DNA of 55,209 nt, taken from contig CALMAK010000009.1 in assembly GCA_937859515.1 (NCBI GenBank), positions 1 through 55,209 on the forward strand, written 5' to 3'. A program made the position numbers and the translations under genes. The notes beneath the pieces were generated by a model. The model had not been told where the DNA came from and did not search any database. It saw only the letters and a list, made by a program, of their open reading frames with translations. The first letter of the stretch is position 1. Each line of letters opens with the position of its first letter. Below are positions 1 through 55,209 of the stretch, piece after piece. The stretch is from an uncultured Candidatus Saccharibacteria bacterium. Lineage in GTDB: Bacteria > Patescibacteriota > Saccharimonadia > Saccharimonadales > Saccharimonadaceae.

Positions 1-16
1 CCTGATACTTCATCGT

Positions 17-997
17 CTACAGCCCACGTGGCGGCTCGCCCTCTGGCGTATCCAGTAACTTCTTACTTTTAATCTCATATCTCTTACCTGTAATTTCACT
101 GGTAATGTAATCTTCATTAATCAAATTGACGAATTTAGTCAGATCACTACCATCCAAAATAATAATTGCACCCGCATCATCCGTCATCAAGTCCAGACCC
201 ATCGTGTCGGCATAGTCGATAGCCTGCTCTTGCGTCACTTCACCTACTTCAAGTTTCTGCAACTTGTTGGCAACACCTTTCTTCTCGCGTACCAAGGCCT
301 GCAAGTCCAGACCATCGGGAAAGCTGAGCTTATATTTCTGTTCGATCTCCTCAACACGCTTATCAGCAATCAATTGTTTTTTGTAGTCATACTGGAATAA
401 TTTTTCGAACTTGGACTGGTTAAAAATAAAGATATCTTTATCAATGATCAGTACCTGGTTATCACTTGGCACTTTCAAACCGACATCCGCCTGAAATGCA
501 CCAAATTTACCTTCGCGAAACTCCCACGCTGTTGCGCCCTTTAAAACGTTGCTTTGTTGAATTGCCTTAATGCTATAATATGCCTTCTTTGGGTCATCTT
601 TGTGAGTGAACTTGGCAACAATCCCCTTGATACGTTTGAACTCATGCTCTTCCTCGCTAAATTCAACCATATCGTGACGCTCATGTTCGATTAAATGTAG
701 CAGTGTCTCGGCACGTCCCACCTTCTCCAGATCAGTCCGCAACAGTACATTCTCCTCATTATCCGAAAGTTCATAATCGCGCACGCTCAGTCCTGTGCCG
801 GCACCCAACGTTACAAAATTAATGTAATCATACAAGAATAACGGCTTGATCTGCGCGTTCAAATCACTGGAAAAGTTCGTGCTATACGGCGTGTAATTTT
901 TGTTAAACAAAAAGAATTCAACATCAAGTTCTTTTTTAATGCCGTCCGTGTTATTTGCCCACAAAAAAATATCTGTCACTTCGCGTGTTTCGTTCAT
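17..997 (-). CDS. DUF4868 (KwaB-like) protein
   Basis: A 326-aa soluble protein with no signal peptide or membrane segment. The second half reads like the DUF4868 family, the family of KwaB in the Kiwa anti-phage system: a block VLIIDKDIFIFNQSKFEKLF near residues 180-200 and a C-terminal block DLTKFVNLINEDYITSEITG near 285-305. DUF4868 proteins are about 300-330 aa, so this one is full length. In Kiwa, KwaB works with a four-helix membrane protein, KwaA. No such gene lies upstream here; the next gene on this strand is an unrelated 158-aa protein, and the window ends 16 bases after the stop. It could therefore be a solo DUF4868 protein. The family call comes from motif memory without a profile search. 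Confidence 0.6.
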   Translation of the reverse strand: MNETREVTDIFLWANNTDGIKKELDVEFFLFNKNYTPYSTNFSSDLNAQIKPLFLYDYINFVTLGAGTGLSVRDYELSDNEENVLLRTDLEKVGRAETLLHLIEHERHDMVEFSEEEHEFKRIKGIVAKFTHKDDPKKAYYSIKAIQQSNVLKGATAWEFREGKFGAFQADVGLKVPSDNQVLIIDKDIFIFNQSKFEKLFQYDYKKQLIADKRVEEIEQKYKLSFPDGLDLQALVREKKGVANKLQKLEVGEVTQEQAIDYADTMGLDLMTDDAGAIIILDGSDLTKFVNLINEDYITSEITGKRYEIKSKKLLDTPEGEPPRGL

Positions 998-1038
998 ATG
1001 CTAACTTTCATTTGATTTTATAACTGACAGCCATCATA

Positions 1039-1515
1039 TCATTTTTCGAGAAACCATACAAAAGCCGCGACCCCACCAAGCAATATGCGTTGCTGCTCGA
1101 ACCAAGTAATCCCGTCTGATTCGATGAACAGCGGGTCATCCTCGTACCCTCGCCCTATCATCATAGCGTGGGCGGTCGGCTCAAAAAGCAAGGGCTGGTT
1201 GCCCATCAGTGCACGAGCATCGGTATGACCACTCCCTACCGTCCAGTGCGCCACCTCAACCATACTGCCGATCACGGTGTCTTCCAGCTGCCGCTTTTCT
1301 TCCAAACTCAACCGTCGATACAACTGGCTGGCAGTTTTGCCAACCGCCACACGAATATCCTGTTCATGCAGCGTGACCCGAGTCTCGTTATGACCCGTCG
1401 AAAATCCGCTGTAAACGCTATGTTCGTCAAGCATGCGAAGAAAGGACGATGTTACTTCATCAAGGCTTGGCGACGGAGGCTCTCCGTCATCGGCAAGTAC
1501 ACCTACTTCACTCAT
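1039..1515 (-). CDS. Hypothetical protein, 158 aa
   Basis: I do not recognise this protein. It is acidic and soluble for most of its length, contains no cysteine, and ends with a hydrophobic stretch (ILLGGVAAFVWFLEK) that might be buried or lie against the membrane. It sits on the same strand between the DUF4868 gene (41 nt downstream) and a 211-aa unknown (43 nt upstream). A TTGACA hexamer lies at 1551-1556, but no convincing -10 is correctly spaced from it. The long opposite-strand frame over the same bases lacks family features and is taken as a shadow. The reading frame is supported by amino-acid composition and by neighbour packing only. Confidence 0.6.
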   Translation of the reverse strand: MSEVGVLADDGEPPSPSLDEVTSSFLRMLDEHSVYSGFSTGHNETRVTLHEQDIRVAVGKTASQLYRRLSLEEKRQLEDTVIGSMVEVAHWTVGSGHTDARALMGNQPLLFEPTAHAMMIGRGYEDDPLFIESDGITWFEQQRILLGGVAAFVWFLEK

Positions 1516-1558
1516 GTGTGCTATGTATTGTTGCGTATGAGGTGGCGACTTGTCAACA

Positions 1559-2194
1559 CTACGCTGCTATGATTGCATCGGTACCTAGATTATCACGCCG
1601 GCGTCTCATTTCGCCAAGCAGTTGACCGCAGTCTTTTCGGGTGACAAATCGACTGCCGCGAGCGGTCTGCATGAATCCAATCTCTTGATATTCTTCGTCT
1701 GTCAGTTTTTCGTCACCAAGATTGTTAAGAATACGATATGACGCCTCAATCTCATCACGATCGGCTGAGGGCACCTCGTACACCTTGCCTTCAGATAACA
1801 CGACCTCCTCATCCGTCCATCGAAAACGAAACTCTTGCAATATACCGCTTGTCCAACGACCCTTCGAATCAGCAAGCTGCATCAGCTCGCGATAACGCAT
1901 ACTCCAATCGTCCTGATAACCATCAATGTACTCCATGCCGTCCTCTCTGTTCACAGAAACCGATGGATAGCGCGTAAAGCGACCTGACGTACGTAAAAAC
2001 TCAGTATCATCAGAATGGTACGCGGCATCAACCCAAAAGTATACTGGCTGAAGATGCTTCTTTGTCGGAGGGATACGAAATGCTTCGGCATTATGAGCAA
2101 GCAGCATGGCGGTACTAGCAATTTTTCGCAGTTGCTCTGGACGTGGTACAACACTTTCATTGTGTATGAGGTAATTACCAACTCGTCGTTCCAT
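1559..2194 (-). CDS. Hypothetical protein, 211 aa, cotranscribed with metK
   Basis: A soluble, charged protein that I cannot assign. It has a tryptophan/arginine-rich middle (residues about 95-130), an acidic helical region around 150-170, and a basic C-terminus (EMRRRRDNLG). The start lies 6 nt after the metK stop, and a purine-rich Shine-Dalgarno (GGGAGAAG) falls in the end of metK, so the two genes are almost certainly on one mRNA. It would therefore be controlled by the SAM riboswitch ahead of metK. This suggests, but does not show, a role linked to SAM or methionine supply. Confidence 0.65.
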   Translation of the reverse strand: MERRVGNYLIHNESVVPRPEQLRKIASTAMLLAHNAEAFRIPPTKKHLQPVYFWVDAAYHSDDTEFLRTSGRFTRYPSVSVNREDGMEYIDGYQDDWSMRYRELMQLADSKGRWTSGILQEFRFRWTDEEVVLSEGKVYEVPSADRDEIEASYRILNNLGDEKLTDEEYQEIGFMQTARGSRFVTRKDCGQLLGEMRRRRDNLGTDAIIAA

Positions 2195-2200
2195 ATCGTG

Positions 2201-3214
2201 TTACTTCTCCCAATCAAACCCGTGGCCAAAGTGCCCATACCGCGCCGTCTGCTCGTACTGCGGACGTCGCAGATTCAACCACTTGATAATTCCGTTGGGT
2301 GTTAGGTCATAGCCTACTACCTCTTCAGGCACCCCGTCAACCACAACCGTCGTCTCCAGCGGTTCGACTAAACCAATGGCATAGGCGAGACGCACAAACA
2401 CCTCATTGGCATTGGGTCGCTGGCGTAAATAGTCAACGGCAATTTTACGCGCGATGTACGCCGCGCTACGATCCACTTTACTGGGGTCCTTGCCGCTAAA
2501 CGCCCCACCACCTACAGGAATGCGCGGCCCATAGTTATCAACCGCCAACTTACGCCCCGTCAGGCCAGCATCGGCATCAAACCCGCCGATATCCCAGTCA
2601 CCAGCCGGATTGATATGCAACGTCGGGTTGCTGTTACGATACTTAACAAACAGAGCTCCTGACGCGTTATATTGTTGGGTCCGTCCCCATTCTTTGACCG
2701 CTTCCTCTAACTTGTCACGCGACGCATATTGAAAGCTGGCGACGATACTGGTTATCTCGCCGTCTCGAATCGTCACTTGGGTCTTGCCGTCGTGTGGCCA
2801 GCGCTCGTATAGGTACTGGTTCAACGATCGCGCCAGCACCACCTCCAGTGGTAATAGCTCGGGCGTCTCACGCGTGGCATATCCGACCATCACCCCTTGA
2901 TCACCTGCGCCACCGGTATCGACCCCCGCGGCAATTTCGGGACTCTGCAGGGCGATGTTCTCGATCAGGGTGACGTCTCCAGCAAGTCGCTGTACAATAG
3001 CCGGTATATCAACTTTTTTCGCCTTTGACGTTACCTCTCCTGTCACAAACACGGTACCGTGACCACCAGCAACATCAACGGCAACTCGCGCATTTTTGTC
3101 CTCACCAAGATGCGCGTCCAGTATGGCGTCAGATATTTGATCGCATATTTTATCAGGATGCCCTGGACTCACACTCTCAGCGGTACGGTACTCGGTTGGT
3201 TTGTTTACAGACAT
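2201..3214 (-). CDS. metK: S-adenosylmethionine synthase MetK
   Basis: Makes S-adenosylmethionine from methionine and ATP in the cytosol. The start at 3214 is set by an AAAGGAG Shine-Dalgarno at 3221-3227; a longer frame running upstream would translate the riboswitch and is rejected. The 337-aa product has the family signatures GHPDK (residues 18-22), GAGDQG (102-107) and GGGAFSGKD (235-243), and ends in the typical YGHFG...WEK. It is about 45 aa shorter than the E. coli enzyme, mainly through deletions between residues 60 and 100 and a trimmed C-terminus, which fits the compact proteomes of CPR bacteria. A SAM-I riboswitch and its own promoter lie directly upstream, so the enzyme is feedback-regulated by its product. 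The next gene follows after 6 nt. Confidence 0.97.
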   Translation of the reverse strand: MSVNKPTEYRTAESVSPGHPDKICDQISDAILDAHLGEDKNARVAVDVAGGHGTVFVTGEVTSKAKKVDIPAIVQRLAGDVTLIENIALQSPEIAAGVDTGGAGDQGVMVGYATRETPELLPLEVVLARSLNQYLYERWPHDGKTQVTIRDGEITSIVASFQYASRDKLEEAVKEWGRTQQYNASGALFVKYRNSNPTLHINPAGDWDIGGFDADAGLTGRKLAVDNYGPRIPVGGGAFSGKDPSKVDRSAAYIARKIAVDYLRQRPNANEVFVRLAYAIGLVEPLETTVVVDGVPEEVVGYDLTPNGIIKWLNLRRPQYEQTARYGHFGHGFDWEK

Positions 3215-3259
3215 AAAAAACTCCTTTCTATCTGCCCTGGCAGCATCATAAAAGGAGTT
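3215..3259 (-). promoter_or_regulatory. Riboswitch expression platform hairpin covering the metK RBS
   Basis: On the minus strand AACTCCTTT (3259-3251) is perfectly complementary to AAAGGAGTT (3227-3219), which contains the metK Shine-Dalgarno. A small inner hairpin, CTGCC/GGCAG (3232-3243), lies between the arms, and a run of six T follows immediately before the ATG. The element can hide the ribosome site, and the T-run means it could also act as a transcription terminator. Which of these operates cannot be told from sequence. Confidence 0.85.
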
Positions 3260-3280
3260 GATAATCGAACAAAATATGTA

Positions 3281-3386
3281 CTCATATCTTTCCTGATGCA
3301 TCAGGTCGGATGAAGCACCTTGTCGCGTCTCCGCAATAGGTTGCCGCTGGGTCAACGGGCCGTATCCCTCGCCAGACTCTTGATAT
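3281..3386 (-). ncRNA. SAM-I (S-box) riboswitch upstream of metK
   Basis: Read on the minus strand, the segment starts with ATATCAAGAG and carries a GAGGG...GGCCC region, the core GCGGCAACC, AAGGTGC, and a terminal GGAAAGATAT. ATATC and GATAT close helix P1. The P4 arm contains the perfect hairpin CCTGATGCATCAGG. This is the order of conserved blocks of the SAM-I family. It sits in the metK leader between a promoter and a hairpin over the metK ribosome site, so SAM binding is expected to shut off metK. Confidence 0.93.
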
Positions 3387-3405
3387 TTAGGTTGTTAACT
3401 ACTTT

Positions 3406-3434
3406 ATTGTAGCAGAGTACCCCCGCCTAATCAA
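3406..3434 (-). promoter_or_regulatory. metK promoter
   Basis: TTGATT (3434-3429), a 17-nt spacer ending CTCTGC, then TACAAT (3411-3406). The predicted start near 3399 lies about 13 nt before the riboswitch P1 helix. The -35 overlaps the end of the upstream 166-aa gene. Confidence 0.75.
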
Positions 3435-3927
3435 CAAGCTTCAGGGCTGGACGACGAGAGACAATTGGCAATGCCTCGGCGCTGTCAAGAAATTCAATTG
3501 GCTGGTCAAGAGAAATACCAATTCGAGGATAAAGCTCACCGAGTAACGCACCATCCTTGGCACGTAACCATTGCTTCTTTGCAAGGCTCGATGAATGGAG
3601 GGCTGTATAGAACATGGCCACTGACACTTGTTTGTCATCAACTATACCAAGATGCCGATGCGACACTCGTGTCACGATGGGTGTTGCAGCGTCTTCAATG
3701 CCCGCAAACTCCACACAGACACTTCCCTCCAAGCCGTTCGCCACGTCCGCGACCGACTCGTGTTTATCCTGGAAAAGCAAAAGTGATGGTGACTGAATAA
3801 ATAGGGTCTTCTCTCCTATCTTTTTATGCAAAAAGTATTCAATCGCATCATCGGACTCATTCCCACCCGCGTACTCCCGCAGAGTTGTGGTATATGAACG
3901 CTCTGGTACTAGCTGCAGTCTACCCAT
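3427..3927 (-). CDS. Hypothetical protein, 166 aa, in a SAM-riboswitch operon
   Basis: Unrecognised soluble protein with a strand-rich composition, no membrane segment and one cysteine. Its start codon overlaps the stop of the YbaK-like gene by one base (TAATG), with GAGGAGG just upstream inside that gene, so translation is probably coupled. It is the second gene of a transcript that begins with a SAM-I riboswitch. The metK promoter -35 overlaps its stop codon, so metK may be read both from its own promoter and by run-through from this gene. Function is unknown; the context suggests a link to SAM, methionine or translation quality control. Confidence 0.65.
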   Translation of the reverse strand: MGRLQLVPERSYTTTLREYAGGNESDDAIEYFLHKKIGEKTLFIQSPSLLLFQDKHESVADVANGLEGSVCVEFAGIEDAATPIVTRVSHRHLGIVDDKQVSVAMFYTALHSSSLAKKQWLRAKDGALLGELYPRIGISLDQPIEFLDSAEALPIVSRRPALKLVD

Positions 3928-4460
3928 TACGTCCTCCTCGCTATATTGCCTACGACGGTAGCATGGGTAATATGCACCCCTACTTCACCGTCAACCACCA
4001 GTTTCGATGGGCGGATTCCGCTGCCTAGGTACAGCTTCGGAATGCCCAGCACCCGTTCATCAATAATGAGCGGCCAGGTCTCGGGCAATCCAATCGGCGA
4101 CATTCCTCCACTCTCCATCCCTGTTGCCGCTACTGCCTTTTCAGTTGGCGCAAACGATACTTTGTATGCGCCCAAGACCTTTTTGATTGCCCCGTTCAGA
4201 TCAGCGCGGCTGTCCGCCAACACCAATACGGCAGCAAATTCGCGTTCGGCGTTCTTGGTTTTTCGCCATTCTACTACTACCACATTCGCTGTTGTATCGA
4301 GTGGTATGTCATACGTGGCTGCCCATTTGTCCGTATCCGCCAACTCGTCGGCGTTCTTGGTCACCCCATGGATCAACGTTTCTGGCAATTGCTTAAGAGC
4401 CTCTCGTACAGGGTGGGCCAGTAATTCCGTCTGCTTCCAGTCATAGATTTTTAATGCCAT
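3927..4460 (-). CDS. YbaK/ProX-like aminoacyl-tRNA deacylase
   Basis: A 177-aa protein whose C-terminal two thirds match the YbaK/ProRS-INS editing-domain family. After FAAVLVLADSRADLN (residues 75-89) comes the characteristic ESGGMSPIGLP (116-126) and a following IIDERVLG strand. The family hydrolyses mischarged tRNAs such as Cys- or Ala-tRNA(Pro); substrate specificity cannot be read here. It is first in a two-gene operon with TAATG overlap. A SAM-I riboswitch occupies its whole leader, and its Shine-Dalgarno AAGGAG (4475-4470) lies inside the aptamer. SAM control of a trans-editing factor is unusual. Deacylases clearing sulfur-amino-acid mischarging would be one rationale, which is inference. 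Confidence 0.8.
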   Translation of the reverse strand: MALKIYDWKQTELLAHPVREALKQLPETLIHGVTKNADELADTDKWAATYDIPLDTTANVVVVEWRKTKNAEREFAAVLVLADSRADLNGAIKKVLGAYKVSFAPTEKAVAATGMESGGMSPIGLPETWPLIIDERVLGIPKLYLGSGIRPSKLVVDGEVGVHITHATVVGNIARRT

Positions 4461-4463
4461 AGT

Positions 4464-4563
4464 ATATCTCTCCTTTCGGCTGGAAGAGGCACCTTGTCCT
4501 TGGCGAGCGACAGGTTGCCGAGCAGCTACTGTCGGGCCAGTTCCCTTGCTGCTCTCTTGATAT
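4464..4563 (-). ncRNA. SAM-I-type riboswitch with embedded ribosome site
   Basis: On the minus strand it runs ATATCAAGAGAG, then a P2 stem GAGCAGC/GCTGCTC around GGGAACTGGCCC, the core TCGGCAACC, a P3 stem TGTC/GACA, AAGGTGCC, and a P4 stem CTCTTCC/GGAGAG, ending GATAT, which pairs with the 5' ATATC as P1. The P4 3' strand contains AAAGGAG at the correct distance (9 nt) from the ATG at 4460. Ligand binding would therefore sequester the ribosome site directly, with no separate expression platform. Confidence 0.9.
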
Positions 4564-4579
4564 GGTGGTTACTTTTCCC

Positions 4580-4588
4580 AGTATACCA
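4580..4588 (-). promoter_or_regulatory. Extended -10 promoter for the second SAM riboswitch
   Basis: TGGTATACT (4588-4580) is an extended -10. A start near 4573 would give a leader beginning about 10 nt before helix P1. No good -35 is visible. Confidence 0.55.
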
Positions 4589-4620
4589 CGCTGTGCGTCA
4601 TCTGCACGCTACGCGGTTGT

Positions 4621-5040
4621 CTACAGCCGCACACCCTCGCGTGCCTTATTTGCCCACTCATCAGCCAACTCATTCAGCTCGTTGCCAACATGGCCACGTA
4701 CCCACACCAACTTGGTCTGCGACCGTTGGTACAGCGGATAGACTTCTTGTACGATGTCGAGGTTTTTAATCTCACCACCCTTTTTCTTCCAGCCCTTTGC
4801 CTCCCAGCCTGGTGCCCATTTAGTAATCACATTAATCCAAAACTCACTATCCGTATGAACCTCAGCATCTTGGCCTTCAGCATCTTTTAACGCAGCGATA
4901 ATCGCCTTGCCTTCCATACGAATATTTGTCGTCTCACCATCTTCACTACCCAAAATATGCGGCACACCGTTTTTAATCACGGCAAACCCACCCGGACCAG
5001 GGTTTGGACTTGCGCTGCCATCAGTAAAATACGTAATCAT
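4621..5040 (-). CDS. rnhA: Ribonuclease HI
   Basis: Degrades the RNA strand of RNA-DNA hybrids in the cytosol (R-loops, primers). The 139-aa protein begins MITYFTDGSASPNPGPGG and shows the four acidic metal ligands of the family: D7, E43 (RMEGKA), D64 (HTDSEF) and D127 (ELADEWA), plus the catalytic-loop histidine in VRGHVGN (117). Length is normal for a type 1 bacterial enzyme without an N-terminal hybrid-binding domain. An extended -10 (TGATACACT, 5055-5047) lies 6 nt before the ATG, so the mRNA could be leaderless. The gene is upstream of, and separate from, the SAM riboswitch operon. Confidence 0.95.
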   Translation of the reverse strand: MITYFTDGSASPNPGPGGFAVIKNGVPHILGSEDGETTNIRMEGKAIIAALKDAEGQDAEVHTDSEFWINVITKWAPGWEAKGWKKKGGEIKNLDIVQEVYPLYQRSQTKLVWVRGHVGNELNELADEWANKAREGVRL

Positions 5041-5061
5041 AGGTCTAGTGTATCATGCAGC

Positions 5062-6018
5062 TTATACTGGCCGATGGCCAATGTGTTGCCGCTCTTCATG
5101 CACTATAGGATGTCGGTGCGTTTCTGCAACCAAGACACCAAGAAGAATCAAAATGCCGCCTGCCAGCATTTCGCTAGTCATACGTTCACCAAGAACAATA
5201 ATCGGTAACAAAATAGAAGCGAAGCCTTCAATATAGTACAGGCCGCCCGTCACCGCCGAACCAAGGTGCATATACGAAAGTACCGTCAGCATACGTGCAA
5301 GCAATGACACGGCCAATGCTGTATAAGCGATCATGAGCAGAATAGACGGTCGCGCAATAACTTCCGCCAAAGGAAACGCACCACCAAAGATCAGTGCTAC
5401 CACAATACTCACAGCCAGCGTCACCGACGCCGACACACCAAATGTTGTTGTTATCGGTAGTCCATGATCTGTCGCCTTACGCGAAAAAATGATTGCCAAC
5501 GGATACGCCGCCACATTGAAAAGTGCAAGCATCGTTGCCAATGGATTAAACTCACTCGAAAATCCTTGCCCCACCAGCAGCGGGAACCCGATAATCGTGA
5601 ACGCCCCCAGTGCCGCAATACTAATACCAACCATTGCATTGCGTGTCACTCTCTCGCGCGTCAAATATACCGAATAAATCATTAAGAGGATTGGAATGCC
5701 AAGATTAATGACCGATACATAGCTGGCCTGGCTGAGACTAATCGCAAAAACATAACCCGTTACCGCAATTGAATACATGACACCCTGTAATGCAGCAAAT
5801 TTCATATTCTTTTTTGTCATCAGCGGGATTGATTTAATCAAAATCGGTAACAGTACGATAACAATAATGAAGAAACGTAGCACATTAATCCATGCAGGAT
5901 CAATCTCACCACCAATAATCTTAACCAACATGCCATTCGGCACTGCAATCATCACCGGCACCAATGCGATAAGGTGCCAAGCCCAGAGAGGAATTGTGGA
6001 AGTTTTTTGTTTTTGCAT
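5062..6018 (-). CDS. EamA/DMT-family membrane transporter
   Basis: A 318-aa integral membrane protein with about ten hydrophobic helices arranged as two repeats of five, the architecture of drug/metabolite transporters of the EamA family. It starts with a lysine-rich cytoplasmic tip (MQKQKTS) followed directly by the first helix, and ends in a histidine-rich tail (ETHRHPIVHEERQHIGH). The substrate cannot be inferred; relatives export amino acids, nucleosides or drugs. A promoter, TTGATT-17-TATGAT, lies at 6061-6033, giving a very short leader. It is transcribed divergently from the polyprenyl synthase gene. Confidence 0.85.
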   Translation of the reverse strand: MQKQKTSTIPLWAWHLIALVPVMIAVPNGMLVKIIGGEIDPAWINVLRFFIIVIVLLPILIKSIPLMTKKNMKFAALQGVMYSIAVTGYVFAISLSQASYVSVINLGIPILLMIYSVYLTRERVTRNAMVGISIAALGAFTIIGFPLLVGQGFSSEFNPLATMLALFNVAAYPLAIIFSRKATDHGLPITTTFGVSASVTLAVSIVVALIFGGAFPLAEVIARPSILLMIAYTALAVSLLARMLTVLSYMHLGSAVTGGLYYIEGFASILLPIIVLGERMTSEMLAGGILILLGVLVAETHRHPIVHEERQHIGHRPV

Positions 6019-6032
6019 ATTTTCTTATTCAT

Positions 6033-6061
6033 ATCATAGCATAAGAGTTATGAAAAATCAA
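6033..6061 (-). promoter_or_regulatory. Promoter of the EamA transporter gene
   Basis: TTGATT (6061-6056), 17-nt spacer ending TTATGC, then TATGAT (6038-6033). The start codon is at 6018, so the leader is about 8 nt and lacks a clear Shine-Dalgarno. Same architecture as the promoters at 21827, 51289 and 8908. Confidence 0.75.
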
Positions 6062-6088
6062 GTCCTCTGGTTGTGATACCATAAGGCT

Positions 6089-7135
6089 ATGATAGATCTC
6101 ACCACCTCAAAGACAACCGTAGAGGCAACCCTTCAGCGATTTCTTAATGAGAAACAACAAGGCGCCACGGTGATTCACTCATCATACCGACAACTGCTCG
6201 ACGAAATTCATCGTGTGGTATTTTCAGGTGGCAAGCGTTTGCGTCCGCATCTTGTCTTTTTAGGATATGGGGCATATGACGATACGGTCAGCATGATTGC
6301 CGCTGCGCATGAACTGCTTCACACCGCCCTACTGGCGCACGATGACATCATTGACCGCGATCTTGTGCGGCACGGCCAGCCGACTATTCATGCAGCATAT
6401 GACAAAGCATATACCGACGATCTGACCAACCCCCTTGAACGTGCGCATTTTTCTGAAAGTGCCGCGCTGCTGGCGGGCGATTTACTCATCTCATTCGCCT
6501 ACGAATTGATTGCCAGGGCCGAGTTGCCAGCCAAAACACATGCGGCCGTCACCACTATCATGGCCGAGGGAATGTTTGAAGTTATCGGAGGTGAGTTAAT
6601 GGACACCGAGGCTGCTTTTGTCGACAACCCTGCCGATCCTTTGACAATTTATCGCTATAAGACTGCCAGCTATTCAATCATTGCTCCATTGCTCAGTGGT
6701 GCAGTGATGTCACCTATTGGTTATGATCAGTCATCACTTAACGCACTGCGCAATTTTGCCACCAAGGCTGGCGTGGCGTACCAAATCCAAGACGACATTT
6801 TAGGTGTCTTTGGTCGCAGTGGTGAGACAGGCAAGTCAACGGTTGGCGACCTGCGCGAGGGCAAGCGTACGCTGCTGATCGAGCATTTCACCAAAGCGGC
6901 GTCTGCAGATCAAATGGCACTATTTTCACGTACATTCGGCAATACGCTGGCCAGCGACGATGAATTTGACTTACTAAAAGACGCCTTGCGTGATTCGGGT
7001 GCACTCGCCTCGACCAAAGCTGCCGTTACGGACTATACTCAGGCAGCGCTGAGTACACTGCAAAGCGTGCCAGATCGTGAACTGACCGATAACCTCACAG
7101 GGCTTGCCGATGCGCTGATAACGCGCAAGGCGTAG
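6089..7135 (+). CDS. Polyprenyl diphosphate synthase
   Basis: Condenses isopentenyl diphosphate with allylic diphosphates to make prenyl chains, presumably feeding the undecaprenyl carrier used by UppP in this window. Family signatures are present in order: GGKRLRPHL (residues 47-55), first aspartate-rich motif DDIID (85-89), a lysine of the KT motif (YRYKTASYS, about 190), and second aspartate-rich motif QDDILG (about 234). At 348 aa it is typical for class I trans-prenyltransferases. Product chain length cannot be fixed; the residues before DDIID (TALLAH) are small. It ends 20 nt from the convergent glyS stop with no obvious terminator hairpin between them. Confidence 0.93.
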   Translation: MIDLTTSKTTVEATLQRFLNEKQQGATVIHSSYRQLLDEIHRVVFSGGKRLRPHLVFLGYGAYDDTVSMIAAAHELLHTALLAHDDIIDRDLVRHGQPTIHAAYDKAYTDDLTNPLERAHFSESAALLAGDLLISFAYELIARAELPAKTHAAVTTIMAEGMFEVIGGELMDTEAAFVDNPADPLTIYRYKTASYSIIAPLLSGAVMSPIGYDQSSLNALRNFATKAGVAYQIQDDILGVFGRSGETGKSTVGDLREGKRTLLIEHFTKAASADQMALFSRTFGNTLASDDEFDLLKDALRDSGALASTKAAVTDYTQAALSTLQSVPDRELTDNLTGLADALITRKA

Positions 7136-7154
7136 GCTACGTGGCTGCGCAACC

Positions 7155-8513
7155 CTACCTCACTAATTCTTCGACGCTAATACGCTTTTGCTCAGTCGTA
7201 TCACGGTCACGGACTGTCACTGTACCATCACCCTCGATCGTCTCAAAATCAATCACCACGCAGTACGGCGTACCAATCTCATCCTGACGACGATAGCGCT
7301 TACCAATGTTACCGTTGTCGTCCCACATAACGTTGCCATGTTTTTTCTTCAGTGCATCATAAACTTCACGTGCCTTAGCGACCAGCTCTGGCTTATTCTT
7401 CAACAGTGGCGATACGGCGTATTTCACGGGCGCAAGATGTGTCGGCAATGCCAAATACGTACGCGTCTCACCGTTCTGCTCGTCCTCACGATATGCCGCA
7501 GCAAGGACCGCCATAAGGGCACGCTCAACGCCAAACGATGGCTCGATGACGTGCGGTACAAACTTTTCATTCGTGCCTTTAATTTGATACTCCATCGACT
7601 TTTTGGCGTCACGCTGAATGTTACCCAGGTCAAAGTCGGTGCGATATGCCAGACCCATCATCTCTTCACGACCAATAGGATAATCAAACTCGAAATCAAC
7701 CGTGCGTTTACTGTAGTGTGCACGATCTTCTGCTGGCACCTCCAGCTCGTGGACACTGTCTGCGGGCAATCCTAACGCCGCAAACCATTCCTTGCAAAGA
7801 TTCATCCACTTTTCAAATTCAGCCTCCCAATTGTCAGGGTGGATAAAATATTCAATCTCCATTTGTTCGAACTCGCGCGAGCGGAAAACAAAATCACGTG
7901 GACTGATTTCGTTACGGAACGCCTTGCCTTGCTGTGCCAGACCAAATGGCAAATCGGGATAAAAGCTATCAACGACATTTTTGAAGTTAGTGAAGATACC
8001 TTGTGCAGTTTCGGGGCGAAGATAGCTAATTGAGGCATCGTCATCAACCGGACCAACATGCGTCTTAAACATCATGTTAAACGTCCGTGACGCAGATAAC
8101 GGATTACCATCAGGGCTCTTGATGCCCTTCTCAACGATCACAGCATCCATTTGCTCCATAGTCATACCTTCAGGATTAACGCCATGGTCTTTTAGAATAT
8201 GGTCGGTGCGAAAACGACGCTTATTTACGGTATCCTCGCACAGCGGGTCCACAAACGTATCAACATGACCGCTAGCCTTCCAGACTTTTTGGTTCATCAG
8301 AATCGCCGCATCAACGCCGTACATATCATCGCGCTGCTCGACAAACATATTCCACCAAAGATTCATGATATTACGCTTTAGCGTCACGCCTAATGGACCA
8401 TAATCCCATGTACCCGATAGACCACCATAGACCTCGGACCCTTGATAAATAAACCCTCGGCGCTTTGCCAGGGACACAATTGCTTCCATCTTATCGTTTT
8501 TTTGACTGCTCAT
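7155..8513 (-). CDS. glyS: Glycine--tRNA ligase (class II, homodimeric type)
   Basis: Charges tRNA(Gly). The 452-aa protein shows the eukaryote-like alpha2 GlyRS pattern: RRGFIYQGSEVYGGLSGTWD near the N-terminus, motif 2 with FRNEISPRDFVFRSREFEQM (about residues 203-222), a motif 3 region EPSFGVERALMAVL (about 325-340), and a C-terminal anticodon-binding domain ending with the GTPYCVVIDFETIEGDG segment. It is a single polypeptide, not the alpha/beta form. The leader is nearly absent: TATAAT at 8528-8523 is 9 nt before the ATG. A terminator for the upstream gene overlaps this promoter region. Confidence 0.97.
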   Translation of the reverse strand: MSSQKNDKMEAIVSLAKRRGFIYQGSEVYGGLSGTWDYGPLGVTLKRNIMNLWWNMFVEQRDDMYGVDAAILMNQKVWKASGHVDTFVDPLCEDTVNKRRFRTDHILKDHGVNPEGMTMEQMDAVIVEKGIKSPDGNPLSASRTFNMMFKTHVGPVDDDASISYLRPETAQGIFTNFKNVVDSFYPDLPFGLAQQGKAFRNEISPRDFVFRSREFEQMEIEYFIHPDNWEAEFEKWMNLCKEWFAALGLPADSVHELEVPAEDRAHYSKRTVDFEFDYPIGREEMMGLAYRTDFDLGNIQRDAKKSMEYQIKGTNEKFVPHVIEPSFGVERALMAVLAAAYREDEQNGETRTYLALPTHLAPVKYAVSPLLKNKPELVAKAREVYDALKKKHGNVMWDDNGNIGKRYRRQDEIGTPYCVVIDFETIEGDGTVTVRDRDTTEQKRISVEELVR

Positions 8514-8522
8514 ATCTGTTTG

Positions 8523-8533
8523 ATTATAGCATA
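8523..8533 (-). promoter_or_regulatory. glyS extended -10 promoter
   Basis: TATGCTATAAT (8533-8523) with the ATG at 8513, which gives an essentially leaderless message. No recognisable -35 at the right spacing. Confidence 0.7.
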
Positions 8534-8560
8534 AAAATACCCGCCGTTGAGACCAGCGGG
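8532..8560 (-). terminator. Intrinsic terminator of the 92-aa gene
   Basis: Minus strand CCCGCTG-GTCTCAA-CGGCGGG (8560-8540; one G-T pair) followed by TATTTTTA (8539-8532). It lies 26 nt after the stop of the gene at 8586-8864, and its T-run abuts the glyS extended -10. Confidence 0.8.
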
Positions 8561-8585
8561 ATCCACATGTTACTGTACCGCACTA

Positions 8586-8864
8586 CTATTCGAGATCTTT
8601 CATCAGTTCTTCGATCGCACCATTGCGGATATCGTCTTGATTGTTCTGCACATTCCGCAATTCAAAATTATCGATAGTACGTTTGGCTGCCACCTCGATA
8701 TCATTTGGCGTATCCCAGTCACCCGTCCTCTCTGCATCGTCAATTGAGGCGAGAAAATCTTTACCACCCTCTCCTCGTCTAATAATGCTGCGTGCAATAA
8801 TCGCCGCTGCCTCTTCAGTAATGGGTACGCCTTGATGATTACTGCGTGGTCCAAATTCTGTCAT
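8586..8864 (-). CDS. Small hypothetical protein, 92 aa
   Basis: A short acidic soluble protein with no cysteine or membrane segment. It has mixed helical character (EEAAAIIARSIIRRGEGG, residues 17-34) and an acidic C-terminal helix (GAIEELMKDLE). I do not recognise it. Support for a real gene is good: a promoter at 8936-8908 (TTGCTT-17-TATAAT with TTATGC before the -10), a leader with AGAAAGGAAA as Shine-Dalgarno 4-13 nt before the ATG, and an intrinsic terminator after the stop. It is therefore a monocistronic, individually regulated small gene. Confidence 0.8.
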   Translation of the reverse strand: MTEFGPRSNHQGVPITEEAAAIIARSIIRRGEGGKDFLASIDDAERTGDWDTPNDIEVAAKRTIDNFELRNVQNNQDDIRNGAIEELMKDLE

Positions 8865-8907
8865 AGTTTCCTTTCTCGCTTTCTGGGATAGCGATACTTA
8901 TAATACT

Positions 8908-8936
8908 ATTATAGCATAAACTATATAAAAAAGCAA
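8908..8936 (-). promoter_or_regulatory. Promoter of the 92-aa gene
   Basis: TTGCTT (8936-8931), 17-nt spacer ending TTTATGC, TATAAT (8913-8908). The leader of about 37 nt contains a Shine-Dalgarno (AAAGGA). Confidence 0.8.
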
Positions 8937-8951
8937 TTGACATTGCGTTAC

Positions 8952-9629
8952 TCATGAAATAGCTGCATGCTCACGCGCCAGCAACAGACATTCATCGATC
9001 ACCTCACTGATACCGCCAATCTGGGCAAGTTTGTCGAGTGGCTTCGTCGCAATGAGACGGAGGAGCTTGATATGGTCAGAAGTTAGCACGCCATTCTCAG
9101 CCTGACGCAAGCCTTTTTCGCCCACATCGTAACGATAAGAGATACCTGGCTGTAACTTTTCGCCATTAACATCATATTGCAACCCTAACGCATGACCCAA
9201 CAAGTCGGCGTAATGCACATAAAACCACGTTTGCGTGAGGCGAAGGTCAACTGATGCTGCGTCAAGTGCCATTAGGACCTGTGTGGCAACCTCATACCAC
9301 TCGGGCTCATCAACTAGTTCGCTGGCACGAGCGACAAGTTTTAATGCTTCATAACCAAATTGTATGCGGTCGTAATCTTCCAAAATATGGCGATAGAACT
9401 GTACTAATCTGGCACTAGTAAGGATGCCCAAGTCCCCTTTACCCTGCCCCAATACCACATCACTAACCGCAAATAGCTCGATGCCACCTGCTAGCTTGCT
9501 TTTTTCCTTACGAACACCGCGCGCCATGACCGACCTGCGACCAAGCGGTGTCAGTAGCTGTACAATGCGATCAGCCTCACCATAATTAGTACGGCGCAGC
9601 ACAACAGCCCGTGTGCGTTCGGTTTTCAT
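8952..9629 (-). CDS. recO: DNA repair protein RecO
   Basis: RecO works with RecR in the RecFOR pathway, annealing strands and loading RecA onto SSB-coated gaps. The 225-aa protein has the typical N-terminal OB-fold opening: AVVLRRTNYGEADRIVQLLT (residues 9-28) followed by GRRSVMARGVRKEKSKLAGG. The remainder is helical, as in the family. The zinc-ribbon cysteines seen in many RecO proteins are missing; only one cysteine (in IDECLLLAREH near the C-terminus) is present. Its ATG overlaps the TGA of the upstream receiver gene by 4 nt (9626-9629), so it is translationally coupled to a two-component pair. Confidence 0.9.
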   Translation of the reverse strand: MKTERTRAVVLRRTNYGEADRIVQLLTPLGRRSVMARGVRKEKSKLAGGIELFAVSDVVLGQGKGDLGILTSARLVQFYRHILEDYDRIQFGYEALKLVARASELVDEPEWYEVATQVLMALDAASVDLRLTQTWFYVHYADLLGHALGLQYDVNGEKLQPGISYRYDVGEKGLRQAENGVLTSDHIKLLRLIATKPLDKLAQIGGISEVIDECLLLAREHAAIS

Positions 9630-9994
9630 AAGGCGACTGCCCTGACTGCCGCAACCAAATCATTAGGATGCATGGTGGCTTTGTCGACAATGCGCTTCAC
9701 CCCATATATAGCGACCTCTTTAAGATCTATGGCAACGCTTGAACAAATGATCACAGGGATAACGCGTGTGTCATCATAAGACTGTAGCTCGTGTAACAGC
9801 GCAAAACCGGTCGTAGCAGGCAGCAGCACATCAAGAATAATTACATCAGGTAGGTTTTCATCGATAGCAATCATCGCTTCCTTGGCATGGTGCGAATGAT
9901 GGACGCTATATCCCTCGCGCTGTAGAGTGGTGACAAATTGACGCGCTAGCAGCGTGTCATCTTCGACGAGCTCAATCGCGAGCGCATGGGTCAT
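9626..9994 (-). CDS. Stand-alone response regulator receiver protein
   Basis: A 122-aa receiver domain with no output domain. The acidic pocket EDD (11-13), the phospho-acceptor D55 in IILDVLLPATTGF, a conserved Ser in CSS (about 89-90) and the lysine in VDKATM (about 105) are all present, so phosphorylation is plausible. ATGA overlaps link it to the histidine kinase upstream (9991-9994) and recO downstream (9626-9629). The signal must be passed by protein contact. The kinase upstream is the natural phosphodonor. Confidence 0.9.
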   Translation of the reverse strand: MTHALAIELVEDDTLLARQFVTTLQREGYSVHHSHHAKEAMIAIDENLPDVIILDVLLPATTGFALLHELQSYDDTRVIPVIICSSVAIDLKEVAIYGVKRIVDKATMHPNDLVAAVRAVAL

Positions 9995-10737
9995 AGCAAC
10001 GACAACTGCTGAGATAGCGGTAATTCAATATAGAACGTTGCACCATCGCGGTGGCGTGTCAAACCAATCGACCCGCCCATAGCCCGCGAAAACTGTTCGG
10101 CAATAGAAAGACCAAGTCCACTCGCATGCGGCCTCGTTGGTAATGCTCGCGAAGCTGCTCGTGCTGCGCGCCAATCTTGCAGCGACAACCGTGGACCATA
10201 ATCTCGGACGTGGATCTGCAAATTACCACGCGATGGATGCATGCGCAAAGATACCTTGACTGGCCCCGTATCGTCACCATAATGCAAGGCGTTATCGGCA
10301 AAATGATAGACAACACTACTCAAAAGTTCACGATGTGCAAGAACAATCGAAGAAGTATGCCGCGAGGCAGAGAGAGTGATGGTACGTCCGTACTGTTCGT
10401 ATAATGGCGCCATTTCTCGCACGATTTGCTCGCACAGTTGTTGGGCATTGATTGGCTCGGTGACGAACAGTGAACGCTCAAGGAGCGCCGTACGCGTAAG
10501 GTCGGTCGTAAGACGTAAACCTCGATCAGCAATCAGTGATGCCTGGGTCAGTAGACGCGTTCGCTCAGCCTCGGAATATCGGTCATCTTGTGCTGCAAAT
10601 ATAAGCTGACGAATCAGAACCAACGGTGACTTAAGCTCGTGTGCAGCGGCAATCAGAGAAGAAGACATGCTGGCTGGCAGCGCCTCCCCACCGCACTGAT
10701 GTATGTCACCAATCGGTAACAACCCCTCACTTTTCAT
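9991..10737 (-). CDS. Soluble sensor histidine kinase
   Basis: A 248-aa HisKA plus HATPase_c protein without transmembrane segments or a recognisable sensor domain. The H-box is AAHELKSPLVLIRQL with His33. The ATP-binding part shows the N-box (HFADNALHYGDD, about 148-159), a slightly degenerate G1 box (RDYGPRLS rather than DxGxG) and the G2 box SGLGLSIAEQF. With only about 30 residues before the H-box, the input must come from a partner or from the cytoplasm. An extended -10, TGCTACACT, lies 9 nt upstream of the ATG (10755-10747), which implies a leaderless operon mRNA covering kinase, receiver and recO. Confidence 0.88.
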   Translation of the reverse strand: MKSEGLLPIGDIHQCGGEALPASMSSSLIAAAHELKSPLVLIRQLIFAAQDDRYSEAERTRLLTQASLIADRGLRLTTDLTRTALLERSLFVTEPINAQQLCEQIVREMAPLYEQYGRTITLSASRHTSSIVLAHRELLSSVVYHFADNALHYGDDTGPVKVSLRMHPSRGNLQIHVRDYGPRLSLQDWRAARAASRALPTRPHASGLGLSIAEQFSRAMGGSIGLTRHRDGATFYIELPLSQQLSLL

Positions 10738-10777
10738 ACTACATCTAGTGTAGCACGACGAAGAGCCTGAAAGCGAC

Positions 10778-11455
10778 TTATTTTGCGAAGGTAACTGTCT
10801 CGATCAGCTTGTCGAAATCTGGCCTAAATGTATCAGCATCAGTTCGCATGATAACCGTCTTGTCACGTAGTTTAAAGATAACAGCAGCACCACGAATATC
10901 ATCAGAGAAAGCACCCCAGAGATATACTCCTGTTTCACCATAGACATTCACCGACTTTGACTCAATCTTCTTATCCTCAAGGAGTCCTTCGTAATCTTCA
11001 AGATATTCACTGTACTCACGGTTGATAACCTGTACGCGTAATGCAACCTGTTGTGTCGCTTCTTGCTCGAGTGACGGCACTTGCACCGGGTGCAAGAAAG
11101 CCTCATAGTCACCACCCTTTCGGGCATCCTTGGCGACATAGACACTCCATGTTTTTGGATAGGTAAACGATAAGCGTCCGTAATCATCAGGACCGATAAA
11201 TTCGCGGCGAGGTTCTTTTTCGCGCTCAGCAAACTTTGCCTCATCCTCTTCAGCTTGCTCCTTTTTGGCTTCAGCTTTTGCAAGAGCGATTTTGCCATCA
11301 AGATCGGTCTTTGCCTCGTTATAATTCATAAATGACCAGATTGCTAGTGAGCCAGATCCAAGCACAAGAACAATCAATCCGATAGTTGAGATCATCCAAC
11401 CGTCAACGACACCTTTATTGTATGCTGCTATTCGTTTTAGTTTCATATCTGTCAT
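10778..11455 (-). CDS. Membrane-anchored protein with PsbP-like outer domain
   Basis: About 225 aa. A short lysine-rich cytoplasmic start (MKLKR) is followed by one transmembrane helix (WMISTIGLIVLVLGSGSLAIW), a Lys/Glu/Ala-rich coiled segment (KIALAKAEAKKEQAEEDEA), then an extracellular domain opening with GRLSFTYPKTWSVYV, a pattern seen in PsbP/MOG1-like surface proteins. I chose the ATG at 11455 because it overlaps the stop of the upstream methyltransferase gene (TAATG); the frame stays open further upstream inside that gene. Function is not known. A protein of similar plan (membrane helix plus outer domain with a related strand) is encoded at 26602-27534. Confidence 0.7.
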   Translation of the reverse strand: MTDMKLKRIAAYNKGVVDGWMISTIGLIVLVLGSGSLAIWSFMNYNEAKTDLDGKIALAKAEAKKEQAEEDEAKFAEREKEPRREFIGPDDYGRLSFTYPKTWSVYVAKDARKGGDYEAFLHPVQVPSLEQEATQQVALRVQVINREYSEYLEDYEGLLEDKKIESKSVNVYGETGVYLWGAFSDDIRGAAVIFKLRDKTVIMRTDADTFRPDFDKLIETVTFAK

Positions 11456-11985
11456 TATACTTGTGCTTGTCGGGACTGTAAAGGTGCAAATGTGTAGAGA
11501 TGATGTGCTCCCACATGACGCGTGGGTGTACATCCAGAAAGTTCATGCCCATACATAACACATTCGATGGTTTTATTCGTTGTATCTGCCCATCTTTGCA
11601 AAAGTTTCATGAGGCGCTGCATGTCACGCCCCACCCCAAAGACATACACTACCGTGACACCTTCGGGCGGTTGGGCACGCCACATATTGGCAGTATTGAT
11701 GATAACCTTGCGGCCGTATCGTCCTGACAGTATCCGCGATAGCCATACAAACACTGGATTAATTTCATAACCAATGGCGCGCCCTGCCCCAAGATCAATC
11801 GCACGACGCAGCACCACGCCATCACCACTGCCAAGATCAACCACAACATCGTCTAGCGTCAGTGGGCGCAAATCAGTAAATGCGCGTCGTATTTGCAATC
11901 CATGGCTCGGCACATACGGTGCACCGACAAAGGCGGCAAACCCTACTATAATGACGACCGCAGCAATGACGATAAGCCAAATCAT
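11455..11985 (-). CDS. Membrane-anchored SAM-dependent methyltransferase
   Basis: A 176-aa protein with an N-terminal membrane helix (LIVIAAVVIIVGFAAFV) followed by a class I methyltransferase core: motif I VVDLGSGDGVV (about residues 47-57), an acidic end of strand 2 in GYEINPVFVWLS, and a later NMWR/GVTVVYVFGVG region. The order (membrane helix, DLGSGDG, then E-x-NP) resembles the FAM173/ATPSCKMT group of small membrane lysine methyltransferases; the substrate here is unknown. It starts 5 nt downstream of the xseB stop codon (minus strand) and overlaps the next membrane-protein gene by one base (TAATG), so it lies in the xseA-xseB transcript. Confidence 0.78.
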   Translation of the reverse strand: MIWLIVIAAVVIIVGFAAFVGAPYVPSHGLQIRRAFTDLRPLTLDDVVVDLGSGDGVVLRRAIDLGAGRAIGYEINPVFVWLSRILSGRYGRKVIINTANMWRAQPPEGVTVVYVFGVGRDMQRLMKLLQRWADTTNKTIECVMYGHELSGCTPTRHVGAHHLYTFAPLQSRQAQV

Positions 11986-11990
11986 AGCTA

Positions 11991-12191
11991 TTATTTGTCA
12001 AACGATGCCTTGACGATCTCAACCTCGTTTTTTAGTTCAGTGAGATCAGTTTCAATTTCGCGCGCCAATACTTCGGCTTTCTTAAAAACATCAGTTGCCT
12101 TCTCTAGTGAAAATTCATCACCGTCAAACCACGCAACCAACGTATCGAGTTGGGTAATTTTTTCCTGAATTGTCGTGCTATTTTTCGTCAT
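11991..12191 (-). CDS. xseB: Exodeoxyribonuclease VII small subunit
   Basis: A 66-aa helical protein matching XseB: the opening TIQEKITQLDTLVAWFDGDE, then SLEKATDVFKKAEVLAREIETDL. In the family these helices wrap the large subunit, which degrades single-stranded DNA. The start overlaps the end of xseA by 14 nt, the normal xseA-xseB order with translational coupling. Confidence 0.93.
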   Translation of the reverse strand: MTKNSTTIQEKITQLDTLVAWFDGDEFSLEKATDVFKKAEVLAREIETDLTELKNEVEIVKASFDK

Positions 12192-13278
12192 ATGCTTTAT
12201 ACTCCGTCACCTTTGCTTTTATTATAGCTTGAATTGTCTCGACCGTGATACTGCTGCCGATCTCTGGCTGTCCGTGAATAATTGCATAGCCACGTTTGAG
12301 GACGGTCCGTGGGTCAACTTGCATCAGTATCCGTTGTAACTGTCGTAGTGTCGTTTCACTTTCACCCAATCGGTGATCGAATCGGTCAAACATCATACGC
12401 AACTGCTCGTTGGTGTACTGTAACCGGTCGTTGATGCGATTAATCAGTTGCGTGCTTGCACCGCCCGCCTTCACCTTAACAGCACGAATAATCTCCGCCT
12501 TATCTGGTACGAGGATCTGCGCAGCATTGCTGGGTGTTGCTGCACGCACGTCAGCCACCATATCAGCCAACGTTGTATCCACCTCATGACCAACACCAAC
12601 TAGTGTCGGCACACGACTCGCGGCGATGGTACGCACCAACTGCTCATCATTAAATGCCGCCAAATCATCCGCGCTACCGCCACCACGAATAATGACAATC
12701 ACTTCAGGCAGCATCTCTTGATTATTGAAATATTGCAACGCACGAATCATCTGATCTGGCGCCGTCTCACCCTGCACCTGCACATGTGCCACATCAACTT
12801 GCATGCCGCCCCAACGATCATTAATAATCTTAATAAAATCAGCATAGCCTGCGGCTTGGGTGCTGCTGATGACAGCAACATACACCGGTCTTTCAGGGAG
12901 GAGTCGCTTGCGTTCGGGCGCGAATAGCCCTTCTTTGTCGAGCTTCGCTTTCAGCAGCTCAAAACTCTTTTTTAATGCGCCTTCGCCACTAGGACGAATC
13001 GATTTCACTGTCAGACTAAATTTACCCCATTGTGTCAGTTTAGGGCTCGCCGTAATAACAACTTTCATGCCATTTTCGATCGGCACACGCAGTGCAAATG
13101 CCATCATGAAACACCCCACGCTTGCCCCATCATCCTTCAGATCAAAAAAGACAAACTTGCCTTGATTGATTGTAAAGCTCGCCACCTCACCCTCAATAAC
13201 TACCGTTGGATACGCATATTCCAACGTTTGATTGGTGAGTGCAACAAAGTCGCTAACGCTGAGCTGGAGATTTTCCAT
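12178..13278 (-). CDS. xseA: Exodeoxyribonuclease VII large subunit
   Basis: Catalytic subunit of ExoVII, which degrades single-stranded DNA to oligonucleotides. The 366-aa protein has an N-terminal OB-fold (YPTVVIEGEVASFTINQGKF, about residues 19-38; FFDLKDDGASVGCFMM), the catalytic-domain segment VYVAVISSTQAAGYADFIKII, and the signature RGGGSADDLAAFNDEQLVRTIAAS followed by VPTLVGVGHEVDTTLADMVAD with DxRAATPS. It is shorter than E. coli XseA (456 aa), losing part of the coiled-coil region, as often seen in CPR. It overlaps xseB by 14 nt, and its start overlaps the 3' end of the upstream flippase-like gene by 26 nt. Confidence 0.96.
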   Translation of the reverse strand: MENLQLSVSDFVALTNQTLEYAYPTVVIEGEVASFTINQGKFVFFDLKDDGASVGCFMMAFALRVPIENGMKVVITASPKLTQWGKFSLTVKSIRPSGEGALKKSFELLKAKLDKEGLFAPERKRLLPERPVYVAVISSTQAAGYADFIKIINDRWGGMQVDVAHVQVQGETAPDQMIRALQYFNNQEMLPEVIVIIRGGGSADDLAAFNDEQLVRTIAASRVPTLVGVGHEVDTTLADMVADVRAATPSNAAQILVPDKAEIIRAVKVKAGGASTQLINRINDRLQYTNEQLRMMFDRFDHRLGESETTLRQLQRILMQVDPRTVLKRGYAIIHGQPEIGSSITVETIQAIIKAKVTEYKAYDEK

Positions 13279-14290
13279 ACTTCACCAATGTCATCTGATA
13301 AAAGAAATAGCCAAATACGATTGTCAGCAACATCAGTACGACACGTGCCAGCAACGTGCCAGCAATTGCCGTCGTTGCTTCGACACCTGCAGAGGTTAGA
13401 AATGCCACCATGACTACTTCGTAGACACCTGCACCACCAGGCGTTACCACTACCGCACCCGCAATCGATGCCAAGCCAAAGGCGATGAAAATCAACGCTG
13501 GATTAATCTGTACACCAAAGGACCAGAACGCGATATAAATCAGGACGACGTCGAGAATATTTGCCAGCAGTGCCCACAAAAACGGCTTAAACAAGATCTT
13601 TTTCTCGCGCTGGATCGCCAGATAATCTTCATGGATGTCCTGGAAGAATGTCGCAAGTGTTACTTCTTTCAGAGGCTTTTTCTTGCGTCCCCGTGTCAGC
13701 CAGTTCACAACTTTATTCACTGTACGTGTCAGCCACATAGAGAATCGATCAAGTCGCTTTTTGCTGCCCAGCAAAAAGATTGCACCGAACATTCCACCCA
13801 CCGCCGCCACCACAAGGAGCAGACTGAGGAGGATCGTCACGCGATCGACGCTGTGGTCAATAATCAAAATCACCAGTGCAACCAGCAGCAGCAAGACAAA
13901 CGAGGCAAATGTCAACGCAAAACGAATAATCTGCGCCATCGTCGCCCGCCCCGAGCTGACGCCATGTCGCCCCAGCAGCCAGCTAAAATACGCGATCCCC
14001 GCCGCCCCGCCGCTTGGAAACACGTGATTAACAAAGTTAAGTTCCAATGACATGCGCGTCACCTTTAGCACGTTCAGATCACGAATGTTACCTTTGGCGC
14101 GTAAGTATGAGAAAATCATCTCACCCGTAGCAAAATAACTAATGAACTGCACAGGAATAATCAAGGCTAAGATCCACAGGTCAACCTTACCAAGATAACC
14201 AAACGCCTCACGAATGTCACCCCACGCCGCAATGATGACTACCGCAAGAAGTACGAAAGTAATAATTGAAAGCCACGTCCTAAACTTCAT
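13253..14290 (-). CDS. Lysylphosphatidylglycerol synthase-type membrane protein (UPF0104)
   Basis: About 345 aa with eight or more transmembrane helices. The glycine/proline-rich VVTPGGAGVYEVVMVAFL segment near residue 280 is the hallmark of the UPF0104/LPG_synthase_TM family, relatives of the MprF flippase domain. A central cytoplasmic loop is basic (RGRKKKPLKEVT). There is no LPG synthase catalytic domain, so it would move or bind lipids rather than lysylate them; this is family-based inference. The ATG at 14290 is preferred over the upstream GTG because a TACAAT (14303-14298) lies 7 nt before it, implying a leaderless mRNA. It is the first gene of the xseA-xseB-methyltransferase cluster. 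Confidence 0.85.
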   Translation of the reverse strand: MKFRTWLSIITFVLLAVVIIAAWGDIREAFGYLGKVDLWILALIIPVQFISYFATGEMIFSYLRAKGNIRDLNVLKVTRMSLELNFVNHVFPSGGAAGIAYFSWLLGRHGVSSGRATMAQIIRFALTFASFVLLLLVALVILIIDHSVDRVTILLSLLLVVAAVGGMFGAIFLLGSKKRLDRFSMWLTRTVNKVVNWLTRGRKKKPLKEVTLATFFQDIHEDYLAIQREKKILFKPFLWALLANILDVVLIYIAFWSFGVQINPALIFIAFGLASIAGAVVVTPGGAGVYEVVMVAFLTSAGVEATTAIAGTLLARVVLMLLTIVFGYFFYQMTLVKYGKSPAQR

Positions 14291-14345
14291 ATACACTATT
14301 GTATCCTATATCTGTACGTCGCGCATCATGATAAACTAACGATAT

Positions 14346-15503
14346 ATGTATATTTCAATTCTTGGCCGTCAACCCGCACTCGGTATCGCAGAACTAGAGC
14401 GCCTCTATGGCGACGTGACGTGGTTTTCCGATGAGTCGGCAATCATCAATACGACAACTCTTGACTTTGAACGGCTGGGCGGCAGTCAAAAGGCCGGCCG
14501 GATCGTAGCAGAACTGCCGCGCGGTGATTGGGTGCAAGCGAGCCGAAAACTGGTAGCCGCCTACACCAAAGCATGGCACAGCCATGAAGGTAAGATTACT
14601 CTCGGTATCAGCGCATACGGATTCCGCGAGAGTGCACGTGACATACAAAAAACCGGTATCATTCTAAAGAAAAAACTACGCGAAAGTAACGTCAGCCTAC
14701 GTCTCATTCCGAACGACACACCTGCCCTTTCAACCGCAACAAGCCATCATAACAAGCTGGGGTTGTCCGATAATAAGGTAGAGTTACTGATCGTGCGAGG
14801 TAAAAGCGGCAAAATCATCATCGCCGAGAGTGTCGGTGCACAGAACATCACTGCCTACGCCAGACGCGACCAAGGCCGCCCAAAACGCGACGCCTTCGTG
14901 GGGATGCTGCCACCAAAGTTGGCGCAAATCATTCTCAATCTTGCCAATCCTGCACCCGGCACACGCGTGCTTGACCCGTTTTGTGGGACTGGCGTTGTTC
15001 TACAAGAGGCAAGCCTACAAGGATTCAAAGTGTATGGTACCGACCTTTCTGACAAGATGATTGATTATTCGCGCCAGAACCTTGCATGGCTAGCCGAGAC
15101 TCATCATATCGACATCGATAGCATCATTGAGCAAGGAGACGCCATGAAGCACCAATGGCACGAAACCATTAGTGCCGCTGCCTGTGAAGGGTACCTGGGT
15201 CAACCCTTTAGCGCACCACCTTCACCCGCCAAGCTTGCTGAGGTTCGCAAAAATTGCAATCATATCATGAGTGAATTTCTTAAAAATATTGCCAGTCAGC
15301 TGAAATCCGGCGCTTCACTATGCGTCGCCATACCTGCATGGAAAGCACATGACGGGTCATTTACCCACCTTCCCCTTGTTGAACAGCTTGGTACACTCGG
15401 CTATAAACAAGTTCACTTTAAAACTGTTAATCCTCGTGAATTACTCTATCACCGTGAAGATCAAGTCGTCGCCCGCGAGCTTTTGGTTATAGTCAAAAGC
15501 TAG
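14346..15503 (+). CDS. TRM11-like RNA methyltransferase
   Basis: A 385-aa protein with an N-terminal THUMP-like region and a C-terminal Rossmann methyltransferase of the TRM11/TrmG10 type. The RPKRDAFVGMLPPKLAQIIL block (about residues 178-197) and SAM motif I LDPFCGTGVVLQEA (about 208-221) are diagnostic. The usual motif IV (D/N-P-P-Y) is not found: at the expected place the sequence reads AACEGYLGQPFSAPP. This could be a lineage variant or a changed target. The likely substrate is tRNA guanine N2 (position 10 in relatives). TGATAAACT at 14329-14337, 8 nt before the ATG, suggests a leaderless mRNA. It converges on the Crp-like gene with an 11-nt overlap. Confidence 0.85.
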   Translation: MYISILGRQPALGIAELERLYGDVTWFSDESAIINTTTLDFERLGGSQKAGRIVAELPRGDWVQASRKLVAAYTKAWHSHEGKITLGISAYGFRESARDIQKTGIILKKKLRESNVSLRLIPNDTPALSTATSHHNKLGLSDNKVELLIVRGKSGKIIIAESVGAQNITAYARRDQGRPKRDAFVGMLPPKLAQIILNLANPAPGTRVLDPFCGTGVVLQEASLQGFKVYGTDLSDKMIDYSRQNLAWLAETHHIDIDSIIEQGDAMKHQWHETISAAACEGYLGQPFSAPPSPAKLAEVRKNCNHIMSEFLKNIASQLKSGASLCVAIPAWKAHDGSFTHLPLVEQLGTLGYKQVHFKTVNPRELLYHREDQVVARELLVIVKS

Positions 15504-16122
15504 TCTGTACAACTGTTACGACACCTCGGCGAAGATGCACAGCTCCCGCACCCTGCAAGCTCTTTAGTGTCCTGCTGACCGTTTCGCGCGTCAGTCCCGT
15601 CATCTCGGCCAATTTTCCAGCAGTGACTGCCACTTCAATACCATCCTTTACGGGCACACCAAACCGCTGACTCAAGATCGTCAGCTCATAGAGAATCCTA
15701 CTTTTCGCATCACCACTCAGTAACTGTGTCATCCTCCCCAGTACCCCATCGATCCCCCGATACATGCGAGATAGCACGTCGAACATAACCTCCGGTTCTC
15801 GTCGGAGAAAGGCCCTTACTTCCGCGGCGTTCACCTGGCGAACTTCTACATCTGTATCTGCTTCAAAAAAGTACGTCACTGGCGCATTGTTGATGGCAAC
15901 TGGCAACGGGAAAAACGCCCCTGGCTTAAATATATTAACAATCGAACGGTTGCCTTCATCGTCGATACTATATTGCAGTACGCGTCCTTTTATAAGGTAA
16001 CTAATAGGGACAGGACCCGCCATGTCGGGCAGTAACAAGACCTCCCCGCCGGAAAGCTCTCGCCTTACTCCGCTGGCAAAAAAATGCCGTACTGTCTCCT
16101 CTACACCAGTCATTACTTTCAT
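15493..16122 (-). CDS. Crp/Fnr-family transcription regulator without Fe-S cysteines
   Basis: A 209-aa protein with an N-terminal cyclic-nucleotide-type beta barrel (ISYLIKGRVLQYSIDDEGN; KPGAFFPLPVAI), a long dimer helix (about 120-145) and a C-terminal winged helix ending in VTAGKLAEMTGLTRETVSRTLKSL, the Crp-type recognition helix. It contains no cysteine, so it cannot carry an FNR-type iron-sulfur cluster. The effector is unknown. It is the last gene of the nrdDG-reductase cluster. A TACAAT (16126-16121) overlaps the annotated ATG, and a second in-frame ATG at 16113 lies 7 nt after it, so a leaderless start at 16113 is possible. Its 3' end overlaps the convergent TRM11-like gene by 11 nt. 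Confidence 0.88.
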   Translation of the reverse strand: MKVMTGVEETVRHFFASGVRRELSGGEVLLLPDMAGPVPISYLIKGRVLQYSIDDEGNRSIVNIFKPGAFFPLPVAINNAPVTYFFEADTDVEVRQVNAAEVRAFLRREPEVMFDVLSRMYRGIDGVLGRMTQLLSGDAKSRILYELTILSQRFGVPVKDGIEVAVTAGKLAEMTGLTRETVSRTLKSLQGAGAVHLRRGVVTVVQTSF

Positions 16123-16146
16123 TGTACGCTAGGTCATCCTATCGTC

Positions 16147-16623
16147 CTATTTTTGACGGACGCTGTTCGCCAAAACAAGTTCGGTCACGCCGTCCATCAG
16201 TAGCTCAAGAAAAGTTCTCTGCTGCACGGCCTGTCCAGATTGTTGCTGCGGAACGTTGGATTGCTGATAAAGCCGCTCGCGCATGGCCTTCTCGGTTGCC
16301 GCGCGTCTTTTTGCTGCTAATTCTTGCTTGCGCACGTGAGGTTGCAGTGGCATATCGTGAGGTACTGTCACGGTAGTATTTTTCGGCTGAGGCATACCGT
16401 CGCTACCACCGCCATCACCATATACAACCGCGTTACTTGAAGGCTCAGTATCTTCGGGTGATGCAGTCACCATCTCCTTACTTAGTTGTTTAAGCTGCAA
16501 AATCGGACAACTCACAGCAGCCGGGCATTCGACACAATTACCAACTGCCCGACTGCCCATGGTGACACAAGCAGTCCTGCGCTCCTCTGCAGTTTCAGCC
16601 GCTACAGCGAATCGCTCACTCAT
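16147..16623 (-). CDS. Small protein with WhiB-like four-cysteine motif
   Basis: A 158-aa protein whose only recognisable part is its N-terminus. Four cysteines are spaced C19-x10-C30-x2-C33-x5-C39 (GNCVECPAAVSCPI), which resembles the Cx2Cx5C iron-sulfur cluster site of WhiB proteins, including the CxxCP turn. The rest is low-complexity, with a Gly/Ser patch (YGDGGGSDGMPQP), a basic helix (KQELAAKRRAATEKAMRERL) and a Gln-rich stretch. Its ATG overlaps the stop of the flavin reductase gene by 4 nt (16620-16623), so the two are coupled. It could carry an Fe-S cluster as electron carrier or redox sensor. It is not a full WhiB by length or C-terminal motif, and the identity is open. Confidence 0.65.
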   Translation of the reverse strand: MSERFAVAAETAEERRTACVTMGSRAVGNCVECPAAVSCPILQLKQLSKEMVTASPEDTEPSSNAVVYGDGGGSDGMPQPKNTTVTVPHDMPLQPHVRKQELAAKRRAATEKAMRERLYQQSNVPQQQSGQAVQQRTFLELLMDGVTELVLANSVRQK

Positions 16624-17342
16624 GATACTACTCCCTTTGTTTCAAAAAACACCTCAGTCATGATGTCTTCTTCACGCACACCAGCCACCACAAGTTGTCG
16701 TCTCATATCACGTACAAAATCTACCGTGCCACATATGCACACCATCCTATCGGGAAATTCGCGTGCAATGTCCGTACCGTTCATTCGTGGTCCAGCATAT
16801 TCAGAATCGTTCTGACGCGTCACAATATACCTCACGCCAAGTCCATCTGCATAATGCATCAATCGATCCAGCTCTTTTTTGAAGACTATCTCATTATCAA
16901 TCGTATTGGTGTATATAAGTTGAATCGGACGATTACTGCCATGAAGCACGTCATGACGAATAATGCTGTAAATCGGCGCAATGCCAACACCAGCCGCAAG
17001 TGCAACCAGCGGCGCGTCACTAAACGCGTTGAACATGCCATAGGCGGAACTAATACAAAGCGTATCACCCGCCCTCATACCATGCAGCCTACCAGAGAAC
17101 AGCCCCACCTTCTTGACCGTAATACTAAGATCCAAGTCATCAGGCTGACTCGACAAGCTATACGCCTTGCCCTCGCTGATATCCGTATCGTCAAAAAATA
17201 CGGTGATGTACTGACCAGCAGCATAGAGAAATCCTGACGGCTGTTCGAAGTAAAGCGTAATAACACTTGGCGATTCCTGCACAACGCGGTGAATCATCAC
17301 CTCATACCGCCCCAAACTAGTGGATGACGCACTCATCGACAT
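16620..17342 (-). CDS. FAD/NAD(P)H ferredoxin-reductase-like oxidoreductase
   Basis: A 240-aa flavoprotein of the ferredoxin-NADP reductase superfamily. The FAD-binding barrel includes FLYAAGQYITVFFDD and KAYSLSSQPDD (an RxYS-like motif with Lys in place of Arg), then AAGVGIAPIYSIIRHDV for NAD(P) binding, and a C-terminal CGTVDFVRDMRRQL and EVFFE end. There is no ferredoxin domain or membrane segment. It overlaps nrdG (26 nt) on one side and the cysteine protein (4 nt) on the other. A natural role is to pass electrons from NAD(P)H, through a carrier, to the NrdG cluster, replacing the flavodoxin system; this is inferred from context. An alternative ATG is at 17336. Confidence 0.88.
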   Translation of the reverse strand: MSMSASSTSLGRYEVMIHRVVQESPSVITLYFEQPSGFLYAAGQYITVFFDDTDISEGKAYSLSSQPDDLDLSITVKKVGLFSGRLHGMRAGDTLCISSAYGMFNAFSDAPLVALAAGVGIAPIYSIIRHDVLHGSNRPIQLIYTNTIDNEIVFKKELDRLMHYADGLGVRYIVTRQNDSEYAGPRMNGTDIAREFPDRMVCICGTVDFVRDMRRQLVVAGVREEDIMTEVFFETKGVVS

Positions 17343-18054
17343 ACCTTTCCATAATCTTTTTTAATTCCTCAAATTCTTCATCTGAATACGTCGTCTCATA
17401 ACGAAACGCTGGATGCAATGTCGTACCTGGGCGGAATCGTTGCAATGCAAAGCGTGGCGCACCCTTGATTAATTCTCCAATCGACTCAAAGTCCTTGGGC
17501 GACAGTTGTGACTTCACAATCGTCGTTCTAAACTCATACCCAATACCTGCATGACGCAATAGTTCAATGGTACGCTGCACCGCCACTGTGTCTACGGGAT
17601 AGGCTGCAATCTCTTGATACTTTTCTAACGGGCCTTTGATATCCATCGCCATAAAATCAAGGGTTTTCTCGTCTAGCATCTGCCTGATCATATCTGGATG
17701 TGTGCCGTTCGAATCGAGCTTAACCAGATACCCCATTTCTTTGATTCGTGCAGCGAGCGACGGCAGACCTTCGTGTATCGTCGGCTCGCCGCCACTAATG
17801 ACAACGCCATCAAGCTTGCCAATTCGACTTTCGAGAAATAGCAGAACATCCTGCTCGGGGATTGAGTCAATATAGCGATCAGGCAGCACCAATTCAGGGT
17901 TATGGCAGTACCCGCAGCGCATATTACATCCAATTGTAAATAATGCTGCTGCCACATGTCCTGGGTAATCAACCAGAGAAACCTTCTGAACACCACCAAT
18001 TGGTACGCTAGGAGACACGTGTGTTGACTGACTTTTTCCCGACTGCTTCGTCAT
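17317..18054 (-). CDS. nrdG: Anaerobic RNR-activating radical SAM protein NrdG
   Basis: Radical SAM enzyme that installs the glycyl radical on NrdD. The cluster motif CNMRCGYC (about residues 39-46) follows VSLVDYPGHVAAALFTIG, as in NrdG/PflA-type activases. GGEPTIHEGLP, DSNGTHPD and MDIKGPLEKYQE are the further SAM-binding and barrel segments. At 245 aa it is longer than E. coli NrdG (154 aa) and resembles the NrdG2 type. The start lies 47 nt inside nrdD. The overlap is unusually long, but no later start codon precedes the conserved region closely except a GTG at about 18018. It is followed by the reductase gene with a 26-nt overlap. Confidence 0.94.
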   Translation of the reverse strand: MTKQSGKSQSTHVSPSVPIGGVQKVSLVDYPGHVAAALFTIGCNMRCGYCHNPELVLPDRYIDSIPEQDVLLFLESRIGKLDGVVISGGEPTIHEGLPSLAARIKEMGYLVKLDSNGTHPDMIRQMLDEKTLDFMAMDIKGPLEKYQEIAAYPVDTVAVQRTIELLRHAGIGYEFRTTIVKSQLSPKDFESIGELIKGAPRFALQRFRPGTTLHPAFRYETTYSDEEFEELKKIMERYVDECVIH

Positions 18055-20128
18055 AGTGCTTCCTTATTTCAAACTCTGCTTGTTTACCGTCATTCCAATG
18101 AGAAACTGGTCGAAGAAAGCCAACCACGCGTGAGTACACTTCTGCCACCGCGCCACACTTTGGACATTCTGGGTGCTCGCCACGAAGATAGCCATCCTGC
18201 GGACAAACACTAAAACTAGGGCTAAACGTAAAGTACGGCAACTTGTAATTCTGACAGATCGTTCGTACCAATTTCTTCAGCGCTTCGGCATCATCCGCTC
18301 GCTCGCCCAGGAAAAAGTGAATCACTGTGCCACCCGTATACTTTGTCTGTAATTCATCTTGCAAATCAAGTAATTCAAACAAATCATCGGTGTAATTTAC
18401 TGGCAAATGTGTTGAGTTGGTATAAAATGGTCGATCAGTGTTTTCACCTACACCGTTGGCAAACTGTGCCGATTCTGGGAAGCTGGCGCGGTCAATCTGC
18501 GCCAGGCGATAGGTCGTACCTTCGGCTGGTGTCGCCTCAAGATTATAGTTATTGCCTGTCACCTCCTGATATTCCAGCAGACGATTACGCATAAAATTCA
18601 ATGTACGCTCGGCAAAGGCTCGCCCTTCTTCCGATCCAATATCTACACCCAGCAGGTTTACTGCCGCCTCATTCATACCAATAAGCCCAATCGTTGAAAA
18701 ATGATTTTTCCAGTATTCATTAAAACGCTTGTGAATATCTCGCAAATAAAACTTGGTATACGGATACAGATTTGCCTCAGTCAGCTTTTCAATTACCTTC
18801 CGCTTGGTCTCAAGTGTGTCGCGCGCCATGTCCATCAATCTTGCGAGGCCTTCGCTAAATTCCTTCTCATCTCCAGACTTTAACGCAAGCCGTGGCAAAT
18901 TGATTGTTACAACACCAATTGACCCAGTCATAGGATTTGATCCAAACAGCCCACCGCCGCGATATTCCAGCTGTCGATTATCAATGCGTAGACGGCAACA
19001 CATACTACGAGCGTCCTCGGGATCCATATCGCTATTTACAAAATTCGAGAAATACGGAATGCCGTATTTTGCGCTGGCTTCCCAAAGATTTTCAATAACG
19101 GGATTGTCCCAGGCAAAATCTTTTGTAATGTTATAGGTCGGAATCGGAAACGTGAAGACACGACCTGACGAGTCACCCTCGGATAGCACTTCAAGAAGTG
19201 CCTTGTTAAACATATTCATCTCGTCTTGATAGTCACCATAGTTCGTATTCTGCACTTCACCACCAATAATAACCGGATTACCTGCCATATGTTGTGGCGC
19301 CTCAAGATCAAGTGTGATATTAGTAAACGGCGTCTGGAATCCAACACGTGTTGGCACATTGACGTTAAAGACAAACTCCTGCAAGGCTTGCTTGACCTCT
19401 TTGTAATTCAGTCCATCAGCACGAATAAACGGCGCCAGTAAGGTGTCAAAATTACTGAAGGCTTGTGCACCCGCCGCCTCACCTTGCAAGGTATAAAAGA
19501 AATTGACCACTTGGCCAAGTGCCGAACGAAAATGCTTGGCAGGTTTCGATGATACCTTACCCGCCACACCAGTAAAACCTTCACGCAGTAGATCCATCAA
19601 GTCCCAACCTACACAGTACACGCTCAACAGGTTCAAGTCATGAATGTGGAGATCGCCCTCTTTGTGCGCCTGTCCTTGGGCTGGCGTGTATATTTTATCC
19701 AACCAATACGTCTTGCTCGCCTCCGATGAAATATACGTATTCAGACCCTGAAGACTATACCCCATGTTAGAGTTTTCTTTCACCTTCCAATCAAGCTTGG
19801 ACAAATACTGGTCAACCAGATCAATATATCCTTGGCTCGTGATGTGACGTAACTTAGCATGCTGATCACGATACAAAATATATGCCTTAGCAGTTTTCTT
19901 GAATTTTGAGCGTAACAGCACTTCCTCGGCGATATCTTGTACCTGCTCGACCGTTAGCGTCACGGCTGTTAATTTCTCAACTTTTATTTGCACCTTCGCC
20001 GCCAGTGCGCGCGCCTCGACCTCACTAAATTCTCCCGTTTCGATACCCGCGCGTTCGATTGCCGCGATTATTTTTGCCTCGTCAAAAGCAACGATGCTCC
20101 CATCCCGTTTTGTAATCTGGGCGTACAT
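18008..20128 (-). CDS. nrdD: Anaerobic ribonucleoside-triphosphate reductase NrdD
   Basis: Reduces NTPs to dNTPs by a glycyl-radical mechanism and is strictly anaerobic. The 706-aa protein starts with an ATP-cone regulatory domain (residues 1-90, ITKRDGSIVAFDEAKIIAAI), then the ten-stranded barrel with HIHDLN, MCCRLRIDNRQLEYRGGGLF and GENTDRPFYTNSTHLP. At the C-terminus are the zinc-site cysteines (SVCPQDGY, PECPKCG) and the glycyl-radical loop YSRVVGFLRPV. No aerobic class I or class II reductase is in the window. Paired NrdR-like boxes lie in its leader. It heads an operon with nrdG, a flavin reductase, a cysteine protein and a Crp-type regulator. Confidence 0.97.
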   Translation of the reverse strand: MYAQITKRDGSIVAFDEAKIIAAIERAGIETGEFSEVEARALAAKVQIKVEKLTAVTLTVEQVQDIAEEVLLRSKFKKTAKAYILYRDQHAKLRHITSQGYIDLVDQYLSKLDWKVKENSNMGYSLQGLNTYISSEASKTYWLDKIYTPAQGQAHKEGDLHIHDLNLLSVYCVGWDLMDLLREGFTGVAGKVSSKPAKHFRSALGQVVNFFYTLQGEAAGAQAFSNFDTLLAPFIRADGLNYKEVKQALQEFVFNVNVPTRVGFQTPFTNITLDLEAPQHMAGNPVIIGGEVQNTNYGDYQDEMNMFNKALLEVLSEGDSSGRVFTFPIPTYNITKDFAWDNPVIENLWEASAKYGIPYFSNFVNSDMDPEDARSMCCRLRIDNRQLEYRGGGLFGSNPMTGSIGVVTINLPRLALKSGDEKEFSEGLARLMDMARDTLETKRKVIEKLTEANLYPYTKFYLRDIHKRFNEYWKNHFSTIGLIGMNEAAVNLLGVDIGSEEGRAFAERTLNFMRNRLLEYQEVTGNNYNLEATPAEGTTYRLAQIDRASFPESAQFANGVGENTDRPFYTNSTHLPVNYTDDLFELLDLQDELQTKYTGGTVIHFFLGERADDAEALKKLVRTICQNYKLPYFTFSPSFSVCPQDGYLRGEHPECPKCGAVAEVYSRVVGFLRPVSHWNDGKQAEFEIRKHYDEAVGKKSVNTRVS

Positions 20129-20139
20129 AACTCTCCCCT

Positions 20140-20187
20140 TTTTTATATATTGTGCGTTTGTTTCTACCCTTACGCTATATATAGCGT
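20140..20187 (-). promoter_or_regulatory. Paired NrdR-like boxes upstream of nrdD
   Basis: Box 1 (20172-20187) reads ACGCTATATATAGCGT, a perfect palindrome that differs from the NrdR consensus ACACwATATATwGTGT at one symmetric position. Box 2 (20140-20155) keeps ATATATTGTG on the plus strand and is degenerate on its other half. The centres are 32 bp apart, the three-turn spacing typical of paired NrdR boxes. They lie 12-60 nt before the nrdD start, a position suited to repression. Confidence 0.72.
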
Positions 20188-20259
20188 ATACAGTTTTATT
20201 TTTTGCGTATGTGAGTTAGTTCACATTTTGCATAATTGACATAATTTTACAACGAAGTC

Positions 20260-20288
20260 TTGACCATTTTGATACTTTTTAGTACAAT
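20260..20288 (+). promoter_or_regulatory. rpmA promoter
   Basis: TTGACC (20260-20265), 17-nt spacer, TACAAT (20283-20288). The leader of about 32 nt carries AAGGAG at 20313-20318, 8 nt before the ATG. Confidence 0.85.
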
Positions 20289-20326
20289 TAGACAGATTGA
20301 ATTAGCAACATTAAGGAGTTTGCCCC

Positions 20327-20599
20327 ATGTCAAAAGTGAAAGCTGGTGGTTCAAGTAAGAACATCCACAACAACGCAGGCGCTCGCCTTGGCGTGAAACG
20401 CTTTGGCGGCCAAAAAGTAAACGCAGGTGAAGTACTTGTACGTCAGACTGGTAGCACAAAAGTTGCCGGCCCCGGAACCTACATGAGCAAGAACTTTACG
20501 ATTCATGCCGAAAAAGACGGTATCGTTGAGTTTACAAAGGTTCGCAAGAGCACCTTTACTGGCAAGACCGTGCCTCGCACACAAGTTATCGTTAAGTAA
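20327..20599 (+). CDS. rpmA: 50S ribosomal protein bL27
   Basis: A 90-aa ribosomal protein located near the peptidyl-transferase centre. The sequence matches bL27: GGSSKNIHNNAGARLGVKRF, GGQKVNAGEVLVRQTG and KVAGPGTYMSKNFTIHAEKDG. The N-terminus is longer than the cleaved Firmicutes form's mature end and shows no FFx cleavage motif, so it matures normally. It is monocistronic here, without the rplU (bL21) partner found next to it in many bacteria. It has its own strong promoter, an AAGGAG ribosome site and a strong terminator, and is divergent from nrdD. Confidence 0.97.
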   Translation: MSKVKAGGSSKNIHNNAGARLGVKRFGGQKVNAGEVLVRQTGSTKVAGPGTYMSKNFTIHAEKDGIVEFTKVRKSTFTGKTVPRTQVIVK

Positions 20600-20611
20600 T
20601 GATGATCCAAT

Positions 20612-20643
20612 AAAAAATACCCCCGATCTCGGGGGTATTTTTA
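20612..20643. terminator. Bidirectional intrinsic terminator
   Basis: AAAAATACCCCCGA-TC-TCGGGGGTATTTTT forms a near-perfect hairpin with T-runs on both strands. It ends rpmA on the plus strand and the 391-aa gene (stop at 20641) on the minus strand. Confidence 0.92.
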
Positions 20644-21816
20644 TTGTACCGACTCAATAGTTTGCAGCTTTCTCCGTGCATCTTCAATCAGTTCGGCCGC
20701 TCCATTAAGTCCAGAACGAGATACATCAATAGAGCGCAGTACAGCCGCAGCCCGCTGAAGATCCTCAATACCATAGGCACCCCGTGAAGAAACAAACCCA
20801 TCGAGACTGTGCAGTGTCCTCATAAGCTGCTCACTGGCCTCTTCTAGCGAGGAATTCGCACGTGCGACCTCAGGCATCACCTCATCAATCATACCCCGAA
20901 CACGTTGCATATCTGAACGGACTTCATCAGTTGAGAGATGTGCGACCTCAGGAGGCGTCACGCCATCGTTCTGATCGCTCACAAAATCATGAAATCCTTT
21001 ATCACGATCCGCCAACACGTTTGCCGTCATTGCAAAGGCGTTTCCTACCGTCTCGGCACGCCCGCCACGAGCTATATTTGACGACACTTCCCGAGCGCTC
21101 TCAAGGCGATTACGCATGCCATACAGCATCTGCTGGGTGTTTTCAATATGCCTCATGGCTTGCACTGGTGGCATATCACCACTTTCGACACGCCGTACTA
21201 GCCGCGTCAATTGATCAGCTTCATCAGCCAACACCTGTCGTGCTGTACGAATCTGCCCATCAGCCTCTTCAAGGTCGCGCGACATACGGCCAAGCATTGT
21301 TCCAATCTCAGTCTTCATATCTTCAATAATCGCATGGGTCTGCGCCGTATATTCAACCTTAGCGGATTGCACTATCTCTGCGGTGTCTGTCTCGGCGTTA
21401 TCACCCTTCTCAACCGCCTCTTCTGCTTCATGATGGGCCTGGCTCGGCTCCTCGATACCTGCAAGCTCAAGCGCTGCCTCACCGGCCTCGTGTATGATTT
21501 CATCAGGAACGCGGGGACGCTCGGCTGTATCCTCAAGCACCTCATCGTGGATCAAAGCACCGGCTAGCTCCTCGGCTAATTCCGCTTGATATTCATCTGA
21601 TAGCACTTCACGTGACAGTGGCTTCAACTTATCAACCGGTGCACCATTTTCGATATCAGTAAATGCGGCATAATAGCGACCTCGCTCATCTTGTCGCGTC
21701 GTCAAACGAGCCGTCTGAATCTCGCCATTTGACCGCTGAAGGAGTACTGTCGGCTCAATAGTCGGGTCGTTGTCATGCTGTTCAGATATCTGGTGGAATG
21801 TTAGTTTTTCTGCCAT
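20641..21816 (-). CDS. Hypothetical acidic helical protein, 391 aa
   Basis: I do not recognise this protein. The first 60 residues are strand-rich (PTVLLQRSNGEIQTARLTT; RGRYYAAFTDIENGAP). The rest is strongly helical, with probable coiled coils at about 165-240 (MKTEIGTMLGRMSRDLEEAD, RLVRRVESGD) and 300-390. It is acidic, with no membrane segment and no cysteine. The gene has its own TTGATT-17-TATAAT promoter only 10 nt before the ATG, so the message should be leaderless, and it shares a bidirectional terminator with rpmA. A structural or scaffolding role would fit the composition, but that is only a guess. Confidence 0.75.
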   Translation of the reverse strand: MAEKLTFHQISEQHDNDPTIEPTVLLQRSNGEIQTARLTTRQDERGRYYAAFTDIENGAPVDKLKPLSREVLSDEYQAELAEELAGALIHDEVLEDTAERPRVPDEIIHEAGEAALELAGIEEPSQAHHEAEEAVEKGDNAETDTAEIVQSAKVEYTAQTHAIIEDMKTEIGTMLGRMSRDLEEADGQIRTARQVLADEADQLTRLVRRVESGDMPPVQAMRHIENTQQMLYGMRNRLESAREVSSNIARGGRAETVGNAFAMTANVLADRDKGFHDFVSDQNDGVTPPEVAHLSTDEVRSDMQRVRGMIDEVMPEVARANSSLEEASEQLMRTLHSLDGFVSSRGAYGIEDLQRAAAVLRSIDVSRSGLNGAAELIEDARRKLQTIESVQ

Positions 21817-21826
21817 TTATACTTTC

Positions 21827-21855
21827 ATTATAGCATAAACGGAATAAAAAATCAA
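21827..21855 (-). promoter_or_regulatory. Promoter of the 391-aa gene
   Basis: TTGATT (21855-21850), 17-nt spacer ending TTTATGC, TATAAT (21832-21827). The ATG at 21816 is 10 nt after the -10, so the 5' UTR is about 0-4 nt. Confidence 0.82.
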
Positions 21856-21898
21856 CCCGTGTGCAACGAGTTGATAAATATGTCAAATAAATAAACTA

Positions 21899-22279
21899 TT
21901 ACCCGATACCGAGGTGGAATTTAACGCGCTCAACAACATCGCCAATAACCACCTGCGATTTTACAAGATAGTCATCAACACCAAGATTTTCGGCACGCTC
22001 TTTATCCTTAGGCTGACTCAGCGCAGTAAGCATAACGATTTTGATATTGCCCGTCTCTGGGGTGTTGCGCAAGATATCCAACACATCAAAGCCACTAATC
22101 TTTGGCATCATAGCGTCGAGTACAATTAGATCCGGCTTATACTCAAGTGCCGCAGACAGTGCATCTTCACCGTTACTTACCTCACGAATCTCAAAGCCTT
22201 CGAGCTCGAGACGTGATTTATATACTGCAGACAGTGCAACGTCATCTTCTACTAATAAAATTCGCTTTTTCGTATCCAT
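21899..22279 (-). CDS. Orphan response regulator receiver protein
   Basis: A 126-aa receiver domain only: acidic pocket EDD (11-13), phospho-acceptor D55 (LIVLDAMMPKISGFDVL), conserved Thr in MLTALS and Lys in YLVKSQ. It has no DNA-binding output and no kinase beside it; the nearest kinase in this window is at 9991-10737. It follows ctpA by 43 nt on the same strand, with a GAGG ribosome site, so it may be cotranscribed with the cell-wall module ctpA, CHAP hydrolase, ftsX and ftsE. Confidence 0.9.
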   Translation of the reverse strand: MDTKKRILLVEDDVALSAVYKSRLELEGFEIREVSNGEDALSAALEYKPDLIVLDAMMPKISGFDVLDILRNTPETGNIKIVMLTALSQPKDKERAENLGVDDYLVKSQVVIGDVVERVKFHLGIG

Positions 22280-22322
22280 ATTACCTCTATACTACTACAC
22301 CCACCCGAGCAGCACAAGCGGT

Positions 22323-23555
22323 TTACTGCCGCAGCAGCTGTTCCGCCTTTTGCATTTGCGTGTCATTATTATTTCGAATGTCTTCTTCAGACAGCTTCAC
22401 CACATGATCGGGCTTAATACCGACCTTCGATAGGTTCAGCCCATTTGGCGTATACCAACGCGCTACTGTCACCTTCAGGATGGCACCGTCTGTGAGCGTA
22501 ATCAAACGTTGCACCGTTCCTTTGCCATACGTTGTCTCGCCCACCAGCGTTGCTGCCTTGTGATCATGGAGGGCACCTGCTACGATTTCACTCGCACTGG
22601 CCGAGTTACCATCTACCAGTACTACTGTTGGCACACCGTCGAGCACGGCACTACGGCGCGAACGCAACGTATCAACCACCGTTTCACCGGTCTTCTCAAC
22701 GACAACCAGCTTATTGCTGAGCCAGATACTCGAAACATCCTGCGCCGCCGTCAAATAGCCGCCCGGATTACCCCGCATATCAAGAATGACACCCTTTACG
22801 CCCGCTTCTTTGAATGATTCGGCTGCAGCCCGTGCGAGGCGCCCCGTATCTTGGTCGAATCGCGTAATCGTCATCACGCCAATACCATCTTTGATTTCAC
22901 TAGAGACACTGTCAACCGAAATCTCCTCACGCGTAATAGTCTTCTCCAACGATTCACCGTCACGCACCAAACCAAGTTTAACCGTCGTGCCAACCTCACC
23001 ACGAATCTGCTCGACCGCTTGTTCGGTGGTAAAGCCTTTTGTCGATTTGCCATTAATGGTCAGGACCTCATCACCCGCTCGTAAATCCGATTTTTCGGCC
23101 GGTGTGCCTTCGAGAATCTTCACTAAGGTAATCACTTCGTCGCGGATGCCCACTTGCGCACCAATACCGCCACCAATCGAACCTTCAAGATCACTATTCA
23201 TGCGTTCGGCTTCCTCGGCATTCATGAATGTCGTATAATCATCGCCCACCGCTTCAACCATGCCGCGTACCGAGCCATTAATCAGTGCTTCTTCATCTAA
23301 TTCACCATCAAAATTAGCATCAAGCTGTCGATATGTCTGCTGCAATAAATCAGTATTAAGTGTCTTACTGGACGACGGCATGTTGAGTGCCGATGCTAAT
23401 CCCGCAAACAGCTGGACGCGGTACATACCTGCCACAAATCCAAGTGCCAAGACGGCACCCAATGACAGCCAAAATATAATCGGATCAATGCCATGCTGCT
23501 GCCTTGCTGGTTTTACCGCTTCACCCCTGTTAGTCACGTCTGACGACACGTACAC
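22323..23555 (-). CDS. ctpA: S41-family C-terminal processing peptidase
   Basis: A 410-aa envelope protease. It has an N-terminal cytoplasmic tip and one membrane helix (IIFWLSLGAVLALGFVAGMY, about residues 26-45), then a PDZ domain (GGGIGAQVGI ... LRAGDEVLTINGKSTKG) and the S41 catalytic domain. There the nucleophile Ser lies in VDGNSASASEIVAGAL and the base Lys in TTYGKGTVQ. Such peptidases trim or degrade envelope proteins, including peptidoglycan hydrolases and their activators. The start codon is GTG with GAGAGGGG ahead and a TATACT -10 at 23586-23581. The position between a receiver gene and a CHAP hydrolase plus FtsEX suggests it controls turnover in that module. Confidence 0.94.
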   Translation of the reverse strand: MYVSSDVTNRGEAVKPARQQHGIDPIIFWLSLGAVLALGFVAGMYRVQLFAGLASALNMPSSSKTLNTDLLQQTYRQLDANFDGELDEEALINGSVRGMVEAVGDDYTTFMNAEEAERMNSDLEGSIGGGIGAQVGIRDEVITLVKILEGTPAEKSDLRAGDEVLTINGKSTKGFTTEQAVEQIRGEVGTTVKLGLVRDGESLEKTITREEISVDSVSSEIKDGIGVMTITRFDQDTGRLARAAAESFKEAGVKGVILDMRGNPGGYLTAAQDVSSIWLSNKLVVVEKTGETVVDTLRSRRSAVLDGVPTVVLVDGNSASASEIVAGALHDHKAATLVGETTYGKGTVQRLITLTDGAILKVTVARWYTPNGLNLSKVGIKPDHVVKLSEEDIRNNNDTQMQKAEQLLRQ

Positions 23556-23601
23556 ACCCCTCTCATTATTTGCTCTCTCTAGTATACGCTAAAATGTACG
23601 T

Positions 23602-24789
23602 TTATCGACTTGGGAATGTGATAAACACGTATGATCCATACGTACCCGCAGAGATACGACGCTCGGAATAACCACCATTACCATCAAAATTGTATTCACT
23701 GATATTGATAGATCCGTCACCATTCACCGATTCGACATACATGATATGCCCCGTCCATGGAATACCCTGTACACCTGCTGGAATGACGACAGCATCACCT
23801 GCTTTTGGATTGTTGCCATAGCTTTGGCTTGTATAGCCACTGGTGGTTGCTGGCCACTGATAGGCATGACCTGCGCCACTAAAGTGCCGAACACCTTTGC
23901 CTGCCGCACTCAGGCGCCATGCGACATAGCTAACACACTCACGATAATACAGTCCCCATGGATCAACACAGCCTGCTGACCAGCACGGATAACCAACACC
24001 TGCCCACGGATAGCCGCCGGTGCCACCAACACTAATGTACCCACCCTGCCATGCGGCAGCTGCACGACGAAGTGCCTCTTGTTGTTCGCGTAGCTTGCTA
24101 ATTTCGCCTTGGCTAGAAGAGATCATCTTTTGATACTCGGCTTCATCACCACGAGTCTTCGCCAAAATATCAGCCTGCTGCGCCTCCTTGGAGGCCAACT
24201 CATCACGTTTTAGCTTTTGCTCATCAAGTACCTTCTTTACCTCGGCCTTCTTTGTTTCAAGCTGCTTTTTTAGACGATTGCTTTCTTCGGTCTTTTGCAC
24301 GATCGTATCGCGTACTGAGATACGACTGGCCTCTCCATCAATATAGTCTGCAAGGTTTTCACTCGCCGCTAGACGAACAATCAACGGGACATCATCACTG
24401 AGGCTACTTTTGACAATCAAATCACCCGAGACCTTGCGGTTTTCGTCAATACGCTTTTGCAGAGTAGCAATTTCAGCCACCAGTTGATCATGACGGAGCT
24501 GATTACGATTCACCTCCAGCTGAATAGCAGCTTTATCAGCCGAAAGTTGATTAACAACGTTCTGTAGCGTGTCGGCTTGCTTACGCAGTTCGTTTGCTTG
24601 ATTACGATAGTTTGAAATATCTTCGCTCAAGGCGCGAATCTTATCGTCAAATTCATCAGCACTGACAGGACGCGACGAAAACATCTGCACTGGTACCGCC
24701 ACGGCCATAATAATCACTGCAGATACAACAAGAATACGACCCAAAAATGAGAGATTAGAGACTGGTGTGGTGGTACGCAGTTTCATCAT
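23602..24789 (-). CDS. Coiled-coil CHAP-domain peptidoglycan hydrolase
   Basis: A 395-aa exported cell-wall hydrolase of the PcsB/EnvC-like plan. A signal sequence or membrane helix (LGRILVVSAVIIMAVAVPVQMF, about 17-38) is followed by a long coiled coil (about 45-245, with heptad-like runs such as RLKKQLETKKAEVKKVLDEQ) and a C-terminal CHAP domain with Cys in YRECVSYVAWRL and His in WTGHIMYVES. CHAP domains cut peptide bonds in peptidoglycan. Proteins of this design are activated by FtsEX, and ftsX and ftsE lie directly upstream (ftsX ends 39 nt before). Promoter TTGACA-18-TATACT lies just ahead of the ATG, so the gene can be made independently, with a leaderless mRNA. Confidence 0.92.
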   Translation of the reverse strand: MMKLRTTTPVSNLSFLGRILVVSAVIIMAVAVPVQMFSSRPVSADEFDDKIRALSEDISNYRNQANELRKQADTLQNVVNQLSADKAAIQLEVNRNQLRHDQLVAEIATLQKRIDENRKVSGDLIVKSSLSDDVPLIVRLAASENLADYIDGEASRISVRDTIVQKTEESNRLKKQLETKKAEVKKVLDEQKLKRDELASKEAQQADILAKTRGDEAEYQKMISSSQGEISKLREQQEALRRAAAAWQGGYISVGGTGGYPWAGVGYPCWSAGCVDPWGLYYRECVSYVAWRLSAAGKGVRHFSGAGHAYQWPATTSGYTSQSYGNNPKAGDAVVIPAGVQGIPWTGHIMYVESVNGDGSINISEYNFDGNGGYSERRISAGTYGSYVFITFPSR

Positions 24790-24797
24790 ATGAAGCT

Positions 24798-24827
24798 AGT
24801 ATAGCATAAGCACAATGATGCTGTCAA
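24798..24827 (-). promoter_or_regulatory. Promoter of the CHAP hydrolase gene
   Basis: TTGACA (24827-24822), 18-nt spacer ending CTTATGC, TATACT (24803-24798). The first ATG (24789) is 8 nt after the -10. Confidence 0.82.
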
Positions 24828-25808
24828 TTAAATCTTGAGGTAGCGACGCGTTGCCAGTAACGAGGAAACAACACCAATAATTGCACCAACAACAATCATC
24901 GCTAGCAAGACGAATGGTAGATAGATAATTACCGTGTTTACTGTACCCGCAACTGCAATACCATTACTTGTCAGTGTGTCTTGTGTCGCATAGAGTCCAC
25001 CAACGCCGATACCCGTTGCAATGATGGCAGCGATAAATCCATAGACAACTGCTTCTACAACAAATGGCCCACGAATGAACGAACGCTCAGCACCAATCAG
25101 CTTCATCATTTGAATCTCTTCGCGACGATTAAAGATCGCCATGCGAATCGTATTAAAGATGATCAGGGATGATATGGCGACAAAGACAGATCCTGCCACA
25201 ATACCTGCTTTATCAGCAAAGCTCACCCATCCACCAATACGTTCAATTGCGGTGCGCTGTGGACCAGCAAATGAAGGTGGCTGCGAATCATCGATAACTT
25301 CCTGTAGCCCTTTGTCATCCTTAACAAATTGCTGCAATTGGCTCGTGTCATTGATATCCTTCACCTTAATACGAAGGCGCCAAGGAAACTCTGGGTCAGA
25401 GTTATTCAACGAATTCAATGTCGTCGCATCAGCCTTGTTGTCCTCGATAAACTGCGTGCGGGCTTCATCGGGCGTAATAACTTTGACACTAGTGACGCTA
25501 TCGAGATTACGCACACCGTCCGCCACATCCCGGACTGCCTTTTCCTTGGCTTCGGAGTCAATATAGATCGTCATGTCAACCTTGTCGCGGATTGAATTGA
25601 CCGTATTTGTCAGAACGTCTCGTGCCGCAAAGGTAGTAAAGACAATTAATAGCGTAATCGTCATCACTGCTGTAGCCGCGATTGTCAGCCATGCATTACG
25701 GCTGAAGTTATTAACACCATATCGCACCATACGAATAAACGTCAGTAAACGGCGACGGCGACGGCGCTGCTGTGCAAAGGTCTTTGAATCTACCTTACGC
25801 TTGCTCAT
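24828..25808 (-). CDS. ftsX: Cell-division ABC permease FtsX
   Basis: A 326-aa protein with the FtsX plan: a basic N-terminal cytoplasmic tail (QQRRRRRRLLTFIRMVRYG), TM1 (about 40-65), a large extracellular domain (about 70-215), and three C-terminal helices with the conserved EIQMMKLIGAERSFIRGPF loop between them. With FtsE it transmits ATP hydrolysis to periplasmic or extracellular amidase activators at division. Its ATG overlaps the ftsE stop by 4 nt (ATGA), and the CHAP hydrolase gene is immediately downstream. Confidence 0.95.
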   Translation of the reverse strand: MSKRKVDSKTFAQQRRRRRRLLTFIRMVRYGVNNFSRNAWLTIAATAVMTITLLIVFTTFAARDVLTNTVNSIRDKVDMTIYIDSEAKEKAVRDVADGVRNLDSVTSVKVITPDEARTQFIEDNKADATTLNSLNNSDPEFPWRLRIKVKDINDTSQLQQFVKDDKGLQEVIDDSQPPSFAGPQRTAIERIGGWVSFADKAGIVAGSVFVAISSLIIFNTIRMAIFNRREEIQMMKLIGAERSFIRGPFVVEAVVYGFIAAIIATGIGVGGLYATQDTLTSNGIAVAGTVNTVIIYLPFVLLAMIVVGAIIGVVSSLLATRRYLKI

Positions 25809-26491
25809 TGCCGATAGCTCCCTTGGGCTTGATCACTGGTAATCTTACCCTTTTCAAGCGTAATCACACGGCGTTTTAGCTTATTGACGATGTCAACGTT
25901 GTGTGTCGTCAACAGTACCGTTGTACCGTATTTGTTGATCTTTTCGAGTAGCCTGACAATATCCCAGCTGTGACGTGGATCAAGATTACCCGTTGGCTCA
26001 TCAGCAATCAGAATCTTTGGCTGACGCACTATCGCACGGGCAATTGCCACACGCTGGCGTTCACCACCAGAGAGCTGATGCGGAAAGTTCTTTTCCTTCC
26101 CTTTCAATCCGACGAGTTCAATTACTTTTGGTACAGTGTTTTTAATCTCACGGTTTGTCATGCCGGCAATTTCAAGCGCAAAGGCGATATTTTCGAATAC
26201 CGTGCGTTGTGGCAGCAATTTGAAATCCTGAAAAACCACGCCAATCTTACGGCGCAACAACGGGATATGCTTGTCACGCAATGTGTCATAGTCAATACCA
26301 CCAACCACGATCTTGCCACTGTCTGGCTTTTCCTCGCGCGTCAGCAATTTGAGCAGCGTCGACTTACCTGCACCACTGGTACCGACCAGAATAACAAACT
26401 CTTTTGGCTCAACAAAAAGACTGATGCGATTAATCGCAGGATGTCCTGACGATTTGCGATAGGTTTTTGTGACACGATCAAGAAGAATCAT
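25805..26491 (-). CDS. ftsE: Cell-division ATP-binding protein FtsE
   Basis: A 228-aa ABC ATPase with Walker A GTSGAGKST (about 37-45), Q-loop VVFQDFKLLPQRTVFENIAF, signature LSGGERQRVAIARA, Walker [14 protein letters not shown] and H-loop TTHNVD. The Q-loop neighbourhood and the ftsX partner identify it as FtsE. It is coupled to ftsX by an ATGA overlap. A TGATATACT extended -10 (26508-26500) lies 8 nt before the ATG, again suggesting a leaderless operon transcript. Confidence 0.95.
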   Translation of the reverse strand: MILLDRVTKTYRKSSGHPAINRISLFVEPKEFVILVGTSGAGKSTLLKLLTREEKPDSGKIVVGGIDYDTLRDKHIPLLRRKIGVVFQDFKLLPQRTVFENIAFALEIAGMTNREIKNTVPKVIELVGLKGKEKNFPHQLSGGERQRVAIARAIVRQPKILIADEPTGNLDPRHSWDIVRLLEKINKYGTTVLLTTHNVDIVNKLKRRVITLEKGKITSDQAQGSYRQ

Positions 26492-26547
26492 ATGCCTTTA
26501 GTATATCATGAATACGCGAGGTAAGCGCAAGCCTGATCAACGTAAAA

Positions 26548-26581
26548 GCTGCACAGAAACCTTGATAGGATTCTGTGCAGC
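26548..26581 (-). terminator. Intrinsic terminator after the Pro/Ala-rich protein gene
   Basis: Perfect 11-bp stem GCTGCACAGAA / TTCTGTGCAGC around a 12-nt loop. On the minus strand it is followed by TTTTA. It lies 21 nt after the stop of the gene at 26602-27534 and separates it from ftsE. Confidence 0.8.
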
Positions 26582-26601
26582 ATTATTTTAGGAATGTAAA
26601 A

Positions 26602-27534
26602 TTATTCTTCGATCTCTAGTGAGTTAAAGATCTTTTCAGCAGCCTTCCTAAAGCCTGGCTCGATCTGACTGTGTGCAGCAACCATAAGCATATACATCTT
26701 GTCGTCCGTAAACACCATTCGCATATAAAGGTCACCCGTCTTTTTACCATCAGTGTGAACAGTCGCCGTAAACGTACGTGCTGTCATACCTTGATAATCA
26801 TCCTTGTTGATCTTGAAGTCTTTGATCTCAGTGCTACTACTGTTCGAGCCCACTTCACTTTCCATCGCTTTGGCAAATGCCTCTTCAGTAAACATCTCGT
26901 CGTATGATTCTACGATAGTTTTCACCGACATACTTGCAGGAACGTCAACTGCTGATACCGTAAGACCAGAATAGACATCTTCGCCATCTTCGGCCTCACG
27001 TACTTCACTCTTCCAGCTGATAGTACCACCACTTTCTTCCTTCTCGTAATCCTTTGGTACAAGAACAGTGAAGTCATCACCCTTATAAGTCTCAAGTGAG
27101 ATTGAGCTAAATACAAACGCAATCAGCACCCATACAATAAGACCGATAACTACCGCACCACCGACAATACCGGCAATCAGCGCGATGAGCTTGTTGTTCT
27201 TTGCGGGCATCGGTGCAAGTGCTGGACCCGTGCCGAATGCTGCAGGACCGGCAACTGGCGGCTGAGGCGGAACGGCACCAGGGGTTGGCGCAAAAGGTTG
27301 CGCGGCAACAGGCTGGGCTGGCTCTGGAGCGACAGGCTGAGGTGCAGCAGCTGGAGCTGAGGCAGTATCAAACACGGGTGCAGGCGCTTCTGGAGTGACA
27401 GGCGCTGGCGCAGCATCTACTTCAGGCTGCGGCTGAGAAGCAACAGGCTGCTGTGGCACTTCCGGCATAGCAGGCTGCTCTGGTGGCGTCGGGCCCACAG
27501 GTGCTTGAGGATTATTAGGCTGTTCTGGATTCAT
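26602..27534 (-). CDS. Pro/Ala-rich membrane protein with outer PsbP-like domain
   Basis: A 310-aa protein in three parts. Residues 1-115 are a low-complexity Pro/Ala/Gln-rich cytoplasmic tail (repeats such as PVAPEPAQPVAAQP). Residues about 118-145 form one membrane helix (LIALIAGIVGGAVVIGLIVW). The rest is an extracellular domain starting YKGDDFTVLVPKDYEKEE, like the PsbP/MOG1-like opening seen in the protein at 10778. No catalytic motif is visible. Proline-rich cytoplasmic tails often mediate protein contacts. It stands alone, ends in a terminator, and its function is unknown. Confidence 0.8.
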   Translation of the reverse strand: MNPEQPNNPQAPVGPTPPEQPAMPEVPQQPVASQPQPEVDAAPAPVTPEAPAPVFDTASAPAAAPQPVAPEPAQPVAAQPFAPTPGAVPPQPPVAGPAAFGTGPALAPMPAKNNKLIALIAGIVGGAVVIGLIVWVLIAFVFSSISLETYKGDDFTVLVPKDYEKEESGGTISWKSEVREAEDGEDVYSGLTVSAVDVPASMSVKTIVESYDEMFTEEAFAKAMESEVGSNSSSTEIKDFKINKDDYQGMTARTFTATVHTDGKKTGDLYMRMVFTDDKMYMLMVAAHSQIEPGFRKAAEKIFNSLEIEE

Positions 27535-27607
27535 GATTATTCCCTACTCTTATTACTTATTTACTTTTTATTTAACCACAACTTTGATAAATACAGAAGT
27601 TTGGTCA

Positions 27608-28678
27608 TTACTGTTGCAAAAAAGCCTCAATAAAACCATCAATTTTACCGTCGAGAACCCCTGACGTGTCCTTACTCTCAAATTTCGTGCGAGTATCTTT
27701 GACCATCTGATACGGATGAAGGACGTAGTTACGAATCTGACTACCCCAGTTGGCGCTTTCACCTGCTTGGAGGTCGTTCAACGTTTCGGCGTGTTGCTCA
27801 ACTTGCAATTGCGCCAGTTTACTGCGAAGAATCTTTAGCGCGGTCTCTTTGTTTTGGATCTGACTGCGCTCATTTTGAATCGCCACGACGATACCTGTTG
27901 GCAGGTGTGTCACGCGCACAGCGCTGTCGGTGGTGTTGACCGACTGCCCCCCGTGTCCACCACTGCGGTATACATCAATTTTAAGGTCTTTATCGTCAAT
28001 TTGTACCTCCTCGGGTGCATCAATCTGCGGCAATATTTCGACAAGTGCAAATGAGGTCTGACGCAAGTTGTCACTATTGAATGGACTGAGGCGCACGAGA
28101 CGATGCACGCCATGCTCACTACGCAATTTCCCATAGGCATACGGACCTGCAATTTCGATAACACTCGATTTAATGCCAGCCTCGTCACCCGATGAACGTT
28201 CGACCATGCTCGCTTGCATACCAGATTTCTCTGCCCAGCGGAGGTACATTCGCTCCAGCATCTCCGTCCAGTCTTGTGCATCGGTGCCACCAACACCGGC
28301 ACTAAGTCGAATAATAGCATTATGATCATCATACGAACCATTAAACATTAGTTCCTTCTGGCGCTCAGCAAATTCTGCCTCAAGCGCGCTTACCTGGCCC
28401 TCAAACTCTGCCAGCAGACTATCATCACCCAGTTCCATCAATTCTAAAATATCATTCACTTGTACAGAAATTGTTTGCCACGGCGCAATTATGGCCGCAA
28501 GAACCGCATGCTGCTTCGTCTTCTCCTGTGCAAAGACAGGATTGTTCCAAATCTCTGGCGCCGATATCTCACGCTCAAGCAACGCGAGCTGGTCGCGCTT
28601 CTCATCTAGGTGTAGCTGCGTCGTAGCTGCACGTATTGCGCCCTGCAGGGCTTCAATTCGTTTTTTCAAAGGTTGCAT
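27608..28678 (-). CDS. prfB: Peptide chain release factor 2
   Basis: Releases peptides at UGA and UAA stops. The 356-aa protein carries the RF2 anticodon-like tripeptide SPF (in RLVRLSPFNS) and the catalytic GGQ (SGGHGGQSVNTTDSAVR). The frame is continuous from the first ATG, so the programmed +1 frameshift used for autoregulation in many bacteria is absent. Its presence shows that UGA is a stop here, unlike in Gracilibacteria and Absconditabacteria, which recode UGA. It starts 3 nt after the murL stop and is probably cotranscribed with murD-murL. Confidence 0.97.
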   Translation of the reverse strand: MQPLKKRIEALQGAIRAATTQLHLDEKRDQLALLEREISAPEIWNNPVFAQEKTKQHAVLAAIIAPWQTISVQVNDILELMELGDDSLLAEFEGQVSALEAEFAERQKELMFNGSYDDHNAIIRLSAGVGGTDAQDWTEMLERMYLRWAEKSGMQASMVERSSGDEAGIKSSVIEIAGPYAYGKLRSEHGVHRLVRLSPFNSDNLRQTSFALVEILPQIDAPEEVQIDDKDLKIDVYRSGGHGGQSVNTTDSAVRVTHLPTGIVVAIQNERSQIQNKETALKILRSKLAQLQVEQHAETLNDLQAGESANWGSQIRNYVLHPYQMVKDTRTKFESKDTSGVLDGKIDGFIEAFLQQ

Positions 28679-28680
28679 TG

Positions 28681-29934
28681 TTATAATTGTATCACTTGTG
28701 ACGGATACTCGTGATTCCGATCAAAAGCCGACAGTGGAACATCGAACGGCAACGACATATGGCCACACGCACGCGCCATCTGATATGCAGCTCGCAACTC
28801 ATCCACCTCCCCAATGCATTCGAATGGCTTAATAGCATCACCAATCCCTAGTAATCCCTTAAACGTATCTACCAGTGCACCATCCGCAAAAAGATCTTTG
28901 CCGCCAAAGATTTCCTGCAACTCGTTAACCGGCAAGAATGGCGCAAACAAGAGGTATGAGTTGGCACACTTTGGACAAGCGCCGCACCATGTCAGCTCTG
29001 TATTATCGACACCTTGCCTATAGTTAGCGACATTACACGAACTGAAATAGCGTCCATAAGTATCCCATGATTTCTCAGTGAATAACTCCGCAATTCGCAG
29101 TTCGCTATACTGACGAAGCGGCGAACCAATCTGGATATTAGGAGATACATACCTCATGACATATTCGGCAAATAGTTGCTCGGCACTCCATGTTTTCGAC
29201 CATTGGTGCGTAACGGCTAAATCATCAATATATACATGAGGCTCTTCACCTTCATGTCCGATGGCGGTCAGGATAGTATTCTTATCGTCAAGTACAGCCT
29301 GCACAAGCGCAATCGCCATAACAATGAAGGTAACGGGGACATGACCGTTCTTACCGCCGCCCCTAGTCGCCTGACGCAACGCCTCTTTATCGATATGTCG
29401 CCGAATCATTTGCACCGGCTGCCCGATTCTGTCGATTACGGCGGGATACTGTTGACCGCTTGAAATATAGAGAGATGAAAAATCTATTGCCCGCTCATTT
29501 AAAAGCGTCGCAACAAGTAAAGAGTCCTTGCCACCACTCTGCAAGGAGATGATGCCCTTGCCATCATATGGCACTGCGGTACGCGTTTCGCCTGATGCTA
29601 CGAACTGCGCCAAATCAGCACGCTTAAGACCGTTCTCGTATGCGAATTGACCAAGCCCTTCTTGATACACTTTGTTTAAGAATTCTGCCTGCCAGGTATC
29701 TATATTTTGCCCTATTATACGCACATTCGGCGTTGGAAATGTTTTATAGTATGACGTCCCTATCAACAAGAAGGCTAGTGACAGTGCCCGGTCAAGCACC
29801 GCCGTATTAAACCCTCGCCCGATCGTAAACTGGATAGTCTCAGTAAAACTTGGTCCTTGATCAAAATAATATCTAAAAACCGCCTCACCCGTATTAGCAT
29901 CAAATGAATAAGTATCAAAGATAAACTGCGTCAT
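28681..29934 (-). CDS. murL: MurL: UDP-MurNAc-L-Ala-L-Glu epimerase
   Basis: A 417-aa protein with the MurL layout. The N-terminal domain has the conserved GTSYYKTFP (59-67) and GLGQFAYENGL (93-103). A PP-loop ATP site SGGKDSLL (133-140) comes next, then GGGKNGHVPVTFIVMAIALV, and a C-terminal block with CNVANYRQGV, WCGACPKCANSYLLFAPFL, FGGKDLF and KPFECIGE. In Xanthomonas MurL uses ATP to epimerise the terminal L-Glu of UDP-MurNAc-L-Ala-L-Glu to D-Glu. Its start overlaps murD by 4 nt (ATGA), matching the murD2-murL pairing of that pathway. The main alternative is another PP-loop AMP-forming enzyme, but the cysteine block and the neighbour argue for MurL. Confidence 0.85.
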   Translation of the reverse strand: MTQFIFDTYSFDANTGEAVFRYYFDQGPSFTETIQFTIGRGFNTAVLDRALSLAFLLIGTSYYKTFPTPNVRIIGQNIDTWQAEFLNKVYQEGLGQFAYENGLKRADLAQFVASGETRTAVPYDGKGIISLQSGGKDSLLVATLLNERAIDFSSLYISSGQQYPAVIDRIGQPVQMIRRHIDKEALRQATRGGGKNGHVPVTFIVMAIALVQAVLDDKNTILTAIGHEGEEPHVYIDDLAVTHQWSKTWSAEQLFAEYVMRYVSPNIQIGSPLRQYSELRIAELFTEKSWDTYGRYFSSCNVANYRQGVDNTELTWCGACPKCANSYLLFAPFLPVNELQEIFGGKDLFADGALVDTFKGLLGIGDAIKPFECIGEVDELRAAYQMARACGHMSLPFDVPLSAFDRNHEYPSQVIQL

Positions 29935-31229
29935 AAGCCCTGTACAATATTCCTAAACTGATCACCTCGATCATAGAAATTCTTAAACATATCAAAGCTT
30001 GCACAGGCTGGACTGAGGATGACGATATCCCCAGGTGCAGCTGCCCGGCGCGCCAACCCAACCACCTCTTGCATCGTCTGGACGTCAGTAACTTCCATTG
30101 GCTGCGTTACTCCATTCTGTCGAAGGATATCGGCTAGTTTATGGCGAATCTTTCCAATAATAATGAGCTGTTTTACATTTGGTGCGTCTTTAATCACCTG
30201 TGCCAACTCTGTAAAATCTGCACCCTTATCGATACCACCCAAAATAACAATCTCAGGACTCGTAAACGCACGAATCGCCGCTACTGCTGCCCCAGCCGCC
30301 GACGAAAAGCTATCATTATAATATTGCACACCGTCAAGCTCGCGCACCAACTCGAGGCGATGCGGAAGACCGGCAAATGACCGTAATCCTTCGGCAATAA
30401 TATCTGGCTCTTGAACCCACGGCCAAGCAGCTGTTATTGCAGCAAGTGCATTCTCAAGATTATGCTGACCAGGTAACAATAAATTATCAAGGTCACACAG
30501 TTCGGTTTCTCCGTAATAGAGCATATCCCCTCGGACATGTGCGGTATACTCAGATGGATATGGTAGTCGTTGCCCAGGCGAAAGCTGCGCAATCTTTGTC
30601 GCATATGCATTAGCGACATTATATACCACTCTGTCGGTCGTAAGCTGGTTAGCCGCAATCTGTGATTTTGCCGTAACATAATCGTTAAAACCAGCATGTG
30701 TATCAAGATGATCCGGCTCAATCATTAGCACAACTGCAACTTGTGGCGACACCTCAAGATCCCACAGCTGAAAACTCGACAGCTCATAGACAACAATGTC
30801 ATTTTCATGAACCTCAGATAGCACCTCAAGCGCTGGCTGCCCGATGTTTCCAACAAGATGGACGGTCTTACCAGCCGCCCTTAATATCGAAGTGATAAGG
30901 CTACTTGTCGTCCCCTTACCCTTTGTGCCGGTAACGCCAATGATTGGAACTCCTCTATCAATACATCTTGCAAAGAATTCATTAGTCCCTGACCAAATTT
31001 TGCCATCTGTTTTTATCTTGCGCGGTGCAAGACTAGCGGTACGTATCACCATATCAAATCCTTCGAGCTTTCCGAACACATCCTCGCCCGTCATGATATT
31101 AGCATCTATTGGCATATCACCGGAGGAAATTTCGCGCTCATCAACAATCACCACTTCATTCTCTGGTGTATTCCAATAGTCGTAGCTCACTTTTCCTTCG
31201 GCACCATAGCCTGCAATCGCAATCTTCAT
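29931..31229 (-). CDS. murD: MurD-type ligase, probably L-Glu-adding (MurD2)
   Basis: Adds glutamate to UDP-MurNAc-L-Ala in cytosolic peptidoglycan-precursor synthesis. The start at 31229 gives MKIAIAGYGAEGKVSY, the N-terminal UDP-binding domain; a frame extending 11 codons further upstream has no support. Mur-ligase signatures: ATP loop VTGTKGKGTTSSLI, PDHLDTHAGFNDYVTAKSQI with the carbamylated Lys, NLENALAAITAAW, and a C-terminal GGIDKGADFTEL. The 4-nt overlap with murL suggests the D-Glu-independent variant MurD2, which uses L-Glu; the sequence alone cannot settle substrate chirality. Confidence 0.9.
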   Translation of the reverse strand: MKIAIAGYGAEGKVSYDYWNTPENEVVIVDEREISSGDMPIDANIMTGEDVFGKLEGFDMVIRTASLAPRKIKTDGKIWSGTNEFFARCIDRGVPIIGVTGTKGKGTTSSLITSILRAAGKTVHLVGNIGQPALEVLSEVHENDIVVYELSSFQLWDLEVSPQVAVVLMIEPDHLDTHAGFNDYVTAKSQIAANQLTTDRVVYNVANAYATKIAQLSPGQRLPYPSEYTAHVRGDMLYYGETELCDLDNLLLPGQHNLENALAAITAAWPWVQEPDIIAEGLRSFAGLPHRLELVRELDGVQYYNDSFSSAAGAAVAAIRAFTSPEIVILGGIDKGADFTELAQVIKDAPNVKQLIIIGKIRHKLADILRQNGVTQPMEVTDVQTMQEVVGLARRAAAPGDIVILSPACASFDMFKNFYDRGDQFRNIVQGL

Positions 31230-31242
31230 AGTATCTACTATA

Positions 31243-32532
31243 CTACGCGAAGAGCGTATCAAGTGTCTTATAGTGTCGGGCGTTATCGGCTTTCTTTACG
31301 TTACCAATTTCACCCAATGCCCAAATACCCGCCGCCAAGAACTCTTGTGCGAGTGCAACCATACGCTCTCTCGTGATAGCTGAAATGCGCTTATCTGCAT
31401 CAGCAATCGGGTCAATTGTACCGTCAAAGAAGTAGTCGCCGCCATACCAGCCAGCCAATGCACCGACGGTCTGTCCGCGCATCTGATAATCCCCTGTCAG
31501 GAACTGCTTAGTTTCATCAAGTTCATGCTCGGAGATATCACCCGCAGCCACTCGTTTAATTTCTTTTACAATCAAACTATACAATGCGTCGGCATTTTCA
31601 GGGCGTACTTGTCCATAAAATTCCCAGCTGGAAGTGCCATCAAGGTCGACGTTCGAGTTTGACCCCATACCATAGCAGATGCCATCAGCACGCGCCTTGC
31701 CCCAGATACGCGAGTGCATTGTGCCGGTCAAAACATGATTCAACGCCGCCATTGCAACCAAATCGTCTGTCGACAGATGACGGCGAATGACCATGACAAT
31801 ACCAAAGTTACTGTTTTCCTGATCGGCACGCTTTAGCAGAACTGGCGGCGCAGCATTTATCCCATCACTGCGTGGCTCAAGACGCTCACCTCGCGGCAGA
31901 CGCCACGACTCCAACAATGTCTTCACCTCGTCTTCATGTCCACTAAAATCACCAGCTAGCACAAATCGCATATTGAGATGCGTGTGCGTACGCGTATGAT
32001 GCTCAATGATGTCATCGACTGTTACCGCATCAATCGTGGCAATTTTCTCATTGTCCAGCAACGAATGTCCGCCCATCGCACGATTGATATGCTGCCACAT
32101 AACACGTGGGTTGTTGTGTGCTTGGCCTGCTAATTCTTCGTGAACATTCCCTTTTTCCGCCTCAAGTATTTCGGGCAAAAACCTTGGTCGCGTAATCGCC
32201 AATTGCTGCAATTCAAGAATGCGACGCCACTCAAACTGTGCACAATCTGCATAGTAGTGCATGTTTGTATCAAATGTGCTGGCATTACTAAATGCACCAT
32301 TACGACTAAACTCTTGGCTGAAGGCTTCCATCGTGTCAAATTCTTCGTTTGGACCAAACGCCATATGCTCCATGAGATGGGCGGTTTGATGAATTTCAGG
32401 CGCCCGAGCAAAGTCATTGCCTGCCCGAAAATGAATAGTATAACTCATTACCGTGCTGTCCGGCACGTTAACAATCAATCCACTAGCACCCGTTGATAGC
32501 TTAAGTTCGTTGACGGTGTGTTTTAGTGGCAT
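31243..32532 (-). CDS. M16-family zinc peptidase (copy 2)
   Basis: A 429-aa M16 (pitrilysin/processing-peptidase) protein. The inverted zinc motif HxxEH is intact in AHLMEHMAFG (H52, E55, H56), and the distal Glu lies in EAEKGNVHEELAG about 75 residues later. The second M16 half carries RVAAGDISEHELDETKQFLT and the substrate-binding MRGQTVGALAGW region. No signal peptide is visible, so it is probably cytoplasmic. It is a tandem paralogue of the next gene upstream; the gap is 6 nt. Both copies keep the zinc ligands, so this is not the usual active/inactive subunit pair. Confidence 0.92.
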   Translation of the reverse strand: MPLKHTVNELKLSTGASGLIVNVPDSTVMSYTIHFRAGNDFARAPEIHQTAHLMEHMAFGPNEEFDTMEAFSQEFSRNGAFSNASTFDTNMHYYADCAQFEWRRILELQQLAITRPRFLPEILEAEKGNVHEELAGQAHNNPRVMWQHINRAMGGHSLLDNEKIATIDAVTVDDIIEHHTRTHTHLNMRFVLAGDFSGHEDEVKTLLESWRLPRGERLEPRSDGINAAPPVLLKRADQENSNFGIVMVIRRHLSTDDLVAMAALNHVLTGTMHSRIWGKARADGICYGMGSNSNVDLDGTSSWEFYGQVRPENADALYSLIVKEIKRVAAGDISEHELDETKQFLTGDYQMRGQTVGALAGWYGGDYFFDGTIDPIADADKRISAITRERMVALAQEFLAAGIWALGEIGNVKKADNARHYKTLDTLFA

Positions 32533-32538
32533 GTGTGT

Positions 32539-33822
32539 TTATCCTTCAAATAATTCGTGTAGTGTTTCGTTGTATTCTATCAGTTCTTGCTTTTCACCGC
32601 TACTAACACCCGCGAGCACCCATGCATTGACATCAATAAATTGTTGCGCGACATTAACCATACGCGTACGTGTCACCTTTTTAATGCGATTGGGCACATC
32701 ATCATAACTTCTGATTGATCCGTCGGTGAAATATTTTGACGTATAAAATCCGCTGATTTGTGCCACAGTCTGCGCGCCCATTTGATGACGACCTAATGCA
32801 TACGACTTAGCAGCTTCAAGTTCGGCTTCGGTAACTTTACCATCGAGAACTTGGCGAATCTCATCACGCATTAAGGTGAACAGTTCACCCGCCGTTTCAT
32901 GGTTAACCTGCCCCGTCAAATCCCAACTGCTATCAAAGGGGCGAACCCCTGCATAGGCGCCAACATGATACGCCAACCCTTTCGAACGTGCGCGACCAAA
33001 GATACGTGAATGCATGGTGCCTGTCAAAATATGGTTAAGATAATGGAGCGCATCAAGATCCTCGTCACTGAGTGTATATGGTACCGTCAGTGACCAGCCA
33101 AATGTCAGATTACTCGCATCCTTACGGCGTACCAACGCAGGGCCGGCACTGTGTAGATCGTCTTTTGGTACCTCAAAATGCTCACCCTCTGGCAGTTCAA
33201 AGCTTTCCAATTCGCGGAGAATTGTAGCACGGCGCCCATACATCTTGCCCGCAATCACAAATCGCATATTGCGCGTCGTATGTGTCCTTTTGTGATGCTC
33301 GCGAATGTCACGAATTGTCACATTCGAGATCGTTGCGAGGCTCTGGCGAAACGTCAGAACATCCTCGCCAAGCAGCTGCTGGATACGTGGCCACAAAATA
33401 CGGTGATGATCGTTAAGATAGTTAGTTAGTTCGGCCCGTACATTGCCCTTCTCGGCCGCTAATTCTGCCTCGTTGAACTTTGGCTGACAAATAGAAAGCT
33501 TCTGTAGCTCTAGAATGCGATCCCATTCAAAATCCGCACAATCTGCCTCGTACACCATTGAAAAGTCAGAAGTGTAGGCATTGTGATCAGCACCATTTTT
33601 TGTAAATTCAGCCTCAAAATCGTGCTCGGTTTTAAACCTAGTATTGGCACCGAATGCCATGTGCTCCATAATATGCGCAACTTGCTCAATTTCGATATTT
33701 TTAGCAAAGCGATTACCAGCACGAAAATGAAACTGCATGCTCATCACTGTTGCCTCAGGAACGTCAATCAATAACCCACGTGCCCCGTTCTTCAACTGTA
33801 CTTCTTCAACTGTATGATGCAT
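32539..33822 (-). CDS. M16-family zinc peptidase (copy 1)
   Basis: A 427-aa paralogue of the preceding entry. The zinc motif is VAHIMEHMAFG (H50, E53, H54) with the distal Glu in AELAAEKGNVRAEL. The C-terminal half includes KVTEAELEAAKSYALGRHQM. The two proteins align over their full length (both contain YHFRAGN- or FHFRAGN-like strands and the EKGNV helix). It lies 38 nt after secA and 6 nt before its paralogue, so all three are likely on one mRNA. M16 peptidases degrade short peptides, such as cleaved signal peptides; proximity to secA makes that role plausible but unproven. Confidence 0.92.
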   Translation of the reverse strand: MHHTVEEVQLKNGARGLLIDVPEATVMSMQFHFRAGNRFAKNIEIEQVAHIMEHMAFGANTRFKTEHDFEAEFTKNGADHNAYTSDFSMVYEADCADFEWDRILELQKLSICQPKFNEAELAAEKGNVRAELTNYLNDHHRILWPRIQQLLGEDVLTFRQSLATISNVTIRDIREHHKRTHTTRNMRFVIAGKMYGRRATILRELESFELPEGEHFEVPKDDLHSAGPALVRRKDASNLTFGWSLTVPYTLSDEDLDALHYLNHILTGTMHSRIFGRARSKGLAYHVGAYAGVRPFDSSWDLTGQVNHETAGELFTLMRDEIRQVLDGKVTEAELEAAKSYALGRHQMGAQTVAQISGFYTSKYFTDGSIRSYDDVPNRIKKVTRTRMVNVAQQFIDVNAWVLAGVSSGEKQELIEYNETLHELFEG

Positions 33823-33860
33823 TTCTTACTTGTCGGCCCCACCTCGCCGCGCGAATCCTC

Positions 33861-36494
33861 TTACTTACGGCCTTTTTTGCGATTCTGGCGCTGGGCTTTT
33901 TTCTTCTTTTGGGCAGTTTTTTTGGCAGCACTTACTTCATGTGACGTCTTTGCCTTTTTAGCAGTAAAGTCACCATCGCGGTTGCGCTCGCCCTTGCCAA
34001 TCTCATTCACACCTTTTTCAACTGCGTTCTCTGATAGACGCGTCAATTCAGTCTCATATTCATCATCCTGCGCCTCTTCAACAACTGCATCATGTTTATG
34101 AACATGGAAAATGGCACGTAGCACCTCTTCTTCGAGAGTCTGCTGTAAGCTGTCGAACAACTTCTGAGATTCGCTGCGATATTCAACCAGTGGATCGCGC
34201 TGACCAACACTGCGCCAATGAATGCCCTCGCGAAGGTGTTGCATATTTTCAAGGTGTTGCATCCATAAGTTATCAAGGACCACCATGTACACTTCACGTT
34301 CAACACGCCGAAGGTTCTCGACTTCAATCTCAGCCTCTTTGGCCTTGTATAACTTTGTGACTTCCTTTTTAGCGAGTTCGTAGCGTGCCCTATCTTTCTT
34401 CTCAGCACCAATCGCCTTAATTTTCTTTTCAGATAGCGGGAAAATTGCTTCAAATTCCTCGGCAAACTTTGGATTGTTTTTACTTGGCAGCTGCGTCAAA
34501 TTATGCAGACGTGATTCAACCAGTCGTTCAATTTCATCTTTGATGTTCTCACCCTCAAGAATCTTGCGGCGAATAGTGTAGACAACTCGACGGTGACGAT
34601 TAATAACATTATCATACTGAACAACATTTTTACGCGTATCAAAGTTGTACCCCTCGACTCGTTTTTGCGCCGCCTCCAGCGTCTTCGATACTGCGCTGTT
34701 CTGAATTGGCGTGTCATCATCAACACCCAAACGATCCATAAGGGCGGCAATACGCTCACCTTGGAAGATTCGCATCAGATCGTCTTCGGTCGACACATAA
34801 AACTGTGTCTCACCAGGGTCACCCTGACGTCCACCACGACCACGCAGCTGGTTGTCGATACGGCGAGACTCGTGTCGCTCAGACCCAATCACCACCAAAC
34901 CGCCAAGTTCCTTCACACCCTTGCCCAGCTTAATATCAGTACCACGACCAGCGATATTAGTGGCCAGTGTAATCGCGCCCTTCTCACCCGCCTTCTCAAC
35001 AATCGCAGCCTCACGCTCGTTGTTCTTGGCATTCAAAAGCTCGAACTTGATACCTTCTTTTTTCAGATATCCTGCGATCAATTCATTCTTCGCAATCGAG
35101 CCAGAGCCGACCAATACCGGACGACCCTCTTTGTGATACTCCTTAATCGCCTCGGCAACTGCCTTCAGCTTCGCCTTCTCTGTCTTAAAGATGAGGTCCT
35201 GTTTGTCGTTTCGTGCAATCGGCTTATTTGGTGGAATCTGAATTACGTCCAGACTGTAAATCTGTTGAAACTCCTCAGCCTCAGTAAATGCTGTACCGGT
35301 CATACCTGACAGCTTTTCATACAGACGGAAATAATTCTGAAATGATACGGTCGCCAGCGTCATGCTTTCTTGCAAGACTGGTACATTTTCTTTTGCCTCA
35401 ATTGCCTGGTGGAGACCTTCATTATAGCGACGACCCTGCATCAAACGTCCTGTATGCTCGTCAACGATGATCACTTCGCCATCACCAGTCACAACATAGT
35501 CCTTGTCGCGCTTGAATAATGTTTGTGCCTTCAGGGCCTGATCCATATGATAAACATTACGAATATGGTCTGGTGAATACAAATCTTTTACACCTAGTAG
35601 TTTTTGCATCTTTTCAACACCGTGGTCGGTCAAGGCAACACTGCGACGCTTTTCGTCAAGGATATAGTCTTCGGGAACCAGTTTGGCAGCAAGTTTTGCA
35701 AACTGATAGTAGCTATCAGGATTTTCAGCAGCAGGTGCACTGATAATCAGCGGCGTTCGAGCTTCATCAATCAAGATACTGTCTACCTCATCCACGATTG
35801 CGAAATTAAGATCGCGCTGACGCAGCAAATCAACCTCATTGACCATGTTATCGCGAAGGTAGTCAAATCCAAATTCGTTATTAGTACCGTAGGTGATGTC
35901 GGCCGCGTAGGCTTCCTTACGTGTGACGGGGCGCAGCTTGCGCATACGTGCGTCATCATGCTCCTCATTGTCGAAGTCTTTGTCATAAATAAAACTAGCG
36001 TCGTTAATAATCACACCAGTCGATAGACCAAGGAAATCATACAACTCGCCCATCCAGCTGGCGTCACGCTGGGCAAGATAATCGTTAACTGTTACCAGAT
36101 GTACACCCTTACCCGTCAAGGCATTCAGGTACACTGGCAATGTCGCCACCAGCGTCTTACCTTCACCAGTCTTCATCTCGGCAACGTTACCATCGTGCAG
36201 CGCCATACCACCAATCAGCTGTACGTCAAAGTGACGCATACCTAATACACGGTCACTGGCTTCACGCACCAGCGCAAACGCATCAGGCAAGATTGTGTCG
36301 ATTGTGACGCCTTTTTTGTCGAGTTTTTTCTTCAGAATTGCCGTCTGCTCACGCAACTCAGACTTCTTCATCTTTTTGTACTTGCCTGCGAGGTCATTGA
36401 TTTCACTTACTCGCTTTTCAAGCTTCCTTAAAATCTTTTTTTGCGGATCACCAAAGACCTTGGTCAACGCTTTTTGTCGTACATTATTAGCCAT
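33861..36494 (-). CDS. secA: Preprotein translocase ATPase SecA
   Basis: Motor of the Sec export pathway, acting at the membrane with SecYEG. The 877-aa protein has Walker A MKTGEGKTLVATLP, the DEAD-type box FAIVDEVDSILIDEARTPLI, the preprotein-binding region, NIAGRGTDIKLG, GSERHESRRIDNQLRGRGGRQGD... split across residues about 500-540, and the helical scaffold. The C-terminus is a lysine-rich tail (KKKKAQRQNRKKGRK) without the zinc-binding cysteine cluster of proteobacterial SecA, so SecB binding is not expected. It starts about 85 nt after hpf and precedes the two M16 peptidase genes. Confidence 0.98.
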   Translation of the reverse strand: MANNVRQKALTKVFGDPQKKILRKLEKRVSEINDLAGKYKKMKKSELREQTAILKKKLDKKGVTIDTILPDAFALVREASDRVLGMRHFDVQLIGGMALHDGNVAEMKTGEGKTLVATLPVYLNALTGKGVHLVTVNDYLAQRDASWMGELYDFLGLSTGVIINDASFIYDKDFDNEEHDDARMRKLRPVTRKEAYAADITYGTNNEFGFDYLRDNMVNEVDLLRQRDLNFAIVDEVDSILIDEARTPLIISAPAAENPDSYYQFAKLAAKLVPEDYILDEKRRSVALTDHGVEKMQKLLGVKDLYSPDHIRNVYHMDQALKAQTLFKRDKDYVVTGDGEVIIVDEHTGRLMQGRRYNEGLHQAIEAKENVPVLQESMTLATVSFQNYFRLYEKLSGMTGTAFTEAEEFQQIYSLDVIQIPPNKPIARNDKQDLIFKTEKAKLKAVAEAIKEYHKEGRPVLVGSGSIAKNELIAGYLKKEGIKFELLNAKNNEREAAIVEKAGEKGAITLATNIAGRGTDIKLGKGVKELGGLVVIGSERHESRRIDNQLRGRGGRQGDPGETQFYVSTEDDLMRIFQGERIAALMDRLGVDDDTPIQNSAVSKTLEAAQKRVEGYNFDTRKNVVQYDNVINRHRRVVYTIRRKILEGENIKDEIERLVESRLHNLTQLPSKNNPKFAEEFEAIFPLSEKKIKAIGAEKKDRARYELAKKEVTKLYKAKEAEIEVENLRRVEREVYMVVLDNLWMQHLENMQHLREGIHWRSVGQRDPLVEYRSESQKLFDSLQQTLEEEVLRAIFHVHKHDAVVEEAQDDEYETELTRLSENAVEKGVNEIGKGERNRDGDFTAKKAKTSHEVSAAKKTAQKKKKAQRQNRKKGRK

Positions 36495-36579
36495 GTGTAA
36501 GAGTTCCCTCGCTTATCTCCTGAAAATTCTGTATAAACTAGGGTCTATTGTACGCTGTTTTAGTGGAATAATAAAGAGC

Positions 36580-36954
36580 TTATTGGCTTTCGCGCGCATA
36601 ACTGCGTTTGAATTTGCTAAGGATGCGTCCCCTGCCAAGGTGTGGAATAGTTTCCGTCTTATACCGACGTAACTGCCCTGCCAATTTCGCTTCAACAATA
36701 TCAACCGTTGCCAAGATATTGCTCGATGTGTCACTTGCAGTGAGGGTCTTGTCCGGCACGACAAGAATAATCTCTACCTCGTACTTATTGCCGTGAGATT
36801 TATTAATTTGCTTGAGTTTCACCTCAGCTGTTGCACTTTTACGGGCATGACGTGGCAGATAGCGTTCCAAACGTCCGACCTTACGCGTAACGTATTTTCG
36901 CGTTGCTTCATCGACATCATATTTGATACCGGTAATGTCAGTAATGTGAATCAT
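36580..36954 (-). CDS. hpf: Ribosome hibernation factor HPF/RaiA (short form)
   Basis: A 124-aa protein of the HPF/YfiA family: MIHITDITGIKYDVDEATRK at the N-terminus, KSATAEVKLKQINKSHGNKY in the middle and SNILATVDIVEAKLAGQLRR towards the end. It binds the decoding centre and silences ribosomes in stationary or starved cells. It lacks the C-terminal dimerisation domain of long HPF. An AGGAGG ribosome site lies about 8 nt upstream, and a TGCTATACT extended -10 is at 36997-36989. Confidence 0.93.
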   Translation of the reverse strand: MIHITDITGIKYDVDEATRKYVTRKVGRLERYLPRHARKSATAEVKLKQINKSHGNKYEVEIILVVPDKTLTASDTSSNILATVDIVEAKLAGQLRRYKTETIPHLGRGRILSKFKRSYARESQ

Positions 36955-36988
36955 TCTACCCTCCTGATGGTTAGGTGCTTGTGGTTAT

Positions 36989-36997
36989 AGTATAGCA
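36989..36997 (-). promoter_or_regulatory. hpf extended -10 promoter
   Basis: TGCTATACT (36997-36989), with a leader of about 27 nt carrying AGGAGG (36966-36960). No clear -35. Confidence 0.65.
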
Positions 36998-37001
36998 GAA
37001 T

Positions 37002-38246
37002 CTACAGTATTTCGCGACCACCGAGATATCGACGCAGTACCTCTGGAACAGTTAGTGTACCGTCATCATTCTGATAGTTTTCGAGAATAACAACCAATGA
37101 GCGCGCGAGGCTCACCGCTGTACCATTTAAGGTATGAAGTACTTCGATCGTGCCGTCTTTACGGCGAACGCGGATATTAAGGTTGCGCGCCTGAAAGTCG
37201 GTACAGTTACTGCAACTCGTCAGCTCACGATAGTTCCCATCAACTGGTGACCAGTACTCGATATCGTACTTTTTGGCAGCTGGTGCGCCCAAATCACCGG
37301 CGGCGATATTAATCACGTGATAGCTAATACCCAGTGCCTGCCATAGCTCTTCCTCAATTGCAAGAATCCGTTCGTGCATTTCAACTGATTGCTCTGGTAG
37401 TGTAAACGCGTACATTTCCAGTTTATTGAACTGGTGCACGCGGAACAATCCGCGCGTATGCTTGCCGCTCGCCCCAGCCTCACGGCGATAGCACGGGCTA
37501 AGGCCGGCGTATAGCAGCGGCAGCTTATCTTCGTCAATAATTTCATCAGCATGATAGCCCGTCAGCGGAATCTCGGCCGTGGCAATCAGCGCAAGGTCCT
37601 CACCCTCAATCGCATACTCGTCCGACTGATCGCTGGTACGCGGCGCGAAACCGGTCCCCGTCATCGTCCGCTGATTCACCATATGCGGCACGGTCATGTA
37701 CGTAAAGCCTTTTTTGGTAATAAAGTCGAGCGCAAATTGTGTAATGGCGTTTTCAAGCAGCGCCAAATCACCCTTCAGATAGTAGAACTTTGCCCCCGCC
37801 ACCTTGGCACCGCGCTCAAAATCTACCCAATCTCGCTCTAACGCATAATCAAGATGATCTTTTGCGCCAGTTTTTTGCTCACCATACACCTTTACCTCAA
37901 CACTGTCCTCTTCACCACCCAAAGGAACATCGTCGGTGATGACATTTGGCACGCTATGGAGCAGCTCTTTATATTCCGCATCGATATCGGTCAGATAGCG
38001 CTCTTGCTCGGCAAGCTCAATTTTAATCTGCTTCCCTTCATCAATAATGCCCTGTTCTGGGCGACCGCCCTTCATCTTGCTCGCGTTTACATTGCGGCGC
38101 TCTCGTAAATCGTCAACGCGCTGCTGTAGCGCACGGCGATCATCGTCGACTTTTAATAATTGGGAGATATCGACATCGTAGCCTTTTTGCTTGGTTGATT
38201 CTTGAACTTTTGCGGCATTGGCACGAATGTAACGAATATCTAACAT
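37002..38246 (-). CDS. serS: Serine--tRNA ligase
   Basis: Charges tRNA(Ser). The start at 38246 gives MLDIRYIRANAAKVQESTKQ, the standard SerRS N-terminus; a frame running 31 codons further upstream is spurious. The 414-aa protein has the N-terminal coiled-coil arm (about 25-105), then the class II core: MTGTGFAPRTSDQSD, LIATAEIPLTGYHADEI, motif 2 YRREAGASGKHTRGLFRVHQF, and motif 3 with TLNGTAVSLARSLVVILENYQ. TATAAT at 38259-38254 is 7 nt before the ATG, so the mRNA is probably leaderless. It is divergent from the hydrolase gene at 38319. Confidence 0.97.
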   Translation of the reverse strand: MLDIRYIRANAAKVQESTKQKGYDVDISQLLKVDDDRRALQQRVDDLRERRNVNASKMKGGRPEQGIIDEGKQIKIELAEQERYLTDIDAEYKELLHSVPNVITDDVPLGGEEDSVEVKVYGEQKTGAKDHLDYALERDWVDFERGAKVAGAKFYYLKGDLALLENAITQFALDFITKKGFTYMTVPHMVNQRTMTGTGFAPRTSDQSDEYAIEGEDLALIATAEIPLTGYHADEIIDEDKLPLLYAGLSPCYRREAGASGKHTRGLFRVHQFNKLEMYAFTLPEQSVEMHERILAIEEELWQALGISYHVINIAAGDLGAPAAKKYDIEYWSPVDGNYRELTSCSNCTDFQARNLNIRVRRKDGTIEVLHTLNGTAVSLARSLVVILENYQNDDGTLTVPEVLRRYLGGREIL

Positions 38247-38253
38247 ACGACAT

Positions 38254-38259
38254 ATTATA
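38254..38259 (-). promoter_or_regulatory. serS -10 element
   Basis: TATAAT (38259-38254), 7 nt before the ATG at 38246. No good -35 at 17 nt. Implies a leaderless transcript. Confidence 0.55.
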
Positions 38260-38300
38260 ACAACTCGAACGCCAACATGCCACTGCGAGGCGTCAGTCGG

Positions 38301-38309
38301 TGCTATAAT
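38301..38309 (+). promoter_or_regulatory. Extended -10 promoter of the membrane hydrolase gene
   Basis: TGCTATAAT (38301-38309) on the plus strand, 9 nt before the ATG at 38319. Leaderless architecture, with no -35 seen. Confidence 0.7.
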
Positions 38310-38318
38310 TAACTGCAC

Positions 38319-39434
38319 ATGAACCGCGAGCGACAACATGGCAGCCGGGTTGATGACACGTCAGCCCAATCCGAGAAGCAACCGACACAACAAGAACTGT
38401 CAGATTACCGTCGCCGTCGCATAGGACGAATCGCCTCGAGAGTGGTCATCGGTGGCTACTTCGCATCACTCCCCTTTCAGATACTGCAAACCGACATTGC
38501 GCTTAACAAAATGAATCTAGAGGATAGCACTCCCGCCGTTCATTCAATCCTTGAGGCAAGCCTCCCCGAAAATAATGACCAAGCCACCGTATTTATCGAT
38601 GGTTTCGCAAGCCAAGATGGGTCATGGACAACCAGCAAAATTGCCGATACACTTCAAATCATCAATGATAGTAATATCTGGGCACTTGAATATGCAAGTG
38701 GTGGCATATCCATACCTGCCATCGCCGAGCAAATTGCCAAAAAAGCAGAGGAAGAAAATGTCACTTCCGTTGCACTGTATGGCTATAGCATTGGCGGCAT
38801 GATGGCACTCGAAACAGCAAACGAGCTTATCTCAAAATATAACATCAATGTATCAACTATTTTTCTAGATCACAGCCCCGCCGGTCAAGATAGCATTAGG
38901 CAATCGATACGCAACCAAGCATCGCCCGCCATTGATGCCATACGCTGGTTTCATTCTATTGGTATCGATATCGAATACAGCAGTATTGCACGAGATGTCG
39001 TTAATTTACTATTTGCGGAAGATATTTCACATCTTGGTAATACCCCCATTAATCTGATGCGTGACCAATACCTATACGGGACCGAGACGAACACCGATCA
39101 GTCTATTCATCAGCTAGGTAAGACAACCCCGACACCAAATATTGTCTATATCACCTCCTCCGACCCAGGCTCCGACTATATGGTAGATGTTGAACAATCG
39201 GAGATTCTATATGAAGAAATGTCCGACGAATACCAAATACCATTTTTTGTCATACCGGTCGACGGAGCGATTCATAGTAGGCTTGACCTCACCGTAGAGC
39301 AATATGCGGAAGCGTTTACCGATGCAGCGCCACTCTTCGACGAACGAGAGTCAGATTTTGATACCTATGATTATATCGCACAAGTGCCCCTAGGCAGTCG
39401 TTATGACACCAGTAAGGAGCAAGACGACGAGTAA
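38319..39434 (+). CDS. Membrane-anchored alpha/beta hydrolase
   Basis: A 371-aa protein with a charged cytoplasmic N-terminus (RRRRIGRIASR), one hydrophobic segment (VVIGGYFASLPFQILQT, about residues 46-62) and an outer alpha/beta-hydrolase domain. The nucleophile elbow is LYGYSIGGMMALE (GxSxG, Ser about 163). A later His in GAIHSRLDLTV (about 326) could complete the triad with an Asp nearby. The substrate is unknown; lipase, esterase and thioesterase are all possible. Its 3' end overlaps the convergent uppP gene by 45 nt. It is divergent from serS. Confidence 0.78.
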   Translation: MNRERQHGSRVDDTSAQSEKQPTQQELSDYRRRRIGRIASRVVIGGYFASLPFQILQTDIALNKMNLEDSTPAVHSILEASLPENNDQATVFIDGFASQDGSWTTSKIADTLQIINDSNIWALEYASGGISIPAIAEQIAKKAEEENVTSVALYGYSIGGMMALETANELISKYNINVSTIFLDHSPAGQDSIRQSIRNQASPAIDAIRWFHSIGIDIEYSSIARDVVNLLFAEDISHLGNTPINLMRDQYLYGTETNTDQSIHQLGKTTPTPNIVYITSSDPGSDYMVDVEQSEILYEEMSDEYQIPFFVIPVDGAIHSRLDLTVEQYAEAFTDAAPLFDERESDFDTYDYIAQVPLGSRYDTSKEQDDE

Positions 39435-40229
39435 CGCACCCAGTGCAAATCGATACCATATAAAAACAGCAAAGCTACGACGCGACACAAACTTCAATAG
39501 CCAATCGATACAAACAAATGCGACAATGAACGAAACCACCGTGCCGATGATAGTTGCCGTCCATCCGACACCCGCTCCAATTTCGTCATAGTGCGCTGCA
39601 ATTTGCAGAACTGCCGCTCCAACGAGAGCTGGAATCCCCAAGAAAAATGCGAGGCGCGTCGTTGTTACACGATCAAACCCTTGTAATAGTCCTGCGGCTG
39701 TCGCCGCGCCCGATCGTGACACACCGGGAATCAGCGAAAGCGCCTGTATGAGACCAATAATGATAGAATCCTTCGTCGTCATGCTCTTCTCTTTTCGTCT
39801 GCGTGTACCCATCCGATCAGCCCACCATAGCACAAAAGTAAAGCCAAGCAACCCAGCGACCATCCACCATAAACTCCGCACTGCCGTTTCAACAAAGTCC
39901 TGCAAAAAGACACCTGTGATGACAATTGGCAATGAACCAATCAATATGAGCCAGCCAAATTTATAATCAAAGTTCTTGCGTTCGGATTTATTAAATAACC
40001 CCTTAAAAAAAGCAAGTGCTGTTCGTGAGATATCTTTCCAAAAATAGATGACAGCTGCGGCAATCGCTCCTGCTTGGATAATGGCGCTAAACGCCACAAC
40101 ACTCGCTTCGGTTGACGAATACCCAAACATACTTGTAAAAAATCCTATATGGGCGGTACTCGAAATTGGAAGAAATTCAGTGATTCCCTCAACGATACCG
40201 ATAATGACAGCATGCCACCACTCCATCAT
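39390..40229 (-). CDS. uppP: Undecaprenyl-diphosphatase UppP (BacA)
   Basis: Dephosphorylates undecaprenyl diphosphate to recycle the lipid carrier for peptidoglycan; gives bacitracin tolerance when abundant. The 279-aa membrane protein shows the family motifs EGITEFLPISSTAH (residues 15-28) with the catalytic Glu, and IPGVSRSGAATAAGLLQGF (about 167-185) with the key Ser/Arg, and about eight helices. It ends 2 nt upstream of the MacB-like permease gene's stop on the same strand, so the two are probably cotranscribed. Its 3' end overlaps the convergent hydrolase gene. Confidence 0.96.
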   Translation of the reverse strand: MMEWWHAVIIGIVEGITEFLPISSTAHIGFFTSMFGYSSTEASVVAFSAIIQAGAIAAAVIYFWKDISRTALAFFKGLFNKSERKNFDYKFGWLILIGSLPIVITGVFLQDFVETAVRSLWWMVAGLLGFTFVLWWADRMGTRRRKEKSMTTKDSIIIGLIQALSLIPGVSRSGAATAAGLLQGFDRVTTTRLAFFLGIPALVGAAVLQIAAHYDEIGAGVGWTATIIGTVVSFIVAFVCIDWLLKFVSRRSFAVFIWYRFALGALLVVLLLTGVITTA

Positions 40230-40231
40230 GT

Positions 40232-41500
40232 CTACTCTGTTCTCAGTGCTTCAATTGGATCGAGCTTAGCGGCCTTACGGCTCGGAAGAATACCCGAGAC
40301 AACAGCGACAAACATCAAACCACCAATAATTACCGCAAATGACCACGGCTGGAATATCAACAATCGTGACTCGCCCAGGCTCAGCGTATCCGAGATCCAC
40401 GGGTTTGCCAACGTTCCCGCCAATAGCGCCGCGCCTGATCCCAGCGCACCGCCTAAGAATCCAATCCATGCCGCCTCAAACTTAAACAACCTGCCGACAT
40501 CACGACGCCGCATGCCTAAGGCCTTCATCAGGCCAATTTGTTGCGTACGTTCGAGGACCGAAATGTACTGCGTGTTAATAATACCAAACACTGAGGTCAG
40601 TACCGCCAATGCACCAAAGCCGATCAGAATACCCATCAGCACATTAATAAACTGGAATAAGAATCCCATCAGGTCTTCGGCCGTCTGTGCCAGGAATCCC
40701 TTGTCTTCAATAGCCTTTTTGACGCCTTCAACGCTAGCTTCATCCTTAGCACGCACCCCAGCCCCCACATAGGCATCCGCCATTGGTGTGCCTGCCATTG
40801 CAAAAGAGTACATGTTAGCGACCGTATCGCGGCTTACTTGCAAGGTTGTGCTGCCAATCGCTGATATAACTGAACTTTTAACCACCGCCGATACCTGCAA
40901 GGTATAGGTCTTTCGCTGGCCTGTGACCGCGTTCTCCATCACCACTTGGACCGTCTTGCCAATCGCCGCCTCACCATCTGGCAGACCCAGCACATCGGCA
41001 AATGCCGACGGCAAAATCACCTGATTGTTACCAACGTGGTCGGTTGTTCCCGCCAATACCTCTGATCGCATTGAACTGTTATGTGGTTCCAGTCCGGCCT
41101 GAAACTTCTTTTGACCCTCACGGGTGACGTATAAAGCCGAGGCGTTATAGATAGGCACTACCTCAGTAACATTCTCGATGCTCTCCAGGGTTTTGATATC
41201 TTTAGTCGAAAGCATCTGCTGCGAAAAACCACCGCCAAACGTCATCGACGGCCCTTCAACGAATTCACGGGGCTTGGTTGGGTCAGTCATATTGTCTTGT
41301 TTCGGCTGGACAAACAACTCGCGCACATCAGTATTACTGCTGATGATCTCGCCTGCGTATTGCCTGCCACCCTCACCCGCTGCCAGTGCCAGCGTAATCG
41401 TGAACGCCCCCACACCAATTGCCAGGCTCGTCAGCAATGTGCGAGCCTTTGCCTGCCTGAGACTTCGCCCTGCTCTTCGAATCGTATCTGTTAGCCTCAT
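40232..41500 (-). CDS. MacB/FtsX-type ABC transporter permease (copy B)
   Basis: A 422-aa ABC permease: N-terminal helix after IRRAGRSLRQAKARTLLTSL, a large outer domain (about 45-265, MacB_PCD type), then three helices with the conserved VLERTQQIGLMKALGMRRRD loop, ending ILPSRKAAKLDPIEALRTE. It is a clear paralogue of the permease at 43280-44554. No ATPase gene lies next to this copy; proB is upstream and uppP downstream. It could share the ATPase at 42534-43262, perhaps as a heterodimer with the other copy. An AACAGGAGA ribosome site lies just before the ATG. Confidence 0.9.
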   Translation of the reverse strand: MRLTDTIRRAGRSLRQAKARTLLTSLAIGVGAFTITLALAAGEGGRQYAGEIISSNTDVRELFVQPKQDNMTDPTKPREFVEGPSMTFGGGFSQQMLSTKDIKTLESIENVTEVVPIYNASALYVTREGQKKFQAGLEPHNSSMRSEVLAGTTDHVGNNQVILPSAFADVLGLPDGEAAIGKTVQVVMENAVTGQRKTYTLQVSAVVKSSVISAIGSTTLQVSRDTVANMYSFAMAGTPMADAYVGAGVRAKDEASVEGVKKAIEDKGFLAQTAEDLMGFLFQFINVLMGILIGFGALAVLTSVFGIINTQYISVLERTQQIGLMKALGMRRRDVGRLFKFEAAWIGFLGGALGSGAALLAGTLANPWISDTLSLGESRLLIFQPWSFAVIIGGLMFVAVVSGILPSRKAAKLDPIEALRTE

Positions 41501-41585
41501 ATATCTCCTGTTGTACCTTTCCTCTTACATCCTCTGATGGCGTTTCTCTCTTATGTCTAGTTTACCACTAACCTAGGCCGTCCGC

Positions 41586-42377
41586 CTACACCTTAAAGTG
41601 CGTTCCTATCCTGCCCGCAACTGTCTTACTTATCGCGCCATCAATTCGGCCATCGGCAATAAATGTCTCAATCCCCGCCTCTGCCGCCAATCTAGCTGCC
41701 CGCACTTTTGTCATCATACCACCACGACTATGCCCATTTGCCGCCTCACCCGCATACTGCTCGATTGCACTAATATCCGTTACTTCGTGTATCAATGTCG
41801 TCGCATCATCCCTATCAGCCCGTAGCCCGTTGATATTCGTCAGCAGAACCATCTTTACCGACCGAAACAATTCCGCACGCGCACATTCTACTGCAATCGC
41901 CGCAGCCAGTGTGTCATTGTCACCAAATTTAATCTCGTCATCACTGATAGTATCGTTCTCGTTCACGACAAATACATCGTCGTGCAACAGACAGCAACTA
42001 ATAACCCCTAGCGCCTTTTCTCGCATAGTCTCGGTATGAATCTCCCGCTTGGTCAGTAATGTCGAGCTGACCCGTGCGCTGCCGATTGACTGCTTCCACT
42101 GCTGCACAACGCTGTCCCAACCACGAGCCGCGTATCGCTGCAGTTCAAACAGATTATCAATATCTTCTCGACGCTTTTGCTCACCCAATACACCTGCCGT
42201 GATTGCACCTGATGAAACAAGGATAACCCCTGTACCTGCATCCGCTAAGGCGCGAACTTCACGTCCAATTTTTTCAAACGACTGTTGGTCCAATGCTTCA
42301 CCGCCATCTGTCGTGTCGGCCAACACATTAGTGCCCACTTTTACAATAATCAAGTCTTTTTCTGTCTGGTAATACAT
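41586..42377 (-). CDS. proB: Glutamate 5-kinase, without PUA domain
   Basis: Phosphorylates glutamate in the first step of proline synthesis. The 263-aa amino-acid-kinase fold shows IIVKVGTNVLA at the N-terminus, VILVSSGAITAGV, FVVNENDTISDDEIKFGDND (the glutamate-kinase signature) and SRGGMMTKVRAARLAAEAGIE. The C-terminal PUA domain of E. coli ProB is absent. proA and proC are not nearby, and the gene sits inside an ABC-exporter cluster, so the pathway may be partial. A hairpin leader with a terminator-like stem lies in front of it (42412-42445), and a GGAG ribosome site lies just before the ATG. Confidence 0.9.
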   Translation of the reverse strand: MYYQTEKDLIIVKVGTNVLADTTDGGEALDQQSFEKIGREVRALADAGTGVILVSSGAITAGVLGEQKRREDIDNLFELQRYAARGWDSVVQQWKQSIGSARVSSTLLTKREIHTETMREKALGVISCCLLHDDVFVVNENDTISDDEIKFGDNDTLAAAIAVECARAELFRSVKMVLLTNINGLRADRDDATTLIHEVTDISAIEQYAGEAANGHSRGGMMTKVRAARLAAEAGIETFIADGRIDGAISKTVAGRIGTHFKV

Positions 42378-42392
42378 TGTTTCTCCTTATGC

Positions 42393-42445
42393 GTCAGATC
42401 AATTGTGGGTATAAAAACGCCCCTTGGCTGGGGCGTTGATCTGAC
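42393..42445 (-). promoter_or_regulatory. Nested hairpin leader / terminator before proB
   Basis: On the minus strand the inner hairpin AACGCCCC-AGCCAA-GGGGCGTT (42437-42416) is followed by TTTTTA, a typical intrinsic terminator. An outer 10-bp pair, GTCAGATCAA (42445-42436) with TTGATCTGAC (42402-42393), encloses it and ends 3 nt before the GGAG ribosome site region. It may simply end the ABC operon, or act as an attenuator for proB. Confidence 0.7.
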
Positions 42446-42533
42446 TTTGATCAAATGTATTTATTCGCTAACATACCCCAGCTGCCGTAGAGGTGTGGGT
42501 GTGGGGGGTGTAAGAGAAGTAAATATCTGCATA

Positions 42534-43262
42534 TTACTGAACTTTTCTACTTGGTCGTCGTACTGCTTTAGCGGTCACCGTGCGACTTTCCTGCTGTATT
42601 GACTCAATCTTTCCGTCTTTAATATTCACCACCATGTCACACTTGGCTGCAAGATCGGCATCATGAGTAACGATAATCAGTGTTACACCCTTTTCCTTGT
42701 TGTAACCAAACAACAGCTGCTCCACCTTTTCACCCGTTACACTGTCGAGGTTGCCAGTTGGCTCGTCAGCAAAAATAATTGCTGGCTCGTTGGCAATGGC
42801 ACGAGCAATCGCGAGGCGCTGCTTTTGCCCACCGCTGAGATTTTTGGCTTTATTTTTGATTTTGTCACTTAGCTCCACTGCTGCGAGGGCCGCCTCCACG
42901 CGAGTTTTGCGCTTACTGCGTGATACACCAGCAATCTCCAGCGGCAAGCTGACGTTATCATAAACACTTTCATTGCCCTGCACAAAGAAGCTCTGGAAAA
43001 TAAAACCAATCTTCTGCGCCCTGAAACGATCGACTGCTTTTTGTTTAAGCTTCAAAATATTTTCACCGTCAACGATAACTTCACCCTTCTCCGGTCGGTC
43101 AAGCCCACTCATCGCGTGCATAAGGGTTGATTTACCACTTCCCGATTTACCTAAAATTGCTACACTGGTACCCTGCGGAATGCTAAGACTAACATTATCG
43201 AGCGCTGTGAAGGCGTTCTGTTTTTTACCATACGTTTTGGTGATGTTTTTTACTTCAATCAT
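42534..43262 (-). CDS. MacB/LolD-type ABC transporter ATPase
   Basis: A 242-aa ATPase: Walker [16 protein letters not shown] (about 35-49), Q-loop [20 protein letters not shown], signature [14 protein letters not shown], Walker [13 protein letters not shown] and H-loop VTHDAD. The Q-loop and the MacB-type permease upstream (17 nt) place it with LolD/MacB exporters of peptides or lipoproteins. The C-terminus is basic ([15 protein letters not shown]). Presumably cytoplasmic, bound to one or both permeases encoded here. Confidence 0.92.
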
Positions 43263-43279
43263 ATTACTCCTAGTATATC

Positions 43280-44554
43280 CTACTCAGTCCTTAATGCTTC
43301 AATTGGATCCAACTTTGCAGCCTTTCGTGATGGAAGCCAACCGGAAAGGATTGCGACAATCATGAGGCCAAGCACCAACGCCGCACTCATTAACCAGTCC
43401 ATCTGCAGCAGTACCGTACCCTGCTCTAAACTCAATACATTTGCGATTACCGGGTTCAGTAAGGTTATGCCATACGCCATTAACACCCCAATTGCACCGC
43501 CCAAGAATCCGATCCACGCCGCCTCATAGCGAAATAGTTTGCCGATATCACGGCGGCGTGCGCCCAGTGCCTTCATGAGGCCAATCTGCTGCGTACGTTC
43601 CAGAACGGAAATATACTGCGTGTTGATAATGCCAAAGATCGATGCGAGAATCGCCAGTGCACCAAAGCCCATCAGCCCGTACTGCACGATATTGACCATT
43701 TGCATGATACTGGTGCGCATCTCGGCGAACGTCATCGCTTCGTATTCGCCTGCGCCCACGATTGCCTGCTTGACCGTATCGACATTCGCACCGTCCTTTG
43801 CTGTCACCATGAGTGCAAAGTAGCTTTCTGGCGCCCCTGCTGGTCGCTGAAGTTTCGCAATCGCCTCACCATCTTGATTTGAAATACGAAACTCATCCTG
43901 ATAGAACGCCAGCGGACTGGTCGGCTGCTTGTCGACTGCCACGATCGTAAACTCACGGGTAAACTTACTGCCGTCTGGTGCCGCAAATGCCGCCGTCACC
44001 TTTTGCCCAAGTGCCGACTCCGCATTCTTGAAGCCAAGTGATTCGACATACTTGTGTGGCAACACAACCTGTCCCGACAAGATCTCGTTACCTTCACCAA
44101 GCTTGCCCACCGTCAAATCAATTGCGGTCGCGTCATACTGCACCTTCATATAGCCTTCATATTCATCGCTGCCGTTTGCCGCAACTGAATACATGTCTAC
44201 ACTGAAAACTGGCAATACCTTTTCAACGCCATCGATCTTGGCGATCTTCCCACGGTCGCTTGGCGTCAGCTCTCGATAGGTATTCGTCGTTGCCGCGGGC
44301 GCTTCTTCGCCCACTTTCCTTGGCTTGTCGTCTTTACTCGCGCTAAACGCCTGCTTTGCATTCACCTGAATCGTCTGCATATCACCCGCACCACTGACGA
44401 CACTGTCAATATAGTTGCGTCCACCATTGCCCGCCGCCATTGCCAAAGCGATAGTAAATGACCCAACACCAATGGCAAGGCTTGTCAAAATAGTACGAGC
44501 TTTTGCTTGGCGCAAGTTTTTGCCTGCGCGCCGTATAATGTCTTGAGTTCTCAT
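43280..44554 (-). CDS. MacB/FtsX-type ABC transporter permease (copy A)
   Basis: A 424-aa permease with the same plan as the one at 40232: a starting block IRRAGKNLRQAKARTILTSL, the outer MacB_PCD domain (about 45-270), the loop VLERTQQIGLMKALGARRRD and a C-terminus identical over its last dozen residues (SRKAAKLDPIEALRTE). It lies 17 nt from its ATPase and 3 nt after the PspC-domain gene. With the PadR regulator at the start of the cluster it forms an envelope-stress or antimicrobial-peptide exporter module by analogy; the substrate is unknown. Confidence 0.92.
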   Translation of the reverse strand: MRTQDIIRRAGKNLRQAKARTILTSLAIGVGSFTIALAMAAGNGGRNYIDSVVSGAGDMQTIQVNAKQAFSASKDDKPRKVGEEAPAATTNTYRELTPSDRGKIAKIDGVEKVLPVFSVDMYSVAANGSDEYEGYMKVQYDATAIDLTVGKLGEGNEILSGQVVLPHKYVESLGFKNAESALGQKVTAAFAAPDGSKFTREFTIVAVDKQPTSPLAFYQDEFRISNQDGEAIAKLQRPAGAPESYFALMVTAKDGANVDTVKQAIVGAGEYEAMTFAEMRTSIMQMVNIVQYGLMGFGALAILASIFGIINTQYISVLERTQQIGLMKALGARRRDIGKLFRYEAAWIGFLGGAIGVLMAYGITLLNPVIANVLSLEQGTVLLQMDWLMSAALVLGLMIVAILSGWLPSRKAAKLDPIEALRTE

Positions 44555-44557
44555 ATG

Positions 44558-45892
44558 CTAGTCCACCAACCCTTCCCGATACTTAACGTAATCTTCTCCG
44601 CTGCCAATAAATACTATACCACAGCCTTGGATGACATTTTTAGCACCTTGCTCTACGCCATTGTATGTCAGCTTGCCGCTCGATATCGCCTGTACACGTA
44701 CCGTCGCGACGCCAGTCTCGTAATCTGCCCTTGCCGGGCAAACATCAGCTTGCGTGACATTAAGCGTACGAACGACACCAGCCTCTATTAGACTACCCTC
44801 ACCTTCGGTACGCAGATTACCAATTGCCGCAGCCGTAAGATTTGCCACACCGCTCTTGCGCTGCATCACCGTCACAGAGTCATACGTACCCATTAACTCA
44901 AAACCAGTACTGTGCAAAGATACCTCTAATCTTCCTTGATGATCCTTGTTGTGGTACGATGTTTGAATATTTTCTTTGGCTTCAAATGTATCGAGTGCTG
45001 GGCCATAAATACGCAAGATTGTCATAGTATCGAAATAAGTGAATCGTGATTGCGCTGCAGATTCTTTTGGTGAAAATACCACTGTCGCTACGCCTTCCCC
45101 TACTTTAAACTGTGGCTTCACTGTTTCGTTTGATTCCACCTCATAACGCGGCTTGTTCGACACAATATATTCCACAGATAATTGCATCCGTCCCTTATCA
45201 TCACCCTCAATTACCAAATGGTTAATATCTGCAATCTGCGGTAAATTGACACGCGAAACCGTGCGCGAATCGTAATACTGGATATTGTTTTGCCACATGC
45301 CATACCAGACCGATCCAAGACCGCTAAAGAATGATAACAGTCCTGCCGTAATAATAATTACCACTGCCGTACCAATCTTTTTGGTCCACCGTTTGCTAAA
45401 TAGCGCATTTGCCAGCACAAACCCAAGCGTTGCAAGCAGGAGGCCCGCCAAAACAAAGAATCCTAGCGCCAGTCCAATCCACCAAGCCTCTTGCGGGCGA
45501 AGCGCTGCTAGCGGAGAAAGGTTATCAGTACCAAATGTCAGTCCAAACCCGATCCATAACGTGGCTACCAATATACCAATCGCACCGACCAAGGTTACAA
45601 TTGCCGCACCTAGTCGCACAATGTCTTGCATCACACGCGCTGTTTGGCGCACTGTTTCATTTTCAGAAATCTCCTTAATTGCGTCAAGCGTCACGGCTCG
45701 GCCCCGCATCTGCAATTTCTCTGCCGCAGTTTTAGCTGGCGGCACAATCAACCACATCACGAGGTAGACGATAACTGCCGTACCAAACGATGGAAACAAC
45801 AAAATAATGAAGATAAGTCGGGTCCATACTGGATTAATCTTGAAAAAACGCGCCACGCCCGCCAACACACCACCAAGGATCGCCGAATCCAT
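44558..45892 (-). CDS. PspC-domain membrane protein, 3' part of a split gene
   Basis: A 444-aa product from the first ATG after an in-frame TGA. It opens with a PspC domain (DSAILGGVLAGVARFFKINP, then a helix, VYLVMWLIVPP), followed by three further membrane helices (about 95-215) and an outer beta-rich domain rich in short repeats like DUF2807/GIN-type adhesin heads (LEVSLHSTGFELMGTYDSVT; NLTAAAIGNLRTEGEGSLIE). The frame stays open upstream to 45979, encoding LGEPSDFAPEGDIAVGRDID, then meets TGA (45982-45980) and continues as the 73-aa HAAS-like segment. The two parts were very likely one protein; this one either restarts internally or is lost. Confidence 0.8.
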   Translation of the reverse strand: MDSAILGGVLAGVARFFKINPVWTRLIFIILLFPSFGTAVIVYLVMWLIVPPAKTAAEKLQMRGRAVTLDAIKEISENETVRQTARVMQDIVRLGAAIVTLVGAIGILVATLWIGFGLTFGTDNLSPLAALRPQEAWWIGLALGFFVLAGLLLATLGFVLANALFSKRWTKKIGTAVVIIITAGLLSFFSGLGSVWYGMWQNNIQYYDSRTVSRVNLPQIADINHLVIEGDDKGRMQLSVEYIVSNKPRYEVESNETVKPQFKVGEGVATVVFSPKESAAQSRFTYFDTMTILRIYGPALDTFEAKENIQTSYHNKDHQGRLEVSLHSTGFELMGTYDSVTVMQRKSGVANLTAAAIGNLRTEGEGSLIEAGVVRTLNVTQADVCPARADYETGVATVRVQAISSGKLTYNGVEQGAKNVIQGCGIVFIGSGEDYVKYREGLVD

Positions 45893-45979
45893 ATCACGAT
45901 ATAGTTTGCGTGTCTGATCATCAATATCGCGACCAACCGCAATGTCACCCTCTGGCGCAAAATCGCTTGGCTCACCAAG

Positions 45980-46201
45980 TCACACGCGTACCGCCACTAC
46001 ATCATCTTTGGCAATCACACCACCAGCTGCTACACCGCGTTCAGCTAGCAGCTCAGTAATGCGAATCTCGATATCGTCCAACAACTCGGCATCGTCCGCA
46101 TATCTCTCTAGTGCTGTAATATATTTTTGAATATCTTTTTTGGCATCAACCTCAATGTCATAAGCGACTTTTGCGAGGTGTATTCTGGTAATCTCTTTCA
46201 T
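45980..46201 (-). CDS. HAAS-like N-terminal segment of the split PspC protein
   Basis: A 73-aa reading frame with a good ribosome site (AAGGAG before ATG at 46201). It starts MKEITRIHLAKVAYDIEVDA and is helical and acidic, like HAAS/DUF1700-type domains that accompany PadR regulators. It stops at TGA (45982-45980) immediately before LGEP, a motif that normally continues this domain (consensus RxxLGEP). The same frame then runs on for 475 codons through the PspC domain. It is therefore the 5' part of one interrupted gene, either by mutation (TGG, CGA or GGA to TGA) or by genuine UGA readthrough; the base after UGA is C, a weak termination context. It lies 9 nt after padR. Confidence 0.75.
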   Translation of the reverse strand: MKEITRIHLAKVAYDIEVDAKKDIQKYITALERYADDAELLDDIEIRITELLAERGVAAGGVIAKDDVVAVRV

Positions 46202-46210
46202 AATATCTCC

Positions 46211-46555
46211 TTACAGTTTCTTTAGCGTTGCATTTAGTTCGGTAATCTTAGTTGCCGTGGATCGTATGACTTCGTCGCCATAATCAGTTGTCTTGTAATA
46301 CTTGCGTGGCGGGCCTTGTTCGCTCTCCTGCCATTCGTGTCGTAGGAGGCCGTCTTTCTGCAGGCGACTCAATAATGGATAGATTGTCCCCTCGACAACG
46401 ACCATCTCAGCCTCACGCAGCCTCGCGATAATATCACTGGTATACTGCGGCTCATGACTGCACACTTTCAGTACACAGTACGCCAAAAAACCTTTTCTCA
46501 GCTGTGTCGCCAACTGCTCGGCATACATCTCACTACTGGTATTTTCTTTTGTCAT
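46211..46555 (-). CDS. PadR-family transcription regulator
   Basis: A 114-aa winged-helix protein. The PadR signature is clear: GFLAYCVLKVCSHEPQYTSD, then IIARLREAEMVVVEGTIYPL and LSRLQKDGLLRHEWQESEQG followed by PPRKYYKTTDYG. PadR proteins repress their own operon and release it when ligands bind. The gene heads a cluster with the HAAS/PspC protein and an ABC exporter. An inverted repeat spans its promoter, and the promoter is so close to the ATG that the mRNA should be leaderless. Confidence 0.93.
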   Translation of the reverse strand: MTKENTSSEMYAEQLATQLRKGFLAYCVLKVCSHEPQYTSDIIARLREAEMVVVEGTIYPLLSRLQKDGLLRHEWQESEQGPPRKYYKTTDYGDEVIRSTATKITELNATLKKL

Positions 46556-46590
46556 AGTACTATGTTATACAAGGTACTATAAAAAGTCAA
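46554..46590 (-). promoter_or_regulatory. padR promoter with inverted-repeat operator
   Basis: TTGACT (46590-46585) and TATAAC (46569-46564; 15-nt spacer), or TAACAT with 17. ATAGTAC (46580-46574) and GTACTAT (46560-46554) form a perfect inverted repeat with 13 nt between arms that covers the spacer, the -10 and the first base of the start codon. Likely PadR autoregulatory site. Confidence 0.65.
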
Positions 46591-46639
46591 CACCCAAACA
46601 TATTGTCGGGCGTCTATCCATCCGTTAACTATAGGTTTT

Positions 46640-47566
46640 CTATGCCGCCAGCGCTAATCGCTCGGCGTTCGCCACCAACAATGCCTTTCGGATTCGCTTA
46701 ACCAATAGCTCTTGGTCTTCAGGTTCTAATTTAACAGCAAACATATTGCCATACTGTGCCAGCCAATCGGCCTGCAACTCCATCAGATTGTCATAATCAT
46801 CTTTATTTAAAAGTGCAACCGCCTCAGGATCACCATCAAGTATCCGCATAACAATATCGTCCGTCGATTCAACAATTATCTCGCCGCTGCCATCCGTACG
46901 AACTACCGTCTCTTTGTCAGTGTCTTCGGCGACTTTCTCGGCAAAGGCAATATATTCACCGATCATATTCAGCTGCTCATTAGGTGCGTGCTCTGCCCCA
47001 CCGTATCGTTGCCCAATATCACCCAACCATCCGGCAACCTTCGTCGCAACTGACGCCGGTAAACGCTCGAGTGCCGTCGTATCACCCTGGCGCAAGGCCT
47101 TATCAAACTTAGTAGCAATCGCCGCATTACGCGCGCTCCGTCGCCCCTCGTTATCAAGACGCCCAGAATCCTCATCCTGTCCATCGGTCAGGACCTCTGA
47201 TACTGTCTCGTTTGCAGCTTCTTTGACAGTCACAACTGACTCTGGATTATCAGCCATGCCAAGATCACCCAGCACATCATTTGCGCTCGCTTGCACTTCA
47301 TTAACATCACGGTACAGTCCCGTCTCATTAATCTGCACCTGACCCAAACCATCAAGGTGTCGATCACCGTCAACGCCCTCGGCAACGCGTGCATGATCAA
47401 TACGTGGACTCAAATCTTTCACCGCTACAGCTTCTTCATTCACCCCTGGAGCGGATGACCCATATAGGCTATTCACATCATCAAGCGTATATTCACCAAT
47501 CGACCAGCCAGGGCCTTCTTGGTTTTTGCGTAGTGCGGGATCAAGTTCGTTATTAGTATCTTGCAT
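46640..47566 (-). CDS. Hypothetical acidic protein, 308 aa
   Basis: Unrecognised. Very acidic and probably disordered in residues 1-150 (SIGEYTLDDVNSLYGSSAPG; EVLTDGQDEDSGRLDNEG), then helical, with VRTDGSGEIIVESTDDIVMR and RILDGDPEAVALLNKDDYDN followed by a basic C-terminal helix (LVKRIRKALLVANAERLALAA). No membrane segment and no cysteine. Its own promoter TTGACT-17-TAATAT with TTATGC before the -10 lies at 47621-47593, and the roughly 20-nt AT-rich leader lacks a Shine-Dalgarno. The acidic style resembles the unknown proteins at 8586 and 20641, which share the promoter type. Confidence 0.72.
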   Translation of the reverse strand: MQDTNNELDPALRKNQEGPGWSIGEYTLDDVNSLYGSSAPGVNEEAVAVKDLSPRIDHARVAEGVDGDRHLDGLGQVQINETGLYRDVNEVQASANDVLGDLGMADNPESVVTVKEAANETVSEVLTDGQDEDSGRLDNEGRRSARNAAIATKFDKALRQGDTTALERLPASVATKVAGWLGDIGQRYGGAEHAPNEQLNMIGEYIAFAEKVAEDTDKETVVRTDGSGEIIVESTDDIVMRILDGDPEAVALLNKDDYDNLMELQADWLAQYGNMFAVKLEPEDQELLVKRIRKALLVANAERLALAA

Positions 47567-47592
47567 ATTGATTTTTATTGATTAATAAAAAC

Positions 47593-47621
47593 ATATTAGC
47601 ATAAGTTTGTTATAAAGTCAA
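47593..47621 (-). promoter_or_regulatory. Promoter of the 308-aa gene
   Basis: TTGACT (47621-47616), 17-nt spacer ending CTTATGC, TAATAT (47598-47593). Confidence 0.78.
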
Positions 47622-47625
47622 TATT

Positions 47626-48273
47626 CTACTTTACTACGCGAGGATCATTGCCCAACTCATTAAGCTTGCGCACCAGCCGTTCGGTCGAAAGCGCCGAGAC
47701 ATCAATTCCCTGATGTAAGGCAATCATATAGCCCTGAATAACGTGTTTGAGCCGTGTGACGTCCTTGTTCCAGAATCCCGTAATCACAAAGTGATCGGTG
47801 CTATTCATGACACGTGTCGAGATCGTCAATGATCCAAACAGTAGCCCTGTATTGGCCGCCACATTCAAGATATCCTCGATACGCAGCGTTACAATGCGGT
47901 GTGACCACAAGGACTCCCATAGGTTGATCGTCACCTTCATGCGGTCTACCGTCACCGTATCAGGAAATATGTTCATTGGCAGGATCACCGTTTTAGCACC
48001 TGCAAGGATCTCTTGTGATTGCTCAACCGCCTTGTGTATTTGGTCGGGATTACGTTCGAAATATTGCTTTTCACTGGCTGCATCAGGTCTATGCACCATA
48101 TCTCGCTTGAAAGTCTCGATAACGTTAGGTTGTGGCTTTATCCTACATGCCTTTGCGGCAAGTCGTCCCATCAGACGGCTTTGACGCAAAAGTATTTCAT
48201 AGTGTGTGGGCCTTGACGCCGGGCCATAACCCATCCACCCCTTAGATTGATACAGAGATTCTGAACTACCCAT
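47626..48273 (-). CDS. Hypothetical protein, 215 aa
   Basis: Not recognised. The N-terminal 85 residues are basic and helical (RLMGRLAAKACRIKPQPNV). The C-terminal 130 are strand-rich, with KTVILPMNIFPDTVTVDRMK and VTLRIEDILNVAANTGLLFG, then VTRLKHVIQGYMIALHQGID, which together could form a PH-like barrel plus helix; that is a weak structural guess. No membrane segment. It has a TGTGCTATAAT extended -10 (48313-48303) and an AGGAGGGC ribosome site, so it is a well-supported independent gene. It ends 60 nt before the next gene on the strand. Confidence 0.72.
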   Translation of the reverse strand: MGSSESLYQSKGWMGYGPASRPTHYEILLRQSRLMGRLAAKACRIKPQPNVIETFKRDMVHRPDAASEKQYFERNPDQIHKAVEQSQEILAGAKTVILPMNIFPDTVTVDRMKVTINLWESLWSHRIVTLRIEDILNVAANTGLLFGSLTISTRVMNSTDHFVITGFWNKDVTRLKHVIQGYMIALHQGIDVSALSTERLVRKLNELGNDPRVVK

Positions 48274-48302
48274 GTGGCCCTCCTCTATATATTGCGTATC
48301 CT

Positions 48303-48313
48303 ATTATAGCACA
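48303..48313 (-). promoter_or_regulatory. Extended -10 promoter of the 215-aa gene
   Basis: TGTGCTATAAT (48313-48303). The leader of about 24 nt contains AGGAGG, 5-10 nt before the ATG at 48273. Confidence 0.7.
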
Positions 48314-48340
48314 CTACTAGGCTATAAGCACAATCGTCAT

Positions 48341-50677
48341 TTATCGTGAATCACGGCGATTGTATTTTCGCTTATGACGTGGCTGCCAGCCACGACGATG
48401 GCCTTCGTGCGGTCTATGATGATCCGACGATCGACCACCCTTACGCTCTAAATCGATACGGAAATCTTTGCCCAAATACGTTTCAGGTTCTGCAGCAGCC
48501 AGCAACGCTCTCTTGTCATCAGACTCTAGCTGCTGCAAATTTGTAATCTGAGGGCTACGCGTACGCACATACTGCTGCACCTGGCTGCGTGTGACACTTG
48601 GCACCCTGCGATTGTATCGCCCAAGGACACGAAGCTCGCGCTCTACTCTGCTGTGCGCCCACTCGCTAAAGGCGTCAACAAATTGTCGCTGCATTTCTGA
48701 TGAAGATTCAACAATCGGTTCGGCCACACCTTCCAACACAATTTTACCAAATCGTACTCGCTGGCGACGCGCCAGCCCACCCAGCCGCGGGTCATAATAC
48801 ACCTCAGGTTTGCGTGTACCAAATTGCTCTGGCGCTAGTTCCAACAGCCACTTCGTATCAACAACCGTTACATTTTGTAGTAGATGCAACGTACTTAGCT
48901 CACCTCCACGCACGGGCACCTCAAGGTCGAACGGCGTACCTGTTACCAAGCGCGCACCACGAACCACAGAACTGCTGGATAATTCACGCTGTTTGCGCGT
49001 CGTAACATGCTCGTACTGACCACGTTCATCAACCATCCATAGTTCATGAACCTGTCCTGCCACGATTGCCCGCATTAACTGCGGCGCTTCATCGAGGCTG
49101 ATCGGCGTCATCTCACCTTGGTCCAACCCCAAGTCACGGTGGAGCCGCTCAATCACATCCTCGGCTTTATCGGTGTTCTTAGCAATAATCCCTAGGGTCT
49201 CATAATTGTCCTCAGGAATCTGTGGTAATGCTCTTAGAACATCGTATTGCGCCAAAAGATCAGACTGTTTTTGTGTTACGTACACCTGCCAACCAATATA
49301 ATTCGCACCGCCTCGCACAATACCACCAACCTCTTGAATGGCAATAATCGTTGCAAGCTTTGACTGCACCCCAGCAGGGTAACTTTCCGCCTCGACCAGC
49401 ATCCTAGCGTAACTTGATTCAACCGGGAACCTCTCCATCGCGCGGCCAATATTTGTAATGTCACCACGTGGCGTCAGTGCACCCAAAGATACTAACGTGT
49501 GTTTAGCACGCTTTATCGCCGCATGTGATGGGTCATGATAAAAATCCAACCCCTCAATGTCAATCCCGATACTCGCGAGGCGCAGCGTTAGACGGTCAAT
49601 GTGGGTGCGCATAATCTCTGGAATGGCGTATTCAGGACGCTCATCAAACGGCAAACACGGCATAACATCATAGGGCGCCAAGATATATTCGCCAGGTTTT
49701 GTGCGACCAGCGCGACCGGCGCGCTGCAAACAATCTGCCTGAGATATTTGCGCGATAAACAACCCTTCGACACCACTGCGCACCTCGGCGCGGCGCTCGA
49801 GTCCGCTATCCAGTACCATATCAATATCATCAATCGTCACAGAGGTCTGCGCAATATTTGTCGCCAAAATGATCTTGCCGTAAGGATAACTAGCAAAGGC
49901 TTTTTGTTGCATCTCCGCCTCTAGCTGACTATGCAGAGGAATGATCGGCACACCCGCCCTTCGTGCCTTTTCCTCGATTGCTTCGGTGACTTTTTGAATC
50001 TCTGCCTTACCTGGCAGAAAGGTGAGGATATTGTGGTGAGGATATTCCAGTTGTTTGAAAAGCTCGTCAACCACATCACTGCCACGGCGTTTCGTCACCT
50101 CAAAATGCCGCCCCGGCACTTTGATCACTGCGTCAGTGTTAAAATACTCCGCTAGTGACTGATCATCTAATGTTGCACTCATTACGACAACTTTAAATGT
50201 TGGATCCTCTTCGGCGCGGCGTTTAGCCCATGCCACGAGAACCTCCATGTTCTCATTCCATTCATGCACCTCATCCAACACTAAGACCTGACGATTAGTT
50301 GTGCCTGCCCCAGTTAATTCTCGCACCAATTGCAAGCCATCGGTACAGTATAAAATTCTTGTTCGGCCACTGTCATCGCGTTCATGCGCCGTGCGGTAGC
50401 CGACAATCTCGCTACTGTCCTCGGTGTTACGCTCGGCCCACTCCTCGCGTACGCGTTTAGCTAAATTACGGGCTGCCAAGATACGTGGCTGTGTCACAAT
50501 TACCCTTGTGTAGCCGTGCTCGGCCAGATACTGCGGCACTTGGGTACTCTTGCCCGCCCCGGTCTCGGCCGTCAGGATCACTACCTGATTGCGATCAACT
50601 GCATCGCAAATCTTGTCCTTAAAATCAAGAGTCGGCAGTACACTGAACGTGTTTGTGTTTTTTGTCATTACCTTCAT
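48341..50677 (-). CDS. HrpA-like DEAH/DEVH-box ATP-dependent RNA helicase
   Basis: A 778-aa superfamily 2 helicase. Motif I is LTAETGAGKSTQVPQYL (about 36-52), motif II is VLDEVHEWN (DEVH in place of DEAH), motif III is VVMSATLDD, and domain 2 shows IILATNIAQTSVTIDDIDMV and QRAGRAGRTKPGEY. A winged-helix/ratchet (HA2) region follows, then a C-terminal domain ending in a basic tail (GHRRGWQPRHKRKYNRRDSR) suited to RNA binding. E. coli HrpA is much longer (1300 aa), so this is the short HrpB-size form; roles in mRNA processing or stalled-ribosome rescue are known in relatives. TATAAT (50681-50676) overlaps the first ATG, so the in-frame ATG at 50668 may be the true start. Confidence 0.93.
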   Translation of the reverse strand: MKVMTKNTNTFSVLPTLDFKDKICDAVDRNQVVILTAETGAGKSTQVPQYLAEHGYTRVIVTQPRILAARNLAKRVREEWAERNTEDSSEIVGYRTAHERDDSGRTRILYCTDGLQLVRELTGAGTTNRQVLVLDEVHEWNENMEVLVAWAKRRAEEDPTFKVVVMSATLDDQSLAEYFNTDAVIKVPGRHFEVTKRRGSDVVDELFKQLEYPHHNILTFLPGKAEIQKVTEAIEEKARRAGVPIIPLHSQLEAEMQQKAFASYPYGKIILATNIAQTSVTIDDIDMVLDSGLERRAEVRSGVEGLFIAQISQADCLQRAGRAGRTKPGEYILAPYDVMPCLPFDERPEYAIPEIMRTHIDRLTLRLASIGIDIEGLDFYHDPSHAAIKRAKHTLVSLGALTPRGDITNIGRAMERFPVESSYARMLVEAESYPAGVQSKLATIIAIQEVGGIVRGGANYIGWQVYVTQKQSDLLAQYDVLRALPQIPEDNYETLGIIAKNTDKAEDVIERLHRDLGLDQGEMTPISLDEAPQLMRAIVAGQVHELWMVDERGQYEHVTTRKQRELSSSSVVRGARLVTGTPFDLEVPVRGGELSTLHLLQNVTVVDTKWLLELAPEQFGTRKPEVYYDPRLGGLARRQRVRFGKIVLEGVAEPIVESSSEMQRQFVDAFSEWAHSRVERELRVLGRYNRRVPSVTRSQVQQYVRTRSPQITNLQQLESDDKRALLAAAEPETYLGKDFRIDLERKGGRSSDHHRPHEGHRRGWQPRHKRKYNRRDSR

Positions 50678-50843
50678 TATACATCAAGTAAGATGATGTC
50701 AAAGGCGCCAACCTGGCCCTCGTCAGATATCGTAATCGGGATATTTGTTGTATCAGGCGAAGGAAAATTGTAACTATGCGAAGAGCGTCGTGTTCAAATG
50801 ATGGCACGTCATCTTGAGTAGGAGCATAGGCAAACAAAACAGC

Positions 50844-51281
50844 TTAGGCGCTTACATTCCGTTCACCATCAACGTCAAGCCCCAGGTGCTCGTAGTATGT
50901 CTCCGATGTAGGTGTCGCTTGTCCCTTAATGGGTCGCCTACCCGCCTGTTGCCTGACGTGATTAATCAACGCTCGGCCGACACCGCCACCGCGTTCGGTG
51001 GGCATCACCGCTAAATACGAGACCCACACCCTGTCGGGTGTTTGGTTATACGAAATCATGCCCGTAATCTCATCCTCCTTAGGATCACGATGAATCGCTA
51101 CCTCATCACCACCAAGATTATCAAGCCAATTATACAGATCATCATCACCCAAATCGGCACCATTCCGCTCGACCTCTGTAAGGCTCGCAAGGTATAATAT
51201 CCTCAAGTCCTCTTTAGATAAATCATCTGGGCTATATACATTATGTGAATCAGGAAGTGTTGGATATTGTTCGATGCTCAT
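50844..51281 (-). CDS. GNAT-family N-acetyltransferase
   Basis: A 145-aa GNAT protein: VWVSYLAVMPTERGGGVGRALINHV contains the acetyl-CoA pyrophosphate-binding loop (RGGGVGRA, an R/Q-x-x-G-x-G/A variant), with the beta-4 strand before it, and ETYYEHLGLDV near the C-terminus. The ligand is unknown. The start at 51281 (MSIEQYPTLP) is chosen because TATAAT lies 7 nt before it; a longer frame would read into the promoter. The leaderless arrangement is typical of this genome. It is monocistronic; 166 nt without a visible gene separate it from the helicase gene. Confidence 0.85.
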   Translation of the reverse strand: MSIEQYPTLPDSHNVYSPDDLSKEDLRILYLASLTEVERNGADLGDDDLYNWLDNLGGDEVAIHRDPKEDEITGMISYNQTPDRVWVSYLAVMPTERGGGVGRALINHVRQQAGRRPIKGQATPTSETYYEHLGLDVDGERNVSA

Positions 51282-51288
51282 AATATAT

Positions 51289-51317
51289 ATTATAGCATAA
51301 GTATAATCAAAAATCAA
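51289..51317 (-). promoter_or_regulatory. Promoter of the GNAT gene
   Basis: TTGATT (51317-51312), 17-nt spacer ending CTTATGC, TATAAT (51294-51289). ATG is at 51281, 7 nt after the -10. Confidence 0.82.
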
Positions 51318-51328
51318 TATATCACACG

Positions 51329-53143
51329 TTAGCGTCCACCGAAGCCACCGCCACCGCCACCGCCACCAGAGAAGCCACCACCACTGGAGAAGCCACTGCT
51401 GCTGGAACTAGTGCTGGGGGGTGGTGCAAACGAGGCCGCAGCCGTACTCGAGAAAGTCGAAAGCGTGCTACCCAATACTGCCGCATTAAACGCGCCACTG
51501 GCACCTCCATACCAGTCTGGCGTTGTACTGGCAGTGTCATAGGCAATTTCAAGTGTCTTGGCCCAGTCTTTTTCAACACCAAACAGGACGGCATACGGCA
51601 ACACGCGTTCGTACAGTCGAATCATCTGCTGTTGGTCGTTAGTATCAATCGGTGTTCGTTCGGCGCCCTGAGGGCTTTGCAATATTTTTAGACGATCCGC
51701 CTCGGCCACCTTCATATACATCTCCAGGCCTTCAAGGTACTCTTTCATCGCTACACCTTGCTGGGTCAGTGGATCCTTAGTCTTGGCAGTCAGCGCTGTA
51801 CCAATAAACATGATTGGCCAGGTAACAAATGGCATCGCAAACAATACCGTCCGTACAGTATCATTTCCCATACCGCCAGATAGTATCGGTATCGCGAATA
51901 TTGCCCCAAATGGTACCATCGCCCCCAGCATCAGTAACGTTGTGGCAACCTTTTTAGCATATTTGCCACCTGAGGGCACCTGGCGATATCCTTGTTCAAT
52001 GGCATTTGTTCCGATCGCCTTGTCTCGTATCGTTCGCAGCATGGTGCCAACCGAATAATCGGTTGACGACATCGTATACGTACCACCGACCGTTAGTTTA
52101 GTGGTTGCCCGTAACACCAATTCTTCATCAGGATGTAGCCCGTCAATTGAAAGAACTTCCAGCTGATAGGTTGGCTTGCGACCACCAGATTGTTCAATAA
52201 TTCTAATCTTGTGCCGTACCGCCAAATCAATCAGCTGAGCAGGAATCGCTGACCGCAGACGACCCTTGATACCACTAGCCTCCAGTACCGACATGCCATA
52301 GGGTGGCAAATACTGCGGCACAATGATACCTGCGCCTTTAGGCTCACGCCCACGCGAGAACCGCAATCTTAGCGCCATCACCAGCCCAACCAGTGACATT
52401 ATCAACGATCCAATAGGTATTGCAAACACCCTCAGCACCTCCCACAGATTGACACGATACGCCGTAAAACTATCTGGAGCAAACTTCATCAACATAGTGA
52501 CGTTTTGATACGGCGCAATCTGACCCAGCGACGAGAACGTCACACTTGCCCCGTTATCAGTAGCCTGACATTGCGTCGTCGCACCCTGCCCTCCTTCGTA
52601 GCACAAGGTATCGCCCGTAAACAAATCGCGCACCGAATCATCCAGATGCACCGTGGCTTTGACATAGCCAAATGACTGCGACGAGGACGTACCCACCGTA
52701 TCCCAGTACAGCTCCTGATAGGTGTCCGAGTCACGAATCACATCGCGCAAGGTATACGTCAACTCATAGGTTTGATTACCCTGTACATAATTATCATCAC
52801 CCGTCTCGACAATCCATTGACCATTACTACTGTATTGGCGATAAATCGGTTCCGTATTGCCATTGCGTTTTAGTGACTGGACTTTGACTGATACCGAATG
52901 ATCCTGATATGACGAAGGGATACCACGAATCACGCCTTTATTGCGGTCATAGTTAGGAAACTCGGCCGTAAATGATTCAACCACACGCATGACCGCACGA
53001 CCATCACTGTCACGAGATAGATAATAATTACCTTCAAACTCCCGAAAAGTAAAATCGTTCAAGCTTGCCGACACTGGTTGCGACGTAAACAATGCCCCTG
53101 CCGCAACACTCAATCCTATAAATAAAAGAATAAGCTGTTTCAT
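51329..53143 (-). CDS. DUF2207 membrane protein with glycine-rich tail
   Basis: A 604-aa envelope protein. It has a signal peptide (LILLFIGLSVAAGALFTSQPVSA, residues 4-26), an outer DUF2207 beta domain (about 30-215), a membrane helix (FAIPIGSLIMSLVGLVMALRL), a cytoplasmic part (about 260-400), two more helices (about 405-455), and a C-terminus that turns into Ser/Gly repeats (FSSGGGFSGGGGGGGGFGGR). This layout is that of DUF2207 (predicted membrane protein) proteins, which are widespread in CPR and Firmicutes but have no established function. The tail is encoded by GCC-ACC-like runs at 51330-51400. It is divergent from the cell-wall protein at 53183, with only 39 nt between the starts. Confidence 0.88.
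   Translation of the reverse strand: MKQLILLFIGLSVAAGALFTSQPVSASLNDFTFREFEGNYYLSRDSDGRAVMRVVESFTAEFPNYDRNKGVIRGIPSSYQDHSVSVKVQSLKRNGNTEPIYRQYSSNGQWIVETGDDNYVQGNQTYELTYTLRDVIRDSDTYQELYWDTVGTSSSQSFGYVKATVHLDDSVRDLFTGDTLCYEGGQGATTQCQATDNGASVTFSSLGQIAPYQNVTMLMKFAPDSFTAYRVNLWEVLRVFAIPIGSLIMSLVGLVMALRLRFSRGREPKGAGIIVPQYLPPYGMSVLEASGIKGRLRSAIPAQLIDLAVRHKIRIIEQSGGRKPTYQLEVLSIDGLHPDEELVLRATTKLTVGGTYTMSSTDYSVGTMLRTIRDKAIGTNAIEQGYRQVPSGGKYAKKVATTLLMLGAMVPFGAIFAIPILSGGMGNDTVRTVLFAMPFVTWPIMFIGTALTAKTKDPLTQQGVAMKEYLEGLEMYMKVAEADRLKILQSPQGAERTPIDTNDQQQMIRLYERVLPYAVLFGVEKDWAKTLEIAYDTASTTPDWYGGASGAFNAAVLGSTLSTFSSTAAASFAPPPSTSSSSSGFSSGGGFSGGGGGGGGFGGR
51330..51412 (-). repeat. Glycine/serine codon repeat
   Basis: Tandem GGT/GGC triplets (plus-strand ACCGCC runs) encode the glycine-rich tail of the DUF2207 protein. 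This is an in-frame low-complexity repeat that could vary in copy number. Confidence 0.75.
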
Positions 53144-53182
53144 ACCATCATGGTATCAGAAATTGGTATATTATAGATAGTA

Positions 53183-54358
53183 ATGATGCGACATGGCATG
53201 GTGGTGATTATATGGGTAATAACAGCTAGTATCGGCCTGGGGGCAAGCCTTGGGGCGACTGATGATGAAAGTCGTCTTATCTCAGTCTATGACCAAGGCG
53301 TTGAGCGCAGCTTCCTTACACGAGAGACAACCATTGGCGCGGCACTCGAGGCAGCAGGTATCGCCCTTGATGCGCGCGACAGTGTCGAGCCGTCACGCGA
53401 TGAAGAGCTCGTCGCATCAAGCTACCAGGTAAATATCTACCGCGCACGACCAATCATCGTCATTGATGGCAGCACCCGTACTAGGGTACTCTCAGCACAC
53501 CAAACCGCCGCAAAAATCGCCAAGGATGCCGGCGTACCACTGAAAGACGGTGATACGACCCAGTTTTCACTCGCAACTAACTTTGTACGTGATGGTGCGG
53601 GACAGATCTTAACGATTACTCGTGCCCGCGAGATAACACTTGATCTCTACGGCAAAGCATTACCGATTCGTACGCAGGCCACAACTATCAGTGAATTACT
53701 GCAAGAAAAAAACCTCACTCTTGGCGTAAACGACCGACTCTCTCATTCAATGACAACGTCCATTACCCAGGGTATGTCGATTCGAATTTGGCGCGAAGGT
53801 ATACAAACAGTGAGTGCCGAGGAGGAAATTGCTCCACCCGTTAGACTTATCTACGATCTCAATCAGCCGCTTGGCTATCGTGCCATCCAATCACCCGGTG
53901 TTGTGGGCCTCCGCACCATTACCTACCAGATTGAGATTCGCGACGGAGAGGAACTGTCGCGTAAACAGCTTGCCGCTGTTACCACGCGCCAGCCAAGCGA
54001 AAAAACCGAAGTAATTGGTCTACGTAATGACGGTAATGGCCTTACTGTCAATAAAGGCGCCCAGTACTTTACCGACAGCCGCGGCATCTCACACCGTGAA
54101 ACGTATTACGACTTACCTATGGGCGTTGTTATGGGCGCATGTGGTCAAGGCGGGTATTACACCGTGCGCCCTGATGGTGCCAAGGTGGACCGCGACGGTT
54201 ACGTAATTATTGCTGCAAATTACGGCAACTATCCACGCTGTTCAGTGGTTGAAACGAGTCTTGGTCCAGGTAAGGTATATGATACCGGCGGTTTCGCTGC
54301 GCGCCATCCGCATGGGTTCGACCTTGCAACGGACTGGACCAATCGAGACGGTAGATAG
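53183..54358 (+). CDS. Secreted DUF348/G5/3D-domain cell-wall protein (YabE/Rpf-like)
   Basis: A 391-aa exported protein. The N-terminal signal sequence (MVVIIWVITASIGLGASLGA) is followed by three DUF348 ubiquitin-like repeats (about 30-205; e.g. SFLTRETTIGAALEAAGIAL and TTISELLQEKNLTLGVNDRL), a G5 domain (about 215-285, ending EKTEVIGL) and a C-terminal 3D-type beta barrel (about 320-391) with ETSLGPGKVYDTGGFAARHP and GFDLATDW supplying the acidic residues. This is the architecture of YabE and of resuscitation-promoting factors with a 3D domain in place of the lysozyme-like one, which cut peptidoglycan glycan strands. The -10 (TATATT, 53167-53172) is about 10 nt before the ATG. Confidence 0.85.
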   Translation: MMRHGMVVIIWVITASIGLGASLGATDDESRLISVYDQGVERSFLTRETTIGAALEAAGIALDARDSVEPSRDEELVASSYQVNIYRARPIIVIDGSTRTRVLSAHQTAAKIAKDAGVPLKDGDTTQFSLATNFVRDGAGQILTITRAREITLDLYGKALPIRTQATTISELLQEKNLTLGVNDRLSHSMTTSITQGMSIRIWREGIQTVSAEEEIAPPVRLIYDLNQPLGYRAIQSPGVVGLRTITYQIEIRDGEELSRKQLAAVTTRQPSEKTEVIGLRNDGNGLTVNKGAQYFTDSRGISHRETYYDLPMGVVMGACGQGGYYTVRPDGAKVDRDGYVIIAANYGNYPRCSVVETSLGPGKVYDTGGFAARHPHGFDLATDWTNRDGR

Positions 54359-54360
54359 TT

Positions 54361-55209
54361 CTATAGGTTTGGCAATATATCGCCGTAAATCTCGCGAGTT
54401 ACGCCGTCGTACTCATGGCGAAGTTGCGGGAATGGCACCCCTTCGCGGGCAGTGACGCCCTCGAAAATCCAGAATACACGCTCGCTATACCCAAGGCCAC
54501 AAGCTGGCGGCATACCATACTCCAACATCTCGACATAATCAATATCAAGCATCATCGCCTCATCGTCACCCGCTTCGCGCATAGCTTGTTGTTCTGTGAA
54601 GCGATTCAATTGGTCGATTGGGTCGTTCAGCTCACTAAAGAGATTGCAAAGTTCTGATCCGGCAATCACCACCTGTGCGCGCTGCGTCGTCTCGGGACGA
54701 TCGGGGTTGACCTTACTAAGAGGCGAGATAAAGGTTGGCGTATTAACCAGCCAAATTGGCCCAGCAACATCTTTACGAATGTTTTTCCAGAGCTTATCAA
54801 TACCGCGAGATTTGTTTTCCGACTGCTCTACCTCGAGATTGTTTGCCTTCAGGGCTTCCTTGACTTCGTCAAGCGTACAGTTGAATGGATCGATACCATA
54901 ACGCTTTTGTATTGTTTCGGCATAGTCCCAGCGCTCCCAGTCGCCACTCAGATCAACATCAAAGCGACCAAGGGTGAATTGCAGCGTACCAAACGTTTCT
55001 TGCAGGATGTATTTGAACAAATCTTCTTGGAACTTGATTCCTTTTTCCCAATCAGCATAGGCCCAGTACCATTCCATCGCGATATGCTCTGGCAAATGTT
55101 CATCAGAATAATTTTCGTTACGAAAACGCGGACCAAGGTCGTATACCTTCTCAAACCCAGCACCCAGCAGACGCTTCAGCGGCAGCTCGTGGCTAATACG
55201 TAGGTAGAA
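54361..55209 (-). CDS. lysS: Lysine--tRNA ligase (class II), partial, 5' end outside window
   Basis: The C-terminal 282 codons of a class IIb synthetase; the frame is open to the window edge. It begins YLRISHELPLKRLLGAGFEK followed by VYDLGPRFRNENYS (motif 2) and then HLPEHIAMEWYWAYADWEKG, which is the LysRS-type continuation. Motif 3 is present as MPPACGLGYSERVFWIFEG, somewhat different from the usual GIDRL form. The protein ends FPQLRHEYDG...ILPNL. AspRS and AsnRS share the fold, but the EWYWAYADW segment points to LysRS. It converges on the cell-wall protein gene, with 2 nt between the stops. Confidence 0.8.
   Translation of the reverse strand, partial: FYLRISHELPLKRLLGAGFEKVYDLGPRFRNENYSDEHLPEHIAMEWYWAYADWEKGIKFQEDLFKYILQETFGTLQFTLGRFDVDLSGDWERWDYAETIQKRYGIDPFNCTLDEVKEALKANNLEVEQSENKSRGIDKLWKNIRKDVAGPIWLVNTPTFISPLSKVNPDRPETTQRAQVVIAGSELCNLFSELNDPIDQLNRFTEQQAMREAGDDEAMMLDIDYVEMLEYGMPPACGLGYSERVFWIFEGVTAREGVPFPQLRHEYDGVTREIYGDILPNL

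Follow-up and report, generated by a model that had tools for sequence, protein, structure and literature searches.

A leader on the minus strand of a 55,209-nt stretch of DNA from an uncultured Candidatus Saccharibacteria bacterium (the whole stretch analysed, hereafter the window) is, to judge from its sequence, probably a SAM-I riboswitch acting on translation, with repression by direct occlusion (rough probability 0.7), its ribosome-binding site lying within the aptamer itself. The gene behind it encodes a protein with an aminoacyl-tRNA editing domain of the YbaK/INS type. Compact leaders of the same geometry are widespread before metK in Saccharibacteria, a finding of wider reach than the ybaK leader itself, whose unique feature among the genomes surveyed is its target gene and not its compact design.

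A SAM-I aptamer enclosing the ribosome site

The elements of the locus, all on the minus strand of the window, are the following.

4580..4588, minus: possible extended -10 promoter TGGTATACT, as read from the sequence
4461..4566, minus: SAM-I riboswitch aptamer (RF00162), compact form, from the covariance match
4559..4563, minus: P1 5' strand AUAUC, from the RF00162 alignment and the sequence
4520..4554, minus: P2, GAGCAGC/GCUGCUC (7 bp) plus GGG/CCC, from the alignment and the sequence
within 4520..4554, minus: P2 internal loop AA / GACAGUA, replacing the standard kink-turn
4488..4519, minus: P3, with core GGCAACC ... GGUGCC, from the RF00162 alignment
4472..4479, minus: P4, CC-GAAA-GG, 2 bp, its 3' strand within the Shine-Dalgarno, from the RF00162 alignment
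4470..4475, minus: Shine-Dalgarno AAGGAG, 9 nt from the AUG, from the sequence and the same place in compact relatives
4464..4468, minus: P1 3' strand GAUAU, from the RF00162 alignment and the sequence
3927..4460, minus: gene 1, PF04073 (YbaK/INS-type aminoacyl-tRNA editing domain) protein, 177 aa
3427..3927, minus: gene 2, 166-aa orphan protein, overlapping gene 1 by TAATG
3281..3389, minus: second SAM-I aptamer, of the ordinary long form, before metK (55 bits)
2201..3214, minus: metK, S-adenosylmethionine synthetase (PF00438/PF02772/PF02773)

A SAM-I-type aptamer had been proposed at 4464-4563 in a first-pass annotation, with a covariance search as one check. This search yields a full-length RF00162 match (model positions 1-108) on the minus strand at 4566-4461, so that the proposed span was correct to within a few bases. 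The match scores 40.0 bits, with an E-value of 4.3e-7 for the 1.9 kb searched and of 4.9e-8 for the whole 907-kb genome, and the latter value indicates that the resemblance to SAM-I is not due to chance. Since the score falls 4.4 bits below the RF00162 gathering score of 44.4, a default Rfam scan missed this element and gave only that at 3389-3281. In clan competition RF00162 remained the best model at the locus, the SAM-I-IV variant and SAM-IV models performing no better. Of 33 columns conserved at 90% or more among 194 aptamers of the order, 30 are retained, and the binding core, comprising AAGA (J1/2), GGCAACC and GGUGC, is intact. The three deviations are two kink-turn columns and a single A to G change near the 3' end, the latter also present in the metK leader of genome G028, which has the same AAGGAGAGAU.

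Two of these deviations concern the kink-turn. Its 3' side reads GAC-AGUA in place of NNN-GA, and AG stands where the 3' GA would be (two columns with 95% and 99% conservation), so that P2 of the ybaK leader lacks a kink-turn of the standard kind. However, the simple motif is frequent and not universal in the order, being absent in 14 of 204 leaders inspected, most of these before metK, and similar loops occur in other SAM-I leaders (GUU-AGUA in G484, GUU-AUAA in G018, and also in G472). The deviation thus calls for caution without refuting the assignment. Within the order, G484, G018, G472, G398 and G478 have leaders in which one strand of the P2 internal loop is longer (AGUA, AUAA and similar) and replaces the GA kink-turn.

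Downstream of the binding core the aptamer merges with the translation start. P4 is formed by CC 4479-4478 and GG 4473-4472 closing a GAAA loop, as read from the sequence, and this GG belongs to the Shine-Dalgarno AAGGAG. The P1 3' strand ends at 4464 and is followed by ACT and by ATG 4460-4458, placing the AUG 3 nt behind P1. This ATG is the first start codon in the frame of the ybaK-like gene, and homology of the protein begins at residues 3-14 in its closest relatives, so that the start is secure. Neither a terminator nor a separate anti-SD hairpin was found after the aptamer, and a terminator scan of the strand reported no terminator-like site. The three architectural claims of the first-pass annotation, namely an aptamer ending 3 nt before the start codon, a Shine-Dalgarno within P4 and the absence of a separate expression platform, are all borne out, and a ribosome site within the ligand-binding fold would place the leader in the direct-occlusion group. 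As to transcription, the possible extended -10 TGGTATACT would put the start some 6-9 nt upstream of the aptamer; no -35 match accompanies it, and a promoter scan did not report it.

Compact leaders before metK

SAM-I matches were found in at least 112 of 198 genomes in a survey of the family and in at least 116 of 198 in a survey of the order, which overlaps the family draw; both counts are lower bounds, since stricter filters were applied to these large draws. From the two surveys 204 SAM-I leaders were fetched and inspected. In most, an anti-SD/SD hairpin (CTCCTTT...AAAGGAG) sits in a linker of ~40-70 nt, and 31 are compact, having no linker. In the compact leaders the AUG is either part of the P1 3' strand (GAUAUG) or comes right behind it, and the Shine-Dalgarno includes the P4 3' strand, as illustrated by CCGACCGAAAGGAGAGAUGUUAUG in G028 and CCGACCAGAAAGGAAAGAUAUG in G115. 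All but one of the 31 belong to the window's family, the ybaK leader included, and 30 of 31 precede metK, the sole exception being the ybaK leader. In a handful of compact leaders from one genus MetK homology begins only 15-20 codons past the presumed AUG, and that of G170 has no in-frame start, making these start assignments less certain. Comparison of homologous leaders, a further check suggested in the first-pass annotation, found the P4 3' strand to be the GG of the Shine-Dalgarno in every aligned compact relative. The P4 CC/GG pairs are invariant across compact leaders, and hence offer no covariation for P4. The same annotation had regarded both the design and the regulated gene as unusual; the latter holds, as no other surveyed genome has such a target, but the compact design recurs before metK in many Saccharibacteria.

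In the order survey the compact start position co-occurs with an A-rich Shine-Dalgarno in a P4 of 2-3 bp. A signature, GGTG[CG][CT]NNNT[CT]CNNCC-(1-6)-AAAGG-(2-4)-AGAT[AG]T, is found in 28 of the 31 compact leaders versus 0 of 173 others (Fisher 2e-31, relatedness ignored). Scanning GTDB contigs with it returned at least 115 loci. Among the matches listed, at least 98 belong to the compact metK type (97 with a Saccharibacteria label and one from an unclassified bin), and in 95 of the 98 listed an AUG in frame with metK coincides with the P1 strand or comes immediately after it. Seven further loci, from Gracilibacteria and other Patescibacteria, also precede metK but have a distant AUG, the remaining ten are unrelated or differently built sequences, and none of those listed has ybaK behind it. 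Compact metK leaders were also noted among loci L019, L028, L029, L063 and L011, beside the at least 98 GTDB loci (within L226-L340). The mean computed folding energy of the P4 region is -2.9 kcal/mol in compact leaders versus -5.8 in the others, and a weaker P4 fold is what a switch would need if the ribosome must win without SAM. On a FastTree phylogeny of 177 MetK proteins the compact state requires at least six changes, four of them on well-supported branches, implying that the arrangement was gained or lost repeatedly.

SAM-I leaders of the order also precede other genes, judged by eye from their translations. Methionine-synthase-like and cystathionine gamma-synthase-like enzymes and a homocysteine-methyltransferase-like protein follow such leaders in G445:C4, G397:C172, G510:C8, G463:C20, G529:C17 and G402:C26, among others. 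An unusual target is a 205-209 aa protein with the look of an AlkB-type 2-oxoglutarate dioxygenase (G061:C46:3097-3207 and G399:C20:53644-53753). A 172-174 aa protein without an assigned family follows the leader in G122:C36 and G138:C66, with metK next in G138, and a 209-222 aa protein resembling PAPS/APS reductases does so in G078:C156 and G033:C10.

Genes behind the two leaders of the window

Gene 1 matches PF04073 with 61 bits against a gathering score of 25.5 (E 1.5e-16), and its product is the only PF04073 protein found in its own genome. It is thus a member of the YbaK/INS superfamily by the Pfam cut-off, unlike YbaK itself in two respects. Its scores lie far below the equivalog cut-offs (37.5 versus 153.25 bits for TIGR00011, 27.4 versus 243 for NF007951), so that it does not reach the curated score of the YbaK Cys-tRNA(Pro) deacylase, and at the alignment position presumed here to be that of the YbaK catalytic lysine it has Asn, as do all eight aligned relatives from Saccharibacteria. 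It shows weak similarity to solved structures of YbaK and YbaK-like proteins. The 'tRNA-editing factor' named in the first-pass annotation thus holds at the level of the domain. Gene 2 has no Pfam, NCBIfam or PHROG match and no relatives in 100 other genomes of the window's family; an AlphaFold model, computed without relatives, has a pLDDT of 30.

The metK aptamer at 3389-3281, which the earlier annotation had not mentioned, lies 1.2 kb downstream of the ybaK leader. It is followed by an anti-SD/SD hairpin, ACTCCTTT...GAAAGGAG, and has its own promoter-like site at 3434-3406. MetE was not found in the genome. Downstream of metK lies a PF16162 (KwaB-like) gene (window 17-997, minus strand), which is 73-96% identical in relatives and occupies the same place beside metK; a resident gene seems likelier than a mobile defence gene.

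The ybaK arrangement is a single case. The gene 1 protein occurs in nine other genomes of 394 in the window's family, none of the nine loci has an RF00162 match beside it, SAM-I before ybaK was seen in no further genome of the surveys, and a search of GTDB contigs with back-translated peptides found no ybaK relatives. The congener G045 also has an rnaseH-metK interval, occupied there by two other genes. Together with the nine relatives, this points to the cassette of compact SAM-I leader, ybaK and orphan gene as a local novelty, and, with a single instance, conservation cannot vouch for this copy of the leader. Derivation of its aptamer by recent duplication of the genome's own metK aptamer was considered and is unsupported, the two being 57% identical and the metK aptamer ranking 43 of 193 by similarity.

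Proposed mechanism and alternatives

The basis for direct occlusion consists of homology to SAM-I, the geometry of the leader, and the recurrence of that geometry ahead of metK across many Saccharibacteria. In the proposed mechanism binding of SAM would lock both P1 and P4. The Shine-Dalgarno GG would then be tied up in P4, and the bases leading to within 3 nt of the AUG in P1, and the 30S subunit would thereby be blocked on the PF04073 gene and the overlapping orphan gene. When SAM is scarce, the 5-bp P1 and the 2-bp P4 would open and translation would begin. SAM binding, the OFF direction, coupling to gene 2 and production of the editing-type protein at low SAM or methionine are predictions of this scheme, the OFF direction being suggested by SAM-I biology together with the metK relatives. 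Thermodynamic folding, which ignores SAM and tertiary contacts, left the Shine-Dalgarno GG mostly paired whether or not the aptamer helices were enforced, and by the same approach the stability of the leader relative to shuffled sequences is not unusual (z -0.78). A 16S-tail pattern for the anti-SD was not found in the organism's own draft genome.

It is also conceivable, if unlikely, that the leader is a relic, brought along with the ybaK cassette or left before it, which binds SAM poorly and serves as a plain 5' leader with a Shine-Dalgarno. Its score is the lower of the genome's two aptamers (40 versus 55 bits), its kink-turn signature is lost and its cassette is found in no second genome; the different genes in the G045 interval moreover mark the cassette as recent and unproven. 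Yet the AAGA, GGCAACC and GGUGC core is intact, decay would hardly be expected to leave P2 with seven perfect pairs, and kink-turn variants comparable to this one exist in the SAM-I leaders of G484, G018 and G472. A switch of opposite sign or other mechanism appears considerably less probable still. Here a hairpin CUCUUCC/GGAGAG would hide the Shine-Dalgarno without SAM and be broken by SAM (ON), or a CCAUA/UAUGG helix would hide the start codon. Both helices are present in the minimum-energy fold of the leader, but their probabilities drop to about 0.1-0.26 in a longer transcript, and the GG would still be base-paired within P4 once SAM is bound. Compact relatives, too, have an equivalent UUCC/GGAA pairing and yet control metK, a gene normally repressed by SAM via SAM-I.

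Transcription attenuation, the usual SAM-I mode outside this order and the one known from SAM-I riboswitches of Firmicutes, is very improbable at this locus in spite of being so common elsewhere, given that the coding sequence begins 3 nt past P1, that the strand has no terminator-like site and that the other SAM-I leaders of the order are of the SD/anti-SD type. Of the mechanisms considered, direct occlusion agrees best with the anatomy of the leader.

Relation to known riboswitches and significance

SAM-I is a textbook riboswitch with a separable aptamer and expression platform. The ybaK leader shares with SAM-I (S-box, RF00162) the whole consensus aptamer, P1 to P4, the conserved core and the position in a 5' leader. 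It differs in that known elements, and the genome's own metK leader, follow the aptamer with a distinct platform (a terminator or an SD/anti-SD element), whereas here the Shine-Dalgarno is in P4, the AUG lies directly behind P1, P4 has 2 bp and the kink-turn is non-standard. SAM-IXcc of Xanthomonas campestris is a SAM-I aptamer that acts mainly on translation, but its Shine-Dalgarno and AUG are in a hairpin of a separate platform outside the aptamer (PMC7270179), a platform that the ybaK leader does not have. A 2024 review lists SAM-II/V, SAM-III (SMK), SAM/SAH, some preQ1-I and preQ1-II as direct-occlusion riboswitches, and SAM-I is absent from its list (PMC10907184). These have in common with the ybaK leader a ribosome site within the aptamer and the same repression logic, but their folds differ (H-type pseudoknots, three-way junctions). 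A precedent for the choice of gene comes from guanidine riboswitches that control the canavanyl-tRNA deacylase CtdA, likewise a standalone tRNA-editing protein, albeit with another ligand, another riboswitch class and a B3/4 domain instead of INS/YbaK (PMC10018355). Searches of open-licence papers, in which absence is weak evidence, found none on SAM riboswitches in Saccharibacteria/CPR and none on YbaK under a SAM riboswitch. Within these limits of the literature the compact form is a variant, as yet undescribed, of a known class, and within those of the surveys the ybaK leader is the sole use of it found outside metK.

Natural SAM-I riboswitches whose aptamer doubles as the platform would show a large junction aptamer doing the job of SAM-II and SAM-III, and would provide a SAM-controlled leader of ~100 nt without a linker. 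Such a leader could also be a tool for gene expression in Patescibacteria, a group that still lacks controllable expression (PMC11665869).

On balance it appears that Saccharibacteria repeatedly made the SAM-I aptamer a direct-occlusion switch, in which the purine-rich P4/J4/1 strand is the Shine-Dalgarno and the P1 3' strand the start-codon site, and that this device has here moved to a gene of the tRNA-editing type, adding translation fidelity to the SAM regulon. As a guess at the benefit, mischarging by methionine- or cysteine-related amino acids might increase as methionine or SAM falls. To our knowledge there is no earlier link between SAM sensing and a standalone protein of the tRNA-editing type; the ybaK case, if true, would be the first, in a genome with a single PF04073 protein found and no MetE found.
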